DNA of 64,000 nucleotides from Halomarina salina (GTDB taxonomy: Archaea; Halobacteriota; Halobacteria; Halobacteriales; Haloarculaceae), in assembly GCF_023074835.1 (NCBI RefSeq), contig NZ_JALLGW010000001.1, forward strand, positions 248,001 to 312,000, in the 5' to 3' direction. The position numbers and the translations under genes are program-made. Of the stretch, positions 1 to 64,000 are shown piece by piece. The notes beneath the pieces are model-generated. The model had not been told where the DNA came from. It saw nothing but the letters and a program-made list of their open reading frames with translations, and searched no databases. Position 1 is the stretch's first letter. The number at the start of each line of letters is the position of its first letter.

Positions 1-2
1 GC

Positions 3-623
3 TGGCTGGCCGCCCACGACGAGGAGCGTGCCCTGCACGAGTCGCTCTCCGGGCCGCTCCTCGACGTGGGCTGTGGGGCGGGCGGACACAGCGCCTACTA
101 CCAGGAGCGCTTCGAGACGGTGGCGTTCGACGTCTCGCCGAACGCGGTCCGGGCGGCCCGCGAACGCGGCGTCGAGGACGTCCGCGTCCTCGACATGTTC
201 GAGGTGGGTGACGCGTTCCCGCGCGGCCGGTTCTCGTCCGCGCTCGTCAACGGGACGCAACTCGGCCTCGCCGGGTCGTTGCCCGGTGTCTCGGCGTTCC
301 TCGCAGACCTCGCGCGGGTCACCACCGACGACGCGGTGGCGCTCGTCGACAGCTACGACCCCACGCACATCGACGGCGAGACGGCCGCCGAGTTCGGCGG
401 CTACCGACCCGACCCCCGCGAGGGCGTCTGCCGACGCACGTTCCACGTCGAGTACCACCGCGAGACGGAGTCAGCGAGTCGAGAACGACTGGTCGGGCCG
501 ACGCTCTCGTTCGTGCTGTTCTCACCGGCGCGGCTCCGGGACGCCTGCGTCGGCACGCCGTGGCGAGTCGCCGACGTCGTTCGGCGCGAGGTGTACTACA
601 CGGCGAAACTCGTCAGAGAGTGA
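3..623 (+). CDS. SAM-dependent class I methyltransferase, N-terminus cut by window edge
   Basis: The reading frame is open from base 3, so the start lies outside the window. The first visible residues lead into DVGCGAGG, the glycine-rich SAM-binding motif I of class I methyltransferases, followed by an acidic strand end (AFDVSPNAV) that would hold the ribose hydroxyls of SAM. The next strand ends DMFEVGD and a later one LVDSYDPT. The substrate cannot be told; a small molecule is more likely than DNA because no target-recognition domain is visible. The C-terminus (VYYTAKLVRE) is intact. The convergent rimI ends 27 bases downstream. Confidence 0.8.
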   Translation, partial: WLAAHDEERALHESLSGPLLDVGCGAGGHSAYYQERFETVAFDVSPNAVRAARERGVEDVRVLDMFEVGDAFPRGRFSSALVNGTQLGLAGSLPGVSAFLADLARVTTDDAVALVDSYDPTHIDGETAAEFGGYRPDPREGVCRRTFHVEYHRETESASRERLVGPTLSFVLFSPARLRDACVGTPWRVADVVRREVYYTAKLVRE

Positions 624-650
624 GGAGTCACGTCGAGGCGCTCGAAGCGC

Positions 651-1175
651 TCACTGCCGTTCGCGGACCATCACGAGCGCGTTCTCGCCGTCGGCGTAGT
701 AGCCGGGGACCGTCCGGCGGTGGACGAACCCGTGGTCGCGGTAGAGTGTCATGGCGGCGTCGTTGCTCGCCCGTACTTCGAGGCGTGTCGCGGTCGCGCC
801 GCGCGCCTCCAGCGACGCCAGGGCGTGTCTGAGCAGGAGTCGGCCGAGCCCCTGGCCCCGGAACGACTCGCGGACGGCGAGGTCCTTCACGTGGCCGATG
901 TCCCGCCCGAAGTTCGGCGTCAGGTCCGCGACGACGTAACCCGCGATGGTGGTGTCCCCGGCGTCGCTCACCGACTCCACGACCATGAACCCTGGTTCGT
1001 CGAGGAACCGCTCGAACGCTTCGAACGGCCAGGGCTGGGGAAACACCGACTGCTCGATGCGGTAGACGTCGAGCAGGTCCGCTCGCTCGACCGGTCGGAC
1101 CGTCGGCCCCGCGTCCGCTGCCTCGGGCGGCGTCGTGGTCACAGGGTGGTTTCGAGCCGAACGGGCATGAGTCAT
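651..1175 (-). CDS. rimI: GNAT N-acetyltransferase, RimI-like (ribosomal protein/N-terminal alanine acetyltransferase)
   Basis: 174 residues, one complete GNAT fold. The acetyl-CoA pyrophosphate loop is seen in the stretch AVRESFRGQGLGRLLL (R/Q-x-x-G-x-G/A), and the C-terminal LYRDHGFVHRRTVPGYY matches the RimI/Naa10-type signature around the catalytic Tyr. Such archaeal enzymes acetylate N-termini of ribosomal and other proteins. The frame is open to base 1418, but the upstream extension is arginine-rich and unlike the family, so I start at the ATG at 1175. The gene lies downstream of aconitase on the same strand with a 314-base hairpin-rich gap. Confidence 0.8.
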   Translation of the reverse strand: MTHARSARNHPVTTTPPEAADAGPTVRPVERADLLDVYRIEQSVFPQPWPFEAFERFLDEPGFMVVESVSDAGDTTIAGYVVADLTPNFGRDIGHVKDLAVRESFRGQGLGRLLLRHALASLEARGATATRLEVRASNDAAMTLYRDHGFVHRRTVPGYYADGENALVMVRERQ

Positions 1176-1489
1176 CGGGGTCGGGTGCAGCCGGTGCGCC
1201 GCGGTAGTCCACGAACTCCGAGCGTCTCGCTCGGCGAGGCGAAAGAGAGAGAACGTCCGGGTCGCGGGTTGCGGGCAAGTGGCCCGCAACCGCATGCCGT
1301 GGCGTTCACGAGACGCGGAGCGACCCGGTTCACCGTGTTCGAGCGCGACGCGCTCGAACACGGCAGTTTTTAGTCCACCGCTGAACTCGCGATGCTCGTT
1401 CAGCGAGTTCCCGTTCACTGCGTTCGCGGGAACAGGGTTTTGCGCCGAGGGGTGGCGGCGCAGCCGCCACCTGAGGCGTAAAAACGTGG
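1176..1489. repeat. Hairpin-rich intergenic stretch between aconitase and rimI
   Basis: No gene is seen here. Perfect stem-loops are present at 1335-1346/1350-1361 (12-base arms, loop gac) and 1451-1459/1463-1471 (9-base arms, loop gca); weaker dyads lie at about 1382-1404 and 1410-1436. The first hairpin is followed on the + strand by a run of five T (1367-1371), a terminator-like arrangement although no + gene ends nearby. A T-run on the minus strand at about 1480-1485, just after the aconitase stop, is the more likely aconitase terminator. Confidence 0.6.
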
Positions 1490-3466
1490 TTAGTCGTCGG
1501 CGGGCGTCGCGCCGGAGCCGCTGTCCTCGTACTGCTGGCGGGTCAGCGACAGCTTGCCGCCGGCCGAGAGGATGCGCCGTTCGCGCTCGGAGGCGTCGAG
1601 GTGGCCCGTCGCCTCCCAGTCGTCGTTGACGCGGATGGTGAACTCCTCCTGCCCGGAGTCGACGGCCTCGCTCACGTCGTCGACGATCTCGATGTCGTCA
1701 CCCTGCTCGATCTTCGAGTAGGTGTCCTCGTCGATGGTGAGCGGGAGCAGGCCGAAGTTGAACAGGTTCGCCTTGTGGATGCGGGCGAAGCTCTGTGCGA
1801 GGACGCCCTCGATACCGAGGTACATCGGGCACAGTGCGGCGTGCTCGCGCGAGGAGCCCTGGCCGTAGTTCTCGCCGGCGACGAGGAAGCCGCCGTCGCC
1901 CTCCAGTGCGCGCTCGGCGAACGTGTCGTCGACGCGCGAGAGCGTGAACTCCGAGAGCTTCGGGATGTTCGACCGGTACATCAGGATGTCCTGCGTCGCA
2001 GGGATGATGTGGTCGGTCGTGATGTTGTCCTCCATCTTGAGGTGGACCTCGCCCTCCAGGTGGGCGTCGAGCGGGTCCTTCAGCGGGACGTCGCCGATGT
2101 TCGGCCCCTTGACGAGACCGTCGTCGACGGCCTCGTCGGGCGCGATGAGGTCGGCCTTCGAGCCGTCGTACTGGTCGGGCATCTCGAAGCCGGGGTCCTC
2201 CAGGTCGCCGAGTTCGTCCGCGAGGTCACGCGGGTCGATGATCTCGCCCTTGAGCGCCGCCGCGGCGGCGACCTCCGGCGAGCAGAGGTAGACGTTGTCG
2301 TCCTCGATGCCGGAACGACCCTCGAAGTTGCGGTTGAACGTCCGCAGCGAGACGGAGTCGGAGGCGGGCACGTGGCCGATGCCGATGCAGGCCCCGCACG
2401 TCGCCTCGGAGAAGTTGACGCCGGCGGCCATCATCTCGGCCGTCCAGCCCTCGCGGGCGAGAATCTCGCTGGCCTGTTTCGAACCGGGCGCGACGATCAT
2501 CTCGGTCTTCTTGTTGATCTGGCGGTCCTCCAGCATCTTCGCGGCCGGGAGGATGTCCTCGTAGCCGCCGTTCGTACAGGAGCCGACGATGACCTGGTCG
2601 ACCGACTGGCCCGCGACCTCGCGGACCGGGACGACGTTGTCGGGCATCGACGGCTGAGCGATGAGCGGTTCGAGGTCCGACAGGTCGATGACGAGTTCGT
2701 CGTCGTACTCCGCGTCGTCGTCGGGCGAGAGTTCGACGTACTCGTCGCCGCGACCCTGTCGGGAGAGGTACTCCTCGGTCTTCTCGTCGGTACCGAACAG
2801 CGAGGAGGTCGCGCCGAGCTCCGTCCCCATGTTCGTGATGGTCGTGCGCTCGGGGACCGACAGCGAGTCGGCACCGGGGCCGGTGTACTCGAAGATCTTG
2901 CCGACGCCGCCCTTCACGGAGAGGCGACGGAGCATCTCGAGGATGATGTCCTTCGCGGTCGCCCACTCGGGCAGTTCGCCCTCCAGTCGCACGTTGACGA
3001 CCTCGGGCATCTCGATGTAGTACGGTCCGCCACCCATCGCGACGGCGACGTCGAGGCCACCGGAGCCGATGGCGAGTTCGCCGAGACCGCCCGGCGTCGG
3101 CGTGTGGGAGTCCGACCCGAGGAGCGTCTTGCCCGGTGCGGCGAAGTTCTCCTTGTGGACGTTGTGGCAGATACCGTTGCCCGGGCGCGAGAAGTGTGCA
3201 CCGAACGTCCCCGCGGCCGAGCGGAGGAAGCGGTGGTCGTCCGTGTTCTTGAAGTCGAACTGGTAGGTCTGGTGGTCGCAGTACTGCGCGGCGAGTTCCG
3301 TCTGGACCTCGTCCAGACCGAGCGCCTCGAACTGTAGCCAGACGAGCGTCCCGGTCGTGTCCTGTGTGAGCACCTGGTCGATCTCGATCCCGATCTCCTC
3401 GCCGGTCTCGAGTTCGCCCTCGACGAGGTGGTCATCGAGGATCTTTTCGGTAAGCGTCTGTCCCAT
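1490..3466 (-). CDS. acnA: Aconitate hydratase (aconitase A type)
   Basis: 658 residues. It isomerises citrate to isocitrate through cis-aconitate in the TCA cycle, in the cytoplasm, with a [4Fe-4S] cluster. The three cluster cysteines are visible: Cys297 in GSCTNGG and Cys357/Cys360 in CGACIGIG. The C-terminal swivel domain carries the substrate-binding GENYGQGSSREHAAL stretch. Length matches the short mitochondrial-like/archaeal group rather than the 890-residue bacterial AcnA. The ATG at 3466 begins MGQTLTEKIL; eight upstream in-frame residues are ignored because they sit across the promoter. Monocistronic, with a strong TATA-like box 30 bases upstream. Confidence 0.95.
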   Translation of the reverse strand: MGQTLTEKILDDHLVEGELETGEEIGIEIDQVLTQDTTGTLVWLQFEALGLDEVQTELAAQYCDHQTYQFDFKNTDDHRFLRSAAGTFGAHFSRPGNGICHNVHKENFAAPGKTLLGSDSHTPTPGGLGELAIGSGGLDVAVAMGGGPYYIEMPEVVNVRLEGELPEWATAKDIILEMLRRLSVKGGVGKIFEYTGPGADSLSVPERTTITNMGTELGATSSLFGTDEKTEEYLSRQGRGDEYVELSPDDDAEYDDELVIDLSDLEPLIAQPSMPDNVVPVREVAGQSVDQVIVGSCTNGGYEDILPAAKMLEDRQINKKTEMIVAPGSKQASEILAREGWTAEMMAAGVNFSEATCGACIGIGHVPASDSVSLRTFNRNFEGRSGIEDDNVYLCSPEVAAAAALKGEIIDPRDLADELGDLEDPGFEMPDQYDGSKADLIAPDEAVDDGLVKGPNIGDVPLKDPLDAHLEGEVHLKMEDNITTDHIIPATQDILMYRSNIPKLSEFTLSRVDDTFAERALEGDGGFLVAGENYGQGSSREHAALCPMYLGIEGVLAQSFARIHKANLFNFGLLPLTIDEDTYSKIEQGDDIEIVDDVSEAVDSGQEEFTIRVNDDWEATGHLDASERERRILSAGGKLSLTRQQYEDSGSGATPADD

Positions 3467-3491
3467 ATCACCCGAACGTCGCCATGCCACG

Positions 3492-3500
3492 AATATAAAT
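3492..3500 (-). promoter_or_regulatory. TATA-like box of the aconitase gene
   Basis: On the minus strand the bases read atttatatt, centred 30 bases upstream of the aconitase ATG, so the transcript should begin only a few bases before the start codon. This fits haloarchaeal TBP/TFB promoters with short or absent leaders. Confidence 0.6.
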
Positions 3501-3742
3501 TACCCGTGTCCGGCCACGTTTGCGTTAGGACGGCCTAAAACAGCGGAATTCGGCACTTGCGGTACGGTGAGCGTACACAACCCGCACGAACGTTCACGAG
3601 AGATGTGTGGGTGTCCATACCGCACGACAGAGCAGGGGCCGCCCGAGTGACCGACAGCGAGAGCGGGAGTTCAGTCATACTGAACGAATCGCCACGCCGG
3701 TCGAACCAGTACCGTCTTGTCGCATCCCTCGTCAGGTCGGCC

Positions 3743-4219
3743 ATGTTCCGAAGCGGCGCGTTCGTCGCCGAGCAGTGTGACCCGATCCGCGAGCACCAGG
3801 TCCAGCCAAACGGCCTCGACCTGACGCTCGACGCGGTGTTCGAGCAGGTCGGACCGGGCCGCATCGAGAGAGGCGGGAAGCAGGTCGGCGAGCGGACACG
3901 GGTCGAGTCGCTGTCGGGACCCGACGACGCGACGTACCGGCTCTCGCCGGGGGCGTACGTCGTCCGCTACGAGCAGACGATTCGCGTTCCCGCGGACCAC
4001 GTCGGGTTCGTCTACCCCCGGTCGTCGCTCCTGCGCAACTCGGCGATGCTCAACACGGCCGTCTGGGACGCGGGCTACGAGGGCCGCGGCGAGGGACTGC
4101 TACAGGTGGGGCACGAACTGGAACTGGAGGAGAGCGCGCGCGTCGCGCAACTCGTCTTCGCCCGCGCGGAGCACGAGGAGACGTACGACGGCGACTACCA
4201 GGGCGAGAACGTCGAGTGA
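3743..4219 (+). CDS. dut: dUTP diphosphatase / dCTP deaminase superfamily protein
   Basis: 158 residues. Members hydrolyse dUTP to dUMP and pyrophosphate or deaminate dCTP, keeping uracil out of DNA. The PRSSLLRNSAML stretch corresponds to the phosphate-binding R-S-S-L motif, NTAVWDAGYEGRGEGLLQV to the uracil/deoxyribose pocket, and VAQLVFARAE to the final core strand. Haloarchaeal proteins of this length are usually annotated as dUTPase; I cannot exclude a deaminase. The frame is open further up (to 3557), but MFRSGAFV at 3743 matches the family N-terminus. Confidence 0.8.
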   Translation: MFRSGAFVAEQCDPIREHQVQPNGLDLTLDAVFEQVGPGRIERGGKQVGERTRVESLSGPDDATYRLSPGAYVVRYEQTIRVPADHVGFVYPRSSLLRNSAMLNTAVWDAGYEGRGEGLLQVGHELELEESARVAQLVFARAEHEETYDGDYQGENVE

Positions 4220-4275
4220 CGGCGTCCGCTCGTCTGCGTCGGCGAATCAGACGGAGAGAAGCGAATCTGGTCGGG

Positions 4276-4896
4276 TCAGAACAGCGAGTCGAGGTCGTCG
4301 TCCGGTTCGCCGCTCGCCGTCGGCTGTGACGCCTGGTAGTCGCTCCCCGCGTCGTCGGTGGACTCGAACAGCGTTCCGTCCCTGGCGACCGACCCGTCGT
4401 CGTCCGCGGTCCACTCCTCGTCGAGGGTGCCGGTGCTCTCGAGCAGGTCCTCGGTCGCGTCGGTGAGGTCGTCGTCGCTCTTGGCCGGTGCGGACTCGGC
4501 CCAGAGGTCGTCGAGACTGCCCGTCTCCTCGGGCGTGGTCGTGTCGGCGCTGCTCGCCGTGGCGGTGCCGGTCGTAGCGGTCGTCGTCGTGGTCGACTCG
4601 CTGGACTGCCGCTCGCTCGCCGAGAGCTGTTTCTCGACGTCGGCGGCGAGGCCCGCCCCGCGGTCCCGGTCGCTCGCTGCCGAGCGTTCCGTCTCCGTCG
4701 TCGACTGCCGTTGCGTGGACGGTTCGGAGTTCGTCCGACTCGTCCGGTCGGTGCTCCCGCGCTGCCGGGACGGAGCGCGCTGTGTGGAGCCCAGTCGGGT
4801 CGAGTCGCTCGACCCCCGGATTCGGAGGACGGCGACGGCGACGAGACCGACGAGCACCACCCCGACACCGAGTAGGGCGACTGTAGTCGTTTCCAT
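4276..4896 (-). CDS. Membrane-anchored acidic low-complexity protein
   Basis: 206 residues of unknown function. Residues 5-26 form one transmembrane helix directly after the start (TVALLGVGVVLVGLVAVAVL), followed by basic RIRG, so the long hydrophilic tail is probably cytoplasmic. The tail is Ser/Thr/Arg-rich in the middle and Asp/Glu-rich at the end, closing DDDLDSLF. Two short acidic blocks (SLDDLWAES and TLDEEWTAD) look like repeated docking segments. A TATA-like box (gtatttgtac on the minus strand, near 4926) lies 30 bases upstream. The gene is convergent with the dUTPase-like gene and isolated from the next operon. Confidence 0.65.
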   Translation of the reverse strand: METTTVALLGVGVVLVGLVAVAVLRIRGSSDSTRLGSTQRAPSRQRGSTDRTSRTNSEPSTQRQSTTETERSAASDRDRGAGLAADVEKQLSASERQSSESTTTTTATTGTATASSADTTTPEETGSLDDLWAESAPAKSDDDLTDATEDLLESTGTLDEEWTADDDGSVARDGTLFESTDDAGSDYQASQPTASGEPDDDLDSLF

Positions 4897-5119
4897 CTCG
4901 TGAGACTGTCACGTTTTCGTGTACAAATACTCGTCGGTGATACACATAGTCACGGTCCCGGTAGTCGAATCCGTCGGCGACGCTTCGCGGTTGTGTCGTG
5001 CCTATCGTCGTCACGTCGCCGAATCGTGCCGCCGATTCGCGTCGTCGTGTCTCGGTAGCTGGTTCCAGAGCAGTCTGGAGTCCCGAGTCTCGTCGGCTGG
5101 CCGCCCGTAACCGAGGCCG

Positions 5120-6334
5120 TCAGTTCGGGACGGCCGCGCGGTCGCCGTCCTTGTAGACGGCGGCCACCGACTCGCGTAGCGCCGAGACGTCCGCCAGCGG
5201 GTTCGCGTCGAGTGCGAGCAGGTCGCCGCGTGCGCCCACTTCGACGCGCCCGATGTCGTCGTCCGGGACGGTCCGGGCGGCGACGCTCGTCGCGGCCTTC
5301 ACGGCCTCCATCTCGCTCAGCCCGATCTCCTCGACCAGCAGTTCGGCCTCCAGCGCGTTCTCGCCGTGCGGGACGAGGTCGGGACCGATGAAGTCCGTCC
5401 CCAGGGCGATGGGGACGTCCGCCTCGTAGGCCCGCCGGACCGAGTCGACGTGTGCCTCGTACGCCTCGCGGGCCTTCCGCAGGCCCCACTCGGGCATCTC
5501 GTGGTCAACGCCGTGCTCGACGATGCGGTGCATGATGGCGAGCGTCGGGACGAACGTCGCGTCGTGCTCGTGGAACAGTTCGATGGCCTCCTCGTCGAGG
5601 TAGAAGCCGTGTTCGATGGTATCGACGCCGTTCTCCAGTGCGCTCACGACGCCCGGCGTCCCCTGCGCGTGGGAGGCGACGGGGATGCCGACGCGGTGGG
5701 CCTCCTCCGTGAACGCCCGTATCTCGCGGTCGGTGAACTGGCTCTGGTCGGGCGCGTCGAGTTCCGAGAGGACGCCGCCCGTGGTCATTATCTTCAGGCA
5801 GTCGACGCCCTCGCGGATTCGTTCTCGGGCGGTCCGGCGACACTCGTCCTCGCCGTCGGCGAGCGTCGAGAGCCCCGAGTCGCTCTTCACCAGGTCCAGC
5901 GGGAGCGAGTGACTGTCGCCGTGACCCGCCGTCTGCGAGATGCTCTTGCCGCTGGTGTAGACGCGCGGACCGGGAATCTCCCCTTCGGCGACGGCCTGCT
6001 TGAGGCCGAGACCGGTGGCGCTCCCCACGTCGCGGACGCCGGTGAAGCCGGCCGCGAGCAGTTTCCGGCAGTCGGCCGTCGCCCGCGCGGTCAGCGTCGC
6101 CACGTCCTCGGTCACCCAGTGCATCGGGTCGAGGACCCGACTCCCGGCGAGGTGGACGTGGGCGTCGATGAGACCCGGCACCACCACCTCGTGGTCGTGG
6201 TGTTCGTCGTCGGCGTCGATGTCCTCCGGGTCACCGACGGCGTCGATGCGGCCGTCGGCGAGGCGGATGCGAACGTCGTGTCGTGGCTCGTCGGCGATAC
6301 CGTCGACGAGCGTCCCGCAGTCGATAGTCGTCAC
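5120..6334 (-). CDS. Amidohydrolase family protein (Xaa-Pro dipeptidase/imidazolonepropionase-related)
   Basis: 404 residues from the GTG at 6334; an ATG at 6364 would add ten residues of non-family sequence. Metal ligands of subtype I amidohydrolases are visible: HVHLAG (HxH), the Lys in LKIMTTGG that is normally carboxylated, His in ASHAQG, His in TIEHGF and the Asp in LGTDFIGPD. These enzymes hydrolyse C-N bonds of cyclic or peptide amides with a binuclear metal centre in the cytoplasm. Close relatives are often annotated as prolidases of the imidazolonepropionase branch; the true substrate is not shown by context, because neighbours are unrelated and there are no hut genes. Confidence 0.85.
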   Translation of the reverse strand: MTTIDCGTLVDGIADEPRHDVRIRLADGRIDAVGDPEDIDADDEHHDHEVVVPGLIDAHVHLAGSRVLDPMHWVTEDVATLTARATADCRKLLAAGFTGVRDVGSATGLGLKQAVAEGEIPGPRVYTSGKSISQTAGHGDSHSLPLDLVKSDSGLSTLADGEDECRRTARERIREGVDCLKIMTTGGVLSELDAPDQSQFTDREIRAFTEEAHRVGIPVASHAQGTPGVVSALENGVDTIEHGFYLDEEAIELFHEHDATFVPTLAIMHRIVEHGVDHEMPEWGLRKAREAYEAHVDSVRRAYEADVPIALGTDFIGPDLVPHGENALEAELLVEEIGLSEMEAVKAATSVAARTVPDDDIGRVEVGARGDLLALDANPLADVSALRESVAAVYKDGDRAAVPN

Positions 6335-6513
6335 GTGGTACCACGGCGCTCCCGGAGAGCGCATCAACCTACCGGAGTCGGGACGGCGTCCCGCGGTTCC
6401 GTCCCATCGGCGTCAGTTCTCGCGGTGGGCGTGGGCGACTGCCTCACGGACGCGTTACGGACCGCGCACCCGCTGGCCACAACCTTACGACTCTCACACG
6501 TGTCTCGGGTGCC

Positions 6514-7257
6514 ATGTCGTACGACGCCGAGGTGGTCTCGACGCACCACGTCACGCCGCGCGTGAAGCAGTTCCGCCTCCGGGTACCGGGCCACGAGTTC
6601 GACTTCGAACCGGGGCAACACACCACCGTCCAGTTCGAGTTCGACGGCGAGGGACAGGTCGGCGAGGCCGAACCGGGCGACACCGTCGTCAGGCCGTACA
6701 CCGCGACGAACACGCCCGACGGCGAGCAGATAACCCTCGCCATCAAGGTGTACGACGACGGCCTCGCCTCGGCGTACATGCACCAGCGACGCGTCGGGGA
6801 CCGCGTCACGCTCGGCGAGTTCGAGGGGAACCTCGCGGTCGAGGACCTCGACGAGGACGTGGCGTTCGTCTCGACGGGCACCGGCATCACGCCGATGGTG
6901 GCGATGCTGAAGCAGTACCTCGAGGAGGGGTCGGGGCACGTCCAGTTCCTCTACGGCGAGAAAGACGAGGAGAGCGTCATCTACCGCGAGACGCTCGAAC
7001 AGCTGGCGAGCGAGCACGAGAACCTCGACTACACGCTCGTCCTCTCGGACTCGGACTACGAGTGGACGGGCCGCGTCGGTCACGTCCAGGAGCACCTCGA
7101 CGACGTGTTCGACGCGGTCGACGACCGCGACTTCTACGTCTGCGGCGTCCCGCAGATGGTCGTCGAGACGACCGACGAACTGGCCGACCTCGGAGCGCCC
7201 GACGACAGGGTGCACACGGAGGGCTGGGAGGACGGTGCGGTCGAAGAGGAGGAGTGA
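6514..7257 (+). CDS. FAD-binding oxidoreductase of the ferredoxin-NAD(P) reductase superfamily
   Basis: 247 residues. The N-terminal beta-barrel has the FAD motif RPYTATN (R-x-Y-S/T), and the C-terminal Rossmann domain has GTGITPMVAML for NAD(P) pyrophosphate and the closing DFYVCGVPQMV. No 2Fe-2S domain is fused, so it needs a separate electron partner; the membrane ferredoxin at 14.1-14.7 kb is one candidate but not adjacent. A TATA-like accttacgac sits about 27 bases before the ATG, supporting a leaderless transcript. The acidic tail EDGAVEEEE is typical of halophile proteins. Confidence 0.85.
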   Translation: MSYDAEVVSTHHVTPRVKQFRLRVPGHEFDFEPGQHTTVQFEFDGEGQVGEAEPGDTVVRPYTATNTPDGEQITLAIKVYDDGLASAYMHQRRVGDRVTLGEFEGNLAVEDLDEDVAFVSTGTGITPMVAMLKQYLEEGSGHVQFLYGEKDEESVIYRETLEQLASEHENLDYTLVLSDSDYEWTGRVGHVQEHLDDVFDAVDDRDFYVCGVPQMVVETTDELADLGAPDDRVHTEGWEDGAVEEEE

Positions 7258-7290
7258 CGAGTCGGACGCGCGAAGGGCGGCAGGTCCGCC

Positions 7291-7692
7291 TCAGGCGCTC
7301 TGGTCGGCTGTCGCGAGCAGGTCGCCGTAGCCCTCGTCCTGCGGGAGCTGGCTGACGACGTCCTGAATCAGTCCGGTCCCCGTCGCCTCGACGGCGACGC
7401 CGACGACGGAGCGTGCGGTCGCGGTCGGGGCGTCCTCGACATCGTCGGCCTCGGTCTGCTCCGCGACGCGCTCTGCGAACTCGTCCGCGTCGAACTGCTG
7501 GGCGTGCTCCTCGACGTCGGTGAGATAGCGGCCGACCTCCATCGGGAGCTGGGCGGCGATGTCCTCGGCCTCGTTCTCGGTGATTCGTTCGCCGAGCGTC
7601 GTGAGCGTCGCTCGGGTGGCGCTGTCGGCGGCCCCGCGGGAGGCGAGGTCCGCGCGCTGCTGGACGGTGCCGATGAACGTGTCGTGGTCCAT
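7291..7692 (-). CDS. DUF2267 family protein
   Basis: 133 residues, soluble, all-helical by composition. The arrangement (short N-terminal MDHDTFIGTVQQRA, then a repeat around RATLTTLGERITENEAEDIAAQLP, then FDADEFAERVAEQ) is that of DUF2267 proteins, whose biochemical role is unknown; some are induced under stress. It lies convergent to the flavin reductase, 33 bases apart, and is probably a single-gene unit. Confidence 0.8.
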   Translation of the reverse strand: MDHDTFIGTVQQRADLASRGAADSATRATLTTLGERITENEAEDIAAQLPMEVGRYLTDVEEHAQQFDADEFAERVAEQTEADDVEDAPTATARSVVGVAVEATGTGLIQDVVSQLPQDEGYGDLLATADQSA

Positions 7693-7792
7693 GCGCGTCG
7701 CACCGAGTCACGTGAGTCGTATCAGGATTCTACCTGCATCTGCGCGGTGGGCCGGCACGCGGGAGAAAGGGACGGAGAGAGCGTGTGAATCG

Positions 7793-8551
7793 TCACCAGG
7801 GCCGGTAGCTCCCCTCGTACTCGTGGATGCGCTCGCGTTCGCAGTCGGAGAAGACGAGCATGAGGCGCGGAGCGCGGCCCTCGGGGCGGACGAACTCGCA
7901 GCCACAGGAGCCCCGCTCCACGTCGAACTGCTGTTCGCGGACCGCCTCGGTCTCCCAGGGGTAGCCGCTGACCATCGGGCTGACGACGAGTTCGTCGCCA
8001 GCGGGTTCCATGAAACCGTCGCGGTGGTCGAGGCCGAGCGCGTGCCCGCACTCGTGGAGGAGCACCTGGAGGGCGTAGGCGGGGTTCGACCAGCCGACCA
8101 CCTCGGGACACTTCTCGACGGGCGGGAGGTCCGCCAGCGCCTTCGCGCCGCCGACGGCGGCGACGTGCGGGATGCCAGCCCCCGTCGGGAACTCGTTCAT
8201 CGAGCGTGCCGTCACGAGGAGGTTCACGTCGTCGCAGGGCTCGGTCGGACCGCCGACGGCCCCCTGCGCGAGCATCTTCGGCCACTCGCCGCTCTGGACG
8301 AGTCCGTACGCGTCCTCGCTCGACGTGTCGACGACGCCACCGTGTTCGACGATGACCCGGTCGCCCGCCGGGTCGAACGCTCGTTCGACGTGCCCCCGGA
8401 GCGTCTCCCAGCCGTCGTACTCCATCGCCTCCTCGGTGAACCATATCTTGACGTTCACCGCCGCGTCGGGACTGGAGAGCGTCGCACCGCTGACGCTCGC
8501 GGACCCAAGCGCGGCAACCGATAGGAAGAACGAGCGACGGGTCAGTCCCAT
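7793..8551 (-). CDS. Exported metzincin-like zinc metalloprotease
   Basis: 252 residues. The N-terminus (LTRRSFFLSVAALGSASVSGA) is a twin-arginine signal peptide of the short haloarchaeal type. The catalytic zinc motif is HECGHALGLDH: His166, Glu167, His170 and third ligand His176, the HExxHxxGxxH of metzincins. SPM at 191-193 is a likely Met-turn. Cys residues 106, 148, 168 and two near the C-terminus could form disulfides outside the cell. The closest well-known architecture is the matrixin/archaemetzincin group but the rest of the chain is not recognised. It is divergent from the SLC13-type permease across a repeat-bearing 281-base region. Confidence 0.75.
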   Translation of the reverse strand: MGLTRRSFFLSVAALGSASVSGATLSSPDAAVNVKIWFTEEAMEYDGWETLRGHVERAFDPAGDRVIVEHGGVVDTSSEDAYGLVQSGEWPKMLAQGAVGGPTEPCDDVNLLVTARSMNEFPTGAGIPHVAAVGGAKALADLPPVEKCPEVVGWSNPAYALQVLLHECGHALGLDHRDGFMEPAGDELVVSPMVSGYPWETEAVREQQFDVERGSCGCEFVRPEGRAPRLMLVFSDCERERIHEYEGSYRPW

Positions 8552-8610
8552 CGCCGCCCCTCACCCAGTTCGCGTGCCAGTTCGTGTGCCATGATTGTGT
8601 GTGTGCCAAC

Positions 8611-8641
8611 GCCCGTTTCCGGGCAAGGCCCGTTTCCGGGC
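8611..8641. repeat. Tandem pair of identical 14-base dyads between divergent genes
   Basis: The 14-base element gcccgtttccgggc occurs twice (8611-8624 and 8628-8641), separated by three bases; each copy is itself a 5-base dyad around tttc. The pair is bracketed by alternating gt (about 8596-8605) and ac (8646-8652) runs that are complementary to each other, so the whole block could fold into a cruciform or cloverleaf. It lies 70 bases upstream of the protease start on one side and about 190 upstream of the permease on the other; an operator or RNA structure is possible. Confidence 0.55.
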
Positions 8642-8832
8642 GTATCACACACTCACGACCAGTTTCCCATCCCCTGTTCCACTACATAATCGAACTCCGA
8701 TACGACCGTCCGGCTATGTATATTACTCGGGACTGTGTCGGGTGTCGATAAGTCCCCACAGAAAGTGCGTCACGGAACGCGTCCGGTCGGGCGATGGGAG
8801 TGTTTAACGGAACCGGGCGTGAGCTAGGGTGC

Positions 8833-10710
8833 GTGAACGCGCCCCCGCTCGTCCAGTCCTCGGTGACGATACCGGAGGTCACGACGGGGATGCTCGTCGT
8901 GTTCGGCGTCGTCCTCGTCACACTGGTGCTGTTCGCCACCGAGTTGCTGCCCATCGACGTGACCGCCCTCCTCGTCGCGGTGACGCTGATGGTGCTCGAA
9001 CCGTTCACCGGCGTCACCGTCGCACAGGGGCTCTCGGGGTTCTCCAACCCGGCGACCATCACCGTGCTGGCGATGCTCATCCTCTCGGCTGGCATCTCGA
9101 AGACCGGAGCCGTCCAGATCATCGGCCGTCGGATGGCGCAGTTCGCGGGCACCGACCGCCGGAAACAGCTCGCGGCGACCATCGGCGTCACGAGCGTCTC
9201 GTCGGGGTTCATCAACAACACGCCCGTCGTCGCCATCCTCGTCCCCGTCATCTCCGACCTGGCGCACAAGGGGAAGACGTCGCCCTCGAAACTGCTGATG
9301 CCCCTCTCGTTCGCCTCGATGCTCGGCGGGATGCTCACCCTCATCGGCACCTCGACGAACATCCTCGCCAGTTCGACCGCGGCGACGCTCGCGACACAGG
9401 AGCGCTACCAGGGGCTCGGTCTCCACGCCTTCTCGGTGTTCGAGTTCACCGACATCGGCCTCGTCGTCCTCGTGGTCGGCTCGCTCTACCTGATGACCGT
9501 CGGCTACCGGCTGACGCCCGAGCGCATCCCGCCCGAGGAGGGGTACGTCGAGGAGTACGAGATAGAAGGGTTTCTCACCGACGTCGTCGTCGACGAGGAC
9601 TCCGTGCTGGTCGGGATGCCCGTCTCGCAGGCCGTCGACGAGTCGCTGTTCGACGCCGACATCCTCCAGCTCGAACGCGAGGGCGAGCGGTTCGGCGAGC
9701 CGCTGGGCACGAAGGAGATACAGTCCGGCGACACCCTCCGCGTGCGCGCGGACCGCAACACGCTCCGCCGGTTCATGCTCGCCGACGGACTCAGTCTGCT
9801 CGGCGGTCCTCGCTCCGACGAGGACCTCACCGAGACCGACGAGGGAGCCGACCCGGAACTCGTCGAGGTGGTCGTCCCGCGCGGGTCGTTCCTCGTCGGC
9901 GAGACGCTCGCCAGTTCGACGTTCCGCCAGCGCTACGACGCGAACGTCCTCGCCTTCCGCTCGCGGGGGGAACTCATCCGGAACCGGCTGGAGGACCTCG
10001 TCATCCAGGTCGGCGACACGCTGCTCGTCCAGACGACGACCGACAGCCTCGACCGCCTCTCCCAGAACCGCGACTTCATCGTCGCTCACGAACCCGAACG
10101 CCCCGCCTACCGGACCGACAAGATACCGCTCGCCGTCGGTATCATCGTCGGCGTCGTCGGCGTCGCCGCCCTCGGCCTGCTCGACATCGTCGTCAGCGCC
10201 CTCGCGGGCGTCGTCGCCATGCTCGTCACCGGCGTCATCCGGCCCAACGAGGTGTACGAGTCCGTCGAGTGGAACGTCGTCTTCCTGCTGGCGGGCGTCA
10301 TCCCGCTCGGCCTCGCGCTCCAGAACACCGGCGGCGCGCAGTTGCTCGGCGCGCTCGTGGCCCTGACCGGCAACTACCTCCCCGCCGTCGGCGTGCTGTG
10401 GGTGTTCTACGTCGCGACGAGTCTCATCACGAACGTCATCTCGAACAACGCCAGCGTCGTCCTCATGCTCCCCGTCGCCGTCGACGCCGCCGTCCGGGTC
10501 GGCGCGAACCCGTTCGCGTTCGTCCTCGCGGTGACGTTCGCCGCCTCGACGGCCTTCCTCTCGCCCGTCGGCTACCAGACCAACCTGTTCATCTACGGAC
10601 CCGGCGGCTACCGGTTCAGCGACTACGCCCGCGTCGGCGGCCTGCTCCAGTTGCTCCTCTCGGTCGTGACCGTCGCCGCCATCGTGGCGCTCCGGGGCGT
10701 CGGGGTCTGA
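8833..10710 (+). CDS. SLC13-family anion permease with central RCK C-terminal (TrkA_C) domains
   Basis: 625 residues. About eleven hydrophobic segments flank a cytoplasmic stretch at roughly residues 220-430 holding two TrkA_C-like modules (VVVDEDSVLVGMPVSQAV and VVVPRGSFLVGETLASS). Motifs SGFINNTPVVAI and LITNVISNNASVVLMLP are the paired N-N-T/N-N-A helix-hairpin signatures of the DASS/SLC13 fold, and LTLIGTSTNILAS is the conserved SNT-like loop. Likely Na+-coupled transport of sulfate or dicarboxylate. I prefer the GTG at 8833 because a TATA-like tttaa lies 26-30 bases upstream; an ATG at 8794 would place that box inside the gene. Confidence 0.85.
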   Translation: MNAPPLVQSSVTIPEVTTGMLVVFGVVLVTLVLFATELLPIDVTALLVAVTLMVLEPFTGVTVAQGLSGFSNPATITVLAMLILSAGISKTGAVQIIGRRMAQFAGTDRRKQLAATIGVTSVSSGFINNTPVVAILVPVISDLAHKGKTSPSKLLMPLSFASMLGGMLTLIGTSTNILASSTAATLATQERYQGLGLHAFSVFEFTDIGLVVLVVGSLYLMTVGYRLTPERIPPEEGYVEEYEIEGFLTDVVVDEDSVLVGMPVSQAVDESLFDADILQLEREGERFGEPLGTKEIQSGDTLRVRADRNTLRRFMLADGLSLLGGPRSDEDLTETDEGADPELVEVVVPRGSFLVGETLASSTFRQRYDANVLAFRSRGELIRNRLEDLVIQVGDTLLVQTTTDSLDRLSQNRDFIVAHEPERPAYRTDKIPLAVGIIVGVVGVAALGLLDIVVSALAGVVAMLVTGVIRPNEVYESVEWNVVFLLAGVIPLGLALQNTGGAQLLGALVALTGNYLPAVGVLWVFYVATSLITNVISNNASVVLMLPVAVDAAVRVGANPFAFVLAVTFAASTAFLSPVGYQTNLFIYGPGGYRFSDYARVGGLLQLLLSVVTVAAIVALRGVGV

Positions 10711-10841
10711 ACCGGCCCAGAGCTTCGCCCGAACACGACCCGAAATCGGAGGCTGATTCGAGGGGAGAGACAGTCACGAGGCCGTGAACGGCACGCTGTG
10801 CCGCCATCACGTTTTTCCCTCCGTCGCCACTTCGTCCGGGT

Positions 10842-11324
10842 ATGTCCGACACGGTAGACATCGAAATCGAGAACGACGAGGAGGAGATGGCCGACGACAT
10901 CGACGCGGAGTCGGTCGACCCAGGCGTCGCCGCCGACAAAGAGACGGACGAGGACGGGACGGAGGAGTCGGCCACCGAGGAACCCTTCGAGGGCGAGCGT
11001 GCCGTCGACTTCTCGGAAGCGACGGGGACGCTCGCGGAGACGTTCGACATCGACTCCCGGAAGGGCGAGACCATCACCGACCTCGAGACGGTCGAGTCGG
11101 AGGAGGGCCGCCAGCTGGTCGCGACCGTCGAACACCGCCGCCGAACCGCGCTGAAGGCCCGCTTCGACAGCGCACGCCGGACGGGACGCCGTGTCGGTAC
11201 CGTCGCACTCGTCCTCGGTATCGTCGCACTCGCCGCCTCGGCGCTCCGCCGGTCGCGCACGAGCGAGAGCGACGGACTCAACGTCGACACCGCGAACGAG
11301 CTCGACGCGGACGACGACATCTGA
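10842..11324 (+). CDS. Hypothetical acidic protein with one C-terminal membrane helix
   Basis: 160 residues, not recognised. The first 60 residues are extremely acidic (long runs of Asp and Glu), followed by an amphipathic basic segment (VEHRRRTALKARFDSARRTGRR) and one transmembrane helix at about residues 122-138 (VGTVALVLGIVALAASAL). The short tail is again acidic. The composition suggests a bitopic protein with a large cytoplasmic domain. The sequence gtttttccc is centred 27 bases before the ATG and probably acts as the promoter box. Confidence 0.65.
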   Translation: MSDTVDIEIENDEEEMADDIDAESVDPGVAADKETDEDGTEESATEEPFEGERAVDFSEATGTLAETFDIDSRKGETITDLETVESEEGRQLVATVEHRRRTALKARFDSARRTGRRVGTVALVLGIVALAASALRRSRTSESDGLNVDTANELDADDDI

Positions 11325-11477
11325 GCGCGGCGAGATAGACCTCCTCGTTTTTCTGTGGACGCGGTGCTCTGGACCCGACACCGCGAGCGACGCGTCGGTC
11401 AGTGAACCCCCGCTCACGAGTCGGGACTTGCGACTGTCTGGGTTGGGAACTATCCGTCTGGGCGTCGTCGCCAGGAT

Positions 11478-12044
11478 ATGGTCGACGTACTCGGTCACCT
11501 CGGAATGGCGCTGGTCTGGTTGTCGCCGTGCTGGTTGTTCATCGACGACCAGCGGACGGCAGTCACGTTCCTCGCGGTCGGGTTCTGGTTCGGGATGCTC
11601 CCGGACGTGGACCTCGTCCTCTCGAACATCGACGCGCTCGGAATCCACCACCACGGAGTCGTCCACACGATCCTCTTCGTTACGCTCGCTGCAGTGACGG
11701 TGGGACCGCTGCTCGGTCTCGCGATGCGACGGGTGTTCGGCGGGACGAAGTGGTTCTCCCGTCGGGCGGCGGCACGCGCCGTCCCACTCGGCGTCATTAT
11801 CGTCTTCGTGACGGGACTCGCACACCTCTTCGCCGACACCCTCTCGGCACCCGATAAGTCGACACGCCTCGAACTGCTCTGGCCGCTGGTCGAGGGACCG
11901 ATCGTCTACACGGACGTCCTCTACTACAAGTCGTTCTGGGCGACCATCGCGCTGTTCGCCGCGGGCCTGGCGTTCAACGCCGCGTTCTGGTACCTGACCT
12001 TCGGTCGGTCGGGGTCACGGGCGGTGGGCGACGCGACTCGGTGA
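11478..12044 (+). CDS. YdjM/DUF457-type membrane metal-dependent hydrolase
   Basis: 188 residues with four to five membrane helices. The hallmarks of the family (LexA-binding, inner membrane-associated putative hydrolase) are present: conserved His in VLGHLGMAL, the metal-binding LLPDVDLVL, and HHHGVVHTILF. The family resembles membrane phosphatases/phospholipases but no substrate is proven. A TATA-like actatcc lies about 26 bases before the ATG. The gene is followed by the tRNA-Arg region. Confidence 0.8.
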   Translation: MVDVLGHLGMALVWLSPCWLFIDDQRTAVTFLAVGFWFGMLPDVDLVLSNIDALGIHHHGVVHTILFVTLAAVTVGPLLGLAMRRVFGGTKWFSRRAAARAVPLGVIIVFVTGLAHLFADTLSAPDKSTRLELLWPLVEGPIVYTDVLYYKSFWATIALFAAGLAFNAAFWYLTFGRSGSRAVGDATR

Positions 12045-12140
12045 CGAACGGTCCGACTGCTTCTCGTCTTCGTGTGAACTCGACGCGGGAGAAGAGGCGG
12101 TCGAGAGGCGTTCGAATCGTGCGCTCACTTGGTTCGCGCT

Positions 12141-12212
12141 GCTCGTCGATTCAAACCCACCGACGGTCTGGCGATTCCTCTCTCACTTTCGTTCGAGAGA
12201 GAATCGACGAGC
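12141..12212. repeat. Nested inverted repeat next to the tRNA-Arg fragment
   Basis: A perfect 12-base inverted repeat (12141-12152 gctcgtcgattc with 12201-12212) encloses a second, inner inverted repeat of ct/ga bases (about 12178-12184 with 12195-12201). The outer right arm ends two bases before a direct copy of the tRNA-Arg 3' end. It may be a decayed mobile-element end, or a structured RNA. Confidence 0.5.
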
Positions 12213-12213
12213 A

Positions 12214-12229
12214 CGGAGGGATTTGAACC
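12214..12229 (-). repeat. Direct partial copy of the tRNA-Arg 3' end (att-like)
   Basis: Sixteen bases, cggagggatttgaacc on the + strand, are identical to 12318-12333 inside tRNA-Arg (T-arm and start of acceptor). The copy has the same orientation as the tRNA and lies 104 bases beyond its 3' side. At 12259-12270 a 12-base piece of the same T-arm appears inverted. Integrases that use tRNA genes leave such partial direct copies; no integrase gene is present between them. Confidence 0.6.
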
Positions 12230-12311
12230 ACGGTCGCTCGCTGCCGCTCGCTTCCTGCTTCAAATCCCTCAGAAGGAGTTCACCACGCCTCACGTCCGTT
12301 CGGCGGGTTCA

Positions 12312-12384
12312 CGAGCCCGGAGGGATTTGAACCCCCGACAACCAGGTCCGGAACCTGGCACTCTATCCACTGAGCTACGGGCCC
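12312..12384 (-). tRNA. tRNA-Arg (anticodon CCG)
   Basis: The minus-strand sequence folds as a 73-base cloverleaf without encoded CCA. The seven-pair acceptor stem (GGGCCCG with CGGGCTC, one G-T pair), D-arm (GTAGCTCAGTGG...), anticodon stem CCAGG/CCTGG around loop TTCCGGA, and T-arm with GGTTCAAATCC are all present. Anticodon CCG reads the Arg codon CGG, common in this GC-rich genome. No intron is visible. Confidence 0.95.
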
Positions 12385-12427
12385 TCGTTCCCGGATACCG
12401 GACGGGCGGTGTTAACCGTTGTGAGTT

Positions 12428-13903
12428 TCAGTCCTCGGCGACCGCCGTGGCGGCCGGTTGCTCGTCGACGACCGTCTCCTTCCACGTCCCGCGGAGGAAC
12501 CAGGCCACCGCGCCGAACGCGCCGACGATGTTGCCGAGGGCCATCCCGGCCCACAGTCCGGTCGGTCCCCACCCGGCGACGAAGACGAGGTACGCGACGG
12601 TCGGCACCCGGCCGACCCACAGCGCCATCAGGGAGAACGCCAGCGCGGTCTTCGTGTTGCCAGCACCTCGGTACGCGCCGAGGACGACCTGAAGGACGCC
12701 GATGAACGCGAACTCGACGGTGCGGATGCGGAGGTACTCCGTGCCGTGGCGGATGGTCTCGGCGGCCTCGGCGGTGCCGGTCGCCATGAACACCGAGACG
12801 ATGGGTTCGGCGAACAGGTAGGCGACGACGGCGACGAGGAACATCACGCCCGCGCCGACGCTGGCGGCGAGTTGCACCGCACGCTCCGCTCGCTCCGCTT
12901 TCTGGGCACCGAGGTTCTGACCGACCATCGTGTTCGTCGCCCGACCCAGCCCCATCGCGGGGAGGAACACCAGCGAGATGAGCCTGTTGCCCAGCCCGTA
13001 CGCGGCGACGACCGGGGTGGCGAACGTCACGACCATCGCGGTGAGGGTTATCATCGCCAGGGCGCTGGTCGACTGTTCGAGGGCGCTCGGCACGCCGATG
13101 TCGACGATCTTGCGGACAGTCTCGCGGTCGGTCTTCAGGTAGTCGAGTCTGAGGTCCGGCCCGAGGTCCGTCCCGAAGAGGACGTAGACGCCGACGACCG
13201 TCGCCGCCGCCCGGGCGATCAGCGTCGCCAGCGCCGCCCCCTCGACGCCCATCCCCGTGAACCCCGTCTGTGCCGCGAGGCTCGACTGGACCCCCTCCGC
13301 GCCGAGCATCGCGAACAGCGGGTTCTCGGTGAACCCGAAGATGAGGATAGGGTCGAGGACGACGTTGAGCACGACCGACAGGAGCATCACGAGCATCGGC
13401 GTCCGGGTGTCGCCGTAGCCGCGCATCAGCGCGGAGAAGACGAAGAAGCCGAACAGGAACGGCGTGCCGAGGAAGAACACCCGCATGTAGTCGGCCGCCA
13501 GCGGCACGACCTCGCGGGCCGTCTCGGGGTCCGTGGGGAGGAGACCGAGCATCGGTCCCGCCGCGACGAAGCCGAGTGCGCCGAGCACGACGGCGAGTTT
13601 CGTCACGAACGAGAGCGTCTGTCCGGCGACGAAGTCGGCGTCGCCGTCGCTGCCCGCGCCGGTGTACTGCGCGACCAGCGTGCTCCCGGCGACGGTGAAC
13701 CCGCCGCCGACCGACAGCAGGAGGAAGATGAGCGGGAAGGCGAGGCTCATCGCGCCGACGGCGGCCGCGGAGTAGCGGCCGAGCCAGATGGTGTCGGCGA
13801 GGTTGTACGCCACCTGGAGCAGCTCAGTGACGACGATGGGCCACGCCAGCGTGAACAGCGGCCACGCCAACCCGCCCTCTGTGATAGTTCGGTCTCGACT
13901 CAC
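12428..13903 (-). CDS. MATE family cation-coupled efflux transporter
   Basis: 491 residues with about twelve membrane helices in two homologous halves. Family features include PIVVTELLQVAYNLADTIWLGR at the start, GGGFTVAGSTLVAQYTGAG, FSALMRGYGDTRTPM in the first half and the matching GAYRGAGNTKTAL in the second. MATE proteins export drugs, organic cations or metabolites using Na+ or H+ gradients. Translation starts at a GTG (13903). Two similar boxes with ctatag (about 13939-13944 and 13966-13971) lie upstream; the nearer one is about 38 bases from the start. Confidence 0.9.
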   Translation of the reverse strand: MSRDRTITEGGLAWPLFTLAWPIVVTELLQVAYNLADTIWLGRYSAAAVGAMSLAFPLIFLLLSVGGGFTVAGSTLVAQYTGAGSDGDADFVAGQTLSFVTKLAVVLGALGFVAAGPMLGLLPTDPETAREVVPLAADYMRVFFLGTPFLFGFFVFSALMRGYGDTRTPMLVMLLSVVLNVVLDPILIFGFTENPLFAMLGAEGVQSSLAAQTGFTGMGVEGAALATLIARAAATVVGVYVLFGTDLGPDLRLDYLKTDRETVRKIVDIGVPSALEQSTSALAMITLTAMVVTFATPVVAAYGLGNRLISLVFLPAMGLGRATNTMVGQNLGAQKAERAERAVQLAASVGAGVMFLVAVVAYLFAEPIVSVFMATGTAEAAETIRHGTEYLRIRTVEFAFIGVLQVVLGAYRGAGNTKTALAFSLMALWVGRVPTVAYLVFVAGWGPTGLWAGMALGNIVGAFGAVAWFLRGTWKETVVDEQPAATAVAED

Positions 13904-14106
13904 GGGGAACCCACTCTCGTCAGGAGTTCGGTTCCGTCACTATAGGGCTGGCGTGAGATTCAGTGACTATAGCACTCCATCGTCACACACGGTTCGCGTC
14001 ACGGCGACAGTCGACACTGGAAGTCGGGGGTCGAGAGAACGAAAACGGCAGACGCGGAACGAGAAGCGCTCGGTCGGTGCGTGTCGGCCGATGCGTGTCG
14101 GCCGCG

Positions 14107-14697
14107 TTACGGGCTCTCGCCCGTCTCGATGGAGAAGTCGGACTGCGGGTACGCGACGCAGGTGAGCGTGTAGCCGTCGGACATCTCGGCGTCGCCGAGC
14201 ATCTCGTTGGTGTGGTGTTTCACGTAGTCCTCGGCGTGTCCGCCGGAGGTGATGTGCCCTCCACAGGAGATACACTGCCCCTCGCGGCAGGCGTAGGGGA
14301 GGTCCCAGCCCTGGTCCTCTCCTGCTTCGAGCACGGTCGTGTTCTCCTTGATCTCGATGGTCTCTCCCTCCTTGACGAACTCGATTTCGTACGTCTCGGC
14401 CTCGTCGTCGGGAATCGCCGAGGGGTCGTCGTCGCCCGCCGCCTGGCCCTCGCCCTCGCCGTCGTCCAGTTCGCCCTCGGACCCGGCCCCGACGGCACCC
14501 GCCGCGACGCCGCCACCGCCGATGGAGCGGTTCATCGGTTCCGGGAAGTCCGTCTCGGGGACCGTCGAGGCACGCCGTTCGAGGATGTCGTTGGAGATGT
14601 CCTCGGTGGGCGTCCACTCGGTCCCGCGCGAGAAGTGAAGGACCACGACGAAGAGGACGATAGTCGCCCCCACGCCGATACCCAGTGCGTCTACCAT
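14107..14697 (-). CDS. Membrane-anchored plant-type [2Fe-2S] ferredoxin
   Basis: 196 residues. Residues 5-22 form one membrane helix, residues 30-100 are an acidic and glycine-rich linker, and residues 101-190 are a ferredoxin domain with Cys137, Cys142, Cys145 and Cys180 in the C-x4-C-x2-C...C pattern that binds a 2Fe-2S cluster (CREGQCISC). The anchored form suggests electron transfer to or from a membrane enzyme. The start at 14697 (MVDALGIG) removes twenty upstream residues that are not hydrophobic. Not part of the downstream operon. Confidence 0.85.
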   Translation of the reverse strand: MVDALGIGVGATIVLFVVVLHFSRGTEWTPTEDISNDILERRASTVPETDFPEPMNRSIGGGGVAAGAVGAGSEGELDDGEGEGQAAGDDDPSAIPDDEAETYEIEFVKEGETIEIKENTTVLEAGEDQGWDLPYACREGQCISCGGHITSGGHAEDYVKHHTNEMLGDAEMSDGYTLTCVAYPQSDFSIETGESP

Positions 14698-14985
14698 GCT
14701 GGCGAGTTGGCGAGGGGGCGTTAACAGCATTGCGATACCACGTTTTGCTGCACTCACGTCGCGGCGACACGCTCGGCGGTGCCTCGCGGTCGCCGCTGGT
14801 TCGCTGGCAAAATCTGGACTAAAAACCTGCGTCGCCCCCTTCGGGGGCTCCTTGGCCCGCTCGCTTGTTCGCCGCTCCGCGGCTCACTCGCTCGCGGCAC
14901 AACAGAAAGCATGACCGCACAGCACCGCGCCCGCTCGGCTCCGCTGACCGCCCGGCATCGTACCGCACCCACACCTCCGACTGTC
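14698..14985. other. Intergenic region between the E1/lipoyl operon and the ferredoxin gene
   Basis: 288 bases without a convincing gene. It contains the terminator of the E1/lipoyl operon and, near 14720-14740, the presumed promoter of the ferredoxin gene. The middle is rich in gctcg/cgctc words that give many weak stems. Confidence 0.5.
14821..14848 (-). terminator. Hairpin plus T-run after the E1/lipoyl operon
   Basis: Read on the minus strand, a stem of six G-C pairs (14848-14843 with 14839-14834, loop of three) is followed after eight bases by five T. It lies about 140 bases beyond the lipoyl gene stop. The T-run is embedded in gtttttagtcca, the same twelve bases that follow the hairpin at 1335-1361 on the other strand. 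Confidence 0.45.
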
Positions 14986-15246
14986 TCAGTCCGCTCGCAC
15001 TCGCGCCAACGGGTCGCCGTAGGCGAACACCTCGTTCTCCCCGACGAGGCGTTCGGTGACGGTACCGGTGGTGGGCATCTGGACATCGATGGCGACCTTC
15101 TCTATCTGAATCTCGCAGATGACGTCGCCCTCGTCGGCCTGGCTCCCCTCGCGGACGAACCAGTTGCTGACGACGGCCTCCTCGACGTCCATCGCGTCGT
15201 CGGGCCAGTAGGCGGCCGAGTCGACGAGCGTCTCGGACTCGCTCAT
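14986..15246 (-). CDS. Free-standing lipoyl-domain protein
   Basis: 86 residues comprising a single biotinyl/lipoyl domain and nothing else. The lipoylation site is Lys50 in EIQIEKVAID, preceded by the usual GD-I/V-CEIQ turn. The peripheral-subunit-binding and acyltransferase domains of a normal E2 are missing, and the sequence after the stop does not resemble them, so this is not a simple nonsense mutation. It overlaps the E1 beta gene by four bases (ATGA), so it is made together with E1. Its role is probably to carry the acyl or amino-methyl group for the E1, or to be loaded into another E2 core. Confidence 0.85.
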   Translation of the reverse strand: MSESETLVDSAAYWPDDAMDVEEAVVSNWFVREGSQADEGDVICEIQIEKVAIDVQMPTTGTVTERLVGENEVFAYGDPLARVRAD

Positions 15247-16262
15247 TCGGTGACCGTGCGAATCGCCTCGGCGATGTCCGCGGTGCCCGGGTTGACCGCC
15301 TCTTCGAGCGGTCGCGCGTACGGGATGGGCACGTCCGGGATGGCGAGGCGCTGGACCGATTCGAGGTCGTCGAGCGCCTCCTCGGCGACGCGAGCGACCA
15401 CCTCGCCGGTCAGTCCGAACGACCGGTAGTCCTCGTCGACGACCACGAGTCGTCCCGTCTTCCGCACCGACTCGATGACCGTCTCGGTGTCGAACGGGAC
15501 GAGCGTCCGCAGGTCGATCACCTCCGCGTCGATGCCGTCGTCGGCCAGTTCGTTCGCGGCCTCCATCGCCCGGTGGACGTGCAGGCCGAGGGTGACGACG
15601 GTGGCGTCGCTCCCCTCGCGTCTCACCTCCGCGTCGCCGAAGGGAAGGGTGTACGCCTCCTCGGGGACGTCCGTCTTCGGTCCCTCCGGGGCGGGCATCC
15701 AGCCGATACCCATCAGGCGCTTGTGGAACATGTAGACGACCGGGTCGTCGTCGCGGATGGCGGCGTGCATCAGCCCCTTCGCGTCGTAGGCGTTCGAAGG
15801 GACGACGACCTTCATCCCCGGCAGGTGGGCGAACGTGCCGTAGAGCGTCTGGGAGTGCTGGCCGGCGTCGTTGTACCCCCCGCCGACCGCGGTGGTGAGC
15901 ACCATCGGGACGTTGACCGCCCCGCCGCTCATGTACGTGTTCTTCGCCATCTGGTTGTAGATCTGGTCCATGCAGACGCCGAAGAAGTCGACGAACATCA
16001 GCTCCGCAATCGGGCGCATCCCGGCCTGTGCGGCCCCGACGGCCGCCCCGATGTACGCCGTCTCGCTGATGGGCACGTCCATGATGCGGTCGTGCCCGAA
16101 CTCGTCGAGCAGGCCCTGCGTGGAGTCGAAGATGCCGCCGTAGTCGGCGACGTCCTCGCCCATGTAGAACACCTCCTCGTTCTCGCGCATCTCGTGGGCG
16201 ATGGCCTCGACCATCGCCCGACTCATCGTCAGTTCGCGTCCCTTCGCTACCTGCTGGGTCAT
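15243..16262 (-). CDS. 2-oxoacid dehydrogenase E1 component, beta subunit
   Basis: 339 residues. Transketolase-like pyrimidine-binding and C-terminal domains are both present: the conserved GEDVADYGGIF, PISETAYIGAAVGAA (Glu that activates the thiamine ring), QIYNQMAK and TLVPFDTETV. With the alpha subunit it decarboxylates a 2-oxoacid using thiamine diphosphate. Overlaps of four bases with both neighbours indicate tight coupling. Substrate is open: pyruvate, branched-chain 2-oxoacids and acetoin are the usual choices; archaeal four-gene clusters have mostly been linked to branched-chain acids. Confidence 0.9.
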   Translation of the reverse strand: MTQQVAKGRELTMSRAMVEAIAHEMRENEEVFYMGEDVADYGGIFDSTQGLLDEFGHDRIMDVPISETAYIGAAVGAAQAGMRPIAELMFVDFFGVCMDQIYNQMAKNTYMSGGAVNVPMVLTTAVGGGYNDAGQHSQTLYGTFAHLPGMKVVVPSNAYDAKGLMHAAIRDDDPVVYMFHKRLMGIGWMPAPEGPKTDVPEEAYTLPFGDAEVRREGSDATVVTLGLHVHRAMEAANELADDGIDAEVIDLRTLVPFDTETVIESVRKTGRLVVVDEDYRSFGLTGEVVARVAEEALDDLESVQRLAIPDVPIPYARPLEEAVNPGTADIAEAIRTVTE

Positions 16263-17344
16263 CGGTCCGCACCTCCGTTCGCCGCGTCCGTCTCCGGTGG
16301 TGTGTCGCCGTCACCGTCGGTGTCACCACCCCCGCCGTCGGTCACCACCTGTGCCCGCGGTGGCGTGACGAACACGTCCTCGTACGCCTCGTCGGGGTCC
16401 GGTTCGGGTTGCTCCTTCGCCCACTCGATTGCCTCCTCGACTCGCTCGTGGGCGCGCGCTCGAATCTCGTCGAGTTCGTCGTCCGCGATACCCTCCTCCC
16501 GCAGATCGTCGGCCAGTCGCTCGATGGAGTCCAGGCGCTTCGCTCGCTCGACGTCCTCGTCGGGGCGGTACCCCTCCGCGTCGCCCATGAAGTGACCCAT
16601 CCGCCGGTGGACCTGCACCTCCAGCAGCGTCGGGCCGTTGCCGTTCCGGGCGCGTTCGACCGCATCGTGGGCCGCCTCGTACACCGCGACAGCGTCGTCG
16701 TAGTCCACCCGCACGCCCGGCATGTCGAACCCGGCGGCACGCTGTGCGCCGTTCTCGACGTCCGTCACCCGCGACTTCGGCATGCTGATGGCCCAGTCGT
16801 TGTCCTCGACGACGAACACCACCGGTAAGTCCTGGACGGCCGCCAGATTCAGCGATTCGAGGAACCCGCCCTGGTCGATGGCTCCCTCGCCGATGAACGA
16901 GACGGCGACGTCCGTCGTCCCGCGTTTCTTGGCCGCGAGCGCAGCCCCGACCGCGGGCGGACTCCCCTGCGCGATGATGCCGCTACAGGCGAAGTTGACC
17001 TCCGGGTCGAACAGGTGCATGTGCCCGCCTTTCCCCTTGCACAGCCCCGTCCGCCGCCCGAATATCTCGGCGGTCATCCGCTGGAGGTCGACGCCCTTCG
17101 CGATGGCGACGTGGTGCGGTCGGTGCGTCGCGGTCACGGTGTCCTCGGGCCGGAGGTGCGCACAGACGCCCGCCGCGGCCGCCTCGTGGCCCGCCGCGAG
17201 GTGCAACTCGCCGGGAATCGGCCCCGCCGAGATGTCGAACGCCGGCTGTTTCCCCTCCAGATACTCCTCCTGTAGGCGCTCCTCGTAGTGACGCGCGGCC
17301 ACCATCGTCTCGTACATCCGCTCTCGAGTGTTGACGCTTATCAT
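16259..17344 (-). CDS. 2-oxoacid dehydrogenase E1 component, alpha subunit
   Basis: 361 residues from the ATG at 17344. The thiamine diphosphate fold is shown by GKGGHMHLFDPEVNF, SGIIAQGSPPAVGAALAAK and the Mg/diphosphate motif FIGEGAIDQGGFLESLNLA ending in EDNDWAIS; Glu replaces the common Asp in the first position of the GDG motif. A TATA-like box at 17376-17384 predicts a transcript start near 17354, so the alternative ATG at 17359 would fall upstream of the RNA. The C-terminal 30 residues are a Gly/Asp-rich tail. First gene of the E1 alpha-E1 beta-lipoyl operon. Confidence 0.9.
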   Translation of the reverse strand: MISVNTRERMYETMVAARHYEERLQEEYLEGKQPAFDISAGPIPGELHLAAGHEAAAAGVCAHLRPEDTVTATHRPHHVAIAKGVDLQRMTAEIFGRRTGLCKGKGGHMHLFDPEVNFACSGIIAQGSPPAVGAALAAKKRGTTDVAVSFIGEGAIDQGGFLESLNLAAVQDLPVVFVVEDNDWAISMPKSRVTDVENGAQRAAGFDMPGVRVDYDDAVAVYEAAHDAVERARNGNGPTLLEVQVHRRMGHFMGDAEGYRPDEDVERAKRLDSIERLADDLREEGIADDELDEIRARAHERVEEAIEWAKEQPEPDPDEAYEDVFVTPPRAQVVTDGGGGDTDGDGDTPPETDAANGGADR

Positions 17345-17375
17345 GGTTCTCCCCGGCATACTCCTTTTCGAGAAA

Positions 17376-17384
17376 CATAATAAA
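17376..17384 (-). promoter_or_regulatory. TATA-like box of the E1/lipoyl operon
   Basis: On the minus strand it reads tttattatg. Its centre is about 36 bases before the ATG at 17344 and 21 before the ATG at 17359. Purine-rich ggggag just before 17344 could act as a ribosome-binding site for a short-leader transcript. Confidence 0.5.
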
Positions 17385-17461
17385 CGTTAGTTACGTACAG
17401 CGGCAGAACGGTCCGACACTGGGACGCTCCCGGTTGGCGAGTGTACGACCGGCGTACTCGG

Positions 17462-18367
17462 CTACGCGTCGTCCAGTCGCTGGACCTCGTGGCGGCCGAA
17501 CCCGTACCGGAGCCGATTGGCGAGGCGTCGGGAGAACCGTCCCTCGTCGGCCCGCGACCCGAACCGTTCCGAGAGTGCGGCGTAGATGAGGGGCAGCGGG
17601 ACCTCCTGTGTGAGCGCCTCCTGGACCGTCCAGGTTCCCGTCGACCCGCCCTCGATGCGGTCGGCGACGGTGCCCAGTGCGACGCCTTCCTCCCGGAACG
17701 CCTCCTCGCAGAGTTCGAGGAGCCACGACCGGATGACAGCGCCGTTGTTCCAGACGCCCGCGACGGCTTCGAGGTCGAGGTCGTACCGTCCCTCGTGGAG
17801 CAGTTCGAACCCCTCGCCGTACGCCTGCATCAGCGCGTACTCGACGCCGTTGTGGACCATCTTCACGTAGTGACCCGACCCCGCCGGCCCCATCCGGGCG
17901 TGGCCGTCGGGACCCGTCGCCACGGCGTCGAGCACCGGGACGAGTTCCTCGTACGCCCACGCGGGACCGCCGACCATCAGCGAGAAGCCGAGTTCAGCGC
18001 CCGCAGGGCCGCCGGAGGTGCCACAGTCGAGGTACGCCGCGGGCGTCTCCTCGGCGCGGCGCACCGAGTCCTCGAAGTGGGAGTTGCCGCCGTCGACGAC
18101 CACGTCGTCGTCGCTCAGGTGCGGTTCCAGTTCGGAGAGGGCGGCGTCGACGGCGTCGCCCGCGGGCACCATCAGCCAGATGCGTTTCTCGTCGTCGAGT
18201 TCGTCGGCCAGCGCGGCCAGCGAGTCCGCGGGCGTCGCTCCCGCGTCGGCCGCGTCCTCGCGAGCCGCTGCGTCGATGTCGAACGCCACCACGTCGTGGC
18301 CCGCGTCGAGCGTCCGGTCGACGACGATGCGGCCCATCCGTCCCAGACCGACGACTCCCAGTTGCAT
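17462..18367 (-). CDS. gndA: 6-phosphogluconate dehydrogenase (decarboxylating), short archaeal type
   Basis: 301 residues, the length of the short 'YqeC'-like enzyme used in the haloarchaeal oxidative pentose phosphate pathway. It oxidises 6-phosphogluconate to ribulose 5-phosphate and CO2 with NAD(P). The N-terminal Rossmann motif GVVGLGRMG, the substrate loop DGGNSHFEDSVRR, DCGTSGGPAGAE, and the catalytic HYVKMVHNGVEY (Lys and His-Asn) are all visible. A single gene with 107 bases upstream that hold a palindrome and a 15-base tandem duplication. Confidence 0.93.
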   Translation of the reverse strand: MQLGVVGLGRMGRIVVDRTLDAGHDVVAFDIDAAAREDAADAGATPADSLAALADELDDEKRIWLMVPAGDAVDAALSELEPHLSDDDVVVDGGNSHFEDSVRRAEETPAAYLDCGTSGGPAGAELGFSLMVGGPAWAYEELVPVLDAVATGPDGHARMGPAGSGHYVKMVHNGVEYALMQAYGEGFELLHEGRYDLDLEAVAGVWNNGAVIRSWLLELCEEAFREEGVALGTVADRIEGGSTGTWTVQEALTQEVPLPLIYAALSERFGSRADEGRFSRRLANRLRYGFGRHEVQRLDDA

Positions 18368-18423
18368 GGACGGGGCTTCGAAGGCGACAAGGTAGCAGTT
18401 GTGGTTCCGTCGCTCGGGTCGCC

Positions 18424-18466
18424 GACCGCGCGGTCAGAAGAGTGGCGGTCCGAAGAGTGGCGGTCC
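18424..18466. repeat. 12-base palindrome plus 15-base perfect tandem duplication upstream of gndA
   Basis: gaccgcgcggtc at 18424-18435 is a perfect palindrome. It is followed immediately by gaagagtggcggtcc twice in tandem (18437-18451, 18452-18466). The region lies between the stop of the transducer gene and the start of gndA, so it could be an operator or only replication slippage. Confidence 0.6.
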
Positions 18467-18474
18467 GTCGAACG

Positions 18475-20157
18475 CTATCGGTCCGCCGACCGGTTGCCGA
18501 GTTCCCCGACCCGCGTGGCGAGGTCCCGGACGAGTTCCTCCTGTTCGTGGGTGGTGTCCTCGATGTCGTCGAGGTCCTCGCTGACGGTCCGACTGCTGTC
18601 CGCGACGTCCTCGACCAGCGCGGTCACCTCGTTGACGCTCTGGGCCTGCTCGTCGTTCGCCTCGGCGACCTCGCGGATGCCGTTGGCTGCCTCGTCGACG
18701 CCGTCCGCGACCTCGTCCAGCGCCGAGAGCACGTCGTCGATCTCGTCGTCGGTGCCCTCTATCTGGTCGGTCGACGCCTCGACGGCCTCGATGGTCTCGG
18801 CCATCTCGTCCTGAACGGTCTCTATCTCGTCTCCGATGAGTTCGGTGTGTTCGCGGGTCTCCTCGGCGAGGCTCTTGACCTCGTCGGCGACGACGGCGAA
18901 GCCGGACCCGGCCTCCCCGGCGCGGGCGGCCTCGATGGACGCGTTGAGCGCCAGCAGGTTCGTCTGGTCCGCGATGTCGTCGACGACGTCCACCACGTCC
19001 ACGACCGAGGCGATGCGGTCTTCGAGCGACCGGACCTGCGCGGCGAGCGAGTCGCCCGTCTCGACCATCTCCGTCATGGCCTCGCTGGCGGCCTCGCCCG
19101 ACTGCTGGCCGACCGTCGCGGCCTCCTGTGCGCGGTCGGCCGCGGCCGCGACCTGCTGGGAACTGGCGGCGACCTCCTGCATCCCCGCGCTGAAGTTCTC
19201 CATCTCGCCGACGACGGCGTCCAGGTCGTCGCGCTGGTCGTCGACCTCGCCGGCGATGTCGCTCGTCCGCTCGACGGTCTCGTCGATGCGCGTCACGAGC
19301 GCCTCCGTCCGGCCTTCGACCTTCGCGACCGTCTCCTCGATGCTCTCGGCGGTCGCGTTGACGTGGTCGACGACGGCGACGAGGTCGTCGTCCAGCACGC
19401 CGTTGCCGTCGTACTGCGCGCGCGCCGAGAGGTCGCCCCCGCCGAGCGCGGACAGCGTCCCGTTGACCTCGGTGACGAGGTCCTCCATCGCGCTCTCGGT
19501 GGACATGTCCTGCACCAGTTCGACGACGCCGGTGAACTCCCCGTCGCGGTACGTCGGCGTGGCGGTGAACCAGATGTCGACCTCTTCGCCGTTCGCGTTC
19601 AGCATCGTCGACGTGTCCTCGTAGCGCGTGTACGACACGTCAGTCGAGCGGTTCACCTGGAACTCGGGGTGGCGGTGGGCGGACTCCGGCGCTTCGACCA
19701 CCTTGTCCGCGAGGGTCTTCGCGCGGCGGCCGTCCTGGTAGAACGCCACGCTCACGTCCTGCGTCCCCAGTACCTCCTCGCGTGGCGTCCCGGTGAACCG
19801 CTCGGCCTCGCGGTTCCAGGCGCGGACCGTCCCGTCGACGTCGAGGACGAACACGACCGCCGGAACGGCGTCGAGGATGGTCTGTGCGTCGAGCGGGTTC
19901 GCTGGCGTGTCGTCGGACTCCTCGGGTGCGCCGGACGGACCCGACGACTGCGGCGAATCCGATACGTCGGCCCCCGCTCCTCGGGGACGGCCCCGTTCGG
20001 CCGCTGCGGCCCCGTCGCTCCGTGCGCGGTCGTGGCTTTCGGACCGCTCCGTCCCGTTCGTTCCGACTGACTCGTCCGTCCCTTCCCGGCCGTCTCTGCC
20101 GTCCGCACCGTCCGCACGTCCGTCGTGGTCTCGTTCGGTCACATCACCTGTGCTCAT
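18475..20157 (-). CDS. Soluble (cytoplasmic) methyl-accepting transducer with PAS domain (Htr family)
   Basis: 560 residues without any membrane helix. Residues 1-85 are a disordered acidic/Arg stretch; about 88-215 form a PAS domain (ILDAVPAVVFVLDVDGTVRAWN ... VVELVQDM); about 225-265 a HAMP-like turn; and about 270-555 the long coiled-coil signalling domain with the CheA-binding tip IADQTNLLALNASIEAARAG. It should sense an internal signal (redox, small ligand) and steer the archaellum through CheW/CheA. The canonical Glu/Gln methylation pairs are in the EE/QE-rich helices on both sides of the tip. No other chemotaxis gene is nearby. Confidence 0.92.
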   Translation of the reverse strand: MSTGDVTERDHDGRADGADGRDGREGTDESVGTNGTERSESHDRARSDGAAAAERGRPRGAGADVSDSPQSSGPSGAPEESDDTPANPLDAQTILDAVPAVVFVLDVDGTVRAWNREAERFTGTPREEVLGTQDVSVAFYQDGRRAKTLADKVVEAPESAHRHPEFQVNRSTDVSYTRYEDTSTMLNANGEEVDIWFTATPTYRDGEFTGVVELVQDMSTESAMEDLVTEVNGTLSALGGGDLSARAQYDGNGVLDDDLVAVVDHVNATAESIEETVAKVEGRTEALVTRIDETVERTSDIAGEVDDQRDDLDAVVGEMENFSAGMQEVAASSQQVAAAADRAQEAATVGQQSGEAASEAMTEMVETGDSLAAQVRSLEDRIASVVDVVDVVDDIADQTNLLALNASIEAARAGEAGSGFAVVADEVKSLAEETREHTELIGDEIETVQDEMAETIEAVEASTDQIEGTDDEIDDVLSALDEVADGVDEAANGIREVAEANDEQAQSVNEVTALVEDVADSSRTVSEDLDDIEDTTHEQEELVRDLATRVGELGNRSADR

Positions 20158-20922
20158 GACCAGACCTGTCGGATAGGACTAAAAGAATCTGCTGTAACCA
20201 TTATCGACTGTGATATTTAGCGTCGTAATCACGACCGTCCGACAGTTAGGTGTGAAGGTAGTCACAGCGATGGCTTCGACCGAGTTCGTACTCCCGAGTG
20301 AGCCACTAGTACGCGCTCGACAGCACACGACGCACCGCGTCTGCCGTATCGGGTCGGCTAGCGTCCCGACGTGAGGACTCACACATCTGTCAGACCACAA
20401 TCATGACTGGAGACTCCTGTCAGTCTAGAAATGTGCGAAATCTTAATAGATATCCCCCGGTTGTAGAGGATGGACGCGCTCTCCGCCCCCTGGTATCACA
20501 GTGGCGAAGAAGGTGGAAGAGTTTCGTCATGCTCCGTGGCGAGCGCGTCTGCCCACACGACGGTCGAGAACGACCGTTTCGAGTGCCTCTGACAGCCTCA
20601 AACGTCGTCGCGTGGGCTGCCAGCACCGTTCTCGTGCTGGCTTCTTTCGACGACATCCCTTACACAGGAGCACCCGCTCTCCGCCCGCAGCGCAGTGACC
20701 GCCTCGGGCCGGGTCGGGACCGCGGTCCGCCGTGTCGAGTAGCGGTCGCTGGTCGAGTCCGCTCGCCGGTCACGCCGTCGTCGCCGCATCGTTCCCGAGC
20801 GCCGACGGTAGCGGTGGCCGGGTGTCCGACGGTCAAAAAGCAGGCAGCGTGAACGTCTCGGTAGACGGCCGCCCGACGCTACCGAGCGGGGCATTCATCG
20901 GCTGCTGTCGCGCGTTCGACCG
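20158..20922. other. 765-base stretch with no well-supported gene
   Basis: The longest gap in the window. Open frames here have atypical composition with no recognisable family. A TATA-like cttaataga (20442-20450) lies 25 bases before the ATG of a 40-codon frame, listed separately. The left part (20158-20470) is less GC-rich than the surroundings. It may hold regulatory sequence or a degraded insert. Confidence 0.5.
20470..20592 (+). CDS. Possible 40-residue protein with leaderless promoter
   Basis: The frame runs MDALSAPWYHSGEEGG to a TGA at 20590-20592. It has two Cys, no membrane helix and no recognised family. The support is only positional: a TATA-like box centred 25 bases upstream of the ATG, as for proven leaderless haloarchaeal genes. 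It could equally be the 5' end of a non-coding RNA. Confidence 0.25.
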   Translation: MDALSAPWYHSGEEGGRVSSCSVASASAHTTVENDRFECL

Positions 20923-21267
20923 CTAGTCTGCACTCCTCACGGTCGACTTCTGGTCGAGGTCGCGTTCCACCGCTTCGAGTTCCATCGCCGACTCGGTGAG
21001 CGTGTAGCGCTCACCGTCGACGCTCTCGACGAGTCCCGCCGCCTCCAGACGAGGCAGGTGGACCTCGGCGAGGTCCTCGCGGAGGTCCTCGAACCGTGCC
21101 GACTCGACGTCCTCGACCCCGTGCTCGACTCCCCAGGCGAGCATGCGGTCGGTCAGGTCGTACACCGGTACCGGGTGGATGTGCGTCAGTAGGTCGTTCA
21201 GTACGAACCGACGGCGCACGTCGGCCAACACGGTTTTGTATTCTTGACTTTGTCTGTCCTCGGACAA
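20923..21267 (-). CDS. DUF7344-like winged-helix protein
   Basis: 114 residues. The layout (ADVRRRFVLNDLLTH, acidic middle, then LAEVHLPRLEAAGLVESVDGERYTLTESAMELE) is that of the haloarchaeal DUF7344/ArsR-like winged helix proteins, which are presumed transcription regulators. The frame opens with TTG at 21267 and has no in-frame ATG; an alternative GTG at 21231 would shorten it by twelve residues. A TATA-like cttatgatt is near 21308. No partner gene is adjacent. Confidence 0.7.
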   Translation of the reverse strand: MSEDRQSQEYKTVLADVRRRFVLNDLLTHIHPVPVYDLTDRMLAWGVEHGVEDVESARFEDLREDLAEVHLPRLEAAGLVESVDGERYTLTESAMELEAVERDLDQKSTVRSAD

Positions 21268-21356
21268 TCCGAGTTTGGTTGTTTTTCCATTTGTTCGTCC
21301 CCAGAATCATAAGTCACGTCAGATTGGTTAATACTAACGGCTGGCACACCAAGGCC

Positions 21357-22499
21357 TCAGTCTAGCAGCGCCGTCCGACGGACCGCGTTCGCGTAGATTC
21401 TCGCACAGCGCTCGACGACCGGAATCGAGACGCTCTCGGTCGCCGTGTGGGCCTCTCCCGGCTCCGACGCACCACACACCACGCACGTCGTCCCCGCCTG
21501 TGCGAGCCACCCCGCGTCGGTCGCGTGCGGTTTGCTCACCTGCCGAGGTGTCCGCTCCTGTTCCTCGTCGGCCGCGGCCAGCACCGCGTCGGCGAACCGT
21601 TCGTCGTCGCAGGCCATCGGCGGGAGGTCCTGGTCGACGGTCCACGAGACGCCCGGAACGTCCTCGACGCGTTCCAGCGGCGCGCGCTCGCCCGCGACGG
21701 TGCGTTCGTCGACGGTGAACGAACACGTCTCGGGAACCACGTTCCAGCCGCTTCCGCCCTCTATCTCCGTGACGGCGACGCTCCCGGACTGGGAGACGCC
21801 GAGCACCTCGGCCGACGGCACCTCGACTGCTCGGACGAGGTCGACCGCCTCTGCGGCCCGGTAGATGGCGTTCTCGCCGCGTTCGGGTTCGCTGGCGTGA
21901 CAGGCTCGCCCGCGTGCGGTGACGGTACTCCCACGGCGACCCTTGTGAGCGATCACGACGTCTGTGACGCCCGGCGTGGCGTAGCTCGTCGACCCCTCGC
22001 CCACGATGGCGTAGTCGGGCGCGAATCCCTCGTCGATGGCGTGGCGCGCGCCCACGCCACCGACCTCCTCTCCGCGGAAGGAGGCGAACGTACACGGCAC
22101 GTCGACGTCGCGGAAGGCGACCATCGCGGCCGCCACGGAGCCTTTCATGTCGGCGCTCCCCCGGCCGAACAGTCGTGACTCCTCGTCGCCCGCTCCGTCG
22201 CTCCTCTCGACCGTTCGCTCCTCGACGACGTACCCTCCCGACTCGTCGACCTGCGACGGGTCCGGTGCGACCACGTCGTGGTGCCCGACGAGCGCGACTC
22301 TGTCGGCGGCGTCCGCGTCGCCCCGACGCGCCACGACGCCCGCCCCCTCGGGGTCGTGGCTGACGGTCGCGTCGGTGTTGTCGCGCAACCAGTCGGCGAC
22401 GACCTCGCCGACGGCCGACTCGTCGTCGTGACTCGGCGTGGCGACGAGTCGGCGGGTGAGCGCGACGGCGTCTGCTCCCGTGTTCGCGTCCGTGTCCAT
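21357..22499 (-). CDS. M20 family metallopeptidase (ArgE/DapE-like)
   Basis: 380 residues. The binuclear zinc pattern is visible: VALVGHHDVVAPD (first His and the adjacent Asp), GRGSADMKGSVAA (bridging Asp), FRGEEVGGVGARHAI (catalytic Glu pair) and KPHATDAGWLA for the last ligands. The lid domain lies between RRGSTVTARGRACHASEPERG and ERTVAGERAPLE. M20 enzymes remove acyl groups from amino acids or succinyl-diaminopimelate; haloarchaeal versions are annotated as deacylases of either type and the substrate is not shown here. It is divergent from the PIN-ATPase gene. Confidence 0.88.
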   Translation of the reverse strand: MDTDANTGADAVALTRRLVATPSHDDESAVGEVVADWLRDNTDATVSHDPEGAGVVARRGDADAADRVALVGHHDVVAPDPSQVDESGGYVVEERTVERSDGAGDEESRLFGRGSADMKGSVAAAMVAFRDVDVPCTFASFRGEEVGGVGARHAIDEGFAPDYAIVGEGSTSYATPGVTDVVIAHKGRRGSTVTARGRACHASEPERGENAIYRAAEAVDLVRAVEVPSAEVLGVSQSGSVAVTEIEGGSGWNVVPETCSFTVDERTVAGERAPLERVEDVPGVSWTVDQDLPPMACDDERFADAVLAAADEEQERTPRQVSKPHATDAGWLAQAGTTCVVCGASEPGEAHTATESVSIPVVERCARIYANAVRRTALLD

Positions 22500-22680
22500 G
22501 TCCGTCGCTCGCGCTCGGGCGTCGAAAGCGCTCCGACCCGCGACGCACCCCGACTCGCACAGTCCCGCCCCTGTACTCACGCAGTCCCGCCCGTGGAGAG
22601 AGCCAACGAATACCACGGAGTACGGCCGCCGACACGTCGCGTTACGTACCCTTATCAGGCCCGCCGTCCGAACGGACTGT

Positions 22681-24570
22681 ATGAACGTCGTTCCGGACAC
22701 GAGCGTGGTCGTCGACGGCCGCGTGTCCGAGCGTGTCGAAAGCGGTGCCTTCGCCGACGCGACGGTGTACGTCCCCGAAGCCGTCGTCGGCGAACTCGAA
22801 GCGCAGGCGAACTCCGACCGCGACATCGGCTGGCAGGGCCTCCAAGAGCTCCAGCGCCTGGCCGACCTCGCGGACGACGGACGAATCGACGTCGAGTTCG
22901 TGGGTCGACGAGCGAACACCGAGGAGATAGAGCGCGCCCGAGCGGGCGCCATCGACGCCCTCATCCGCGACGTGGCCGCCGACTACGACGCCACGTTCGT
23001 CACCAGCGACATCGTGCAGGGCGAGGTGGCGAAGGCCCAGGGCCTCGACGTCGAGTACCTCGAACCGTACGACGAGGAGATCGGCGAGCTCGCCCTCGAG
23101 TCGTACTTCGACGACGAGACGATGTCGGTCCACCTGAAGACCGGCGTGCGCCCGATGGCCAAACGCGGGGACGTCGGCGCGGTGCGCTACGAACCCATCG
23201 CCGAGGAGGCACTCGACGAGGAGACGATGCGCGACTACGTCCACGACGTCCGCAACGCGGCGGACGCCGACGACGAGGGGTTCACCGAACTCTCCGAACC
23301 GGGGATGACCATCGTCCAGTTCCGCAACTACCGCATCGCCATCGCCGAACCGCCGTTCTCCGACGGCGTCGAGATAACCGCCGTCAGGCCGGTCGTCAAG
23401 ACGACGATGGCCGACTACGACTACAGCGAGGAGATCGAAGAACGCCTGCTGGACCGCCAGCGCGGCGTCCTCATCGCCGGGGCACCGGGTGCCGGGAAGT
23501 CGACGTACGCGCAGGCCGTCGCCGGGTTCCTCTCCGAGGCGGACTACTCCGTGAAGACGATGGAGAAACCCCGCGACCTGCAGGTCGACGCGGGCATCAC
23601 CCAGTACACGGAACTCGACGGGGACATGGACAAGACCGCCGACGCCCTGCTGATGGTGCGCCCGGACTACACCGTCTACGACGAGGTCCGCAAGACCGAC
23701 GACTTCCGGACGTTCGCCGACATGCGCCTCGCGGGCGTCGGGATGGTCGGCGTCGTCCACGCGACCCGCGCCATCGACGCGCTCCAGCGACTCATCGGCC
23801 GGGTCGAACTCGGGATGATTCCCCAGGTCGTCGACACGGTGGCGTACATCGAGGCCGGTGACGTCGAGACCATCTACGACGTCGCGACGGAGGTGAAGGT
23901 CCCCCACGGCCTGATGGAGGAGGACCTCGCCCGCCCGGTCATCGTCGTCTCCGACCACGAGACCCAGCGCCCGGCGTACGAGATATACACCTTCAACCGG
24001 CAGGTCGTCACCGTCCCCCTCGACGACGCCGACGGCGAGGACGAGACGGGCGTCGACCGCCTCGCCCGCAACGAGATCGAGCGAGAAGTCCGCTCGGTCG
24101 CCCGCGGTCACGTGCAGGTCGAACTCCAGAGCCAGAACCGCGCCGTCGTCTACGTCGAGGAGGACGACATCTCCTACGTCATCGGGAAGGGCGGCGGCCG
24201 CATCGACCAGATAGAGGACTCGCTGGGCATCGACATCGACGTGCGGACGCTCGACGAGCGACCCGACCACCACCGGAGCACCGGCGGCGCTGGCGGGGCC
24301 GGTGGTTCGGGGGGAAACGACAGTAGGGTGAGCGAGGGGCCGGGCCACGCCGGCGAGGTCGTCACACCCGAGATAACCTCCCGACACATCATCGTCCCCG
24401 TGGAGGGCCGAGGCGGCGAGACCGTCGAGGTCCGCGCCGACGGCGAGTACCTGTTCACCGCGACCGTCTCGCGAGGCGGCGAGATTCAGGTCTCCCGTGG
24501 CAGCGCCATCGCCGAGGAGATGGAGCAGGCCATCGACCGCGGCCAGCAGGTGACGGTCGTCCCGTCCTGA
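22681..24570 (+). CDS. PIN domain - ATPase - KH domain protein (PINA-like)
   Basis: 629 residues. Order: PIN/VapC-like nuclease domain at about 1-150 (VVPDTSVVVDGR with the first Asp; TFVTSDIVQGEVA with later acidic residues), a VirB11/PilT-like ATPase with Walker A GAPGAGKST at about 267-275 and hexamer-type motifs (YDEVRKTDDFRTFADMRLAG), and a KH domain with VIGKGGGRIDQIE at about 499-511, ending in a basic-poor beta segment. Archaeal PINA proteins of this architecture form hexamers that act on Holliday junctions. A TATA-like cttatcag is centred 28 bases upstream of the ATG. Confidence 0.9.
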   Translation: MNVVPDTSVVVDGRVSERVESGAFADATVYVPEAVVGELEAQANSDRDIGWQGLQELQRLADLADDGRIDVEFVGRRANTEEIERARAGAIDALIRDVAADYDATFVTSDIVQGEVAKAQGLDVEYLEPYDEEIGELALESYFDDETMSVHLKTGVRPMAKRGDVGAVRYEPIAEEALDEETMRDYVHDVRNAADADDEGFTELSEPGMTIVQFRNYRIAIAEPPFSDGVEITAVRPVVKTTMADYDYSEEIEERLLDRQRGVLIAGAPGAGKSTYAQAVAGFLSEADYSVKTMEKPRDLQVDAGITQYTELDGDMDKTADALLMVRPDYTVYDEVRKTDDFRTFADMRLAGVGMVGVVHATRAIDALQRLIGRVELGMIPQVVDTVAYIEAGDVETIYDVATEVKVPHGLMEEDLARPVIVVSDHETQRPAYEIYTFNRQVVTVPLDDADGEDETGVDRLARNEIEREVRSVARGHVQVELQSQNRAVVYVEEDDISYVIGKGGGRIDQIEDSLGIDIDVRTLDERPDHHRSTGGAGGAGGSGGNDSRVSEGPGHAGEVVTPEITSRHIIVPVEGRGGETVEVRADGEYLFTATVSRGGEIQVSRGSAIAEEMEQAIDRGQQVTVVPS

Positions 24571-24599
24571 GACGACGGGCACTCCTCTTTCCGCCCGCT

Positions 24600-25478
24600 T
24601 CACTCCCCGAACAGCGACGCGAACGTCGTCACCTCGACGCCGCGGTCGCGGGCCGCGTCGACGACCCACCCGACGCGCTCGGGCGGGACCGACTCCCACG
24701 CGCTGTGGCCAGCCAGCACGCCGACACCGCCCGTCTCGGCCACCGCGTCGAGGTACTCGCCGAGTTCGACCCTCGTGAGGTGCGTCGTCTCCAGGTAGTA
24801 CCGTCGGAGGTTCGTCGGGTCGGTCCCCGGCGGGTTCGGTAGCGAGCGGACCGCGGCGTTGGCGAGCACGTCGTACGCCTCGCGGACGGCCCGCCACGCC
24901 CGCACGTCGGCCGCGCCGTACGGGAGGACTAACGTCGTCGGGTCGTGACCGAGGTCGGCGAGTCCTTCGCGCGCGCCGCGGACTTCGTCGTCAACGACCG
25001 ACGCTTCGGGCCTGACGACCGCCTCCCCCGCATCGAACGACCGAGAGAGCGGCGTCTCGACCGCAATCGTGCCCCCCTCGTCGGTGGCGGTCACGCTTGC
25101 GACCTCGACGGTCTCGCTCGTCTCGCCGTCGGTCACCTCGTAGCGGTCGCCGGCGAGCGTCCCGTGGCCGTCGGCGTGCACCTCCCCCGAGACGTGGAGT
25201 CGGTCGTCGCCGGACGCGGCGTCACGACGGAGGTGGTGGGCCTGCAGGTGGCGGTGTCGTCGGCCGTGGGCGGCGAGTTCGTGGCCCGCGTCGGCGAGTT
25301 CGTCGAGTCGTTCGGCGTCGAGGTGGCCCGGTTCGCCGACCCACGTCGGGACGATGGCGAACACCGCGGGGACGTCCCGGTCGGCCAGCACCGGGCGTAT
25401 CTGGTCGAAATCCTCCGCGTAGCCGTCGTCGAACGTCAGCACGAGGCGACCGCCGGAGTCACGCTGTCCGGTGCTCAT
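24600..25478 (-). CDS. Polysaccharide deacetylase (NodB fold) with an inserted beta segment
   Basis: 292 residues. NodB motif 1 LTFDDGYAED and motif 2 HGRRHRHL (metal His pair) are clear; motif 3 is weakened to LVLPYG (no Arg before the Pro), and the last motif is VLAGHSAW. Between motifs 2 and 3, at about residues 85-165, an insert rich in Thr, Val and Gly (HVSGEVHADGHGTLAGD...) is not part of a minimal NodB domain. No signal peptide is seen, so the enzyme may act on cytoplasmic precursors. It shares strand with the next gene upstream (25-base gap), possibly one transcript. Confidence 0.82.
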   Translation of the reverse strand: MSTGQRDSGGRLVLTFDDGYAEDFDQIRPVLADRDVPAVFAIVPTWVGEPGHLDAERLDELADAGHELAAHGRRHRHLQAHHLRRDAASGDDRLHVSGEVHADGHGTLAGDRYEVTDGETSETVEVASVTATDEGGTIAVETPLSRSFDAGEAVVRPEASVVDDEVRGAREGLADLGHDPTTLVLPYGAADVRAWRAVREAYDVLANAAVRSLPNPPGTDPTNLRRYYLETTHLTRVELGEYLDAVAETGGVGVLAGHSAWESVPPERVGWVVDAARDRGVEVTTFASLFGE

Positions 25479-25503
25479 GCGTGGCCCACCGAGCGAACCC
25501 ACA

Positions 25504-26166
25504 TTATCGTGCGGTGTCGGAGACTGGCTCTCGAACCCGCCGGTGGGCTCGGGTCGTCGGCTTCTCCGCGACCACGATCTCCGCGGCGTGTTCGTGGGGC
25601 GTGTCGTCCGAGTCGTCCTCGAACACCAGTTCTCGCTCGTCGAGTATCTTCCACCCGTCGTAGTACGACCGGAGTTCGCCTGGCTGGTAGAACCGCTCCT
25701 CGTCGGTCCAGTCGGGCGGCGTCGGCACGTCGGGGTGGTCGACGAACGCGAAGACCACGTGGACGCCACCGGGCCTCGTCGCGTCTCTGAAGTGCGCGAA
25801 CTGCTCGGTGCGGTTCTCTGGACGAACGTACTGCACCGCGCCACAGGAGTACAGCAGGTCCACCGGCTCCGGGAGGGTCAGGTCGTTCGCGTCGGCTTCG
25901 AGCGTCCGTATCGAGACGCCTCGCTCCTCGGCGAGTCGGTCGGCCTTCGCGAGGCCGTTCGGCGAGACGTCGGTCGCGTACACCTCGAACCCCTGTTCGG
26001 CGAAGAACACCGCGTCGCGACCCTCGCCCGCACCGACGTCGACCACGGTCGGCGCGGGGGAGCGGTCGGGGACGTACCCGGCGGCCTCGTGCGCGAGGTC
26101 GTTCGGCGTCGTCCCCCAGTAGTACTCCTCGCGGCCGTAGCGTCGTTCGCGCTCGTCGAACTCCAT
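25504..26166 (-). CDS. SAM-dependent methyltransferase (TehB/UbiE-like)
   Basis: 220 residues. Motif I is VVDVGAGEGRDAVFF, motif II YATDVSPNGLAKAD, and LLYSCGAVQYV marks motif IV; RPGGVHVVFAFV is post-motif. The N-terminus with YGREEYYWG resembles tellurite-resistance TehB-like enzymes acting on small molecules. It is probably co-transcribed with the polysaccharide deacetylase downstream. The methyl acceptor is unknown. Confidence 0.82.
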   Translation of the reverse strand: MEFDERERRYGREEYYWGTTPNDLAHEAAGYVPDRSPAPTVVDVGAGEGRDAVFFAEQGFEVYATDVSPNGLAKADRLAEERGVSIRTLEADANDLTLPEPVDLLYSCGAVQYVRPENRTEQFAHFRDATRPGGVHVVFAFVDHPDVPTPPDWTDEERFYQPGELRSYYDGWKILDERELVFEDDSDDTPHEHAAEIVVAEKPTTRAHRRVREPVSDTAR

Positions 26167-26263
26167 CGCCGCGCCGCTACTCGGCGTCCACTGTTGAACA
26201 GTCCGGTCCGATGGAGGGCGAGCGACGAAGCGCAGAGAACTGTCGGAGAGGTGAGTCGCTCGA

Positions 26264-26689
26264 CTACGCCGACGACGAGGGGCGACCGGCGCGTTCGATG
26301 ACGGACGGCGACACCTCGATGGGGCAGTCGAGGCGGAGGGCGAGTGCGATAGCGTCGCTCGGGCGAGCGTCGAACGAGAGGTTCCGGCGCTCGCCGTCGC
26401 GGTACTGCTCGGTCTCGATCTTCGCGAAGAAGGTGACCTCGGAGAGGTCGTCGATGCGGACGCGGTCGACGGCAGCGCCGAACTCGGTGGTCATCTCCAG
26501 CAGCAGGTCGTGGGTGAGCGGGCGCTCGAACGACCCACCTTCGAGTGCGAGGCGGATGGACTGCGCCTGGTCGTCGCTGACGAAGATGGGAACCACGGAC
26601 TCGCCGACGTCGAGCATCACGACGGGGGTCCGGTCGCCACCGTCGTCGACGCTCACGCCGACGCCGCGGACCGTGGCATCTGGTGACAT
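26264..26689 (-). CDS. DUF151 bifunctional nuclease-domain protein
   Basis: 141 residues. The BFN core is present: VVMLDVGESVVPIFVSDDQAQSIRLALEG, RPLTHDLLLEM, VRIDDLSEVTFFAKI and the typical FDARPSDAIALALRLDCPIEVS. Family members in plants and Thermotoga have been reported as nucleases; the archaeal role is not established. A TATA-like ttacatacc on the minus strand is centred 27 bases upstream. The gene lies alone, divergent from the GYD-domain gene. Confidence 0.88.
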   Translation of the reverse strand: MSPDATVRGVGVSVDDGGDRTPVVMLDVGESVVPIFVSDDQAQSIRLALEGGSFERPLTHDLLLEMTTEFGAAVDRVRIDDLSEVTFFAKIETEQYRDGERRNLSFDARPSDAIALALRLDCPIEVSPSVIERAGRPSSSA

Positions 26690-26939
26690 AGTAGCGTATT
26701 CACCAACCGGGTATGTAAGGTTAGCCCCTGTACAGTATACCGTGGATTCACGTCCTCAAACGGGGGTCAGTATCGGTTCGGCGACGCTCTCCGAATCGGT
26801 TTCGTTCTACGTGGTCCGACAGGAATATATCCACGTCGTCGGTGACTCGCCGAACCGGGCGGCGAGTGTGTCCGTTGTGAACAGTTGTAAAACCGAAACG
26901 GGCGGCATCCCTTTACGCCCGCCCCGAGTTTCCGAGCCT

Positions 26940-27227
26940 ATGGGCACGTACATGGCGTTGGTCGACGTGGTCGAGTCGCGCGTGCAGAACGCCCAGGAAC
27001 TCGCGAGCGTCTGGGGCGACCTCCGCAACGACATCGCGGACGTGGGTGGCGAGATGAAGGACGCCTACGCCATCCTCGGGGACCACGACTTCCTCATCCT
27101 CTTCGAGGCCCCGGACCACGAGACGGCGCTCCAGATATCCATCGTCATCGAACGCCGCGGCCTCGACATGCAGACGCACGAACTGCTCCCGGTCGACGAG
27201 TTCGGGTCGCTCGTTCAGGACGTCTGA
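26940..27227 (+). CDS. GYD-domain protein
   Basis: 95 residues, ferredoxin-like fold expected. YMALVDVVESRVQNAQELASVWGDLRNDI, then AYAILGDHDFLILFEAPDHETALQISIVIERRG and LDMQTHELLPVDEF correspond to GYD-family proteins, small dimeric proteins of unknown role. TATA-like ctttacg lies 27 bases before the ATG. The frame extends upstream without a start that fits the promoter. It is 80 bases before a small membrane protein gene. Confidence 0.85.
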   Translation: MGTYMALVDVVESRVQNAQELASVWGDLRNDIADVGGEMKDAYAILGDHDFLILFEAPDHETALQISIVIERRGLDMQTHELLPVDEFGSLVQDV

Positions 27228-27307
27228 ACCGCACCGCTACGGCCGTCTACGCGCCGTGCGAACGGCCGAGGCGCGTCGTTTTTCCCGTTGCGGACCCGAC
27301 GGCCGAT

Positions 27308-27550
27308 ATGGCCACGGAGTTCACCGTCTCGCGCAAACTGGCGAGTCTCTACATCGCCCCGTTCGTCCTCCTCGGCCTGGCCGACATCGCGCTGTTGCTC
27401 TTCTGGGGGCTCGACCCGCTCTGGGGGTTCATGATCCTCCCCCCGATCCTCTTCATCAGCGTCATCGGCTGGATAGCCATCCGAACCGGGTTCGCCCGCG
27501 ACCGGGTCGACGACGAGGAGGAGACCGGCGTCGACGAGGAACTCGCCTGA
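27308..27550 (+). CDS. Small two-helix membrane protein
   Basis: 80 residues, function unknown. Two membrane helices (about 12-30 and 37-59) separated by a Trp-containing turn, with an acidic C-terminus. gtttttccc is centred 27 bases upstream of the ATG, the same box as before the gene at 10842. Its stop codon lies less than 100 bases from the right end of the tnpB element, which inserted without damaging it. Confidence 0.65.
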   Translation: MATEFTVSRKLASLYIAPFVLLGLADIALLLFWGLDPLWGFMILPPILFISVIGWIAIRTGFARDRVDDEEETGVDEELA

Positions 27551-27700
27551 GCGACGAAGAGCAACCACATCAGTTCGACTGCTGGTGTCCGATCTCTCCA
27601 CCACCCTGAAAGCCGAGGGAGAGATACCAACAGCCACACGGCCTCAGCCTTGCGGCACGACTCTTGGTCCGTGAGACTTGTCCGTGAACTCGGCTTCGAA
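27551..27700 (-). ncRNA. Predicted omega/sot RNA region at the tnpB 3' end
   Basis: IS1341-type tnpB genes of halophilic archaea give a sense-overlapping RNA that covers the gene's 3' end and the element's right end; in related systems it guides TnpB. Here a hairpin with seven-base arms (27593-27599 with 27618-27624) follows the stop codon, with further pairing inside (ccct/aggg). The exact right end and hence the guide are not determinable from one copy; bases just beyond about 27593 toward lower coordinates are the candidate guide. Coordinates are approximate. Confidence 0.4.
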
Positions 27701-28900
27701 CCCGTCTGGGTAGGCGGTGAATCCGCCGTTCGGCGTCACTGTTCCGGACTTCAGGGCGAGTTGGCCGTCGCCCGTCCGCCGAGACGACTGTTGGCCTCGA
27801 CGGACGTACCGCAGTCCGATGTTCTTCGCCGCGTTGTAGTCGGCGTTCGCTTCAGACCCACAGTTCTGACACAGGAATTCGTCGCGCGTTGGTCGGTTCT
27901 CGTCACCGATGAACTGGCACTCCGAACACTGCTTCGACGTGTACGATGCGTCGACCTTGCGCACCGCGATGCCGGCTGATTCGGCCTTGTACTCGACGAA
28001 TTCGCACAGTGTTCGAAACGCCCACCTGTGCCCCCACGTTGCAGACGTTCGTTCCCGGATGTGGGTCAAGTCTTCGAACACGATGACGTCACAGTCGTAC
28101 CGTCGAGCTTCAGCGACGATGACGTTCGATGCACTGTGGACGACATCACGAACGTGCCGAAGTTCACGGCCACTCGACCGTTCGAGCGTCCGACGTGCGC
28201 TTCGGGAACCGGTTTGCTGGAGCCCCGACCGAACGTTCTCGAATTCGTGGATATAGTGAGCCAGTTCTCGCCCGCTGAAGAAGGACGCTGTGCTGGTGAC
28301 AGCGAGGTTCTCTACACCGAGGTCGACCCCGAGGACCGTTCCGTCCTCGGTGGTATCACGCTCGGTATCGGTCTTGTGACGACGGAATCCGATGTGCAAG
28401 AAGAACTCGCCGTCACGAATCGTCAGCGTACTCTCGGTGACTCGCCAGCAGTCGGAATCGAGGTACTGTCGCTGATAGCCATCGTCGTCCTCTGGGAGGG
28501 CCAACTGGCATTGAACGCGACTCTCCGTCGTCGAGAGCGACACCGTTTCGTCGTCGAAGAAGGTCATCGTCCGACTGTCGTATCTGGCAGTCGGTGCGGT
28601 GAACCGGGGTTTGCTCGCCTGTCGGCCGTTCGAGCGACGCTCGACGCAACTGGAGATGGCCTGAGCGGCGTGATGAGTCGCGAGAACCGCGTGTTGACTA
28701 CCCAGCCCCGTCTGCTCGCGGATTGTGTCGTAAGCGAGTGGTTGTACGTCGCTCTTCGTGTGGTAGTTCCCCCATGCCATGTCCGTGGCGAGTTGGCAAC
28801 CGTGCTTCCACTCCGAAATAGTGGCTTCGAGCAGTTCGCGTTGCTGAGCAGAGACAGAGAGGCGGGTTATCGCGGTTCGACGCACGTACTCGTCGGCCAC
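27644..28900 (-). CDS. tnpB: Stand-alone TnpB RNA-guided nuclease (IS200/IS605, IS1341 type)
   Basis: 418 residues from the GTG at 28900, which lies about 30 bases after a tttatacc box; a GTG at 28954 would add eighteen residues across that box. All RuvC residues are present: Asp193 in GVDLG, Glu276 in VFEDL and Asp354 in NADYNAAKN, with a zinc finger Cys325/328/344/347. It is therefore probably an active nuclease. No tnpA lies on either side, so movement needs a helper in trans. The element sits next to a partial copy of the tRNA-Ser 3' end. Confidence 0.93.
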   Translation of the reverse strand: MADEYVRRTAITRLSVSAQQRELLEATISEWKHGCQLATDMAWGNYHTKSDVQPLAYDTIREQTGLGSQHAVLATHHAAQAISSCVERRSNGRQASKPRFTAPTARYDSRTMTFFDDETVSLSTTESRVQCQLALPEDDDGYQRQYLDSDCWRVTESTLTIRDGEFFLHIGFRRHKTDTERDTTEDGTVLGVDLGVENLAVTSTASFFSGRELAHYIHEFENVRSGLQQTGSRSARRTLERSSGRELRHVRDVVHSASNVIVAEARRYDCDVIVFEDLTHIRERTSATWGHRWAFRTLCEFVEYKAESAGIAVRKVDASYTSKQCSECQFIGDENRPTRDEFLCQNCGSEANADYNAAKNIGLRYVRRGQQSSRRTGDGQLALKSGTVTPNGGFTAYPDGFEAEFTDKSHGPRVVPQG

Positions 28901-28982
28901 AGAGACGATAAAAGCTCGATTCGGTATAAAATCGCGGACAGTAGCGAGATTCACGAATCACTACGCTACCGTTCGAGACCTT

Positions 28983-29002
28983 CCGAGGATGAGAGTTGGA
29001 CT
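28983..29002 (-). repeat. Direct partial copy of the tRNA-Ser 3' end (att-like)
   Basis: Twenty bases beginning ccgaggatgaga match tRNA-Ser at 29163-29182 with two mismatches, in the same orientation and about 180 bases beyond the tRNA 3' end. An exact 12-base piece of the same T-arm (gttcaaatctca, 29043-29054) lies inverted between the copy and the tRNA. The arrangement repeats what is seen at tRNA-Arg. Confidence 0.6.
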
Positions 29003-29160
29003 ACGCCCGAACGTGCTCGCTTCGCTGCGCGCGTCCGGTCTCGTTCAAATCTCACGTGAGCGTCTCGCTGCACGGACGACTCGCTACGCTCACGGCTCCG
29101 CCGTCGCGTCCGAGGCCGCACGCGGCCTCGCTATCGCTCGTCAGGTTGTGTCGCGAAGAG

Positions 29161-29245
29161 CGCCGAGGATGAGATTTGAACTCATGTGTCCGTGAGGACA
29201 GCAGATTTCGAATCTGCCGCCTTGGCCAGGCTAGGCTACCTCGGC
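29161..29245 (-). tRNA. tRNA-Ser (anticodon CGA)
   Basis: 85 bases on the minus strand, with the long variable arm of class II tRNAs (TGTCCTCACGGACA). Acceptor stem GCCGAGG/CCTCGGC, anticodon stem GCAGA/TCTGC around loop TTCGAAA, T-arm with GTTCAAATC. Anticodon CGA reads UCG. No encoded CCA and no intron are seen. Confidence 0.95.
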
Positions 29246-29351
29246 TCACCCGACAGTTCAGCGTCGTCCACTTAGTCCGTTTCGGTTCACCGTGAGGGCG
29301 TGACGGGGTGCCATGCGGTAGGTTCAAACCGGGCGACACTAACGCCCCTGC

Positions 29352-30299
29352 ATGGACATCGAGACGGCCGCCGCGGAGTGTGCGTCGGTCACCGATTCCG
29401 TGCTGTCGGGCGTCATCGCCGACGAGACGTTCGTCGAGCGCATCCTCCTCGGCGTGCTCGGCCGGGGGCACGTCCTGCTGGAGGACGTCCCCGGCACCGG
29501 CAAGACGCTCACCGCTCGCAGCGTGGCGACCGCCCTGGGACTGTCGTTCTCCCGCGTGCAGTTCACCCCCGACCTCCTCCCCTCCGACGTCACCGGGACG
29601 CACGTGTTCAACGAGAAGGACCGGGAGTTCGAGTTCCAGCCCGGCCCGATCTTCGCGAACGTCGTCCTGGCCGACGAGATCAACCGCGCGCCGCCGAAGA
29701 CGCAGGCCGCGTTGCTGGAAGCGATGGAGGAACACCAGGTCACCGTCGACGGCGAGACGCGCCCGCTCCCGGACCCGTTCTTCGTCATCGCGACGCAGAA
29801 CCCCGTCGAGCAGGAGGGGACGTTCCCGCTGCCCGAGGCGCAGATAGACCGCTTCACCGTCAAGACCTCCATCGGCTACCCCGACCACGGCGGCGAGGTC
29901 GAACTCCTCCTGCGCCGGATGGGCCGCGAGACGCGGAGTCCGAACGTCGAGACGGTGCTCGACGAGGCGTCGGTGACGGAACTGCGGACCGTCCCCGAGT
30001 CGGTCCGCGTCGAGGACGACCTGCTCGACTACATGGTCGACATCGCCCACGGGACCCGAACCGACCGGCGCGTCGAAATCGGCGTCTCGCCGCGCGGGAC
30101 CCAGCGCCTCTTCGAGACGGCACGGGCACAGGCCGTCCTCGACGGCCGGGACTTCGTCACCCCCGACGACATCAAGGATATCGCACAGCCCATCCTCGCG
30201 CACCGACTCGTCCTCACGCCGGACGCGAAGGTCGAGAACGTGAACAAGCGCGACATCGTCGCGGACGTGCTGAACTCGGTCGAAGTGCCGACCATCTGA
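29352..30299 (+). CDS. MoxR-family AAA+ ATPase
   Basis: 315 residues. Walker A EDVPGTGKT at about 43-51, Walker B VVLADEINRAPPKTQAALLEAMEE, sensor 1 VIATQNPVEQEGTFPLPEAQIDRF, and the C-terminal lid with VSPRGTQRLFETARAQA. MoxR proteins act as chaperones that assemble or activate partners, usually DUF58/von Willebrand proteins of the same operon. Here the DUF58 operon is on the opposite strand at 31.4-34.6 kb, with one oxidoreductase gene between, so partnership is likely but co-transcription is not possible. Confidence 0.92.
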   Translation: MDIETAAAECASVTDSVLSGVIADETFVERILLGVLGRGHVLLEDVPGTGKTLTARSVATALGLSFSRVQFTPDLLPSDVTGTHVFNEKDREFEFQPGPIFANVVLADEINRAPPKTQAALLEAMEEHQVTVDGETRPLPDPFFVIATQNPVEQEGTFPLPEAQIDRFTVKTSIGYPDHGGEVELLLRRMGRETRSPNVETVLDEASVTELRTVPESVRVEDDLLDYMVDIAHGTRTDRRVEIGVSPRGTQRLFETARAQAVLDGRDFVTPDDIKDIAQPILAHRLVLTPDAKVENVNKRDIVADVLNSVEVPTI

Positions 30300-30339
30300 G
30301 CGGGGCAGCGCCGCACCGACCCCCGACGCTTCCGCCCGC

Positions 30340-31296
30340 TCAGAACGACGGCAGCACTTCTTCTTCGTAGAAGTCGAGCGCCGCCTGCTGGTCGTCGCCG
30401 ATCTGGTGGACGTAGACGTGGTCGTAGCCCGCGTCGACGCTCTCCTGGATGCTGTCGATGTGCTGCTGGGCGTCGTCACCGAGCATGATGCTGCTCTCGC
30501 GCATGTCCTCTTCGCTCACCATCTCGCAGGCCTGCTCGAAGTGCGTCGGCGTCGGGAGGTGCGCGTTCAGTTCGCCGGGGAGCGCGCTGTTGGGCCACTG
30601 CTGGTGGGCCGTCCGGGCGGCTTCGTCCTCGTCCTCGGCGACGCAGGCGTGGAGCTGCGTGTACCGCGGCCCCTCGCCACCCGCCTCCTCCCACGTCTCG
30701 ACGACGTCCTGCGGGCCGACCGACCAGAAGCCGTCGCCGAACTCGGCGGCGGCGGCCGCGGCGCGGTCGCCGAACGCCGAGACGCAGATGGGCGGGTTCT
30801 CCTCGGGCAGGGTGAACAGCTTCGCGTTCTGCACGTCGTAGAACTCGCCGTGGAAGCTCGTCTGGTCGCCCGTCCACAGTTCGCGGATGACCTCGACTGC
30901 CTCGTCGAGCATCCGCAGGCGGACCTCGTGTTCGGGCCACTGGTCGCCGAGGACGTGTTCGTTGAGCAGTTCGCCGGTGCCGACGCCGAACACGAACCGG
31001 CCGTCGAACATGTCAGCGGTGGTCGCCGCCGCCTGCGCGAGGATGGCGGGGTGGATGCGCATCGTCGGGCAGACGACGCCGACGCCCACCTCGACGTCCT
31101 CGGTGACGGCGGCGACGCCGCCGAGCGTGCTCCAGACGAACGGGGACTCGCCCTGCTCGCCGACCCACGGGTGGAAGTGGTCCGAGATGGAGAGGAAGTC
31201 GAATCCGACCTCCTCGGCCCGGCGCGCCTGGTCGACGAGCGCCATCGGCTCGTGTTCCTCGCTCGACAGCGTGTACCCCAGTGACAGGTCGCTCAT
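30340..31296 (-). CDS. F420-dependent LLM-class oxidoreductase (G6PDH-related)
   Basis: 318 residues, a luciferase-like TIM barrel. SISDHFHPWVGEQGESPFVWSTLGG is the cofactor F420 pocket signature of the F420-dependent glucose-6-phosphate dehydrogenase subgroup, followed by VGVGVVCPTMRIHPAILAQAAATTADMF and GVGTGELLNEHVLG. The reaction in haloarchaea is unknown; hydride transfer between F420 and an alcohol is the family theme. The gene is convergent with moxR and lies downstream of the DUF58 operon on the same strand (103-base gap). Confidence 0.88.
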   Translation of the reverse strand: MSDLSLGYTLSSEEHEPMALVDQARRAEEVGFDFLSISDHFHPWVGEQGESPFVWSTLGGVAAVTEDVEVGVGVVCPTMRIHPAILAQAAATTADMFDGRFVFGVGTGELLNEHVLGDQWPEHEVRLRMLDEAVEVIRELWTGDQTSFHGEFYDVQNAKLFTLPEENPPICVSAFGDRAAAAAAEFGDGFWSVGPQDVVETWEEAGGEGPRYTQLHACVAEDEDEAARTAHQQWPNSALPGELNAHLPTPTHFEQACEMVSEEDMRESSIMLGDDAQQHIDSIQESVDAGYDHVYVHQIGDDQQAALDFYEEEVLPSF

Positions 31297-31399
31297 AGTG
31301 GAGCGTCTCGGGGAGCCACCGTATTCGGTCTGCCCGCAGGTGAAAGGGAGGGCGGAGACATTTCACTCACCGAGCCTCTGCGCACAGGCCACAGTGCGC

Positions 31400-31894
31400 T
31401 CAGCGCAGCGCCGACGCGAGCAACACCGCACCCACGAGCAGCAACACGAGCGCACCGACCGGTCGCCCCCCGCCGACGGCGAGGTAGACGCCGTACCCGA
31501 CCCCGGCGGCGACGCTGGCGACGCCGCCCGCGACGGCCGCGTGGACCGACAGCGCCCGCTGGGAGACCGCCTCGCGCCCGACCGTTTCCCCGAGAGCGAG
31601 CGCCTGGTTGGCGGCGTCCCACGCGACGAGGAAGCACGTCGTCGCCGCGACGACGAACACGACGCCGACGCCCGTCAGCGCACCGACGACGACGCCCCCG
31701 AGCGACGCGACGAGGCCGAGCGAGACGACGCGGCCCGCCCCGACGGCCGTCCCCCCGGCGAACAGGAGCGTCCCGAGCAGGCCGAAGACGAGCGCGTTCG
31801 GCGACGTGAGGAGCGTCACCGCGCCGACGGTGCCGACACCGCCGACCAGTGCCGCGTCGTTCGTCGACGGCCGGGTGTCGACGACGCTGCTCAC
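31400..31894 (-). CDS. Multi-helix membrane protein, last gene of the DUF58 operon (DUF7519-like)
   Basis: 164 residues with about five membrane helices and little loop sequence. The start is a GTG that overlaps the stop of the DUF58 gene (GTGA). Position and composition match the haloarchaeal family that closes MoxR/DUF58 operons (DUF7519 as I recall). It probably forms part of a membrane complex with the DUF4129 and DUF58 proteins. Confidence 0.7.
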   Translation of the reverse strand: MSSVVDTRPSTNDAALVGGVGTVGAVTLLTSPNALVFGLLGTLLFAGGTAVGAGRVVSLGLVASLGGVVVGALTGVGVVFVVAATTCFLVAWDAANQALALGETVGREAVSQRALSVHAAVAGGVASVAAGVGYGVYLAVGGGRPVGALVLLLVGAVLLASALR

Positions 31895-33168
31895 GCCGAC
31901 CACCGCCGGACGGCGTTGGCGACCGTCGACTGGAACGACTCCTCGCCCCAGTCGACGACCGGGATGCCCGCCTCCCGGAGCGTCGAACAGCGTAGCGACC
32001 GCTCGACGCGGGCGAGCCGCTGGCCCGACGTCCCACCGACCGTGGGGTCGGGGCTGACGACGGTGACGCGGTTCCCCGACGCGTCGATGCGTCGGGCGGC
32101 CTGCATCGCGTAGTCGTCGACGAGCGGCGTGCAGAACACCACCTGCGCGTCCGTCGGGAGCGTCCGGCGGAGCCGCCTGATGGCGATGACGCCGAAGAAC
32201 GGGTCGTCGTCGTCGGGCAGCGGCGCGAGCGCCTCGTGCGTGCCGAGCAGGTCGCGGACGCGAGCGCGGTGGCCGCTCCCGGACCCCGGCGCGAGCCAGC
32301 ACTCCGTCGGCGACAGCGCGGCGACGCCGACGCGGTCACCGACGAGGCGGCGACCCTCGTACACCGCCCCGGCCGCCTCGATAGCGCGTTCGAGGACGGT
32401 CCGGTCCGCCGCGTCGCTGGCGACGTACCCCGACGGTCGCGCGTCGAGGAGGAGGACGACCGTCGCCGAGCGCTCGCGCTGGAACTCGACGGTCGAGAGG
32501 TCGCCCGTCCGGGCGGCCCGGTTCCAGTCGATGCGGTTGAGCGGGTCGCCGCGGCGGTACTCGCGGATGGTGTGGAACGCGACGCCAGCACCGCCCTCGG
32601 GCGTGACCGTCTGGCCGGTGATACCGGCCGCCGTCGCCCGCAACGGGAGCGCCGCGGGAATCGGGAGCGCGGGCACACAGCGCAGGTCGGTCGCGACGGG
32701 TATCTCGGTGTGTCTGGCGGCGTCGCCGCTGCTGTCGTGGGCGACGACGTACAGCGGGTCGAACGTGTGGTGGCCCCGCTCGGCGGTCACCTCGTAGTCG
32801 AACGTCGTCGACTCGCCGGGGCGGAGCGCGGTGGCGTGTCGAGGCGACCCGTCGGCCACCGACAGCGCCTCGGGAACGCCGTCGATGAAGCGCAGGTCGG
32901 GGGCGGTCGACTCACCCTCGTTGGTCACCGAGACGCTGACGACGACGTCCTCGTCGCGTTTCGGACTCGCGGTCGACAGGGTCCGCTCGACGGCGAGGTC
33001 CACGCTCGGAGGCGTCCCCGCTCGACCGTGGGCCGCCAGCGCGACTGCGACCACGGACGCGAGCACGAGGCTCGCCTGCCCGGTGAGGACGCCGACACCC
33101 GCGAGTCCGAGGGCGGCGGCGGCCATCCCGCGACGCTGCCCGGTCCGGCGCGTGAGCGGGAGACTCAT
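31891..33168 (-). CDS. DUF58 domain protein
   Basis: 425 residues. Two membrane helices at about residues 15-50, an immunoglobulin-like beta region (about 60-190, VVVSVSVTNEGESTAPDLRF), the DUF58 signature with FHTIREYRRGDPLNRIDWNRAARTGDL at about 215-245, and a von Willebrand-A-like domain (VVLLLDARPSGYV ... VVFCTPLVDD). In bacteria and archaea such proteins are activated by MoxR ATPases. The ATG overlaps the preceding stop by four bases. Confidence 0.88.
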   Translation of the reverse strand: MSLPLTRRTGQRRGMAAAALGLAGVGVLTGQASLVLASVVAVALAAHGRAGTPPSVDLAVERTLSTASPKRDEDVVVSVSVTNEGESTAPDLRFIDGVPEALSVADGSPRHATALRPGESTTFDYEVTAERGHHTFDPLYVVAHDSSGDAARHTEIPVATDLRCVPALPIPAALPLRATAAGITGQTVTPEGGAGVAFHTIREYRRGDPLNRIDWNRAARTGDLSTVEFQRERSATVVLLLDARPSGYVASDAADRTVLERAIEAAGAVYEGRRLVGDRVGVAALSPTECWLAPGSGSGHRARVRDLLGTHEALAPLPDDDDPFFGVIAIRRLRRTLPTDAQVVFCTPLVDDYAMQAARRIDASGNRVTVVSPDPTVGGTSGQRLARVERSLRCSTLREAGIPVVDWGEESFQSTVANAVRRWSA

Positions 33169-33713
33169 CGACCCCCCGCGACCCGTCGGTCGAGCACGGC
33201 GACGACGTGGGCGGCCTGTCGTCGGAACGCCGAGTCGCTGGTCACGAAGAACCTGACGCGGTCGGCGACGGTCACGCTGGAGTCGGCGTCCGAGCCGAAG
33301 AACGCCGCCGCGTGCGCGTCGTCGGTCCACGTCCCCTCCGCGAGCCGTCGGCGGGCCTGCTCGGGCGTGTCCCCGTCGTAGCGCGTGAGCACCTCGACAG
33401 CGACTTCTCGGAGTCGGTCGCGGACCGCGTCGCGGTCGGTCGCCCCGCCGATGCGGCCGTGGCGGGAGGCAGACGCCAGCGACTCGTCGAACTCGTCCCC
33501 CGGCACCGTCGCGGCCTGGCGACGCTCGGGCGTCGGCAGGACGGGCGCTTCGGAGGGGCCGAGCCCCTGGCGGGCGGCCTGGAGGGCGACGAGCACCGCG
33601 ACGAGACCGACGACGGTGACGAGCGCAGACGGGAGCGGGACGGTCACGAGGCCGACGGCGGCGACGAGACCGACGACGACTGTCACCACGCCGACGGCGA
33701 CGGCCTTCCTCAT
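33165..33713 (-). CDS. Membrane protein of the DUF58 operon (DUF7269-like)
   Basis: 182 residues: two N-terminal membrane helices (about 4-24 and 30-46) and a soluble helical domain with ATDRDAVRDRLREVAVEVLTRYDGDTPEQARRRLAEG. Its place between DUF4129 and DUF58 genes with four-base overlaps on both sides is that of the haloarchaeal family DUF7269. The function is unknown, presumably within the same MoxR-dependent complex. Confidence 0.7.
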   Translation of the reverse strand: MRKAVAVGVVTVVVGLVAAVGLVTVPLPSALVTVVGLVAVLVALQAARQGLGPSEAPVLPTPERRQAATVPGDEFDESLASASRHGRIGGATDRDAVRDRLREVAVEVLTRYDGDTPEQARRRLAEGTWTDDAHAAAFFGSDADSSVTVADRVRFFVTSDSAFRRQAAHVVAVLDRRVAGGR

Positions 33714-34627
33714 CGGTCGTCACCGTAGGTCCGCTCGATGCGGCGGAGGGCGGTGGTCGCTCGCTGCTCGCGGCCCTCGTCGACCGCGACGCCGCCGTAG
33801 CGAGTGCGCTCGAACAGGCGGGTCAGTTCGCCGACGTCGTCGCGGCTCATCCCCGCGTCGACGGCCGCCGCGGCGAACTCGCCGGGCGTCGACGTCTCGC
33901 GGGAGAGGTCGAGCGGGTCCGTCATCTCACGCCACGCGCGGTAGATGGCGTTCTCCACGTCGCCCGTGGCGTCGATGCGGTCGGCGGCGCGACCGGCCGC
34001 CGCGCCCACCTCCTGGACGCTCGGCTCGGGGTCGTCGAGGTCCGGGTCGGTCGGGGCCTCGTCGCCGTCGCTCCCCAGCAGCGACCGGAGGACGACGGCG
34101 ACGACCGCGAGGAGGACCACGCCGATGACGGCGAGCATGACGACCGACGGGTCGGTGACGACCTGCGAGACCTCGGAGTTCCCGCCGCCACCGCCCGGCA
34201 GGACGGTGCGCAACTCGCCGAGCATCCCGTTCTCCCCGGAACTCCCCTGTCCGCTCGTGAGCCACTCCAGCAGGTAGTAGAGGAGGAGGAGGACCGCCGT
34301 CACGGCGAACGCGACGAGCGCCACCGTCTTGACGAAGTCGAGTCCCTCGGTCCAGATGCGGTAGAGGATGCCGACGAGACCGAGTAACAGGAGTACCCCG
34401 ACGACCAGTTGCGCGAGCCACGTCGGGAAGAACTGCTCGTCCGGTTGCTCGGCGGGCGGCCGCCCACCGAGGTCCATCTCACCCTGTTCGCCGTCGGTGA
34501 GGCCCGGTCCCTCGCTCTGTCCGGTGAGGGGACCGTTCGTCGCCGAGTCGAGCGTCGCCGCGCCGACTGCGAGCGCGAGCACCGCGAGGATGGCGACGAC
34601 GAGCGGTACGAGGCGTTCGCGCTGCAC
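33710..34627 (-). CDS. DUF4129 domain membrane protein
   Basis: 305 residues. Helix at about 8-26, then a polar loop (disordered, Gly/Glu-rich), two helices at about 70-120, one at about 163-185, and a C-terminal cytoplasmic DUF4129 domain (ENAIYRAWREMTDPLDLSRETSTPGEFAAAAVDAGM). DUF4129 proteins regularly accompany DUF58 and transglutaminase-like genes in exported-polymer or cell-envelope loci. First gene of the four-gene operon; a tttaagg box about 24 bases upstream of the ATG supports this. Confidence 0.85.
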   Translation of the reverse strand: MQRERLVPLVVAILAVLALAVGAATLDSATNGPLTGQSEGPGLTDGEQGEMDLGGRPPAEQPDEQFFPTWLAQLVVGVLLLLGLVGILYRIWTEGLDFVKTVALVAFAVTAVLLLLYYLLEWLTSGQGSSGENGMLGELRTVLPGGGGGNSEVSQVVTDPSVVMLAVIGVVLLAVVAVVLRSLLGSDGDEAPTDPDLDDPEPSVQEVGAAAGRAADRIDATGDVENAIYRAWREMTDPLDLSRETSTPGEFAAAAVDAGMSRDDVGELTRLFERTRYGGVAVDEGREQRATTALRRIERTYGDDR

Positions 34628-34709
34628 AATCCGGGTAACAGGTCACGTGGTTTAAGGATTCACACATCCCGTGCCAACGCTCAAACGGGAGCCGACCCGA
34701 CGTGGAGAC

Positions 34710-35420
34710 ATGCGAATCGGCCTCGTCTCGGACCTCCACGCCAACGCCGTCGCGCTCGATGCCGTCTGCGACGCGCTGGCCGACGACACCCCCGTCGACC
34801 GTCTCGTCTGTGCCGGCGACATCGTCGGCTACAACCCGTTCCCGGCCGACTGCGTCGAAGCGCTCCGCTCGGGGCGGGCCGCCGACCGAGTCGGTGCCGA
34901 CACCACCCACGTCGTGGAGGGGAACCACGACCGGGCGGTTCGGACGCCCGACCGCTACCGGCACAACGAGATGGCGTTCGCCGGGCTCCAGCACGCTCGC
35001 GACCACCTCGACGACGACCAGCTCGCCTGGCTCGGCGCGCTCCCCGTCGAGACACGGCTCGCGGACGGGCGGGTCCGCGTCGTCCACGACCACCCGACCG
35101 ACCGCGACCGGTACGTCAGACCGGAGCAGTTCCCGGCGCTCGCGCCGCACCTCGGCGACGAGTCGGTGTTCGTCCTCGGACACACCCACGTCCAGCACCA
35201 CGAGTGGGTGGACGACACGCTCGTCGTCAACCCCGGCAGCGTCGGCCAGCCACGCGACGGCGACCCGCGCGCCGCGTTCGCCGTTCTGGACCTGCCCGAG
35301 GACGGCGCGCCGTCGCTCACCGAACACCGGGTGCCGTACGACGTCGAGCGGGTGCGTTCGGCCGTCGCCGAGGCCGGACTCCCCGAACGGACGGGGCGCC
35401 GCCTGGTCGACGGTCGGTAG
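34710..35420 (+). CDS. Metallophosphoesterase (YfcE/MJ0936-like)
   Basis: 236 residues. Metal-binding motifs follow the calcineurin-like order: GLVSDLHANAVAL (D-x-H), CAGDIVGYNPFPADC (G-D), VEGNHDRAV (G-N-H-D), VVHDHP and LGHTHVQHHE (G-H-x-H). These small phosphodiesterases hydrolyse phosphodiesters in vitro; the natural substrate is unknown. A GTG at 34671 is possible but the aligned start is the ATG at 34710. Confidence 0.88.
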   Translation: MRIGLVSDLHANAVALDAVCDALADDTPVDRLVCAGDIVGYNPFPADCVEALRSGRAADRVGADTTHVVEGNHDRAVRTPDRYRHNEMAFAGLQHARDHLDDDQLAWLGALPVETRLADGRVRVVHDHPTDRDRYVRPEQFPALAPHLGDESVFVLGHTHVQHHEWVDDTLVVNPGSVGQPRDGDPRAAFAVLDLPEDGAPSLTEHRVPYDVERVRSAVAEAGLPERTGRRLVDGR

Positions 35421-35649
35421 TCCCGCGTAGTCGTCACGCGCGCGAACGGACCCCGGGCTCTGGGCTAGAAGCAGCGTGCTACGGACCGTACAGCCGCGTC
35501 GTACGGCCCGCACGGTACAGCGACGGCGACAGGACGCTCGGTCCGGTCCGTCAGCGGGCCGGCGACGGCGCTCGCGATACGGTCCGAGACGGGTGCGTCG
35601 CTATCGGGTTCGGCAGGAACGTCGGGCGACAGCTATCGTAGCGTGTCGC

Positions 35650-35883
35650 TCAACCGACCGCGTCGTACGAGGCGAGCGAGTAGTCGCTCTCCTCGGAGGC
35701 GACGTCCTCACCGCCAGCACCGCTGTCGTTCGCTGGCGTGTCCTCGGGCGCTATCGTCGTGATGGTGCCGTTCCCAGCCCCATCGGTCGAGTTGTTCGTG
35801 GCACTGGGGCCAGCACACCCGGCGACGACCAGCATCCCGGTCAGGAGCAGCGCCGCGAGGATGGTTCGAAGAGTCGGTCTCAT
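35650..35883 (-). CDS. Small haloarchaeal lipoprotein
   Basis: 77 residues. Residues 1-20 are a signal peptide that ends in the lipobox VVAGC, so the mature protein is an acidic, Asn/Thr/Gly-rich tail of about 57 residues tethered by a lipid at Cys. No RR pair is present in the conserved Tat position, although haloarchaeal lipoproteins usually use Tat. Function unknown. Earlier in-frame start at 35907 would push the signal peptide inward. Confidence 0.65.
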   Translation of the reverse strand: MRPTLRTILAALLLTGMLVVAGCAGPSATNNSTDGAGNGTITTIAPEDTPANDSGAGGEDVASEESDYSLASYDAVG

Positions 35884-36087
35884 GTGCAACTGGACGGAGG
35901 ACAGCATCCCGAATAAACCGGGTCAGTCGTCCCGACGTTTGCAGGCCCAGACACCTATCGTTGCAGACCGTTTCACGGGCAGAGTCCGGCCTCACAGCCC
36001 GAGAGACAGATAGACGCGCGAAAACAAGTCCGATTCGCGACAAAAAAGGTCTATGGTACCAGACGTTAAGGGATAGATTACGAGCAC

Positions 36088-37578
36088 ATGCAGAGGCCTC
36101 CGCACACGACCACCGGTCGAACCCTCGCTCTAGTCGTCTGTCTCCTCCTCTCTAGCCTCGCCGTCAGCGGTGCCGTCGGCGCCGCCACCCCCGTCGGAAT
36201 CGACTCAGTCGAGTTCTCCGGAAACGGCGTCGTCGCGACGGACAGCGGTGTGACGTACATCGCCGGCTGGCAGAGCGAAACGATAAACGTCGGCCTCTCC
36301 GGGAGCGAGACGGCGCAGGTGTGCGCACGACTCGGCGGCGAGAACGCCGAGTCGCTCGCCTGCCAGTCGACCACCGGAGGTGGGAGCGTCAGTCTACGCG
36401 TCTCCAACTGGGGTTCGACCGGCGAACAGACCCTCACGGTCACCGCGAGCAACGGGTCCGGCGTGATGGACAGCGCCACGCGGACCGTCCACATCCTGTC
36501 GGCGGGCGGTGACGTCGACGAGGACGGCCTCTCGAACCGGGCGGAGTCCCAGCGACAGACGAACATCCTCTCCTCGGACACCGACGGCGACGGCCTGAGC
36601 GACGGTGACGAGGTGAACGTCTACGAGTCCAACGCGACGAACCCCGACACCGACGGCGACGGCATCCAGGACGGCGCGGAGGTCAGCAGCGAGAACGGCT
36701 ACGAGACCGACCCCACGAACCCCGACACCGACGGCGACGGCATCGAGGACGGGAAGGAGCAGACGTCGCTCGGGACCAACCCCGCGAAACCCGACACCGA
36801 CGAGGACGGCATCCCCGACGGCGAGGAGATCGTCAACGGCTCGGACGGCTACCAGACGAACCCGACGAACCCGGACTCCGACGGCGACGGCCTCACCGAC
36901 GGTGCCGAGGTGAACCAGCACGACACGAACCCGACGGACCCCGACACCGACGACGACGGCATCGAGGACGGTGCCGAGTTGAGTTCCGACAACGGCTACC
37001 AGACGAACCCGAACAAGTCGGACACCGACGGCGACGGTCTCAGCGACGGCGAGGAGATCAAGAACTACGGGACGGACCCGACCGTCCCCGACACGGACGG
37101 CGACGGCGTCCCCGACGGCGAGGAGGTCCAGCAGGGCTCCGACCCCGCCGAGGGTATCGGTGGAACGGGCCTCGACGTGAACGGCCTGCCGATGGTCCTC
37201 GGTCTCCTCGTCGTCTACGCGCTCCTCGTCGGCGGCATCATCTGGGTCGGGCGGTCGCGCGACGACGCGGGCGACGCCGCACCGACACCGACCGACGGTG
37301 GGGGGAGCGAGGGCGCCGGGAGCGCGGTCAGCCCCGCGCCCGAGCCGATGACGAACGAGGACCGTATCCGGCAGATGCTGGACGCCAACGAAGGGCGACT
37401 CAGACAGGCGGACATCGTCGAGCAGACAGACTGGTCGAAGTCGAAGGTGTCGCGCCTGCTGTCGAAGATGGAGTCCGACGGCGAGATCCGCAAGATATCC
37501 ATCGGCCGCGAGAACCTCATCGCCCGGCCGGGCGACGAACCCGAGAGCGCGCGCTCGCCATTCGAGGAGCAGGACTGA
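36088..37578 (+). CDS. Membrane sensor-regulator: thrombospondin type 3 Ca-repeats, TM helix, cytoplasmic winged helix
   Basis: 496 residues. Signal peptide at 1-33; a beta-rich ectodomain at about 35-138; five to seven aspartate-rich calcium repeats (DTDGDGI/LxDGxE pattern) at about 141-352; one membrane helix at about 365-388; a disordered linker; and a winged helix-turn-helix at about 421-481 ([20 protein letters not shown]...[13 protein letters not shown]). The order places repeats outside and the DNA-binding domain inside the cell, so the protein could convert an extracellular divalent-cation or surface state into transcription control. Similar membrane-wHTH proteins are frequent in haloarchaea, but Ca repeats on them are less so. 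Neighbours give no target. Confidence 0.82.
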
Positions 37579-38202
37579 CTAGCTCCACCGCTCGCGCCAC
37601 TCGTCTGCGGACTCGTGGTACGCGACCGCCACGACGACGAGTGCCACGACGACCAGCGCCGAGACGACCAGCGGACGTTCGTGGACGACCGCCAGCGCCA
37701 CCTCGTACACCGACTCCCGGACGCCGACGTAGACGAACCCGGCGACGGCGGCGTTGAACGCCAGCGCTCCGACGGCGGTGTACGCGGTGAACACGCCGCG
37801 ATGCATCTCCGCGAACCCGGCCGGGATGGAGACGACCGAGCGCAAGACGGGGAGCAGTCGGCCCCACAGCACCGAGTGGCTCCCCCACCGGCGGAACCAC
37901 CGTCGCGCCCGGTTCGCGTCGCGCCGGTCGACGCGAACCCAGTCGTGGTCGAGGGCGTGGTCGCCCGCGCGGCGGAACACCTCGTAGAGGACGGCGCTTC
38001 CGACGACGCCCCCCGCGGTGGCGACGAGCACGAACAGCGCGAGCGACGCGGGCGACGTGACGACGATGGCGGCCGACGCGGGCAGGACCACCTCGCTCGG
38101 CAGGAGCGGGAACAGCATCGACGTCTCCAGGAACATGAACACGAAGACGAAGAGGTAGCCGTAGGTGCGTGCGAGGTCGAGCGCCGTCGTCGTCAGGTCC
38201 AC
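37579..38202 (-). CDS. DedA/VTT-domain membrane protein
   Basis: 207 residues. The VTT/SNARE-associated core is seen in FLETSMLFPLLPSEVVLPASAA, GSAVLYEVFRRAGDHAL and the conserved WGSHSVLWGRLLPVLRSVVSIPAGFAEM (R...P-x-x-R...P-A-G). DedA proteins are linked to lipid scrambling/flipping (undecaprenyl or polyprenyl carriers) and membrane homeostasis. The start is a GTG (38202). The last bases touch the stop of the convergent sensor gene (37578/37579). Confidence 0.85.
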   Translation of the reverse strand: MDLTTTALDLARTYGYLFVFVFMFLETSMLFPLLPSEVVLPASAAIVVTSPASLALFVLVATAGGVVGSAVLYEVFRRAGDHALDHDWVRVDRRDANRARRWFRRWGSHSVLWGRLLPVLRSVVSIPAGFAEMHRGVFTAYTAVGALAFNAAVAGFVYVGVRESVYEVALAVVHERPLVVSALVVVALVVVAVAYHESADEWRERWS

Positions 38203-38267
38203 GACCGACCTACGACGGGAGGGGGTTTCGGCGTTCGGGCTTCGAACGCAGTCGAGCGAAGTACACC

Positions 38268-39173
38268 TCAGAGCGACGCGCGCTCGAACCGACGGAGGCC
38301 GAGCAGGAGCGGGGCGGCGAACCAGACCAGCAGGACGAGGAGCGCGGACCACGGTTCGCCGCCGAGGACGGGGGGCACGTCTCCGCCCTGGACGAACGCG
38401 GTGGCGAGCGTCTGGTAGGCGTCGAACGGACCGAGCGCGACGAACGTGTCGGCCCACGCCGGTTCTCCGGCCCCCTCGAACCCGTTGAGGAGGTAGGTGA
38501 CGAGCCCCGGCAGGGTCGACCAGAACAGCTGTGTCACCAGCCAGACCCCGCTCGCGGCGACGACGGCGCGTGTCGTCGTCGGGACGGCCGCCGAGACGCC
38601 GACGGCGACGCCGACGTAGACGGCGAGTACCACGCACAGCAGGGCGAGGGAGACGAGCGTCGCGCCGAGGTCGACGGTACCCCCGCGAATCGAGAAGACG
38701 ACCAGCGCGACGGCCAGCGACCCGAGCGCCGCCGCGACGAACCACGCGAGGCGGCCGAGGAGCGTCCCGACGACGACCTGTCGGCGGGAGAACGGCAGCG
38801 CCAGCAGTCCGCGGAGACGGCCGCTCTCGCGGTCGGCGGCCAGCACGTCCGCACAGCGAACCACGACGAGGAACGGTGCTACCTGGGTCACGACGGCCAC
38901 GATGGAGGAGAACCCGACCTCCCCGCGGCCCGCCTGCGTGTAGGCGAACAGGCCGGCGACGAGGAGGAACAGGACGACGGTGACGTACCCGGTCCCCGAC
39001 CGAATCGGGTCGACGGCGCTCCGCCGGACGAGGACCGCGAGCGAACCGGCCCGTGGAGCGGTGTCGGTGGGAGCGGTGTCGACAGTGGACCTGGCGGTGT
39101 CGTTGGCGGCGGCGGTGGAAGTCCCAGTGGCGTCGGCGTCGGTCGACGACGAGGTCGTGTCCGCCACGCTCAC
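38268..39173 (-). CDS. ABC-2 type transporter permease
   Basis: 301 residues with six membrane helices after an unusually long Asp/Thr/Ala-rich cytoplasmic tail (residues 1-40). RESGRLRGLLALPFSRRQVVVGTLLGR is the conserved coupling region of ABC-2 permeases. It is translated from a GTG overlapping the ATPase gene stop (GTGA). It likely works with the ATPase as an exporter of unknown substrate. Confidence 0.87.
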   Translation of the reverse strand: MSVADTTSSSTDADATGTSTAAANDTARSTVDTAPTDTAPRAGSLAVLVRRSAVDPIRSGTGYVTVVLFLLVAGLFAYTQAGRGEVGFSSIVAVVTQVAPFLVVVRCADVLAADRESGRLRGLLALPFSRRQVVVGTLLGRLAWFVAAALGSLAVALVVFSIRGGTVDLGATLVSLALLCVVLAVYVGVAVGVSAAVPTTTRAVVAASGVWLVTQLFWSTLPGLVTYLLNGFEGAGEPAWADTFVALGPFDAYQTLATAFVQGGDVPPVLGGEPWSALLVLLVWFAAPLLLGLRRFERASL

Positions 39174-40072
39174 CGACCCCCGGTGTACGTCGCGAACAGG
39201 CGTTCGAGCGAGGCGTCCTCGCTGTCGATGTCGAGGACGGTCGCACCGTCGGTGCGAACGGCGTCGACGACGGCGGCCTTCCGGTCGTCCGGGCAGGTGA
39301 CGGTCACGCTCGTCCCGTCGACGGTCGCCTCGGCGACGCCAGCGACGTCGCGGACGGCCGCGAGCGCCACCTCAGAGAGGTCGTCGACGGTGACGACGAA
39401 CGACGAGCGAGCGCCGGTCGCCTCGCGCAGGTCGTCGATGCTGTCCTCGGCGACGACCTCGCCGTCCGAGAGGATGCCGACGCGGTCACAGACCGCCTCG
39501 ACCTGTTCGAGGATGTGGCTGGAGAAGAACACCGTCGCACCGCGAGCGTTCTCCTCGCGGACGATACGTCGCATCTCGCGCGCGCCGTTGGGGTCCAGCC
39601 CCGCCGACGGTTCGTCGAGGACGAGCAGGTCGGGGTCACCGACCAGCGCCATCGCGAGTTTCAGGCGCTGACCCATGCCGGTCGAGAAGCCGTCGGCGGT
39701 GAAGTCGACCACGCGACCGAGGCCGACGCGTTCGAGCAGGGCCACGGGGTCGTCGTCGCTCCCCTTCGCGTCGGCGACGAACTGGACGTGCTGGCGGGCG
39801 GTGAGGTGGCCGAACAGACGCATGTCGGGAAGCGCGCCGACGCGCTCTCGGACCCGTTCGCCCTCCTCCTGGGCGTCGTGCCCGAAGACGCGGGCGCTGC
39901 CGTCGGTCGGCCGGACGTAGTCGAGGACGATGTCGATGGTCGTCGACTTCCCGGCACCGTTGGGACCGAGGAAGCCGAACACCTCGCCGCGACGCACCGT
40001 CAGGTCGACGTCTCTGAGGGCGACGACGTCGCCGTATCGCTTCTGGAGGGAACGCAGTTCGAGCGCGGACAT
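39170..40072 (-). CDS. ABC transporter ATP-binding protein (ABC-2/export type)
   Basis: 300 residues. Walker A FLGPNGAGKSTTIDIV at about 34-49, signature FSTGMGQRLKLAMAL (S-x-G-M-x-Q), Walker B LLVLDEPSAGLDP and H-loop FFSSHILEQ. The C-terminal 90 residues are the helper domain seen in ABC-2 exporters (DUF4162-like). A TATA-like gttacttgat lies 26 bases upstream of the ATG. First gene of a two-gene operon with the permease. Confidence 0.92.
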   Translation of the reverse strand: MSALELRSLQKRYGDVVALRDVDLTVRRGEVFGFLGPNGAGKSTTIDIVLDYVRPTDGSARVFGHDAQEEGERVRERVGALPDMRLFGHLTARQHVQFVADAKGSDDDPVALLERVGLGRVVDFTADGFSTGMGQRLKLAMALVGDPDLLVLDEPSAGLDPNGAREMRRIVREENARGATVFFSSHILEQVEAVCDRVGILSDGEVVAEDSIDDLREATGARSSFVVTVDDLSEVALAAVRDVAGVAEATVDGTSVTVTCPDDRKAAVVDAVRTDGATVLDIDSEDASLERLFATYTGGR

Positions 40073-40508
40073 ATCTCTCGTCGTGACAGCGAAATCAAGT
40101 AACTATCGACACGTCCGAACGCAGTGAAAGGGGGGAAAGGGACGGACGGTCGTAGAACCGCCGTTGTGGGGGTGCGAAACCGGGGAGGGGGGAAAGGTCC
40201 CAGTCCGCTACCCACACGTTCTATTCGTACCCGGACTGTATTATATCTTTCCATCTCGTGTAAAATTAACAATCAGTGAGAACCTCGAAACCAGTCGAGC
40301 CGACGCCAGTAACGGGCGACGGGACGCCGATTTCAGGCGGCCGCCGCCTGAACCCCCACGCTTTTCCGACGAGTGGGCGTCTGGGGTGGCAGGTACGTCG
40401 TCGGTTCGCGACGGCGTCAACGCTGGCTCAGTGCCGATTCACGTCGACCGAGTTCATCAATGAACGACCGATATCGACCCGAAGACGGGCAGTGCGGGGC
40501 ATCGATTC
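40073..40508. other. Intergenic region upstream of the BCCT transporter
   Basis: 436 bases with no convincing gene. It has an 11-base direct repeat, ggggggaaagg, at 40130-40140 and 40187-40197, and an AT-rich patch at about 40231-40275 (attatatctttcc ... gtaaaattaac) that is a likely promoter or regulator site for the BCCT gene. The distance from that patch to the GTG is more than 200 bases, suggesting a long leader or a second nearer promoter (gatatcga, about 40470). Confidence 0.5.
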
Positions 40509-42320
40509 GTGGCTGACTCACCCGACGACACCGACGAGCAGTTGGGCGGCCTGTTCCGGGCCGACACCGAGCGCGAGCCGGGCGACGGCAACGTCCGGCG
40601 CTGGGGGTTCGACGTCCACCCGAGGGTGTTCCCCGCCGCGGCGGCGCTCGCGGTCGTCTTCGTCGTCCTGACCCTACTGTTCAGCGACGTCGCCGCGCTG
40701 TTCGGTCTCACCGGGCCCGAGGGCGCCCCGATGACCGCGGCCGACGCCTTCGGAGCCGTCCTCGGCGGCGTCTCCGGGACGTTCGGCTGGTTCTACATCC
40801 TCGCGGTGAACCTGTTCATCGTGGTCGTCCTCTACTTCGCGCTGAGCGGCTACGGGAACATCAGACTCGGCGGCCCACACGCCGAACCGGAGTTCAGCGA
40901 CTTCGCGTGGTACTCGATGCTGTTCAGCGCCGGGATGGGTATCGGCCTGATGTTCTGGGCCGTCGGCGAACCGCTGACGCACCTCACGACGGTGCCGCCG
41001 TTCTTCGACGTGCAACCAGGGACGGCGGCGGCCGGACAGGCTGCCCTCGGCACGACGTTCTTCCACTGGGGGTTCCACCCGTGGGCCATCTACGCCCTCG
41101 TGGGCCTCGGCCTCGCGTTCTTCTCGTTCAACCGGGGGCTGCCGCTGACCTTCCGGTCGGTGTTCTGGCCCATCCTCGGCGAGCGTATCTACGACTGGCC
41201 GGGGGACGTCGTCGACGTGCTGGCGGTGGTGGCGACGCTGTTCGGCCTCTCGACGTCGCTCGGCCTCGGCGTCCAGCAGATCAACGCCGGCCTCACGTTC
41301 CTGTCGGGGCGCTACCTCCCGTTCGGGATACCCAGTTCGCCGCTCGTGCAGGTCGGTATCATCGCCGTCATCACGGCCATCGCCACGATGTCGGTCGTCG
41401 CGGGGCTCGACGGCGGCGTCAAACTGCTGAGCGAACTCAACCTCTATGTGATGGCCGCCCTGCTCGGCGCGGTGTTGCTCATCGGCCCGACGGTGTTCCT
41501 GCTCGGGACGTTCGTCGAGACGCTGGGATTCTACGTCAGCGTCCTCCCCGAACTCGCCTTCTGGAGCGAGTCGTTCACCGGCACGTCCTGGCAGAACACG
41601 TGGACCGTCTTCTACTGGGGCTGGTGGGTGTCGTGGTCGCCGTTCGTCGGCATGTTCATCGCGCGCATCTCGAAGGGCCGGACCGTCCGGGAGTTCCTGC
41701 TCGGCGTGCTCGTGCTCCCGTCGCTGTTCTCGTTCCTCTGGATGGCGACGTTCGGCGGGAGCGCGCTGTTCGTCCAGCTGAACGGGAACGGCGGCCTCGC
41801 GTCGGCGGCCGAGAACGACGTGGCGACCGCCATGTTCGAACTGTTCTCGGTCCTGCCGTTCACCGTCGTCACGAGCGTCGTCGCCGTCGTGCTGGTGACG
41901 ACGTTCTTCGTCACCTCCTCGGACTCGGGGTCGCTGGTCATCGACCACATGACCGCGGGCGGGAAGCGCGAGGTGCCGACCACCCAGCGCGTCTTCTGGG
42001 CGACCGCGGAGGGGGCCGTCGCCGCCGTCCTCCTCGTCGGCGGTGGCCTGAACGCGCTCCGAACCGCCGCCATCACGACGGGTCTCCCGTTCACCGTCGT
42101 CCTGCTGGTGCTCTGTTACACGCTGTACCGCGGGCTCCGGAAGGAACGGGGGATGCTCGAATCCGACCGGTTCAGTGCGCAGGTCGAGCGACTCGTCAAG
42201 CGGGGGGACGTGGAGGTCACGACCTCCAACCAGACCGTCGTCACCGACGTCAGCGACGGCGAGTCGGGGGCGTCGAGCGAGAGCGGGGCCTCTGGGGGGT
42301 CGGCTCCGACCGACGACTGA
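40509..42320 (+). CDS. BCCT family transporter (betaine/choline/carnitine)
   Basis: 603 residues, about twelve membrane helices. FSAGMGIGLMFWAVGEPLTH is the conserved region of helices 3-4 with the substrate Trp; FFHWGFHPWAIY and the aromatic box TWTVFYWGWWVSWSPFVGMFIARIS (helix 8) are diagnostic. It probably imports glycine betaine or a relative as osmoprotectant with Na+. Translation begins at GTG. The C-terminal tail is Ser/Gly-rich. No partner genes are needed for the family. Confidence 0.93.
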   Translation: MADSPDDTDEQLGGLFRADTEREPGDGNVRRWGFDVHPRVFPAAAALAVVFVVLTLLFSDVAALFGLTGPEGAPMTAADAFGAVLGGVSGTFGWFYILAVNLFIVVVLYFALSGYGNIRLGGPHAEPEFSDFAWYSMLFSAGMGIGLMFWAVGEPLTHLTTVPPFFDVQPGTAAAGQAALGTTFFHWGFHPWAIYALVGLGLAFFSFNRGLPLTFRSVFWPILGERIYDWPGDVVDVLAVVATLFGLSTSLGLGVQQINAGLTFLSGRYLPFGIPSSPLVQVGIIAVITAIATMSVVAGLDGGVKLLSELNLYVMAALLGAVLLIGPTVFLLGTFVETLGFYVSVLPELAFWSESFTGTSWQNTWTVFYWGWWVSWSPFVGMFIARISKGRTVREFLLGVLVLPSLFSFLWMATFGGSALFVQLNGNGGLASAAENDVATAMFELFSVLPFTVVTSVVAVVLVTTFFVTSSDSGSLVIDHMTAGGKREVPTTQRVFWATAEGAVAAVLLVGGGLNALRTAAITTGLPFTVVLLVLCYTLYRGLRKERGMLESDRFSAQVERLVKRGDVEVTTSNQTVVTDVSDGESGASSESGASGGSAPTDD

Positions 42321-42335
42321 GGCCGACCGCTCCCC

Positions 42336-42803
42336 TCAGTGGCCGTCGTAGACCACGCGGAACCGCTCGCAGACGACCGGCATTCGCTCCGTCGGCGAGC
42401 GGTCGTGAGCCGAGAGCGTCCGCGAGAAGTACTGCCAGTGGTCCTCGCGCCACTCCTCGACCGACTCGTACCCCTCTCCTTCGTCGCGGGCGAACGCCTC
42501 GTCCACCTCGTCGAACGGGACGACCCGTACCTCGACGGTCTCGACGACGCACAGCGGGTCGCCAGAGCCGTCGAGGACGACGCTGTAATCGCCGGGCGCG
42601 GGGGCCCGTTCTCCCTCGGCCTCGAACGTCCAGCGTGCCTCCGCCGTCGCCGTCTTCTCCCCGGCGACGACGAGCGCGCCCAGTTCGTCCGCTAGCTCGG
42701 GCGAGTCGCCGAACGAGAAGACGTTGTCGTACCCGTCGGGAGCGGACTCGTCGGGCACGCCGTCGAGAAACGCCGACCAGAACTCGTCGACGGAAGGTGT
42801 CAT
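42336..42803 (-). CDS. ASCH domain protein
   Basis: 155 residues. TPSVDEFWSAFL...FSFGDSPELADELGALVVAGEKTATAEARW followed by PGDYSVVLDGSGDPLCVVETVEVRVVPFDEVDEAFARDEGEGYESVEEWREDHWQYF gives the ASCH order (K-T-x-T/S region then G-D..). ASCH proteins are RNA-binding PUA relatives; a bacterial member hydrolyses N4-acetylcytidine. An ATG nine codons upstream (42830) is possible. The next gene (PspA-like) is upstream on the same strand with a 46-base gap. Confidence 0.85.
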   Translation of the reverse strand: MTPSVDEFWSAFLDGVPDESAPDGYDNVFSFGDSPELADELGALVVAGEKTATAEARWTFEAEGERAPAPGDYSVVLDGSGDPLCVVETVEVRVVPFDEVDEAFARDEGEGYESVEEWREDHWQYFSRTLSAHDRSPTERMPVVCERFRVVYDGH

Positions 42804-42849
42804 AGTCGGAGGAACGCGCGCCTCCGACATAGCGGTCGCGTCGCGGTAG

Positions 42850-43677
42850 TTACGACTCGTCGTCGTCCGCGTCGTCCGGGACAGTCGACGCGTCGTCCGC
42901 ATCGGTCGGGTCGGCGGCGTCGTCGGCGTCGTCGTCAGGGCCGTCGGCGTCGTCAGCGTCGTCAGCGTCGTCGGCAGTCGCGTCGGGGACGTCGTCCTCG
43001 CCACGCACCTGACTGCGGAGCGTCTCGAGTTCCGACTCCACCTCGGCGTCGACGCGGGCCTGTTCGGCGTCGAGTCGCTGGCGTTCTTCCTCGTCGAAGA
43101 ACCCCTCCGAACGGAGTTCCTCGAGGGCGGCCGCCCGCGCCTCGCTCTCCTCGACGTGGTCGGTGGCGTCCGCGACGCGGCGGTCCGCCGTCCCGTCGCC
43201 CTCCTGGCCGAGTGCGTCCGCGACGGAGGCTTCCGCGCTCGCGGCGCTCTGTCGGGCGTTCAGTTCGGCGCGCTCGGTGCGGAACCGCTCGATGCGCTCC
43301 TTGAGTTCGTTGCGCCGCGACTTGAGGTCCGACTCGGCGTCGTGCAGGTCGGCGATGCGCGCGTCCACGTCGTCCAGTCGGCCCATGTCCGAGCGCTTGT
43401 CCTCCAGGTGGTCGCGGGCGCGGGCGTCGTCGCCCTCCTCGACGGCCTCGCGGGCGCGGTCGTTGTGGTCCGCGATGCGGTCTTCGAGGCGGTCCCGCTC
43501 GCCTTCGAGGCGCTTGCGCTGGGTGACCAGGTCGACGAGCGCTTCGTCGACGCGCGCCAGTTCGTCCCGCAGTCGTTCGTAGGTGTAGTCGAGGCTCTCC
43601 TGTGGGTCCTCCACGTCGTCGAGGAGGCGGTTGACCTCGCGTTCGAGCGCCTCGGTCGTCCTGTCGAACAGTCCCAT
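42850..43677 (-). CDS. PspA/IM30/Vipp1 family protein
   Basis: 275 residues, nearly all helix and coiled coil. The N-terminus MGLFDRTTEALEREVNRLLDDVEDPQESL is the PspA helix 1 signature; long coiled coils run to about residue 215; the tail is an unusual run of Asp-Ala-Asp repeats (about 60 residues). PspA proteins remodel stressed membranes. The start at 43677 removes nineteen upstream residues that precede the family start. Confidence 0.88.
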   Translation of the reverse strand: MGLFDRTTEALEREVNRLLDDVEDPQESLDYTYERLRDELARVDEALVDLVTQRKRLEGERDRLEDRIADHNDRAREAVEEGDDARARDHLEDKRSDMGRLDDVDARIADLHDAESDLKSRRNELKERIERFRTERAELNARQSAASAEASVADALGQEGDGTADRRVADATDHVEESEARAAALEELRSEGFFDEEERQRLDAEQARVDAEVESELETLRSQVRGEDDVPDATADDADDADDADGPDDDADDAADPTDADDASTVPDDADDDES

Positions 43678-44098
43678 ACCCGAGAGAGGGCTGTCGACCA
43701 ACTTATGCGTTCGTGCGAGCGTGTCGTCGCTCACGGCATCAGGACCAACCAGACGTGCTCAGACGAGAGGCCGTGAGACGGCGCGGAGGCCGGACACCCG
43801 TCTCTCGTCCAGCGTCCGCTCCCGGCCCCTAACGCGAGTTAGAGCCGACTTGCGCCTCTTGGCCGGTCGAAGGGTTCCCGGAGTTGTGGACACCGCCGGG
43901 TCGACGGGCTACCGACGCGGTCGAGGCTGGCTGGGTCGCGTCGGCGTGGCGGACAGCGTCGTGGCGGCCGTAAGCCGTTCCGTCGCTGGTGGTAGCAGCC
44001 GTTCACGAGAACTGGCCCGAAGGTCGGTGGCTGGAAACTGCTTGCTGGCGCTAGCAGGCCGGAGACATACCCGCGCGTCGGGAGTCTCAGGGAACGCA
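43678..44098. other. 421-base intergenic region, nothing recognised
   Basis: Between the divergent PspA-like and PRC-barrel-like genes. I see no gene of family quality; a TATA-like gacatac lies about 29 bases before the gene at 44099. Confidence 0.45.
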
Positions 44099-44344
44099 AT
44101 GGCACGAGACTTCACGACCGACGACCGCGACAAGCCAGTGTACACGTCCGCCGGAGACCGCGTGGGTACCGTGACGGACGTCAACGACGACACGGCTCGC
44201 GTCCGACAGGACGACGACTCCGAGGGGCTGACGGACAAGATCAAGGACGCCCTCGGCTGGGACGACGACGAGGACGAACACGACCTGCGAAGCGACGACG
44301 TCGACCGCTACGACGACGACGGCGTCTACCTGCGCGACCGATAG
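44099..44344 (+). CDS. PRC-barrel-like small acidic protein
   Basis: 81 residues. KPVYTSAGDRVGTVTDVNDDTARVRQD is the first strand pair of a PRC barrel; the rest, GLTDKIKDALGWDDDEDEHDLRSDDVDRYDDDGVYLRD, is highly acidic and resembles haloarchaeal stress proteins. Function unknown, possibly RNA- or membrane-associated. Confidence 0.75.
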   Translation: MARDFTTDDRDKPVYTSAGDRVGTVTDVNDDTARVRQDDDSEGLTDKIKDALGWDDDEDEHDLRSDDVDRYDDDGVYLRDR

Positions 44345-44401
44345 TCAGGACGTGACGGTCCGACCGACCCACTATTTCTCTCACTGATGGGATACCCCGG
44401 C

Positions 44402-44476
44402 AGTGACGACGCTGACGATGTTCGCTAGTGACGACACTGACGAGGCCTGCTGGTGACGACGTCAACGCCTCCGGCA
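44402..44476. repeat. Three tandem 25-base repeats
   Basis: Copies start at 44402, 44427 and 44452. The shared core is (a/g)gtgacgac followed by gctgacga or variants; copy 1 and copy 2 match at 16 of the first 17 bases and the third is more diverged. It lies after the PRC-barrel-like gene and 90 to 165 bases before the CFI-box gene. Confidence 0.65.
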
Positions 44477-44567
44477 GAGTACGCCTCACTCCGCGTCCGC
44501 GTCGGCCGACGGTCGCCGGTGAGCGACCGCACAAGCTTTTTTACTCGCCTCCGCGAGACGAGTGACC

Positions 44568-45299
44568 ATGCCACACACGCCCGTCGACCCGGACGGGGGA
44601 GACGACGGCGGCGGTGCCCCCGGCGCCGACTCCGAACCCGAAGCGGACGGGCAGGACGCGGACGTCGTCGAGATAAGCGACGGGCGCGAGAAGTACGTCA
44701 GCCTGCTCACGACCGACGGCGACCGCGTCGAGCGCGGCGACGTGTTCCTCCAGCACTCGACCGACGCGTTCGCCGTCTCCGACGACCCCGCGTTCCCGGC
44801 CGAGTCGACCGACCGGTACGCGAAGGCCGACCTGCTGCGCTTCGAGGTCAAACAGCACCACTCGGCGTGTTTCGTCACCACCGCGGCGGCCGGCGACGGG
44901 GAGACGCTCGACGACCTGCGCGGGTTCCGCGACGGATGGCTCACCAATTCGCGTGTGGGAGGCACGCTCGTCGCGGGCTACGAGCGCGTGAGCCCGCCCG
45001 TCGCGCGGACGCTGGCGCGCCACCCCGACTCGCGGACGACGCGGGTCGTCCGTCGGCACGTCGACCGCTGCGCTCGACTCGCCCGGCGACAGGCTCGTGA
45101 GCGGTCGCGCGTTCGCGTCGCCGGGCTGGGCGTCGTCCTCGTCGTGCTGTACCTCGTCGGCGTCGCGCTGGCGGTGGCCGGTCACGCGGCCATCAGGGCG
45201 CGCGAACTGGTGGCCGGAGAGGCCGAGGCGGCGTACTCGGCCTCCGACTCCCCCCGGCTCACTGGCCGAAGAAGCGACGCAGACTCGCGGTCGGACTGA
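44568..45299 (+). CDS. CFI-box domain membrane protein
   Basis: 243 residues. Residues 1-35 are disordered; about 36-95 a small beta domain (ISDGREKYVSLLTTDGDRVERGDVFLQ); residues 101-151 are the CFI-box (CFVTTAAAGDGETLDDLRGFRDG...SPPVARTLARHP), a cysteine motif of unknown role found mostly at protein termini in surface and stress proteins; a basic stretch (157-183) and one membrane helix at about 184-206 follow. Unlike usual CFI-box proteins, the box is in the middle. TATA-like cttttttact is centred 28 bases upstream. The 3' end overlaps the convergent gene by 41 bases. Confidence 0.75.
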   Translation: MPHTPVDPDGGDDGGGAPGADSEPEADGQDADVVEISDGREKYVSLLTTDGDRVERGDVFLQHSTDAFAVSDDPAFPAESTDRYAKADLLRFEVKQHHSACFVTTAAAGDGETLDDLRGFRDGWLTNSRVGGTLVAGYERVSPPVARTLARHPDSRTTRVVRRHVDRCARLARRQARERSRVRVAGLGVVLVVLYLVGVALAVAGHAAIRARELVAGEAEAAYSASDSPRLTGRRSDADSRSD

Positions 45300-45804
45300 A
45301 CCCGACGCCCGCGCGGCGTTCGAACCCGACGTCGTTGCGCCCGGTCCACGCCTCGACGGCGTCGAGGCTCTGGTCGGTGTCCTCGTCGTGGAGGCGGTAC
45401 GCGAACGAGTCGCCGTCGGCGAGCGTGAGCGTAATCTTCTGCCGCCCGAACCGGCCGCCGTCGTGAACGACGACGCGGTCGAGGTGGTCGGCGCTGACCC
45501 AGTTCACGACGTTCGCCTGCAACAGCACCTCGTCGATGCCGTGGACGGCGTAGATGCGGGCCATCCCGGTCGCCTCGCGGCGGTGTTTCTTCGTTCCGAG
45601 GCCGAACATCGGCGTCACGTAGCCGTACTCCGCGACGTACGCGCCGTCGTCCGTGAAGAAGAGGTCGGCGAGGCGGAGCGGGAACGTCCCCGTCATCCCG
45701 AAGTGGACGTGCGCGTCCACCTGGATGGCCGTCGAGGGCAACTGCTCGACCCCCTCGGGGTCGATGTCGAGGTCTTCGTAGACGTCCTCCGGCGTCTCAC
45801 CCAC
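45259..45804 (-). CDS. Conserved hypothetical protein (PH-like fold suspected)
   Basis: 181 residues, soluble. Alternating short strands such as VHFGMTGTFPLRLADLFFTDDGAYVAEYGYV and RVVVHDGGRFGRQKITLTLADGDSFAYRLHDED look like a beta barrel with a final helix; I suspect a PH-like domain but no family is recognised. It begins with a GTG overlapping the previous gene's stop, so it forms an operon with the membrane protein upstream. Its 3' end overlaps the CFI-box gene on the other strand. Confidence 0.7.
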   Translation of the reverse strand: MGETPEDVYEDLDIDPEGVEQLPSTAIQVDAHVHFGMTGTFPLRLADLFFTDDGAYVAEYGYVTPMFGLGTKKHRREATGMARIYAVHGIDEVLLQANVVNWVSADHLDRVVVHDGGRFGRQKITLTLADGDSFAYRLHDEDTDQSLDAVEAWTGRNDVGFERRAGVGFSPTASLRRFFGQ

Positions 45805-46321
45805 CGTTCTCACCTCGGGACTGGACGGCGAGCTGGGCGAACAGGTACGCGCCGACGACGAACACCACGCCGTAGAGGAGGTCCACGGCGACGGCGACGT
45901 AGACGCCGAGCGCGATGCCCGCGATAGCGCCCACGAGCGCCAGGCGGGTCCGCCAGTCGAAGGAGTCGCCGAACTGGTTCGCACCGCGCTCACCGCTCCT
46001 CTCGCCGTCGTCACGGCGGTCACTGTCAGTTCGGGCACCGTCGTCGTGGTCGCCTGCGTCGCTCCGGCCGCCTCCCCCGTGGACGAACCGGCGCTCGCCG
46101 AGGTAGGTCACGGCCATGACCGCGAGGACGATACCGACGACGAGACGGCGCGCAGAGAGCGGAACGGAGACGTCGGCGTACTCCAGCAGCGTCGGTGCCG
46201 CGATGGCCGCGAGACCGCCGAGGTACACCACGTACCGGAACTCGACGAGGACGTGGAGCAGTGCCGTCGCTCCGGCCGCCGGTCCCGTCGACGCCGTCGC
46301 GGAGGTGTCGTCGGTGCGCAT
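45797..46321 (-). CDS. Hypothetical membrane protein with four helices
   Basis: 174 residues. Helices at about 26-46, 56-76, 128-146 and 148-168, with an acidic loop (GGGGRSDAGDHDDGARTDSD) between the pairs. Seven bases separate it from the stop of the Nramp-related transporter, so it is the middle gene of a three-gene operon. No family recognised. Confidence 0.7.
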   Translation of the reverse strand: MRTDDTSATASTGPAAGATALLHVLVEFRYVVYLGGLAAIAAPTLLEYADVSVPLSARRLVVGIVLAVMAVTYLGERRFVHGGGGRSDAGDHDDGARTDSDRRDDGERSGERGANQFGDSFDWRTRLALVGAIAGIALGVYVAVAVDLLYGVVFVVGAYLFAQLAVQSRGENGG

Positions 46322-46328
46322 CGGGGAG

Positions 46329-48068
46329 TCAGGCCAGGAAGCCGGACGCCTCGTCGGCGTTGGCGACGTTGCCGCTGGCCTGGAGCTTCGCCCGACCCGA
46401 CCGGTACATCGTGTACACCTGCACGAGCAGGAAGACGAGCCAGAGGACGTACCCACCGGCACCGCTCCCGACGACACCCAGCGTCGTCTCCATCACTGGG
46501 TAGCTGAGGCCGTACTCGGCGTTGTTCAGCACGCCGCCGATGAGCAGGACGGTGAAGTACCCGAAGAACCCCGTCGCCCACCACATCGCGACGACGCGAC
46601 CCCACCCCGGCTGGAGGTGTTCCGGCAGGCGCGTCGTGTTGTTGATGATGGTGAGGGCGTTGTACGGCCACATCATCGCACCCGCGATGGCCGCGCCGAT
46701 GACCAGCAGGAGCCACGGCTGCTGGAACTGCAGCGCGATGATACCGATGCCCCAGAGCGTGAATACCGTCAGCAGCCCCAGGAACACCCGCGGGAGGTTC
46801 CAGCCGGCCTGTCGACCGTACCCCTCGTAGATGATGTCGACGCTGTTCCGGACGAACGACTCGACGATGGCGTACTGCGTGCTGAACAGCGCGATGAACA
46901 GCACCGCGTAGAGCAGGAACGCGTTGACCGCGTCCATCTCGGGGATGACGACGGTGAGCCACATGCTGATGGCTCCCTGGTCGGTACCCGAGGCGAACTC
47001 GGCCGCGATGGTCATCGCGATGGTCGCGACGACGAGCAGGCCGACGACGAACGTCAGGAAGTGCTCCTGCTGGACGACGCGCCACCACTCCCGCCAGCGT
47101 CGCAGGTTCTTGTCCGTCGGTTCGAACGTGAAGCCGTTCTCGTGGACCTCCTCGGGGTCGGCCCCGCGAAGCGGGTTCTTGATGCGACCCTGGTAGGTCC
47201 CCATCCCGAACCCCTTCTCCCGTGCCCAGACGCCCTGGGAGAGGTTGATGTACCCACCAGCACCCGCGTAGGCGAGGCCGCCGAGGAAGACGGCGATGTC
47301 CATATCCTCGGGCAACGCCCCGAAGTTGACCGCGCCCGCCGGCACGTTCGCCAGTTGGCCCGCCGAGCCGATGATGAACACCAGGACGACGGCCCCCGCG
47401 ATGGCGCCGATCATCAGGGCGACCTGGATACGCTCGACGACGTTGTAGACGAGCGGCCCGGCCAGGTACGACAGCCAGATGAGCACCATCGAGGCGATGC
47501 CGATGCCGACCCAGTTCTCCGGCCCGAGACCGACCCAGGCCGCCAACACCTCCGACCCGCCCGCGGCCCACCCCGGCCAGCCGAGGTGGAAGAACCCCGC
47601 GACGAGGAAGAACCACGGCCAGAACCTGCTGATGCGCTCGAACGCGCGGAAGATGCTCTCGCCGGTCGCCAGCGTCCAGCGCTGGAGTTCGGTGTTGATG
47701 AAGAACTGCGTGAGGACGCCGACCCAGAACGCCCAGTACAGCCCCCAGCCGTTCTGGGCGACGAGCAGCGGCCAGAACTGCGTCTCGCCGCTGCCGAGCG
47801 ACGCCCCGAGCATGATGGCGCTCGGGCCGACGAGGTGCCGGACCTTCGGCACCTTCGGCAGGTCGGCGATCTTGAACCGGCCCCCCTTGCTCGTCGACGG
47901 GTACTCGGCGGTCTCGGGTGCGGTCTCGAGGCCGTCGTAGTCGACGCCTCGATACACCGAGTCGCGATACTCTGCCCCGACCTCCTCCGTCATGAAGACG
48001 TCCGAATCCTGCGCCGCGCCGCCGTCGGGCGCGATATCGTCACCGTTGGTCTCGTTCGAATCACTCAT
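46329..48068 (-). CDS. Nramp-related transporter lacking the DPGN metal motif
   Basis: 579 residues, eleven to twelve membrane helices. The fold is that of Nramp: VGPSAIMLGASLGSGETQFWPLL in helix 1, and AMMWPYNALTIINNTTRLP in a late helix. The DPGN motif of true Nramp metal carriers is replaced by GSGET, and the helix 6 MPH motif is not seen, so transport of Mn/Fe is doubtful; many haloarchaeal relatives are still annotated as Nramp. N-terminal 60 residues are polar. A palindrome plus TATA box lies upstream at 48194-48227. First gene of a three-gene operon. Confidence 0.8.
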   Translation of the reverse strand: MSDSNETNGDDIAPDGGAAQDSDVFMTEEVGAEYRDSVYRGVDYDGLETAPETAEYPSTSKGGRFKIADLPKVPKVRHLVGPSAIMLGASLGSGETQFWPLLVAQNGWGLYWAFWVGVLTQFFINTELQRWTLATGESIFRAFERISRFWPWFFLVAGFFHLGWPGWAAGGSEVLAAWVGLGPENWVGIGIASMVLIWLSYLAGPLVYNVVERIQVALMIGAIAGAVVLVFIIGSAGQLANVPAGAVNFGALPEDMDIAVFLGGLAYAGAGGYINLSQGVWAREKGFGMGTYQGRIKNPLRGADPEEVHENGFTFEPTDKNLRRWREWWRVVQQEHFLTFVVGLLVVATIAMTIAAEFASGTDQGAISMWLTVVIPEMDAVNAFLLYAVLFIALFSTQYAIVESFVRNSVDIIYEGYGRQAGWNLPRVFLGLLTVFTLWGIGIIALQFQQPWLLLVIGAAIAGAMMWPYNALTIINNTTRLPEHLQPGWGRVVAMWWATGFFGYFTVLLIGGVLNNAEYGLSYPVMETTLGVVGSGAGGYVLWLVFLLVQVYTMYRSGRAKLQASGNVANADEASGFLA

Positions 48069-48193
48069 GGTTCGATGTGCTGCGTCGGTGGGCGTTCTCC
48101 CCGCGGCCTCCCGCCACCTACTCTGGAACGCCCACTGGTCTCACCCCGATTCCGTCGCCGTCGTGGCATCGGATGTGGATGATACGCATGGGA

Positions 48194-48227
48194 GTATAAA
48201 TCATACTTAATAGTGTAGAATATTAAG
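48194..48227 (-). promoter_or_regulatory. Promoter with 7-base-arm dyad upstream of the Nramp-related operon
   Basis: On the minus strand, cttaata-8 bases-tattaag (48206-48212 with 48221-48227) lies directly upstream of a TATA-like tgatttatac (48194-48203). The predicted transcript start is near 48172, leaving a leader of about 100 bases. The dyad is placed as a typical archaeal repressor/activator site, and DtxR-family regulators with AT-rich dyads are candidates. Confidence 0.5.
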
Positions 48228-48370
48228 CCGGATAGAACATACATCGTTCGGCAAATATTGTCTTTGCCACAACATCGTAAAGCAGCGGGGCGGGCGGAGC
48301 GACCCGATATCCGACAGTTCGGCCGCTGGTTTCGCAACGCACACCCTCATCCGGCCCGTCTAGTACATCG

Positions 48371-48562
48371 ATGTCAGGGCTCATGGGACTCGTCCTCCTC
48401 AGAACGATACTCGTCTCCACGGTCGTGCTGACGGCGTGGCTCAGCTGGCGCGGGTACTTCCTGCTCGCCGGGGGGATGGTCCTCCTGCTCGGCGGGTACG
48501 TCTACCTCTCGCTGTGGGGCGGCCGACCCGCCGAAGAGCGGTACGTGCGGGAAGCGAAGTAG
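48371..48562 (+). CDS. Small two-helix membrane protein
   Basis: 63 residues: two helices (about 6-26 and 29-48) with a basic turn and a short polar tail ending ERYVREAK. Unknown function. Short but with typical haloarchaeal composition and codon use. It lies alone between two minus-strand genes. Confidence 0.6.
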   Translation: MSGLMGLVLLRTILVSTVVLTAWLSWRGYFLLAGGMVLLLGGYVYLSLWGGRPAEERYVREAK

Positions 48563-48605
48563 CCTAACCGGAAGGTCGCCGCGACGAGTAAACGAACAGC
48601 TTCAC

Positions 48606-49301
48606 TCAGCGCTCCCGGTCGCGGCCGGTGAACGTCCGCTGACCACGCAGCCCGGCGTCGAGCGACCGGGTCGCGACGACGCCCTCCTCGTCACCATCGG
48701 CTCCGTCCGCGCCGTCACGGAGTCGCCGGACCTGTCCCGGAAGCCCCGTCAGGGCGACGAGGGCGACGAGCACCGCGACGGCCCCGACCGCTGGCGCGAG
48801 GAGCGTGCCGGTCACCGCCGCGAGCGCACCCACGCCGAGTGCGAGCGCCCCCGCGACCGTCCCCAGCACGGCGAGCGTGACGAGCAGCGCCTTCTGCGCG
48901 TTCGTCCGGCGGTTGTAGCGGATCCAGTCGGCGTACCCGGCGACGAGCGACGCACGGAACGCCTCGGGGGAGGTCGTCGCGCTCTCGTCGAGCGCGCCCG
49001 GACCGACTCCCACTTGTCGACCGGCGACGCCGTAGGTGAGTCCGGCGGCGGCCGCCGAGAGCGCGAACAGGGCGACGCCGACCCCGACGGCCGGGTTCGT
49101 CAGGGCGACGGCGTCGGCGACGTCGCTCGCCGCGGCCAGGGAGAGCGCCGAGAGGAGGACGCCCGCGAGCGCGACGTTCAGGCGGAAGACGGAGAGCGCC
49201 TTGGCGTCGATGTCGTCGAGCGTCGCCAGTTGCCCGTCGAGCGTCAGGCGAGCCTCTTCGCGGGCGAGGTGCAGTGCGTCGTCGTCGGTCCCGTCTGCCA
49301 T
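48606..49301 (-). CDS. Four-helix membrane protein, Pycsar-effector-like helices
   Basis: 231 residues. An amphipathic N-terminal segment ending DDIDAKALSVFRLNVALAGVLLSAL resembles the DxKA start of PycTM-type effector proteins, then hydrophobic segments at about 65-85, 136-156 and 160-185 and an acidic/Arg tail. There is no cyclase gene next to it, so a defence role cannot be claimed. The family is common and single in haloarchaea. Confidence 0.6.
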   Translation of the reverse strand: MADGTDDDALHLAREEARLTLDGQLATLDDIDAKALSVFRLNVALAGVLLSALSLAAASDVADAVALTNPAVGVGVALFALSAAAAGLTYGVAGRQVGVGPGALDESATTSPEAFRASLVAGYADWIRYNRRTNAQKALLVTLAVLGTVAGALALGVGALAAVTGTLLAPAVGAVAVLVALVALTGLPGQVRRLRDGADGADGDEEGVVATRSLDAGLRGQRTFTGRDRER

Positions 49302-49482
49302 GGGGACAGTGCGGGCCGGCGGGTTAAAATTCCAACCGACAGTAGAGCGAGGAATAGTCCGGTGGCGGCCTCTCGGTTACTCTCGCTCGGTTACTCCCGC
49401 GGCCGCCGAACTCGGCAGCCCGCACGATGCTCCAGTCGAAGCGATGGGTGAACGCGCGCCGCCAGCGTGGTCGTCTCGCTCG

Positions 49483-49995
49483 CTACGCGTCGCTCACGTC
49501 GAGGACGTAGCGGCTCTCAGGGTACGACTCGCCACCGACGGTCGTCCGCTGTTCGTCGACGTGGTCGAACCCGAAGTGCTCGTAGAACGCCCGTCCCGGC
49601 TCGTTCGCCGAGAGAACCATCGCGTTGACGCGTTCGACACCGAGGCCTGCGAGTTCGGCCGTCGTCCGGTCGAGCAGTTCGCGGCCGAGGTTCTCGCGTC
49701 GATGGTCCGGGTCGACGTACAGTCTGAGGAGGTACCCCTCCCGGTCGGCGTCGGTCCACGTCGCGTGGGCGAAGCCGACCACCCCGTCGTCGGTCTCAGC
49801 GTCTCGTTCGGCCACGAGCACAAGCGTGCGCGAGTCCCGGAGTTCGGCCCGAATCTGGTCGGGCGCGTACCAGTCCTCGACCGCCTCCGTGGCCGTCTCG
49901 CGCGTCAGGATGTCCGGGTAGTCGGTCGTCCACGACCGCTCTGCCACCGCTCGAATCCCGTCGACGTCGTCCCCGGTCGCTCTGCGAACCGTCAT
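49483..49995 (-). CDS. GNAT family N-acetyltransferase
   Basis: 170 residues. The acetyl-CoA motif is LYVDPDHRRENLGRELLDRT (R/Q-x-x-G/N-x-G/A), and the last strand AFYEHFGFDHVDEQRTTVG is typical. Substrate unknown. The start at 49995 (MTVRRATGDDVDGI) is the GNAT-like first strand; the frame is open further up but with noncoding composition. Confidence 0.85.
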   Translation of the reverse strand: MTVRRATGDDVDGIRAVAERSWTTDYPDILTRETATEAVEDWYAPDQIRAELRDSRTLVLVAERDAETDDGVVGFAHATWTDADREGYLLRLYVDPDHRRENLGRELLDRTTAELAGLGVERVNAMVLSANEPGRAFYEHFGFDHVDEQRTTVGGESYPESRYVLDVSDA

Positions 49996-50239
49996 GCGTG
50001 CCAGTACCACACCAGGCCGGTTAGCGTTTCGTGCTCCGGTGGACAGGTCGGCCGGTCGACGGAATAGGTCGTGCCGAGGTCGCTCACGGAGTCGCCGTCG
50101 GGGTACGCGCCGACACGTCGCGTCGAGCGCGACGACGTCGGCACGACTGTAGTCTACGGAGCGCCCGGGCGAGCGTGACGCTTCATTCCACCCAGTTCCA
50201 TGGAAGGTTTTAAAATCCAACACCGACGCAGCGTAACAC

Positions 50240-52462
50240 ATGACCGATTCGAACTGTCTCTCGGAAGTGACAGTACCCGCGCCGCTCCCGCCGGACGACC
50301 CCGACGCGTGGTACGCGCCGGACGTTCGCCGACAGGAGGCGGTCCACCCGGGCGTCGTCGTCACCGTCCGGGGCGAGCGCGACGGGTTCGAGTACGAGAC
50401 ACGGACGCCGTCGCTCTCGGCGGCCGGTCACGACGCACTGGCGGACGTGGAGTCGTACTTCGAGGGGGCGAGCGTCGAGCGACCGCTCACCCGCGAGGGC
50501 GCGGCCGAGCGGATGGCCGACGGGTTCGCCCCGAAGTACGACCGGGCGATAGACCGACTGACGGACCTCACGCCCGCGATGCGTCGCCGACTGGAGTACC
50601 ACGCGCTCGCGCGGGTGACGTGTCTCGGGGCGCTGACGCCGCACGCACTCGACGACAGCGTCGAGGTCGCCGAGGAGCGAGACGGCGAGGTCGTCGTCCA
50701 CACGGAGTCGTTCGCTCCCGCGCGGACTGGGCTGACCGACGCGCCCTTCGCCGACCGGTTCGCCAACGAGCGCATCGCGCGCTACACCGTCCCGTTCCTC
50801 GACTTCGACGTGCCCGTGGTGCTCTACCGCGAACACGTCCTCGGCGCGGACCCGTTCACGACGAAGTACGCCGTCAGGGAACCGGACCTGCTGCCCGGCG
50901 ACCGCGAGCGCATCGAGGAGTGCAAGGAGCGCATCTGGGAGGGACGGGTCGACGGCGTGGTCGAAGAGGCCGACCGGGCCGCGTTCGTCCGTGGCCGCGC
51001 CGAGCGCGTCCTCTCCCGTCGACTCACCGCCGACGGGACGAAGGCGTGGCTCGACGCGACGCGGTACCGACTGCGGTCGGTGCTGGCCGAGTACGACCTC
51101 GCCGTCCCGCCGGTCGACGACCAGTACGCCCCCGACCGACTGGACGACCTCGCCTACTACGTCCTCCGTGACTACGTCGGCTACGGGAAGCTGACCATCC
51201 CCATCCGCGACGGCCGACTGGAGGACGTGGAGGCCAACCGCGTCGGCGAACGCGTCAAGGTGGTCCCGCGAGGCGTCGACGAGCGCGTCCCGACGAACCT
51301 CGCGTTCGAGGACGAGACGGCGTTCGTCAACGTCGTCACCCAGCTCGCGGCCGCGGACGGCGTCGAGGTGAACGCCTCCACCCCCAGCGCGAAGGTGAAC
51401 CTCAATCCGGAGCGCGTCGCTGGCGGGAGCGACGACGCCACGCAGGACGTCGACGAGACCATCCGCTGTGCCGTCGCGCTCCCGACCATCAGCGAAGGCG
51501 GCCCGCACATCTCCATCCGGAAGCAGTCCCGCGACCCGCTGACGCCCGTGGACCTCGTCCGGGACGGTAGCCTCCCGACCGAACTCGTGACGCTGCTCTG
51601 GTTGCTGTACGAACACCACGGCGTCGTCCTGTTCGCCGGACCGACCGGCGTCGGGAAGACGACGCTCCTCAACGCCCACGTCCCGTTCATCCCGTACGAC
51701 GACCGCCCGGTCAGCATCGACGAGGGCTCTCGGGAGGTCAGACTGCCCCACGAAACGGGCGTCTCCCTCCAGACCCGCGACCACGAGAGCGGCTACAAGC
51801 AGGTGTCGATGGCCGACCTGATGACCGAGACGAACTATCTGAACCCCGACGTGGAGATAATCGCCGAGATAAACACGCCCGCGTCGTTCGAGACGTTCGG
51901 CGAGGTGCTGGCGACGGGCCACGGCGTCCTCGGGACGACCCACGCGGAGGACGTCGAGAAACTCGTCAACCGCGTCATCGAGCAGGGCCTGCCCCCGCAC
52001 CTGCTCGCCGAACTGGACCTCGTCGTCTTCCCGCGACGCAACGACGGGGAGCGCTACGTCGGTCAGGCGGTCGAACTCGTCGGCGAGGACGACCACCACG
52101 ACGGCGTCGTCGACCGACCGGGCGCGACGGTCCACTACAACACCGTCTTCGAACGGACGACCGACGGCGGGTTCGACGTGCAGTTCGGTCCCGATTCGCC
52201 GGGCCACTCGCGGACCATCGAGCGCATCGCGGACCGCACCGACCGGACCGCCGAGGCCGTCGAGTCGGAGTTCCGCGAGAAACACCGCTACGTCCAGTAC
52301 CTCGTCCGGGAGGGCGTCGACGACGCCGACGACCTGTTCGGCTTCCTCGCCGACCTGCGGGCCAACGAGACGGCGACGGTCGAACGCGCGGCGGCAGACC
52401 GCCGTGCCACGGACGCTGCGGTCGAACCTGAGCACAGAGAGCGGGTGCCGTACGAGGAGTAG
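50240..52462 (+). CDS. Type IV pilus/secretion system ATPase (PilB/TadA/FlaI type)
   Basis: 740 residues. Walker A GPTGVGKTT at about 467-475, Walker B/Asp box EIIAEINTPASF at about 538-549, and THAEDVEKLVNRVIEQGLP for the His box. The N-terminal domain (about 1-400) is longer than in bacterial PilB and typical for haloarchaeal pil operons. It should power pilin assembly. A TATA-like gttttaaaat lies about 29 bases before the ATG. The partner membrane protein normally next to it is 4.2 kb away (56629), separated by unrelated genes. Confidence 0.92.
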   Translation: MTDSNCLSEVTVPAPLPPDDPDAWYAPDVRRQEAVHPGVVVTVRGERDGFEYETRTPSLSAAGHDALADVESYFEGASVERPLTREGAAERMADGFAPKYDRAIDRLTDLTPAMRRRLEYHALARVTCLGALTPHALDDSVEVAEERDGEVVVHTESFAPARTGLTDAPFADRFANERIARYTVPFLDFDVPVVLYREHVLGADPFTTKYAVREPDLLPGDRERIEECKERIWEGRVDGVVEEADRAAFVRGRAERVLSRRLTADGTKAWLDATRYRLRSVLAEYDLAVPPVDDQYAPDRLDDLAYYVLRDYVGYGKLTIPIRDGRLEDVEANRVGERVKVVPRGVDERVPTNLAFEDETAFVNVVTQLAAADGVEVNASTPSAKVNLNPERVAGGSDDATQDVDETIRCAVALPTISEGGPHISIRKQSRDPLTPVDLVRDGSLPTELVTLLWLLYEHHGVVLFAGPTGVGKTTLLNAHVPFIPYDDRPVSIDEGSREVRLPHETGVSLQTRDHESGYKQVSMADLMTETNYLNPDVEIIAEINTPASFETFGEVLATGHGVLGTTHAEDVEKLVNRVIEQGLPPHLLAELDLVVFPRRNDGERYVGQAVELVGEDDHHDGVVDRPGATVHYNTVFERTTDGGFDVQFGPDSPGHSRTIERIADRTDRTAEAVESEFREKHRYVQYLVREGVDDADDLFGFLADLRANETATVERAAADRRATDAAVEPEHRERVPYEE

Positions 52463-52528
52463 TTTCCAAGCTATCCATTGTGCGCAAGGAACCAGTCTTT
52501 TGGGCACGCCGCGAGTGGCAGTCAGACG

Positions 52529-52945
52529 ATGGTCGACTTCTCGAATGCGTATACCTACGCCGTCGGTGCGCTGTTGTGCTGGGGTGTCTGGGGTATCGCC
52601 GCGAAGTACTCCGTCGAGCGACTGGACAACATGTCCGTCCTGCTGGTCACCTACGTCGTCGGTATCGGACTGGTGCTCGCGCTCGACCCGACCTCGCCCC
52701 TGGACGTCACGTTCGACTCGGGACTCGCGTTCTCGGCGCTCGCGGGGCTCTCGATGAGCCTCGGGAGCGTCATGTTCTACCGGGCGCTCGACCTCGGCCA
52801 ACTGTCGGGCGTCACCGCCATCCCGGCGCTCTACTTCGTCGTCGCGTTCGTCTACGGGGTGGTCGTGCTCGGCGAACCCACGAACCCCTCACAGATCGGC
52901 GGCATCGGGTTGGCCTGCGTCGCCGTCCTGTTGCTCGTGCAGTGA
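52529..52945 (+). CDS. Half-size EamA/DMT transporter protein
   Basis: 138 residues, four to five membrane helices, one EamA unit only (GALLCWGVWGIAAKYSVERLDNMSVLL ... TAIPALYFVVAFVYGVVVLGEPTNPSQIGGIGLACVAVLLL). Full DMT carriers have two copies, so this protein should dimerise like small multidrug-type transporters. Substrate unknown. gtcttttgg is centred 30 bases upstream of the ATG. It is the first gene of the insert that splits the pilus locus. Confidence 0.8.
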   Translation: MVDFSNAYTYAVGALLCWGVWGIAAKYSVERLDNMSVLLVTYVVGIGLVLALDPTSPLDVTFDSGLAFSALAGLSMSLGSVMFYRALDLGQLSGVTAIPALYFVVAFVYGVVVLGEPTNPSQIGGIGLACVAVLLLVQ

Positions 52946-53162
52946 CCGGGGAGGCGGTCCCCGCGTCCCGACGAGGCTCACCGTAGCGACTCTCGCGCCC
53001 GTCCTCGAACCCAGGAACCCACCAGAACTGCGGGACGACTGTGTCTACTCGTCATCTGGCACCGAACCATGTTCATAGTTACCGTGGAACGGATATATTA
53101 CACAACATCATTGTACACATTTTTTAGAAAAATTTTCGTTTAGATGCGGTGAACGGTTAGGT

Positions 53163-53297
53163 ATGTCCGATGGACATTCCGTCAAGTCGTACGTCGCACA
53201 GCACCCCAAACTCGTCGGCATGCTGTTCACCGCCATGCTGTTCGGCAGCCAGCTCGGTACCGTCGCCGCCGACGGCAGCACGCACGTCGGCCCCTAG
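53163..53297 (+). CDS. 44-residue membrane peptide (DUF7503-like)
   Basis: The frame reads MSDGHSVKSYVAQHPKLV... and ends ...THVGP before TAG at 53295-53297. Residues 15-34 are hydrophobic (VGMLFTAMLFGSQLGTVAA) and could be one membrane helix or a signal peptide with AA-x cleavage. It agrees with tiny haloarchaeal proteins of the 'xxxxPK-hydrophobic-G' pattern (DUF7503 as I recall). An AT-rich promoter block (53119-53145) lies upstream, so it is expressed on its own. The stop is fifteen bases from the stop of the CHAT gene, convergent. Confidence 0.65.
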   Translation: MSDGHSVKSYVAQHPKLVGMLFTAMLFGSQLGTVAADGSTHVGP

Positions 53298-53312
53298 AGT
53301 CGACGTCGAGAA

Positions 53313-55406
53313 TCAGCCGAACGGGACGTCTTCTGCGGCGATGCTGTCACCCCAGTAGAGACAGCCGTCGAACCGGACGGGCACCGACTGCGCCGTCTGG
53401 AGCAATTCGCGGAGTTCGCCGGCGTCGGCCACCCTACTCGTGATGTGTCCGGAGTTCAGGTAGAACGTCGTGTTCGACCCCATGTACGGCGTGTAGGTCG
53501 CCCCCAGCGGGGCCTGACGGGAGGGGTACCCGTAGTACTCCACCCGGAACGCGTCGTCGGTCTGCTCGATATCGTAGCGCAACGCGGTCCCGTCGCTGGT
53601 CGTCGTCACGGCCGCGTTGCCGTCGCCGACGATGACGTACTGGCGGCCGGTGGTCGTCTCCGACCCGACGACGTCCAGCGCACCCCCCAGCGAGAATCCG
53701 TTGTTCAACAGGCGTGCAATCTGTCGGCCCACGGTCGTCGCTGGCGAGTTCGCGACCGTCGAGAGGGTGACGACACCGCCGATGGCACCGCCGTCGACCA
53801 GCGCCCGGCCCTGCGCGTACGACCGACACGCGTTGAGTATGAACGCCCGCATCCCGACCGTCTCCAGCGTGCGAGCGTCGAGGAACCCGTCCGCACACTG
53901 GAGGCCCGCTTCCGTCACGTGGCCGATGTAGTGGAGGAGGTCGTGGTCGGACTGGAGGAGGGCACGGGTCTCCGCGACGGTCTGCTCCTCGTGGATCTCG
54001 ACGTCCATCTCGATGAACTCCCGGAGGCCGTAGATCTCGCTCACCGAGCGTTCGTCGCGCATCTCCGGGGCGTTCGCCACCACCTGCACCTGGACGGGGC
54101 CCTCGCCGACCGGGTCGAGTCGCCGTTCACAGGCCGCGGCGGTCGGCTTCGACGCGCCGATGTGGACCCCCTCGCCGACCCACGCGTGTTCGATGGTGTC
54201 GACGGGGTCGGCCCCGACGAGTCGTGGCTGGGCCGCCTCGGTCGACTGGAACTCCTGGACGGTGCCCGACGGCTCCGCGCGGGAGAACTCCCGGAGACTG
54301 TCGGCGAACGCGTCGTCGGCCGAGACCGACGACTCCGTGGCTCGCGGCACGCGGACGTGCGCGAGGTCGTACGCCGCGAACGGGAGGAAGGCGGCGTGGC
54401 GGGCCGCCGGTTCGACGTCGGCGGTCAGTTTCCACCCCGGACGGACGTCGGCGATTCGGTCCCACGGGACGGAGAGGTACGCGTTCACCTGCGTCGCGAG
54501 GTCGGCGTCGTACAGCGCCGGGAAGTCGAGGTCGACCCGCCGCTCGACGACCGACCGCTCGTGGAGGTCGATGGGGTAGAACCCGTCCGTCCGGGTGACG
54601 CAGTCGAACAGGAAGAGCTGTTCCAGCGTCCGACGGACGGTCTGCTCGAAGTCACCAGTCCTCGTCAGCGAGTGTTCGACACCGTCGGCGACCAGCAGGG
54701 GCCGCTCGCCGGGGACGACCGCAGCGTCGAGGTAGTACGCGAGCGAGGCGACCGGGTAGACGTGTTCGAGGGTCGGCGGTACCTCGATGTGGACGGGGGT
54801 ATCCGTCCGTTCGAGTCCGGCAGGTGCCTCGAAAGGACCGTCCTCGACCCTGATGAGCGGGGGGCAGCCCCGAAGCGACGGCCACGACCGTTCGGGAGAG
54901 GTCGTCTTCAGCGCGGAGCCGAAACACGAGACGGCACGCATGACGTCACGCGGGTCGTCGGGGGTCCGGACGGTCGCTTCGGGGTGGTGTTGCAACGACC
55001 GGATGCCGAGTTTGACGGCGGAGCTACCGAACACCAGCACCCGTTCGCCGTCGTCGACGAACGTCTCTATCGGCCCCTCGACGCGGAGGTAACAGATGAA
55101 CCCGAGCGAGAGGACCTGGACGAGGTAGTCGCCGTCGGGGACGCACGCCGACGCTTCGTTGACGGCGTTCGCGACCGGCGTTCCGTCGGGCGTCATGACG
55201 AACACGTCGACCAGTTTCGGGACGCGGAGGTCGCCGGTCTCGACCCGTGCGGCGGCGTCGACCGGGAACCGGAACGCGTCGGTCGAGACGGCGGTCGGCG
55301 GCGCGTCGGGGACGGTGTCGAACTCGACGCTCAGGCCTTCGATGGGGTCGGTCACCAGCAGGTAGCCGCCGGTCGTCTGCCCGATCGAAGGACTCGCGGA
55401 CGCCAT
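53313..55406 (-). CDS. CHAT-domain cysteine protease-like protein
   Basis: 697 residues. The C-terminal third is a CHAT (caspase HetF-associated) domain: catalytic His496 in LLHYIGHVTEAGL and Cys527 in ILNACRSYAQGRALVDGGA; downstream IGGVVTLSTVANSPA is the typical strand after the Cys. Residues 1-420 are mixed beta/alpha with no recognised domain and no membrane helix. Prokaryotic CHAT proteases often cut a partner after a trigger, sometimes causing cell death. It follows the RecA-like gene on the same strand (28-base gap), so the two form an operon. Start at 55406 (MASASPS) removes 22 extra residues. Confidence 0.85.
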   Translation of the reverse strand: MASASPSIGQTTGGYLLVTDPIEGLSVEFDTVPDAPPTAVSTDAFRFPVDAAARVETGDLRVPKLVDVFVMTPDGTPVANAVNEASACVPDGDYLVQVLSLGFICYLRVEGPIETFVDDGERVLVFGSSAVKLGIRSLQHHPEATVRTPDDPRDVMRAVSCFGSALKTTSPERSWPSLRGCPPLIRVEDGPFEAPAGLERTDTPVHIEVPPTLEHVYPVASLAYYLDAAVVPGERPLLVADGVEHSLTRTGDFEQTVRRTLEQLFLFDCVTRTDGFYPIDLHERSVVERRVDLDFPALYDADLATQVNAYLSVPWDRIADVRPGWKLTADVEPAARHAAFLPFAAYDLAHVRVPRATESSVSADDAFADSLREFSRAEPSGTVQEFQSTEAAQPRLVGADPVDTIEHAWVGEGVHIGASKPTAAACERRLDPVGEGPVQVQVVANAPEMRDERSVSEIYGLREFIEMDVEIHEEQTVAETRALLQSDHDLLHYIGHVTEAGLQCADGFLDARTLETVGMRAFILNACRSYAQGRALVDGGAIGGVVTLSTVANSPATTVGRQIARLLNNGFSLGGALDVVGSETTTGRQYVIVGDGNAAVTTTSDGTALRYDIEQTDDAFRVEYYGYPSRQAPLGATYTPYMGSNTTFYLNSGHITSRVADAGELRELLQTAQSVPVRFDGCLYWGDSIAAEDVPFG

Positions 55407-55434
55407 CAGTTGGTACCGCTCCGTTGCGATGGCG

Positions 55435-56124
55435 TCACCAACAATCCATCGGCAGCCACCCGGTCTGCTCACCGTAGTTCAGGAGCGTCCAACGATGCTC
55501 AGGAGTGCCGTCGCGGGCTCGCCGGAGTTCGACGTGGACGTCGACGACGTGGAGGAGTGCGTCGCTCGCCGTCGTCCCGGACGGCATGCCGAGGTGGAAG
55601 TGCGCCATCCCGCGGGACCGGACCGTCTCGCCACCGACGACGCCGACGAACCGACGGGTCGCGTCGAGGCCGTGGTCGTCGAGGAGTGGGCGAAGCGTCG
55701 CGACCCCGACCCGGAGTTCGGAGGGTCCGGGCGTGCGGGTCGCCCGGTGCTGTGCGATAGCGTCGACCAGCCGGCGTCTGAACGGCTGCGTGCTGTCCGC
55801 TGCTGGCTGTCCCTGTGCCGCCCGACTCGCGCTGCTCCGGACAGCCGACCGCCGAACCAGGTCGAGGTCGGACGACCCGACGGCACAGGACGTCGGGAGG
55901 TGGTCGGCGACGACTCCGTCGCCGACGTCGGTGACGCCGACTATCCGGTGGCGGCCGTCGGCCGACCCGAACAGCGACCGACTCTCACAGGCGCGAACGG
56001 TCGTCTCGACGTCGCCGGTGAGCAAGAGCCGACAGCCGGACTGCTTCAGTTCCGTCAACGCGTCCCGGAACCGCCGCTGACCGCGAGTATCGTGGCCACC
56101 GTCAGCGCCCGACATGGGGGGCAT
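55435..56124 (-). CDS. RecA-like/DUF7504-like protein, first gene of the CHAT operon
   Basis: 229 residues. The order LLLTGDVETTVRACESRSLFGSADGRHRIVGVTDVGD resembles KaiC/RecA-superfamily proteins in which the Walker A loop is degenerate; no G-x4-GK-S/T is present, so ATP hydrolysis is doubtful. I recall a haloarchaeal family DUF7504 of this kind. A minus-strand TATA-like gatttatgc near 56154 predicts a transcript start just before the ATG at 56124; the ATG at 56115 is also possible. Divergent from the PilC-like gene across 500 bases. Confidence 0.65.
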   Translation of the reverse strand: MPPMSGADGGHDTRGQRRFRDALTELKQSGCRLLLTGDVETTVRACESRSLFGSADGRHRIVGVTDVGDGVVADHLPTSCAVGSSDLDLVRRSAVRSSASRAAQGQPAADSTQPFRRRLVDAIAQHRATRTPGPSELRVGVATLRPLLDDHGLDATRRFVGVVGGETVRSRGMAHFHLGMPSGTTASDALLHVVDVHVELRRARDGTPEHRWTLLNYGEQTGWLPMDCW

Positions 56125-56561
56125 CGTTTACGCTCTCAATGTTATCCAGCATAAATCATCCGGTCGTCGTGCTTGATATTAATCGACGCGTAAACGGTCC
56201 GTCGTCCGCCGAGACGCCAGGGCGTGTGAACGACTGTGCTCGTCGAATCGAAGCGGACAGCGTCACGACGAGACGAATCGGAGCGAGAGCGACGCCACTC
56301 ACACGGTGGGATCAACGGCGCCCGTGTGGGGAACGGACGCCGAACTGGAAGCAGTTTCCGCGCGGTCCCTCACCAGCCTGGGCCACAGGTGAGCCAACGG
56401 CCGTGGGAGGGCGTTGGACCATGCCAACATATACCCTGCGGTAGCGGAGGGAACTGCGGGGCAGTTCGGGGTGCCCGAGGGGGAGTGAGTCGAGAAGCAA
56501 CCATCGGTGAAAGTCACTAAATTCTAAAATTTTAAGTCAGAATAGTAACCGAGACACGGCT
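56125..56561. other. Divergent intergenic region between CHAT operon and PilC-like gene
   Basis: No family-quality gene. The left edge has the promoter of the CHAT operon (TATA-like at 56149-56158); the right edge has an AT-rich block (56517-56540, ctaaaattttaag) that serves as the promoter of the pilus genes. A short frame without support (gtg at about 56308, 28 codons) lies in between. Confidence 0.45.
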
Positions 56562-56642
56562 ATGAACGCGAACGCCGAACGGGTCGTGCGCTATCGCGAC
56601 TCACGTCCGGGGACCGGTGGGGTGCCCCATGGCCGACACTGA
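56562..56642 (+). CDS. Possible 26-codon upstream frame overlapping the PilC-like start
   Basis: ATG at 56562, reading MNANAERVVRYRDSRPG..., and TGA at 56640-56642. Its end overlaps the ATG of the PilC-like gene (56629) by 14 bases in another frame. It sits at the place where the transcript should begin given the AT-rich box at 56524-56535. It could be a leader peptide that couples translation, or chance. Confidence 0.25.
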   Translation: MNANAERVVRYRDSRPGTGGVPHGRH

Positions 56643-58500
56643 GGGCAGTACGCTCGACCGGAGCCTCTACGCGCTGTTCTCCCGACACACCGACCGCACC
56701 CGGCACGACCGGGACCGGCGTCGCTACCGGGCGGCGAACGTCGGGTCGAGTTTCGACGTGTTCCTCGCGCGGGTCTACGGCCTCTCGTGGGTGACGTTTC
56801 TCGCGGTGACGGTCGGTCTCACCGCACTCACGCTGACGGTTCCGACGGCCGTCTGGCGGGCACTCGGCGGGACGCTCCACGCCGCACTTCCGGTGGTGAA
56901 TCGAGTCGGCGCGCCGGACGTACCGCGTCTGTACACCGCCCTCCTCGCGGCACTCGTCGGGGGACTGCTCGCCAAGCGGGGCGTCGTAACGGGCAGCGGC
57001 GTCTACCTTCGCTGGACCGCCAGCGCCCGTCGGAGCGACATCGAACGGACGCTACCGGGTGCGGTCCGGTACCTGCGGGCGCTCTCCGCCGGGAGCGACG
57101 GCCACAGGACGATGCTCCGGAAGGTCGCCGAACAGGACGCGTACGGCGAGACGGCCGTCGCGTTCCGGAGCGTGCTGAACCGGGCGGCGCTCACGGGCAG
57201 CCTCGACTCGGGGCTGGAGATGGTCGCGCGCGATACCCCCTCGCGGGACCTGCTGTCGCCGTTCCTCCTGAAGTTCCGCGAGCACGCCGCACAGGGTGAG
57301 GACGCGCTCGGCGCGTACCTCGACCTGGAGTCCCGGATGCTCTCGCACCGGCAAGCGCGGGCACGACAGCGTGCGAGCGACTTCCTCGAACTGCTCGCCG
57401 AACTGTTCATCGTCCTGCTCGTCCTGCCCGCGCTGCTGGTCATCGTGCTGACGGTGATGGCAGTTCTCTCGCCGGGGCTCTCCGCACCCGTGACGACGCC
57501 GTTCGGGTCGACGACGCTCCGGGCCGTGTTCGTCTACGGTGCGGCCGGGTTCTCGTTGCTCGTCGGGGCGGGCGCGGCGTGGCTGGTCGACGCCCTCCGG
57601 CCGCCGGATCAGGCTCCGCCGTCGTACTCGCCCGCGAAGACGGTGACTGGGGTCCTGTCCGGTGCACCGTCGAATCCGGCGAGTGCGGCGCTCGTCTGCG
57701 TCCCCGTCGCGTTGCTCGTCACCGCGGGGTGCTGGTCGCTCGGCTACCACCCGGTGAACGTCGGGCTGTTCGGCTACGTGGCGTTCGGCCTGCCCGTCGG
57801 TCTCGTGGCCGTGCGTCGCGCCCGCCGCGACGACGCGAAGGACCGCGAACTGAAGGACTTCGTCCACGCCGTCGCGGGGCACGTCAGCCTCGGGAAGCCG
57901 TTCTCGGCGGCCGTCGAGCGGGTCGCACGCGACGTCGACCTCGGACCGCTCCAGGCGGACGTCGACGACCTGGCGTTCAACACGAGCCTGATGACCGGCC
58001 GCGGCGCGGACGTGCGCACCGAGGCCCTCGACCAGTTCGTCGAGCGGGTCGGGACGCCGCTGGCCGCCCAGACGATGGGGCTGGTGACCGGCGCGCTCGA
58101 CGTCGGGAGCGACGCCGAAGACGTCTTCGAGACGCTCCAGACAGAAGTTGGCCGCCTCGTGCATGAGCGAAAGGCGCTCCGGTCGTCCCTGATGGTGTAC
58201 GTCGCCGTCGGGTGGACGACGGCGCTGCTCGTCGTCGGCATCACCGTCGCCGTCAACCTCTACGTCCTCGACGGGTTCGCGCAGTTGTCGACCGTCGCCG
58301 ACGGCGGGATGGCGCTGGACCCGAACGCCGTCGACCCGGCCCGCGACCGCCTGCGCTTCTACGTCGTCACGCAGACGACGATGCTCGCGTGTGGCTGGTT
58401 CGCCGGAAGCGCCTCCCGGGGTCGGTACGAGGCGCTGCTCCACTCCTCGCTGCTGGTCGTGCTGACCTACGGCATCTACGCGGGGGTGGGACTGCTGTGA
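56629..58500 (+). CDS. Type II/IV secretion membrane protein (PilC/TadC/FlaJ-like)
   Basis: 623 residues. Two T2SF domains, each with paired membrane helices: first around GAVRYLRALSAGSDGHRTMLRKVAEQDAYGETAVAFRSVLNRA and second around HAVAGHVSLGKPFSAAVERVARDVDLGPLQAD. Eight or more helices in all. It is the inner-membrane platform for the pilus ATPase. Its last four bases overlap the next gene (GTGA), so the five following genes are co-translated. The ATG at 56629 is preferred over GTG 56617. Confidence 0.9.
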   Translation: MADTEGSTLDRSLYALFSRHTDRTRHDRDRRRYRAANVGSSFDVFLARVYGLSWVTFLAVTVGLTALTLTVPTAVWRALGGTLHAALPVVNRVGAPDVPRLYTALLAALVGGLLAKRGVVTGSGVYLRWTASARRSDIERTLPGAVRYLRALSAGSDGHRTMLRKVAEQDAYGETAVAFRSVLNRAALTGSLDSGLEMVARDTPSRDLLSPFLLKFREHAAQGEDALGAYLDLESRMLSHRQARARQRASDFLELLAELFIVLLVLPALLVIVLTVMAVLSPGLSAPVTTPFGSTTLRAVFVYGAAGFSLLVGAGAAWLVDALRPPDQAPPSYSPAKTVTGVLSGAPSNPASAALVCVPVALLVTAGCWSLGYHPVNVGLFGYVAFGLPVGLVAVRRARRDDAKDRELKDFVHAVAGHVSLGKPFSAAVERVARDVDLGPLQADVDDLAFNTSLMTGRGADVRTEALDQFVERVGTPLAAQTMGLVTGALDVGSDAEDVFETLQTEVGRLVHERKALRSSLMVYVAVGWTTALLVVGITVAVNLYVLDGFAQLSTVADGGMALDPNAVDPARDRLRFYVVTQTTMLACGWFAGSASRGRYEALLHSSLLVVLTYGIYAGVGLL

Positions 58501-59252
58501 GCCGCGTCCCGTCCGAAAGAGCGCGAGCGACGGCCACCTCCACCGACCGCGCACAGTCACACGTCGTCGGCGTCGTCCTGTTGCTCGGTGTAACAGTCAT
58601 CGCCATGGGGGCACTCACCGCCACCGTCGGCACCGTCGTCGAGCAGAACGCGGCGGCCGCCGACGCCGACCGCGTGGCGAACGACCTCGACGCCGCCCTC
58701 GACCCCGTGGAGGCGACGGGCCGCCATCGCGGGCACGTCTCGTTCGCCGACGGGCGACTGTCCGCCGCCTCCCGCGACCTGCGACTGCTCGACGACGACG
58801 GCGTCGTCCAGCACGTCGAGACGGACGCGCTGGTGTTCGAGGCCGGTCGGAACCGCATCGCGTTCGTCGCGGGTGCCATCGTCCGGGGGAGACCCGGCAG
58901 CGCGAGCCTCCGCGACCCACCGCTGGTGACCGCGTCGCGCGGTGACGGGGGCGTCCTCGTCGTCGGCGCACCGCGAGTCGGCGACCCGAACGCCGTCGGT
59001 GGCGAGCGCGTCTCGCTGACGCTCGCGACGAACGTGAGCCACGAGCGGTTCGACCACGGCGACGGCCACTGGCGCGTCGCCATCGAGACGACGACACCCG
59101 GGCCGTTCGCTCGCTGGTTCGACGAGACGGGAGCGACCGTCGAGCGCCGGGACATCGACGACGACGGCGTCACGAGCGTCGTCGCGTCGTACGACGGCGA
59201 GCGGAGCGCGTACCTCGTCGTCCACACACTCAGGACGGAGGTCGAGGCGTGA
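58497..59252 (+). CDS. Pilin-like protein with type IV pilin N-terminus (DUF7266-like)
   Basis: 251 residues. The N-terminal STDRAQSHVVGVVLLLGVTVIAMGALTATVG has the basic/polar head and hydrophobic helix of haloarchaeal type IV pilin-like proteins (prepilin peptidase would cut near AQ-S). The remainder is an extracytoplasmic beta-rich domain with an Asn-Val-Ser glycosylation sequon. Start is GTG in a GTGA overlap with the PilC-like gene. Probably a minor pilin or assembly factor. Confidence 0.7.
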   Translation: MSRVPSERARATATSTDRAQSHVVGVVLLLGVTVIAMGALTATVGTVVEQNAAAADADRVANDLDAALDPVEATGRHRGHVSFADGRLSAASRDLRLLDDDGVVQHVETDALVFEAGRNRIAFVAGAIVRGRPGSASLRDPPLVTASRGDGGVLVVGAPRVGDPNAVGGERVSLTLATNVSHERFDHGDGHWRVAIETTTPGPFARWFDETGATVERRDIDDDGVTSVVASYDGERSAYLVVHTLRTEVEA

Positions 59253-59728
59253 TGCGGTCCCGCAGTGTCCGGCGACTCGTCGCCGACGACCGTGCCGCGA
59301 CACCGGTCGTCGCGAAGGCGCTGGAAGCCGCCATCGTCGTGCTGTTCATCGGGCTCCTGACGAGTACGCTGTTCGGCGGCGTGCTCCCCGGCTACCGCTC
59401 GACGGCGGGCGACGCGGTCGGGGAACGAGCGCTGTCGGCCGCCGCCGCCCGGGTCGAGCAGGCCGTCCCGGCGACGGCCGACGCGACGGTTCGACTGCGG
59501 GTCGGCCTGCCCGACACGATTCGCGGCGACACGTACCGCGTTCGGAGCGACGACGGAGCGCTCGTCCTCGACCACCCGCACGAGGCCGTTGACGGGCGAG
59601 TCCCGCTTGCACTCCCGGACCGCGTCGCTCGCGTCGAGGGGACGTGGCGGAGCACCGGCGAGGCAGTCATCCGCGTCGAGTCGAGCGACGGGCGCGTCGT
59701 CGTTCGACTGGAGGAGGCCGAGCGATGA
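59252..59728 (+). CDS. Pilin-like bitopic protein, second in series
   Basis: 158 residues. RAATPVVAKALEAAIVVLFIGLLTSTLFG is a single hydrophobic helix after a basic head; the rest is a small external domain with many Arg and Val. A GTG at 59249 (overlapping the previous TGA) or the ATG at 59252 are both possible. It overlaps the next gene through ATGA. Function inferred only from position in the pilus operon. Confidence 0.7.
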   Translation: MRSRSVRRLVADDRAATPVVAKALEAAIVVLFIGLLTSTLFGGVLPGYRSTAGDAVGERALSAAAARVEQAVPATADATVRLRVGLPDTIRGDTYRVRSDDGALVLDHPHEAVDGRVPLALPDRVARVEGTWRSTGEAVIRVESSDGRVVVRLEEAER

Positions 59729-60423
59729 CGCGAGGGCCAGCAACCAGTACGTCCCCCTCGCGCGGACAGGCGAACCTCCCGGCGCTGGCCGTCGCCTTGC
59801 TCCTCGTGACGACGGCGACCGGTCTCGGGTTGGCGATGGCCGACGGCGCGTTCGCGAGCGCGGACCGTGACCCCCGCGAGCGACACGTCGCCGTCTCGCT
59901 CTCGGAGCGACTCGTCGCCGCCGACGGTCCGCTGACGACTCGCGGGAACACGCTGAACCGGTCGCGCGTCGCGAACCTGACGGCCGACCGACTCGCGGAC
60001 TGGTACCCCGTCGCCGACGGGAGCGACGTTCGACTCCGACTCGACGGGGAGACGGTCGTCGAACGGGGGGACCCGACGGGTGGCACGACGATACGCCGCG
60101 TGGTACTGCTCGAACGACGGTCGGCGACGACGCTCTCGGACGTCCCCGGCGATAGCGTCACGCTCCCGCGTCGGACGCCGCGAGTGACGCTCGTCGTCGA
60201 CCCGCCGGCGGCGACGACGGTGACGACCGTTCGGGCGAACGACCGGGTCGTCCTCCACGACCCGTCGGGACTCGACGGCACCTACGAGGTGTCGCTGTCG
60301 CGGTTCGAGACGACGACGCTGGCGTACGAACACACCGGCCCGCTCCCGCGGGGGAGCGTCGAGGTGACGTACTACCCGGCCCGGACGACGAAGGCGGAAC
60401 TGGTGGTGACGGTCGATGGGTGA
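59725..60423 (+). CDS. Pilin-like bitopic protein, third in series
   Basis: 232 residues. SRGQANLPALAVALLLVTTATGLGLAM is the N-terminal helix with the same short polar head; the domain after it is acidic/Thr-rich with several sequons (Asn-Leu-Thr, Asn-Arg-Ser). ATGA overlaps with the previous gene and an eight-base overlap with the following one. Confidence 0.7.
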   Translation: MTRGPATSTSPSRGQANLPALAVALLLVTTATGLGLAMADGAFASADRDPRERHVAVSLSERLVAADGPLTTRGNTLNRSRVANLTADRLADWYPVADGSDVRLRLDGETVVERGDPTGGTTIRRVVLLERRSATTLSDVPGDSVTLPRRTPRVTLVVDPPAATTVTTVRANDRVVLHDPSGLDGTYEVSLSRFETTTLAYEHTGPLPRGSVEVTYYPARTTKAELVVTVDG

Positions 60424-60877
60424 TCGGCGACCGAACGCTGGGCGGCGACCGACCAGTGTGTCGCCGCTCTCCGGGCCGCGCGGGCAACTCTCGCTGTCGG
60501 TCGTCGAAGCCGGCGTCGGCGTCGTTCTCGTCCTGGCGGTCTCGATGGGGTTCGTCCTCGGCGTCCCACAGCCGGACACCCGCGACGCGCAACTCGACGC
60601 GTACGCTCGCGACGCGTCGAGCGTCCTCGGGAGCGAACCGCCCCGACACCGCGGCGTGACGCGACTCGCCGAGGTCGCGCGCTCGGCGTCCGCGTTCGAG
60701 CGCGAACGCGCGGCGCTCGACGAGCGCGTCGACAGACTGCTCCCGGACTCGCTGCTGTACCAGGTCGAGACGCCCCACGGCACGGTCGGGTACGAGAAAC
60801 CGGGGAGCGTGGCCGTCGGGACGGCGACCGTGACGACGGCGAACGGCCCCGTGACGGTACGGGTGTGGTACGTGTGA
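60416..60877 (+). CDS. Pilin-like bitopic protein, fourth in series
   Basis: 153 residues. GPRGQLSLSVVEAGVGVVLVLAVSMGFVLGVP is a pilin-like helix with Glu five residues into the hydrophobic part, like the E5 of type IV pilins. The soluble part is short and helical (AYARDASSVLGSE). It overlaps both neighbours. Confidence 0.72.
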   Translation: MGDRRPNAGRRPTSVSPLSGPRGQLSLSVVEAGVGVVLVLAVSMGFVLGVPQPDTRDAQLDAYARDASSVLGSEPPRHRGVTRLAEVARSASAFERERAALDERVDRLLPDSLLYQVETPHGTVGYEKPGSVAVGTATVTTANGPVTVRVWYV

Positions 60878-61407
60878 GCTGGCATCCGTGCGGTCGCGAC
60901 CGCGCACAGTTCGTGCTCGCGGCGGCGGCCGTGGTCGCCGTCGCCCTCGCACCCGCCGTCCTCGCGTACCTCCAGCTCGGCTACCACCCCGACGTGGCGG
61001 CAAACGACGACTACGACGCACCGCTCGCCGACGCCGACCGGCTGCTCTCGCGGAGCGTCCACGAGGCGGGAACGAACGTGACCGGCGCGGACTGGACGAA
61101 CCGAACCGCCGTCGCCGACCGCGTCCGAGAACTACTCGACCCACGCATACGGACGCTCGAAGGCTCGCGCGTCGCCGACGGCGTCGGGTACGAGGTCGAG
61201 TACAACGGGTCGGCCGCTAGGGAGTGGGCGAACGAGCGCTGTCCGGAGGGAGACGGCCGCCGGTTCGGCTCGTGCGAGACCGACGGCGGGGTAGTCGTTC
61301 AGGAACGCGCGAACGAGACGACGGTCGTGGCCGTCGCGTTCGACGTGCAGGTGACGACCGAGCGTGGCGCGTACGACGCGACGCTCGTCGTCCGAGTCGT
61401 GGAGTAG
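60874..61407 (+). CDS. Pilin-like bitopic protein, last in series
   Basis: 177 residues from GTG in a GTGA overlap. GRDRAQFVLAAAAVVAVALAPAVLAYLQLGY is the helix; the external domain has three Asn-x-Thr/Ser sequons and two Cys (ERCPEGDGRRFGSCE) that can form a disulfide. This closes the operon; the next gene begins 137 bases downstream behind its own promoter. Confidence 0.7.
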   Translation: MSWHPCGRDRAQFVLAAAAVVAVALAPAVLAYLQLGYHPDVAANDDYDAPLADADRLLSRSVHEAGTNVTGADWTNRTAVADRVRELLDPRIRTLEGSRVADGVGYEVEYNGSAAREWANERCPEGDGRRFGSCETDGGVVVQERANETTVVAVAFDVQVTTERGAYDATLVVRVVE

Positions 61408-61544
61408 TCCCGACGCCGAGTCGACGACTCCCCGACCTCAATCGAGAGTGTTGCTCTAATTGTATTATTGCAACTAACAAGCCACGATAAATTACCTTCA
61501 AATACGAACTGTTTTAATTAACCGTGCTGGAGTCGGATGGCTCG

Positions 61545-63683
61545 ATGTCCGGACAGAACGAAACCCGTCGAACCTTCATGAAGGTGACCGCGGCGACCGC
61601 CGTCGGGGTCGCCGCGGGGGCAACACAGAGCGTGACAGCAGCGGTGAACGGCTGGTCGGAGGTGTCGTCGCCGACCGGGAAGACCGTCTACGACGTCGTG
61701 ATGACGACGGAGGGACCGTTCGCGGTCGCTGGCGGTGGCGACGTTCTCGCACGCAGAGCGGACGGGTGGGAACTGGTACTCGAGAAGGGTCCGGCGGTCC
61801 AGTCGAACCCCCTCCGCGGCATCGACGTCACCGACGACGGGTCGGTCGTCTGGTTCTGCGGGGGTAGCGGCGTCGTCGGCCGCTACGACGTGGTCGCCGA
61901 GGAACTCACGGACTACTCCGCGCCGAAGGGGAAGACCAGCAGTTGGCTGACGTGTTCGGTGACCGAGCAGGCCGGCGGCGAGAAGGTGTACTTCCTCAAC
62001 GGCTCGGGGGAGTTCCTCTCGGGCGAGTACGACGACGGCGGGATGACGTGGGGCGAGGTGGTCAAGCCCGGCGGCGGGTCGAGCGCTCCCGGTCTCGACT
62101 TCCACGAGGACCAGGAGGGGTTCGCGTGTGACACGAACGGGAAGGTGTACGAGACGCTGGACGGTGGCGAGGACTGGTCGACGGTCGGTATCGACGAGGC
62201 GAGCGTCGCGCTGTACGACATCTCCGCCGCGAGCGCCGACACGGTCGCGGTCGCTGGCGGTGGGGGCTACATCTTCCGACGGGACGACTCGGGGGGCTTC
62301 ACCGGCGTCCGTGTGGGCGAGAAGACGGTCCGCGCCGTCGATAGAACGTCGGGTGCTGGACTCGCGGGCGGTGGCGGCGGGTACGTCTACGAACTGACCG
62401 ACACCGGGTGGGAGCAGTTCGAGACGCCCGTCTCGACCACCTTCCACGGCGTCGCCCTCGACACCTCGGGGAGCTTCCCGGACGTCGCCGTCGGCGGGAG
62501 CGGCACCATCGTCGAGCGAGGCGAGTACACGCGGACGCCGCCGAACACCGTCCGCATCGAGACCAGCGCGGACGCGACGACGGGCTACGGGTTCACCGTC
62601 GACGGCGCGGTGGAGAAAGCGAGCAGCGCCGACAGCGGCGACACCGTCGACGGCGACACGGTCACGGGCAGCGTCGGCGGCAGCGACACGGTAGACGCGT
62701 ACGACTACTCCGGGGAGATAACCGACTTCGCGGTGACGAGCGGTGACGCTGAGGACATCACCGTCTACGTGAACGGGACCGCGACGGCCATCGAGGACCT
62801 CGACGACGACCCGTGGACCGAGGTCTCGTCGCCCACGTCGAAAGGCCTGAACGCAGTCGTCGAGTCCGCCGACGGCGCGTTCGCCGTCGGCAATGGCGGC
62901 GACGCACTCGTTCGACGCGACTCGGGGTGGGAGCAGGTGCTCGACTTCGGGCCGGGCGGCGAGTCCAACCCGCTCCGTGGAGCGTCGGCGTCCGACGACG
63001 GCCAGAACGTCTGGTTCGCCGGTGGCTCGGGCGTCCTCGGAAAGTACGACGTCGTCGCCGAGCGGTTGACCGACTACTCCGCGCCGCAGGGCAAGACCTC
63101 GACGTGGGAGGACGTCGCGGCCGCCGGACCGGCGGGTGGCGAGTCCATCGTCGTCGCCAACGGGTCGGGCGAGGTACTGCCCGGAACCGTCGACGACGGG
63201 GCCATCTCGTGGGGCGACGTCGTCAAACCGGGCGGTGGCGCGTCCATCAAAGGCGCGACGGCCTTCGACGAGGACACGTTCTTCGTCTGCGACACCAACG
63301 CGAAGGTCTACCGGAGCGACGACGCGGGAACCACCTGGACGGCCATCGGCATCGACGGTGGGTCGGTCGGCCTCTACGGCGTCGCCGCGGCGAGCGGCGA
63401 CGACGTGAACGCCGCCGGTGGGGACGGGTCGGTGTTCGCGTACAACGGCGCGGTCTGGACGAAACTCGACGCCGGTGGTAACGGCCTCCTCGCCATCACC
63501 CGGTCGGGCGAGGACGGCCTCGCGGTCGGCTCCAGCGGAGCCGTCTTCGAGCGCACCGCCGACGGCTGGGAACCGGACGACGACGTCCCTGTGAGTAACA
63601 CGCTGAAGGGCGTCGTCATCGGGTCGAGCGGCCCCGACGTGGCCGTCGGTGGGAGCGGCACCATCCTCGAACGCCGCGGCTGA
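61545..63683 (+). CDS. Tat-exported double beta-propeller protein
   Basis: 712 residues. TRRTFMKVTAATAVGVAAGA is a twin-arginine signal peptide. Two homologous halves (about 35-325 and 420-710) hold six or seven short BNR/YCF48-like blades each, with WSEVSSPTGKTVYDVV and WTEVSSPTSKGLNAVV as the matching first blades. Between them (about 330-415) is a small beta domain (VRIETSADATTGYGFTVDGAVEK...) seen in other haloarchaeal exported proteins. Probably a surface protein with a binding role. A tttaatt box lies about 29 bases before the ATG; the upstream GTG at 61524 is less likely. Confidence 0.82.
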   Translation: MSGQNETRRTFMKVTAATAVGVAAGATQSVTAAVNGWSEVSSPTGKTVYDVVMTTEGPFAVAGGGDVLARRADGWELVLEKGPAVQSNPLRGIDVTDDGSVVWFCGGSGVVGRYDVVAEELTDYSAPKGKTSSWLTCSVTEQAGGEKVYFLNGSGEFLSGEYDDGGMTWGEVVKPGGGSSAPGLDFHEDQEGFACDTNGKVYETLDGGEDWSTVGIDEASVALYDISAASADTVAVAGGGGYIFRRDDSGGFTGVRVGEKTVRAVDRTSGAGLAGGGGGYVYELTDTGWEQFETPVSTTFHGVALDTSGSFPDVAVGGSGTIVERGEYTRTPPNTVRIETSADATTGYGFTVDGAVEKASSADSGDTVDGDTVTGSVGGSDTVDAYDYSGEITDFAVTSGDAEDITVYVNGTATAIEDLDDDPWTEVSSPTSKGLNAVVESADGAFAVGNGGDALVRRDSGWEQVLDFGPGGESNPLRGASASDDGQNVWFAGGSGVLGKYDVVAERLTDYSAPQGKTSTWEDVAAAGPAGGESIVVANGSGEVLPGTVDDGAISWGDVVKPGGGASIKGATAFDEDTFFVCDTNAKVYRSDDAGTTWTAIGIDGGSVGLYGVAAASGDDVNAAGGDGSVFAYNGAVWTKLDAGGNGLLAITRSGEDGLAVGSSGAVFERTADGWEPDDDVPVSNTLKGVVIGSSGPDVAVGGSGTILERRG

Positions 63684-63870
63684 GGCGAGCGGTAGCGGAC
63701 GTGGCACCTTCCCTTTTTTCAGGCCTCGGTAGTCGCATGCGGCATCAGGTTCGCAGGGCGACCTGACGGAGGCTAGCAGTCAGGCGACTGAGTGAAAGAG
63801 GACGCCACGACGTTGGTGATTCGGGCCGCGGGAAACGGCGAACTGGAACGTCGACATCGGATTCGAGTGG
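63684..63870. other. Convergent intergenic region with T-run
   Basis: A run of six T (63715-63720) lies 30 bases after the propeller gene stop and is the likely terminator. The remaining bases show no gene. Confidence 0.4.
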
Positions 63871-64000
63871 TCAGTATGCGCGCTGAGCGACGACCGTCCC
63901 GTCGTCCGAGACGGTCACCGTGTCGCCGCCGTTGTTCCACACCGCGCCGGAGCGCCCCCAGTAGACGTCGCTCGATGTGTCGGTCCCCGACCCGGAGTGG
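63871..64000 (-). CDS. Lamin-tail-domain protein, C-terminal part only
   Basis: Minus-strand frame open to the right edge and ending TGA at 63873-63871. The last 43 residues include SSDVYWGRSGAVWNNGGDTV and end VVAQRAY, the final strands of an LTD (lamin tail) Ig-like domain. Such domains occur in exported haloarchaeal nucleases and surface proteins. The N-terminal part is outside the window, so nothing more can be said. Confidence 0.7.
   Translation of the reverse strand, partial: HSGSGTDTSSDVYWGRSGAVWNNGGDTVTVSDDGTVVAQRAY

Follow-up and report, generated by a model that had tools for sequence, protein, structure and literature searches.

Gene organization at the locus

A 64,000-nucleotide stretch of Halomarina salina DNA, referred to here as the window, contains a gene for a caspase-like protein, a very small gene converging on it and a gene for a RecA-like protein, and the question raised by this locus is whether the three belong together and what keeps the smallest tail to tail with the protease gene. 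An earlier, sequence-only reading had proposed that the RecA-like protein is a sensor and that the small protein is a membrane peptide serving the protease as substrate or effector. The three open reading frames were found where that reading had placed them, with the peptide and protease genes tail to tail, and the features of the locus are as follows.

53120..53138, + strand: A/T-rich element TTTTTTAGAAAAATTTTCG, candidate promoter of the peptide gene, at leaderless-mRNA spacing
53163..53297, + strand: peptide precursor gene, 44 aa, Pfam DUF7503 (open reading frame and profile match)
53271..53294, + strand: predicted mature tail DGSTHVGP, after TVAA; the hypervariable part in relatives
53298..53312: gap of 15 bp between the convergent stop codons, within the block that is hypervariable in relatives
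53313..55406, - strand: CHAT/separase-type (clan CD) cysteine protease-like protein, 697 aa (open reading frame and predicted fold)
53316..53588, - strand: protease C-terminal domain, about residues 607-697, homologous to the hypervariable domain of relatives; candidate peptide-recognition domain
53826..53828, - strand: codon of Cys527 (catalytic, from sequence; invariant in 97 peptide-linked homologues)
53919..53921, - strand: codon of His496 (catalytic, from sequence; invariant in 97 peptide-linked homologues)
55435..56124, - strand: KaiC/RecA-fold protein, 229 aa, DUF7504, without the Walker A lysine; optional third gene

The RecA-like gene lies upstream of the protease gene, 28 bp from its start, and the neighbors of the cassette in the window are an EamA transporter gene and T2SSE/T2SSF genes (Pfam). 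The peptide gene had also been described as separately promoted. An A/T-rich element precedes the peptide genes in 77 loci (positional consensus about TTTAGAwAAATTnAAT, roughly -45 to -29), so separate promotion is plausible, with this element as the putative promoter.

Occurrence and linkage of the cassette

The peptide and protease genes are associated far beyond chance. All 65 DUF7503 genes counted, from 59 genomes of the order, adjoin a CHAT protease gene, 64 of them tail to tail, compared to about 0.4 such adjacencies expected by chance. The 80 named loci contain 71 DUF7503 peptides, almost all of them immediately 3' of the protease gene, and the median distance from stop to stop is 1 bp, with the genes overlapping in 22 of 69 loci. 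Genomes carry one to eight copies, with five to six in the window's own genome, and the cassette also occurs at 33 places in 25 plasmid records. It is present in Halobacterium salinarum (locus L066); in Haloferax volcanii, used as a control genome, DUF7503 and DUF7504 matches scored above the cut-off. The proposed association of all three families held for the peptide and protease pair, but the RecA-like gene, though a common neighbor (39 of 82 CHAT loci by automatic count, or about half), is optional. The literature library searched contained no paper on DUF7503, DUF7504 or CHAT domains in haloarchaea.

The RecA-like protein matches DUF7504 (PF24336; 101.4 bits, cut-off 27), and its AlphaFold2 model (pLDDT 90.7) has KaiC structures as the top Foldseek matches. 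The Walker A pattern GxxxxGK[ST] was not found, as the sequence at that place is LLTGDVETTVRA, and no Gly-Lys-Thr is conserved across 42 homologues. The likeness to KaiC and RecA is one of fold only. As a partner of the protease this protein is a frequent neighbor, but it is optional, it has lost the Walker A motif, and it has many copies elsewhere.

Fold and active site of the protease

The CHAT-like protein has no Pfam or NCBIfam match at E<=1, and no Pfam match at E<=0.01 was found for the proteins of L066, L135 and L161; the "CHAT-type" label is one of predicted fold and not of sequence profile. When the family profile was run against PDB sequences, nothing matched at E<=1, so the comparison had to be made by fold. 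The AlphaFold2 model (pLDDT 89.9) has a beta-rich N-terminus followed by a caspase fold, with structural Z scores of 18.3 for gingipain, 17.4 for separase, 16.1 for SAVED-CHAT, 14.2 for Craspase and about 10 for caspases. Both the caspase-like alpha/beta fold and a His-Cys dyad in HxxGH and NxC contexts, the features shared with the clan CD group of CHAT proteins, separase, gingipain and caspases, are present, and the modeled fold indicates a putative clan CD cysteine protease with predicted proteolytic activity. Some relatives are annotated as "caspase family protein" or "CHAT domain-containing protein". The intact active site reported from the sequence was borne out, as both codons are present and His496 and Cys527 are invariant in 97 of 97 peptide-linked homologues. 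What sets the haloarchaeal protein apart from clan CD, in addition to the missing Pfam CHAT match, is that the Asp of the CHAT WxVxD motif, which we take to be an S1-pocket residue, is replaced by Asn553 in 96% of peptide-linked members.

CHAT homologues with an intact active site and no recognizable Gly-Pro peptide also exist, as tbsP-linked and tandem copies, which suggests that the protease can work without a peptide or uses one in trans. No convincing Gly-Pro ORF, down to 8 codons, was found beside these homologues. As candidate parts of the peptide-binding site, a comparison of CHAT proteins with and without a peptide highlights N-terminal residues (e.g. Arg136, Gly180, Tyr299) and the C-terminal domain, with the no-peptide clade being too diverged for these differences to count.

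Architecture of the peptide

The peptide matches DUF7503 (PF24335; 57.9 bits, cut-off 27) and follows a plan of HP[KR], a short hydrophobic stretch, AxA and a tail of 7-12 residues. A small-x-small motif leaving 7-12 residues is found in 69 of 69 DUF7503 peptides, all of which fit the architecture of a signal-peptide precursor. The peptides therefore look like signal-peptide precursors, which would be exported and processed. Together with a modest hydropathy, this makes the original description as a membrane peptide doubtful.

The only invariant of the peptides is a C-terminal Gly-Pro. This ending is found in 87 of 347 (25%) small convergent ORFs downstream of CHAT genes, compared to 54 of 10946 (0.5%) background ORFs, and peptides not otherwise related to DUF7503 carry it too. 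Every Gly codon and every Pro codon (four each) is used, as are the three stop codons, so selection acts on the protein, and a DNA or terminator constraint as the reason for the Gly-Pro end was ruled out. A transmembrane helix as the conserved function was likewise rejected, as the same position can hold a non-hydrophobic peptide that also ends in -GP. Separately, an unusual DNA constraint on the peptide body was ruled out since the body evolves at the gyrB rate.

A hypervariable block spanning both gene ends

When species of Halorubrum were compared using one genome per species, a contiguous block of about 300 bp, comprising the peptide tail, the intergenic bases and the CHAT C-terminal domain, was found to be saturated at synonymous sites. 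The codon difference at identical residues was 0.616 in the CHAT C-terminal domain and 0.679 in the last 8 peptide codons, compared to 0.193 for gyrB, 0.210 for the CHAT middle, 0.214 for the core and 0.176 for the peptide body. Species pairs exceeded gyrB in 100% of cases for the C-terminal domain and 98% for the tail, and these values were uncorrelated with gyrB. The block has abrupt edges. On the CHAT side divergence rises sharply, at synonymous sites and in amino acids alike, where the caspase fold ends, and on the peptide side the step falls at the codon that follows AxAN. The block extends much further into CHAT (about 270 bp) than into the peptide (24 bp) and sits at one chromosomal site in 10 of 10 loci checked. 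Some pairs are intermediate in divergence, all Halorubrum C-terminal domains remain in the genus pool, and no Halorubrum allele was seen to come from another genus.

The same pattern was found in g17, Halosimplex and Haladaptatus, more weakly in Halobacterium, and also across genera and within Halomarina. Halomarina copy B and L042 match at 90% in the core and 40% in the C-terminal domain, with tails QCASNN and SAGTIV, respectively, and the window protease and L040 match at 88% in the core and 71% in the C-terminal domain. In Halococcus a constant tail goes with a constant C-terminal domain (95%), both at clock rate, and in the no-peptide tbsP-linked homologues the C-terminal domain is fast too, at larger distances. 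The joint block is the strongest feature of the cassette and had been missed by the sequence-only reading.

The tails co-vary with the CHAT C-terminal domain and not with the core. Tail distance tracked C-terminal distance given the core (partial Mantel r 0.31, reached by 0 of 2000 permutations), whereas tail and core distance given the C-terminal domain gave r 0.11 (p 0.07). It should be noted that this covariation could stem simply from the two being physically linked in a block that is exchanged as one.

Interpretation

The cassette is probably a two-gene polymorphic ligand-receptor specificity system with an optional third gene, in which the tail is the protease's cognate regulator or substrate. 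The small gene would yield a precursor with an export-signal-like part and then a tail of 7-12 residues with a free Gly-Pro end, and the cytosolic caspase-fold protein would pair its conserved catalytic core with a C-terminal domain that recognizes the cognate tail, the Gly-Pro carboxylate serving as anchor and the variable residues encoding specificity. Binding of the tail would switch the protease, and the KaiC-fold protein, at about half of the loci, may be an adaptor or sensor. Candidate outcomes are signaling, kin recognition or regulated growth arrest. Since the genes are convergent, both specificity-coding 3' ends lie in one contiguous block of about 300 bp with conserved flanks that could be replaced in one step, which would be a reason for the tail-to-tail order to persist. 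A more specific and more tentative version is that each strain exports its own 7-12-mer ending in Gly-Pro, that only its own protease recognizes it through the hypervariable C-terminal domain, and that the identity of the peptide, standing for cell density or for self versus non-self, controls whether a protease of death or differentiation type is active.

Alternatively, the pair could be a protease with a dedicated substrate or effector, where a signal passes through the KaiC-like protein to CHAT, which cuts the hydrophobic peptide so that the membrane is perturbed or growth is arrested, like the gasdermins or Craspase/Csx30. This is consistent with the obligate linkage, the intact dyad, the caspase/separase/Craspase fold and the fact that CHAT proteases elsewhere act on neighbor-encoded partners (PMC12881547). 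However, no conserved internal cleavage motif was found in the peptides and their sole invariant is at the extreme C-terminus, some of them are non-hydrophobic, and their modest hydropathy and signal-peptide-like architecture weaken the earlier idea of a pore-forming or membrane effector. Nor does it explain the hypervariability common to the peptide tail and the protease C-terminus, and we regard it as unlikely.

A toxin-antitoxin-like pair, in which the peptide inhibits a harmful protease (or the protease removes a harmful peptide) and an arms race with viruses or rivals, instead of signaling, keeps the variability, would fit a peptide that never occurs without CHAT and a cassette with one to eight copies per genome and 33 plasmid occurrences. 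However, the PADLOC models contain 0 families for all three proteins, the phage records searched contained no relatives of the protease, and around the three annotated plasmid loci that carry a member of this protease family the genes are mostly metabolic, unlike a defense island. A cytosolic inhibitor also needs no signal-peptide-like architecture, and this alternative is quite unlikely. A purely mutational origin, in which the block is a local hotspot (a transcription conflict or hypermutable segment) with no cognate recognition, its changes simply tolerated by both the C-terminal domain and the tail, would account for a variable block exactly where two transcripts must meet, for the fast C-terminal domains of no-peptide homologues and for the genus-confined C-terminal domains of Halorubrum and the intermediate pairs, but it is improbable given the abrupt edges at functional boundaries, the lopsided extent, the Gly-Pro kept inside the block while its own codons are randomized and the joint clock rate of tail and C-terminal domain in Halococcus.

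Comparison with known systems

DUF7503 and DUF7504, the families of the peptide and the KaiC-like protein, respectively, are both of unknown function, and their model descriptions mention neither the link to a caspase-fold protease nor the Gly-Pro rule nor the hypervariable block. To our knowledge, no clan CD protease has a hypervariable C-terminal domain paired to a tiny convergent gene. Craspase (Cas7-11/Csx29/Csx30) and the bacterial gasdermin systems also combine a CHAT/caspase-like protease with a neighbor-encoded partner, but the cassette has no CRISPR parts or gasdermin and its partner is a protein of 40-50 aa with a conserved C-terminus.

Parallels for a specificity cassette exist in Firmicutes, where agr and comQXPA loci have a hypervariable segment covering the signaling peptide and the recognition part of its partner, with conserved flanks and cognate specificity groups. 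In the haloarchaeal cassette the hypervariable segment similarly spans the peptide and part of the partner between conserved flanks, with the C-terminal domain as the candidate recognizer. However, the cassette has no AgrB/ComQ or histidine kinase (neither a kinase nor an AgrB-like gene is among the annotated neighbors of the three plasmid loci), no receptor or importer for the peptide is linked to it, its partner has a caspase fold, its genes are convergent and its host is an archaeon. The RRNPP systems (Rap-Phr, PlcR-PapR and arbitrium AimR-AimP) have TPR receptors and co-directional genes. They resemble the cassette in a precursor of about 40-50 aa with an N-terminal export-like signal and a short C-terminal mature peptide (predicted in the cassette), in an adjoining cytosolic partner and in several paralogous copies per genome with differing tails. 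The cassette differs in having a caspase fold instead of TPR, convergent genes and an invariant C-terminal Gly-Pro. The best reading of these parallels is a logic like that of agr, comQXPA and Rap-Phr with unrelated parts.

Archaeal cell-cell signals are almost unknown, and haloarchaea carry a widespread pair of a caspase-fold protease and a hypervariable peptide. A 2025 study counted just three previous cases of true quorum sensing in archaea, with filI named as the sole gene previously shown to act in an archaeal quorum-sensing pathway (PMC12240190). Strong caspase-like activity has been reported in haloarchaea with no gene assigned to it, and archaeal genomes were said to have no clear homologues (PMC3615174). 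The disk-forming signal of Haloferax volcanii was described as a small molecule resistant to proteinase K, and it is not claimed here to be the cassette peptide.

The extremely fast joint change of peptide tail and protease tail domain between species suggests an archaeal self-recognition or signaling system, so far undescribed, and the rigid convergent gene order may be explained if it keeps both specificity-coding 3' ends together in a single exchangeable block. Through this pair, both archaeal signaling and the orphan caspase activity become open to knock-outs and synthetic 8-9-mers.

Results

Gene content and predicted folds

All three open reading frames of the sequence-only reading were verified in the window:

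53163-53297, + strand, peptide gene, 44 residues, Pfam DUF7503 (ORF check, Pfam match)
53313-55406, - strand, protease-like gene, 697 residues (ORF check, predicted fold)
55435-56124, - strand, gene for a 229-residue protein, Pfam DUF7504 (ORF check, Pfam match)

For the 697-residue protein, Pfam and NCBIfam gave nothing at E<=1. Its AlphaFold2 model (pLDDT 89.9) was compared with known folds and matched gingipain (Z 18.3), separase (17.4), SAVED-CHAT (16.1), Craspase (14.2) and caspases (about 10); by modelled fold it is a clan CD protease. The CHAT active site that had been read from the sequence is kept in peptide-linked homologues, as His496 and Cys527 were found without exception in 97 of 97 peptide-linked proteases. 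At the position where the CHAT WxVxD motif has its Asp, 96% of peptide-linked proteases have Asn553, whereas 6 of the 12 type II homologues that lack a peptide have Asp. Because Asn553 replaces this Asp, the sequences hint at an altered cleavage specificity. Genes for T2SSE (type IV pilus-like ATPase) and T2SSF (membrane protein) lie on both sides of the cassette (50240-52462, 56617-58500), giving it the look of an insertion into a single pilus operon.

Distribution of the cassette

Besides the window locus, the H. salina genome has other copies of the peptide-protease pair. Copies B and C repeat the three-gene order of the window, copy D is rearranged, and copies E and F consist of peptide and protease. 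Using the protease as query against 84,980 species genomes, 314 relatives were found. The best 80 of these were all haloarchaeal, and their loci held 71 DUF7503 genes, nearly all directly after the protease and tail-to-tail. Of 59 genomes drawn evenly from the order, 45 had the protease (1-8 copies) and 43 had DUF7503 above its cut-off. All 65 counted DUF7503 genes lay within 2.2 kb of a protease gene and 64 were convergent with it, the sole exception being copy D, so the proposed association of these two families was borne out. Among 120 genomes drawn from across the phylum, DUF7503 turned up in this order only; one other family held a distant protease relative, with no adjoining DUF7503-like Gly-Pro peptide where the downstream side was readable.

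DUF7504 differs from DUF7503 in this respect. It lay upstream of the protease on the same strand at 28 of 82 protease loci and divergent from the peptide at 11, and at the other 43 it was absent or missed by automatic start choice; genomes hold many copies, most of them away from protease loci. The protease and the peptide thus form the core of the cassette, and the RecA-like third part, the KaiC-like protein, is an optional member that adjoins the pair at some loci. Its predicted structure has a KaiC-like fold, in which a Walker A lysine was sought and not found. At two loci it is fused to a HalOD1 output domain, directly upstream of the protease:

L102:6873-7922, HalOD1-DUF7504 fusion
L127:2897-3841, HalOD1-DUF7504 fusion

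Freestanding HalOD1-like genes were seen near other cassette copies (L034, L172).

Some homologues are without a Gly-Pro peptide. In many haloarchaea the gene of a second protease subfamily (L150-L160; active site LNACGS) is immediately followed by one for a TbsP-type transcriptional regulator (e.g. L152:6031-6843, + strand; regulator assigned by Pfam at L152 and by matching C-terminal sequence elsewhere). In one clade (L161, L162, L163) both catalytic residues are gone but the conserved N-terminal region remains, and no Gly-Pro peptide adjoins the gene. Haladaptatus has tandem protease-protease pairs without recognisable peptide (L069:5344-10019, L075:7878-12288).

Layout of the peptide

In 69 DUF7503 peptides a consensus of about YLxEHP[KR]MxGVLFTxLLLLSQAGxAAA precedes a variable tail, and the C-terminus is an invariant Gly-Pro. 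All four codons of glycine and all four of proline are used for this end, as is each of the three stop codons; the exact end is missing in two of 71 members (L072, L091). A small-x-small motif, predicted to leave 7-12 residues, occurs in 69/69 peptides, and the strict A/V-x-A form in 63. This layout resembles an export signal plus a short mature C-terminal peptide, with export predicted, and not the membrane effector first proposed. An A/T-rich element, about TTTAGAwAAATTnAAT, lies upstream of peptide genes.

Where Pfam recognises no peptide beside the protease, an unannotated convergent ORF often occupies that position and likewise ends in Gly-Pro (...ARAKRVSTYGGP; ...GASACTYSGP; 20-residue ORFs ending GGSGYTGP), and some of these are not hydrophobic. 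Gly-Pro ended 87 of 347 small convergent ORFs after a protease versus 54 of 10,946 background ORFs. One protease subfamily (L135, L136, L140, L132, L137) has a basic Gly-Pro peptide with conserved tail KRxSTYxGP and variable middle, the reverse of Halorubrum DUF7503. A Halobacterium-like genome (G056) has two tandem DUF7503 genes of identical predicted peptide sequence alongside one protease (L169:3504-3800 and 3523-3663).

A shared hypervariable block

The cassette is single-copy in 46 of 52 Halorubrum genomes, and ten loci with long flanks occupy one chromosomal site with the same neighbour gene. Peptide codons 1-34 are nearly invariant; the next five residues are hypervariable, and the peptide closes with [PA]GP. 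Along the locus, the peptide body has a DNA identity of 85-96%, which drops to 33-72% over the peptide tail, the bases between the genes and the final ~85-90 codons of the protease; in the catalytic core it is mostly 80-95% again. In a codon analysis of 42 loci, synonymous divergence rose abruptly where the caspase fold ends, from roughly 0.15-0.5 to 0.7-0.85. Clustered at 75% identity, the C-terminal alleles of these loci form 35 groups. The fraction of differing codons among those for identical residues only, a measure robust to misalignment, was 0.193 in gyrB, 0.210 in the protease middle, 0.214 in the core and 0.176 in the peptide body, versus 0.616 in the C-terminal domain and 0.679 in the last eight peptide codons. 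By this measure the block exceeded gyrB in nearly all species pairs, and gyrB divergence correlated with the flanks and not with the block. The block is therefore much older than its flanks or evolving much faster, and its edges lie at functional boundaries. The leading rival without a functional basis is a hotspot of mutation; that the edges are sharp, lopsided and matched to function speaks against it.

In Halorubrum, tail distance tracked C-terminal-domain distance (Mantel r 0.34; partial r 0.31 given the core, 0 of 2000 permutations as high) and did not track core distance given the C-terminal domain (r 0.11, p 0.07). The divergence step recurs in genus g17, Halosimplex and Haladaptatus and, more weakly, in Halobacterium. 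Among close pairs from several genera, many of them not independent, the tail covaried with the C-terminal domain (Spearman 0.48, p 0.0004) and no covariation with the core was found. Halococcus proteases with an identical tail share 95% of the C-terminal domain. Within Halomarina, copy B agrees with its Halomarina rubra relative at 90% in the core and at 40% in the C-terminal domain, and the two tails (QCASNN vs SAGTIV) are unrelated; the corresponding values for the window locus and its orthologue in H. oriensis are 88% and 71% (tails DGSTHV vs EGCTHV). Physical linkage by itself could give such covariation. The closest pairs of KaiC-like partners checked had no acceleration like that of tail and C-terminal domain.

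Discussion

The data show linked genes in a recurrent order, a conserved active site, an invariant Gly-Pro end and a hypervariable block that both genes share, with tail and C-terminal domain covarying. A mechanism is proposed in which the peptide would be exported, the C-terminal domain would bind its tail, and this binding would control the protease. If the two specificity-coding 3' ends have to travel together, this would account for the convergent gene order. The agr/comQXPA and Rap-Phr loci follow a similar logic. However, the cassette has no part homologous to theirs by the features tested; it lacks a kinase and a TPR receptor and has a caspase fold instead.

Among the papers searched, none describes a system joining these parts, and we know of no such system. 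The functional reading of the cassette is provisional. The observation of the sequence-only reading was confirmed and its interpretation was partly right: the peptide-protease linkage and the active site were supported, the RecA-like third part was supported in part, and a membrane effector was not supported. The cassette is more interesting than that reading suggested, as a candidate system in archaea for polymorphic recognition between peptide and protease.
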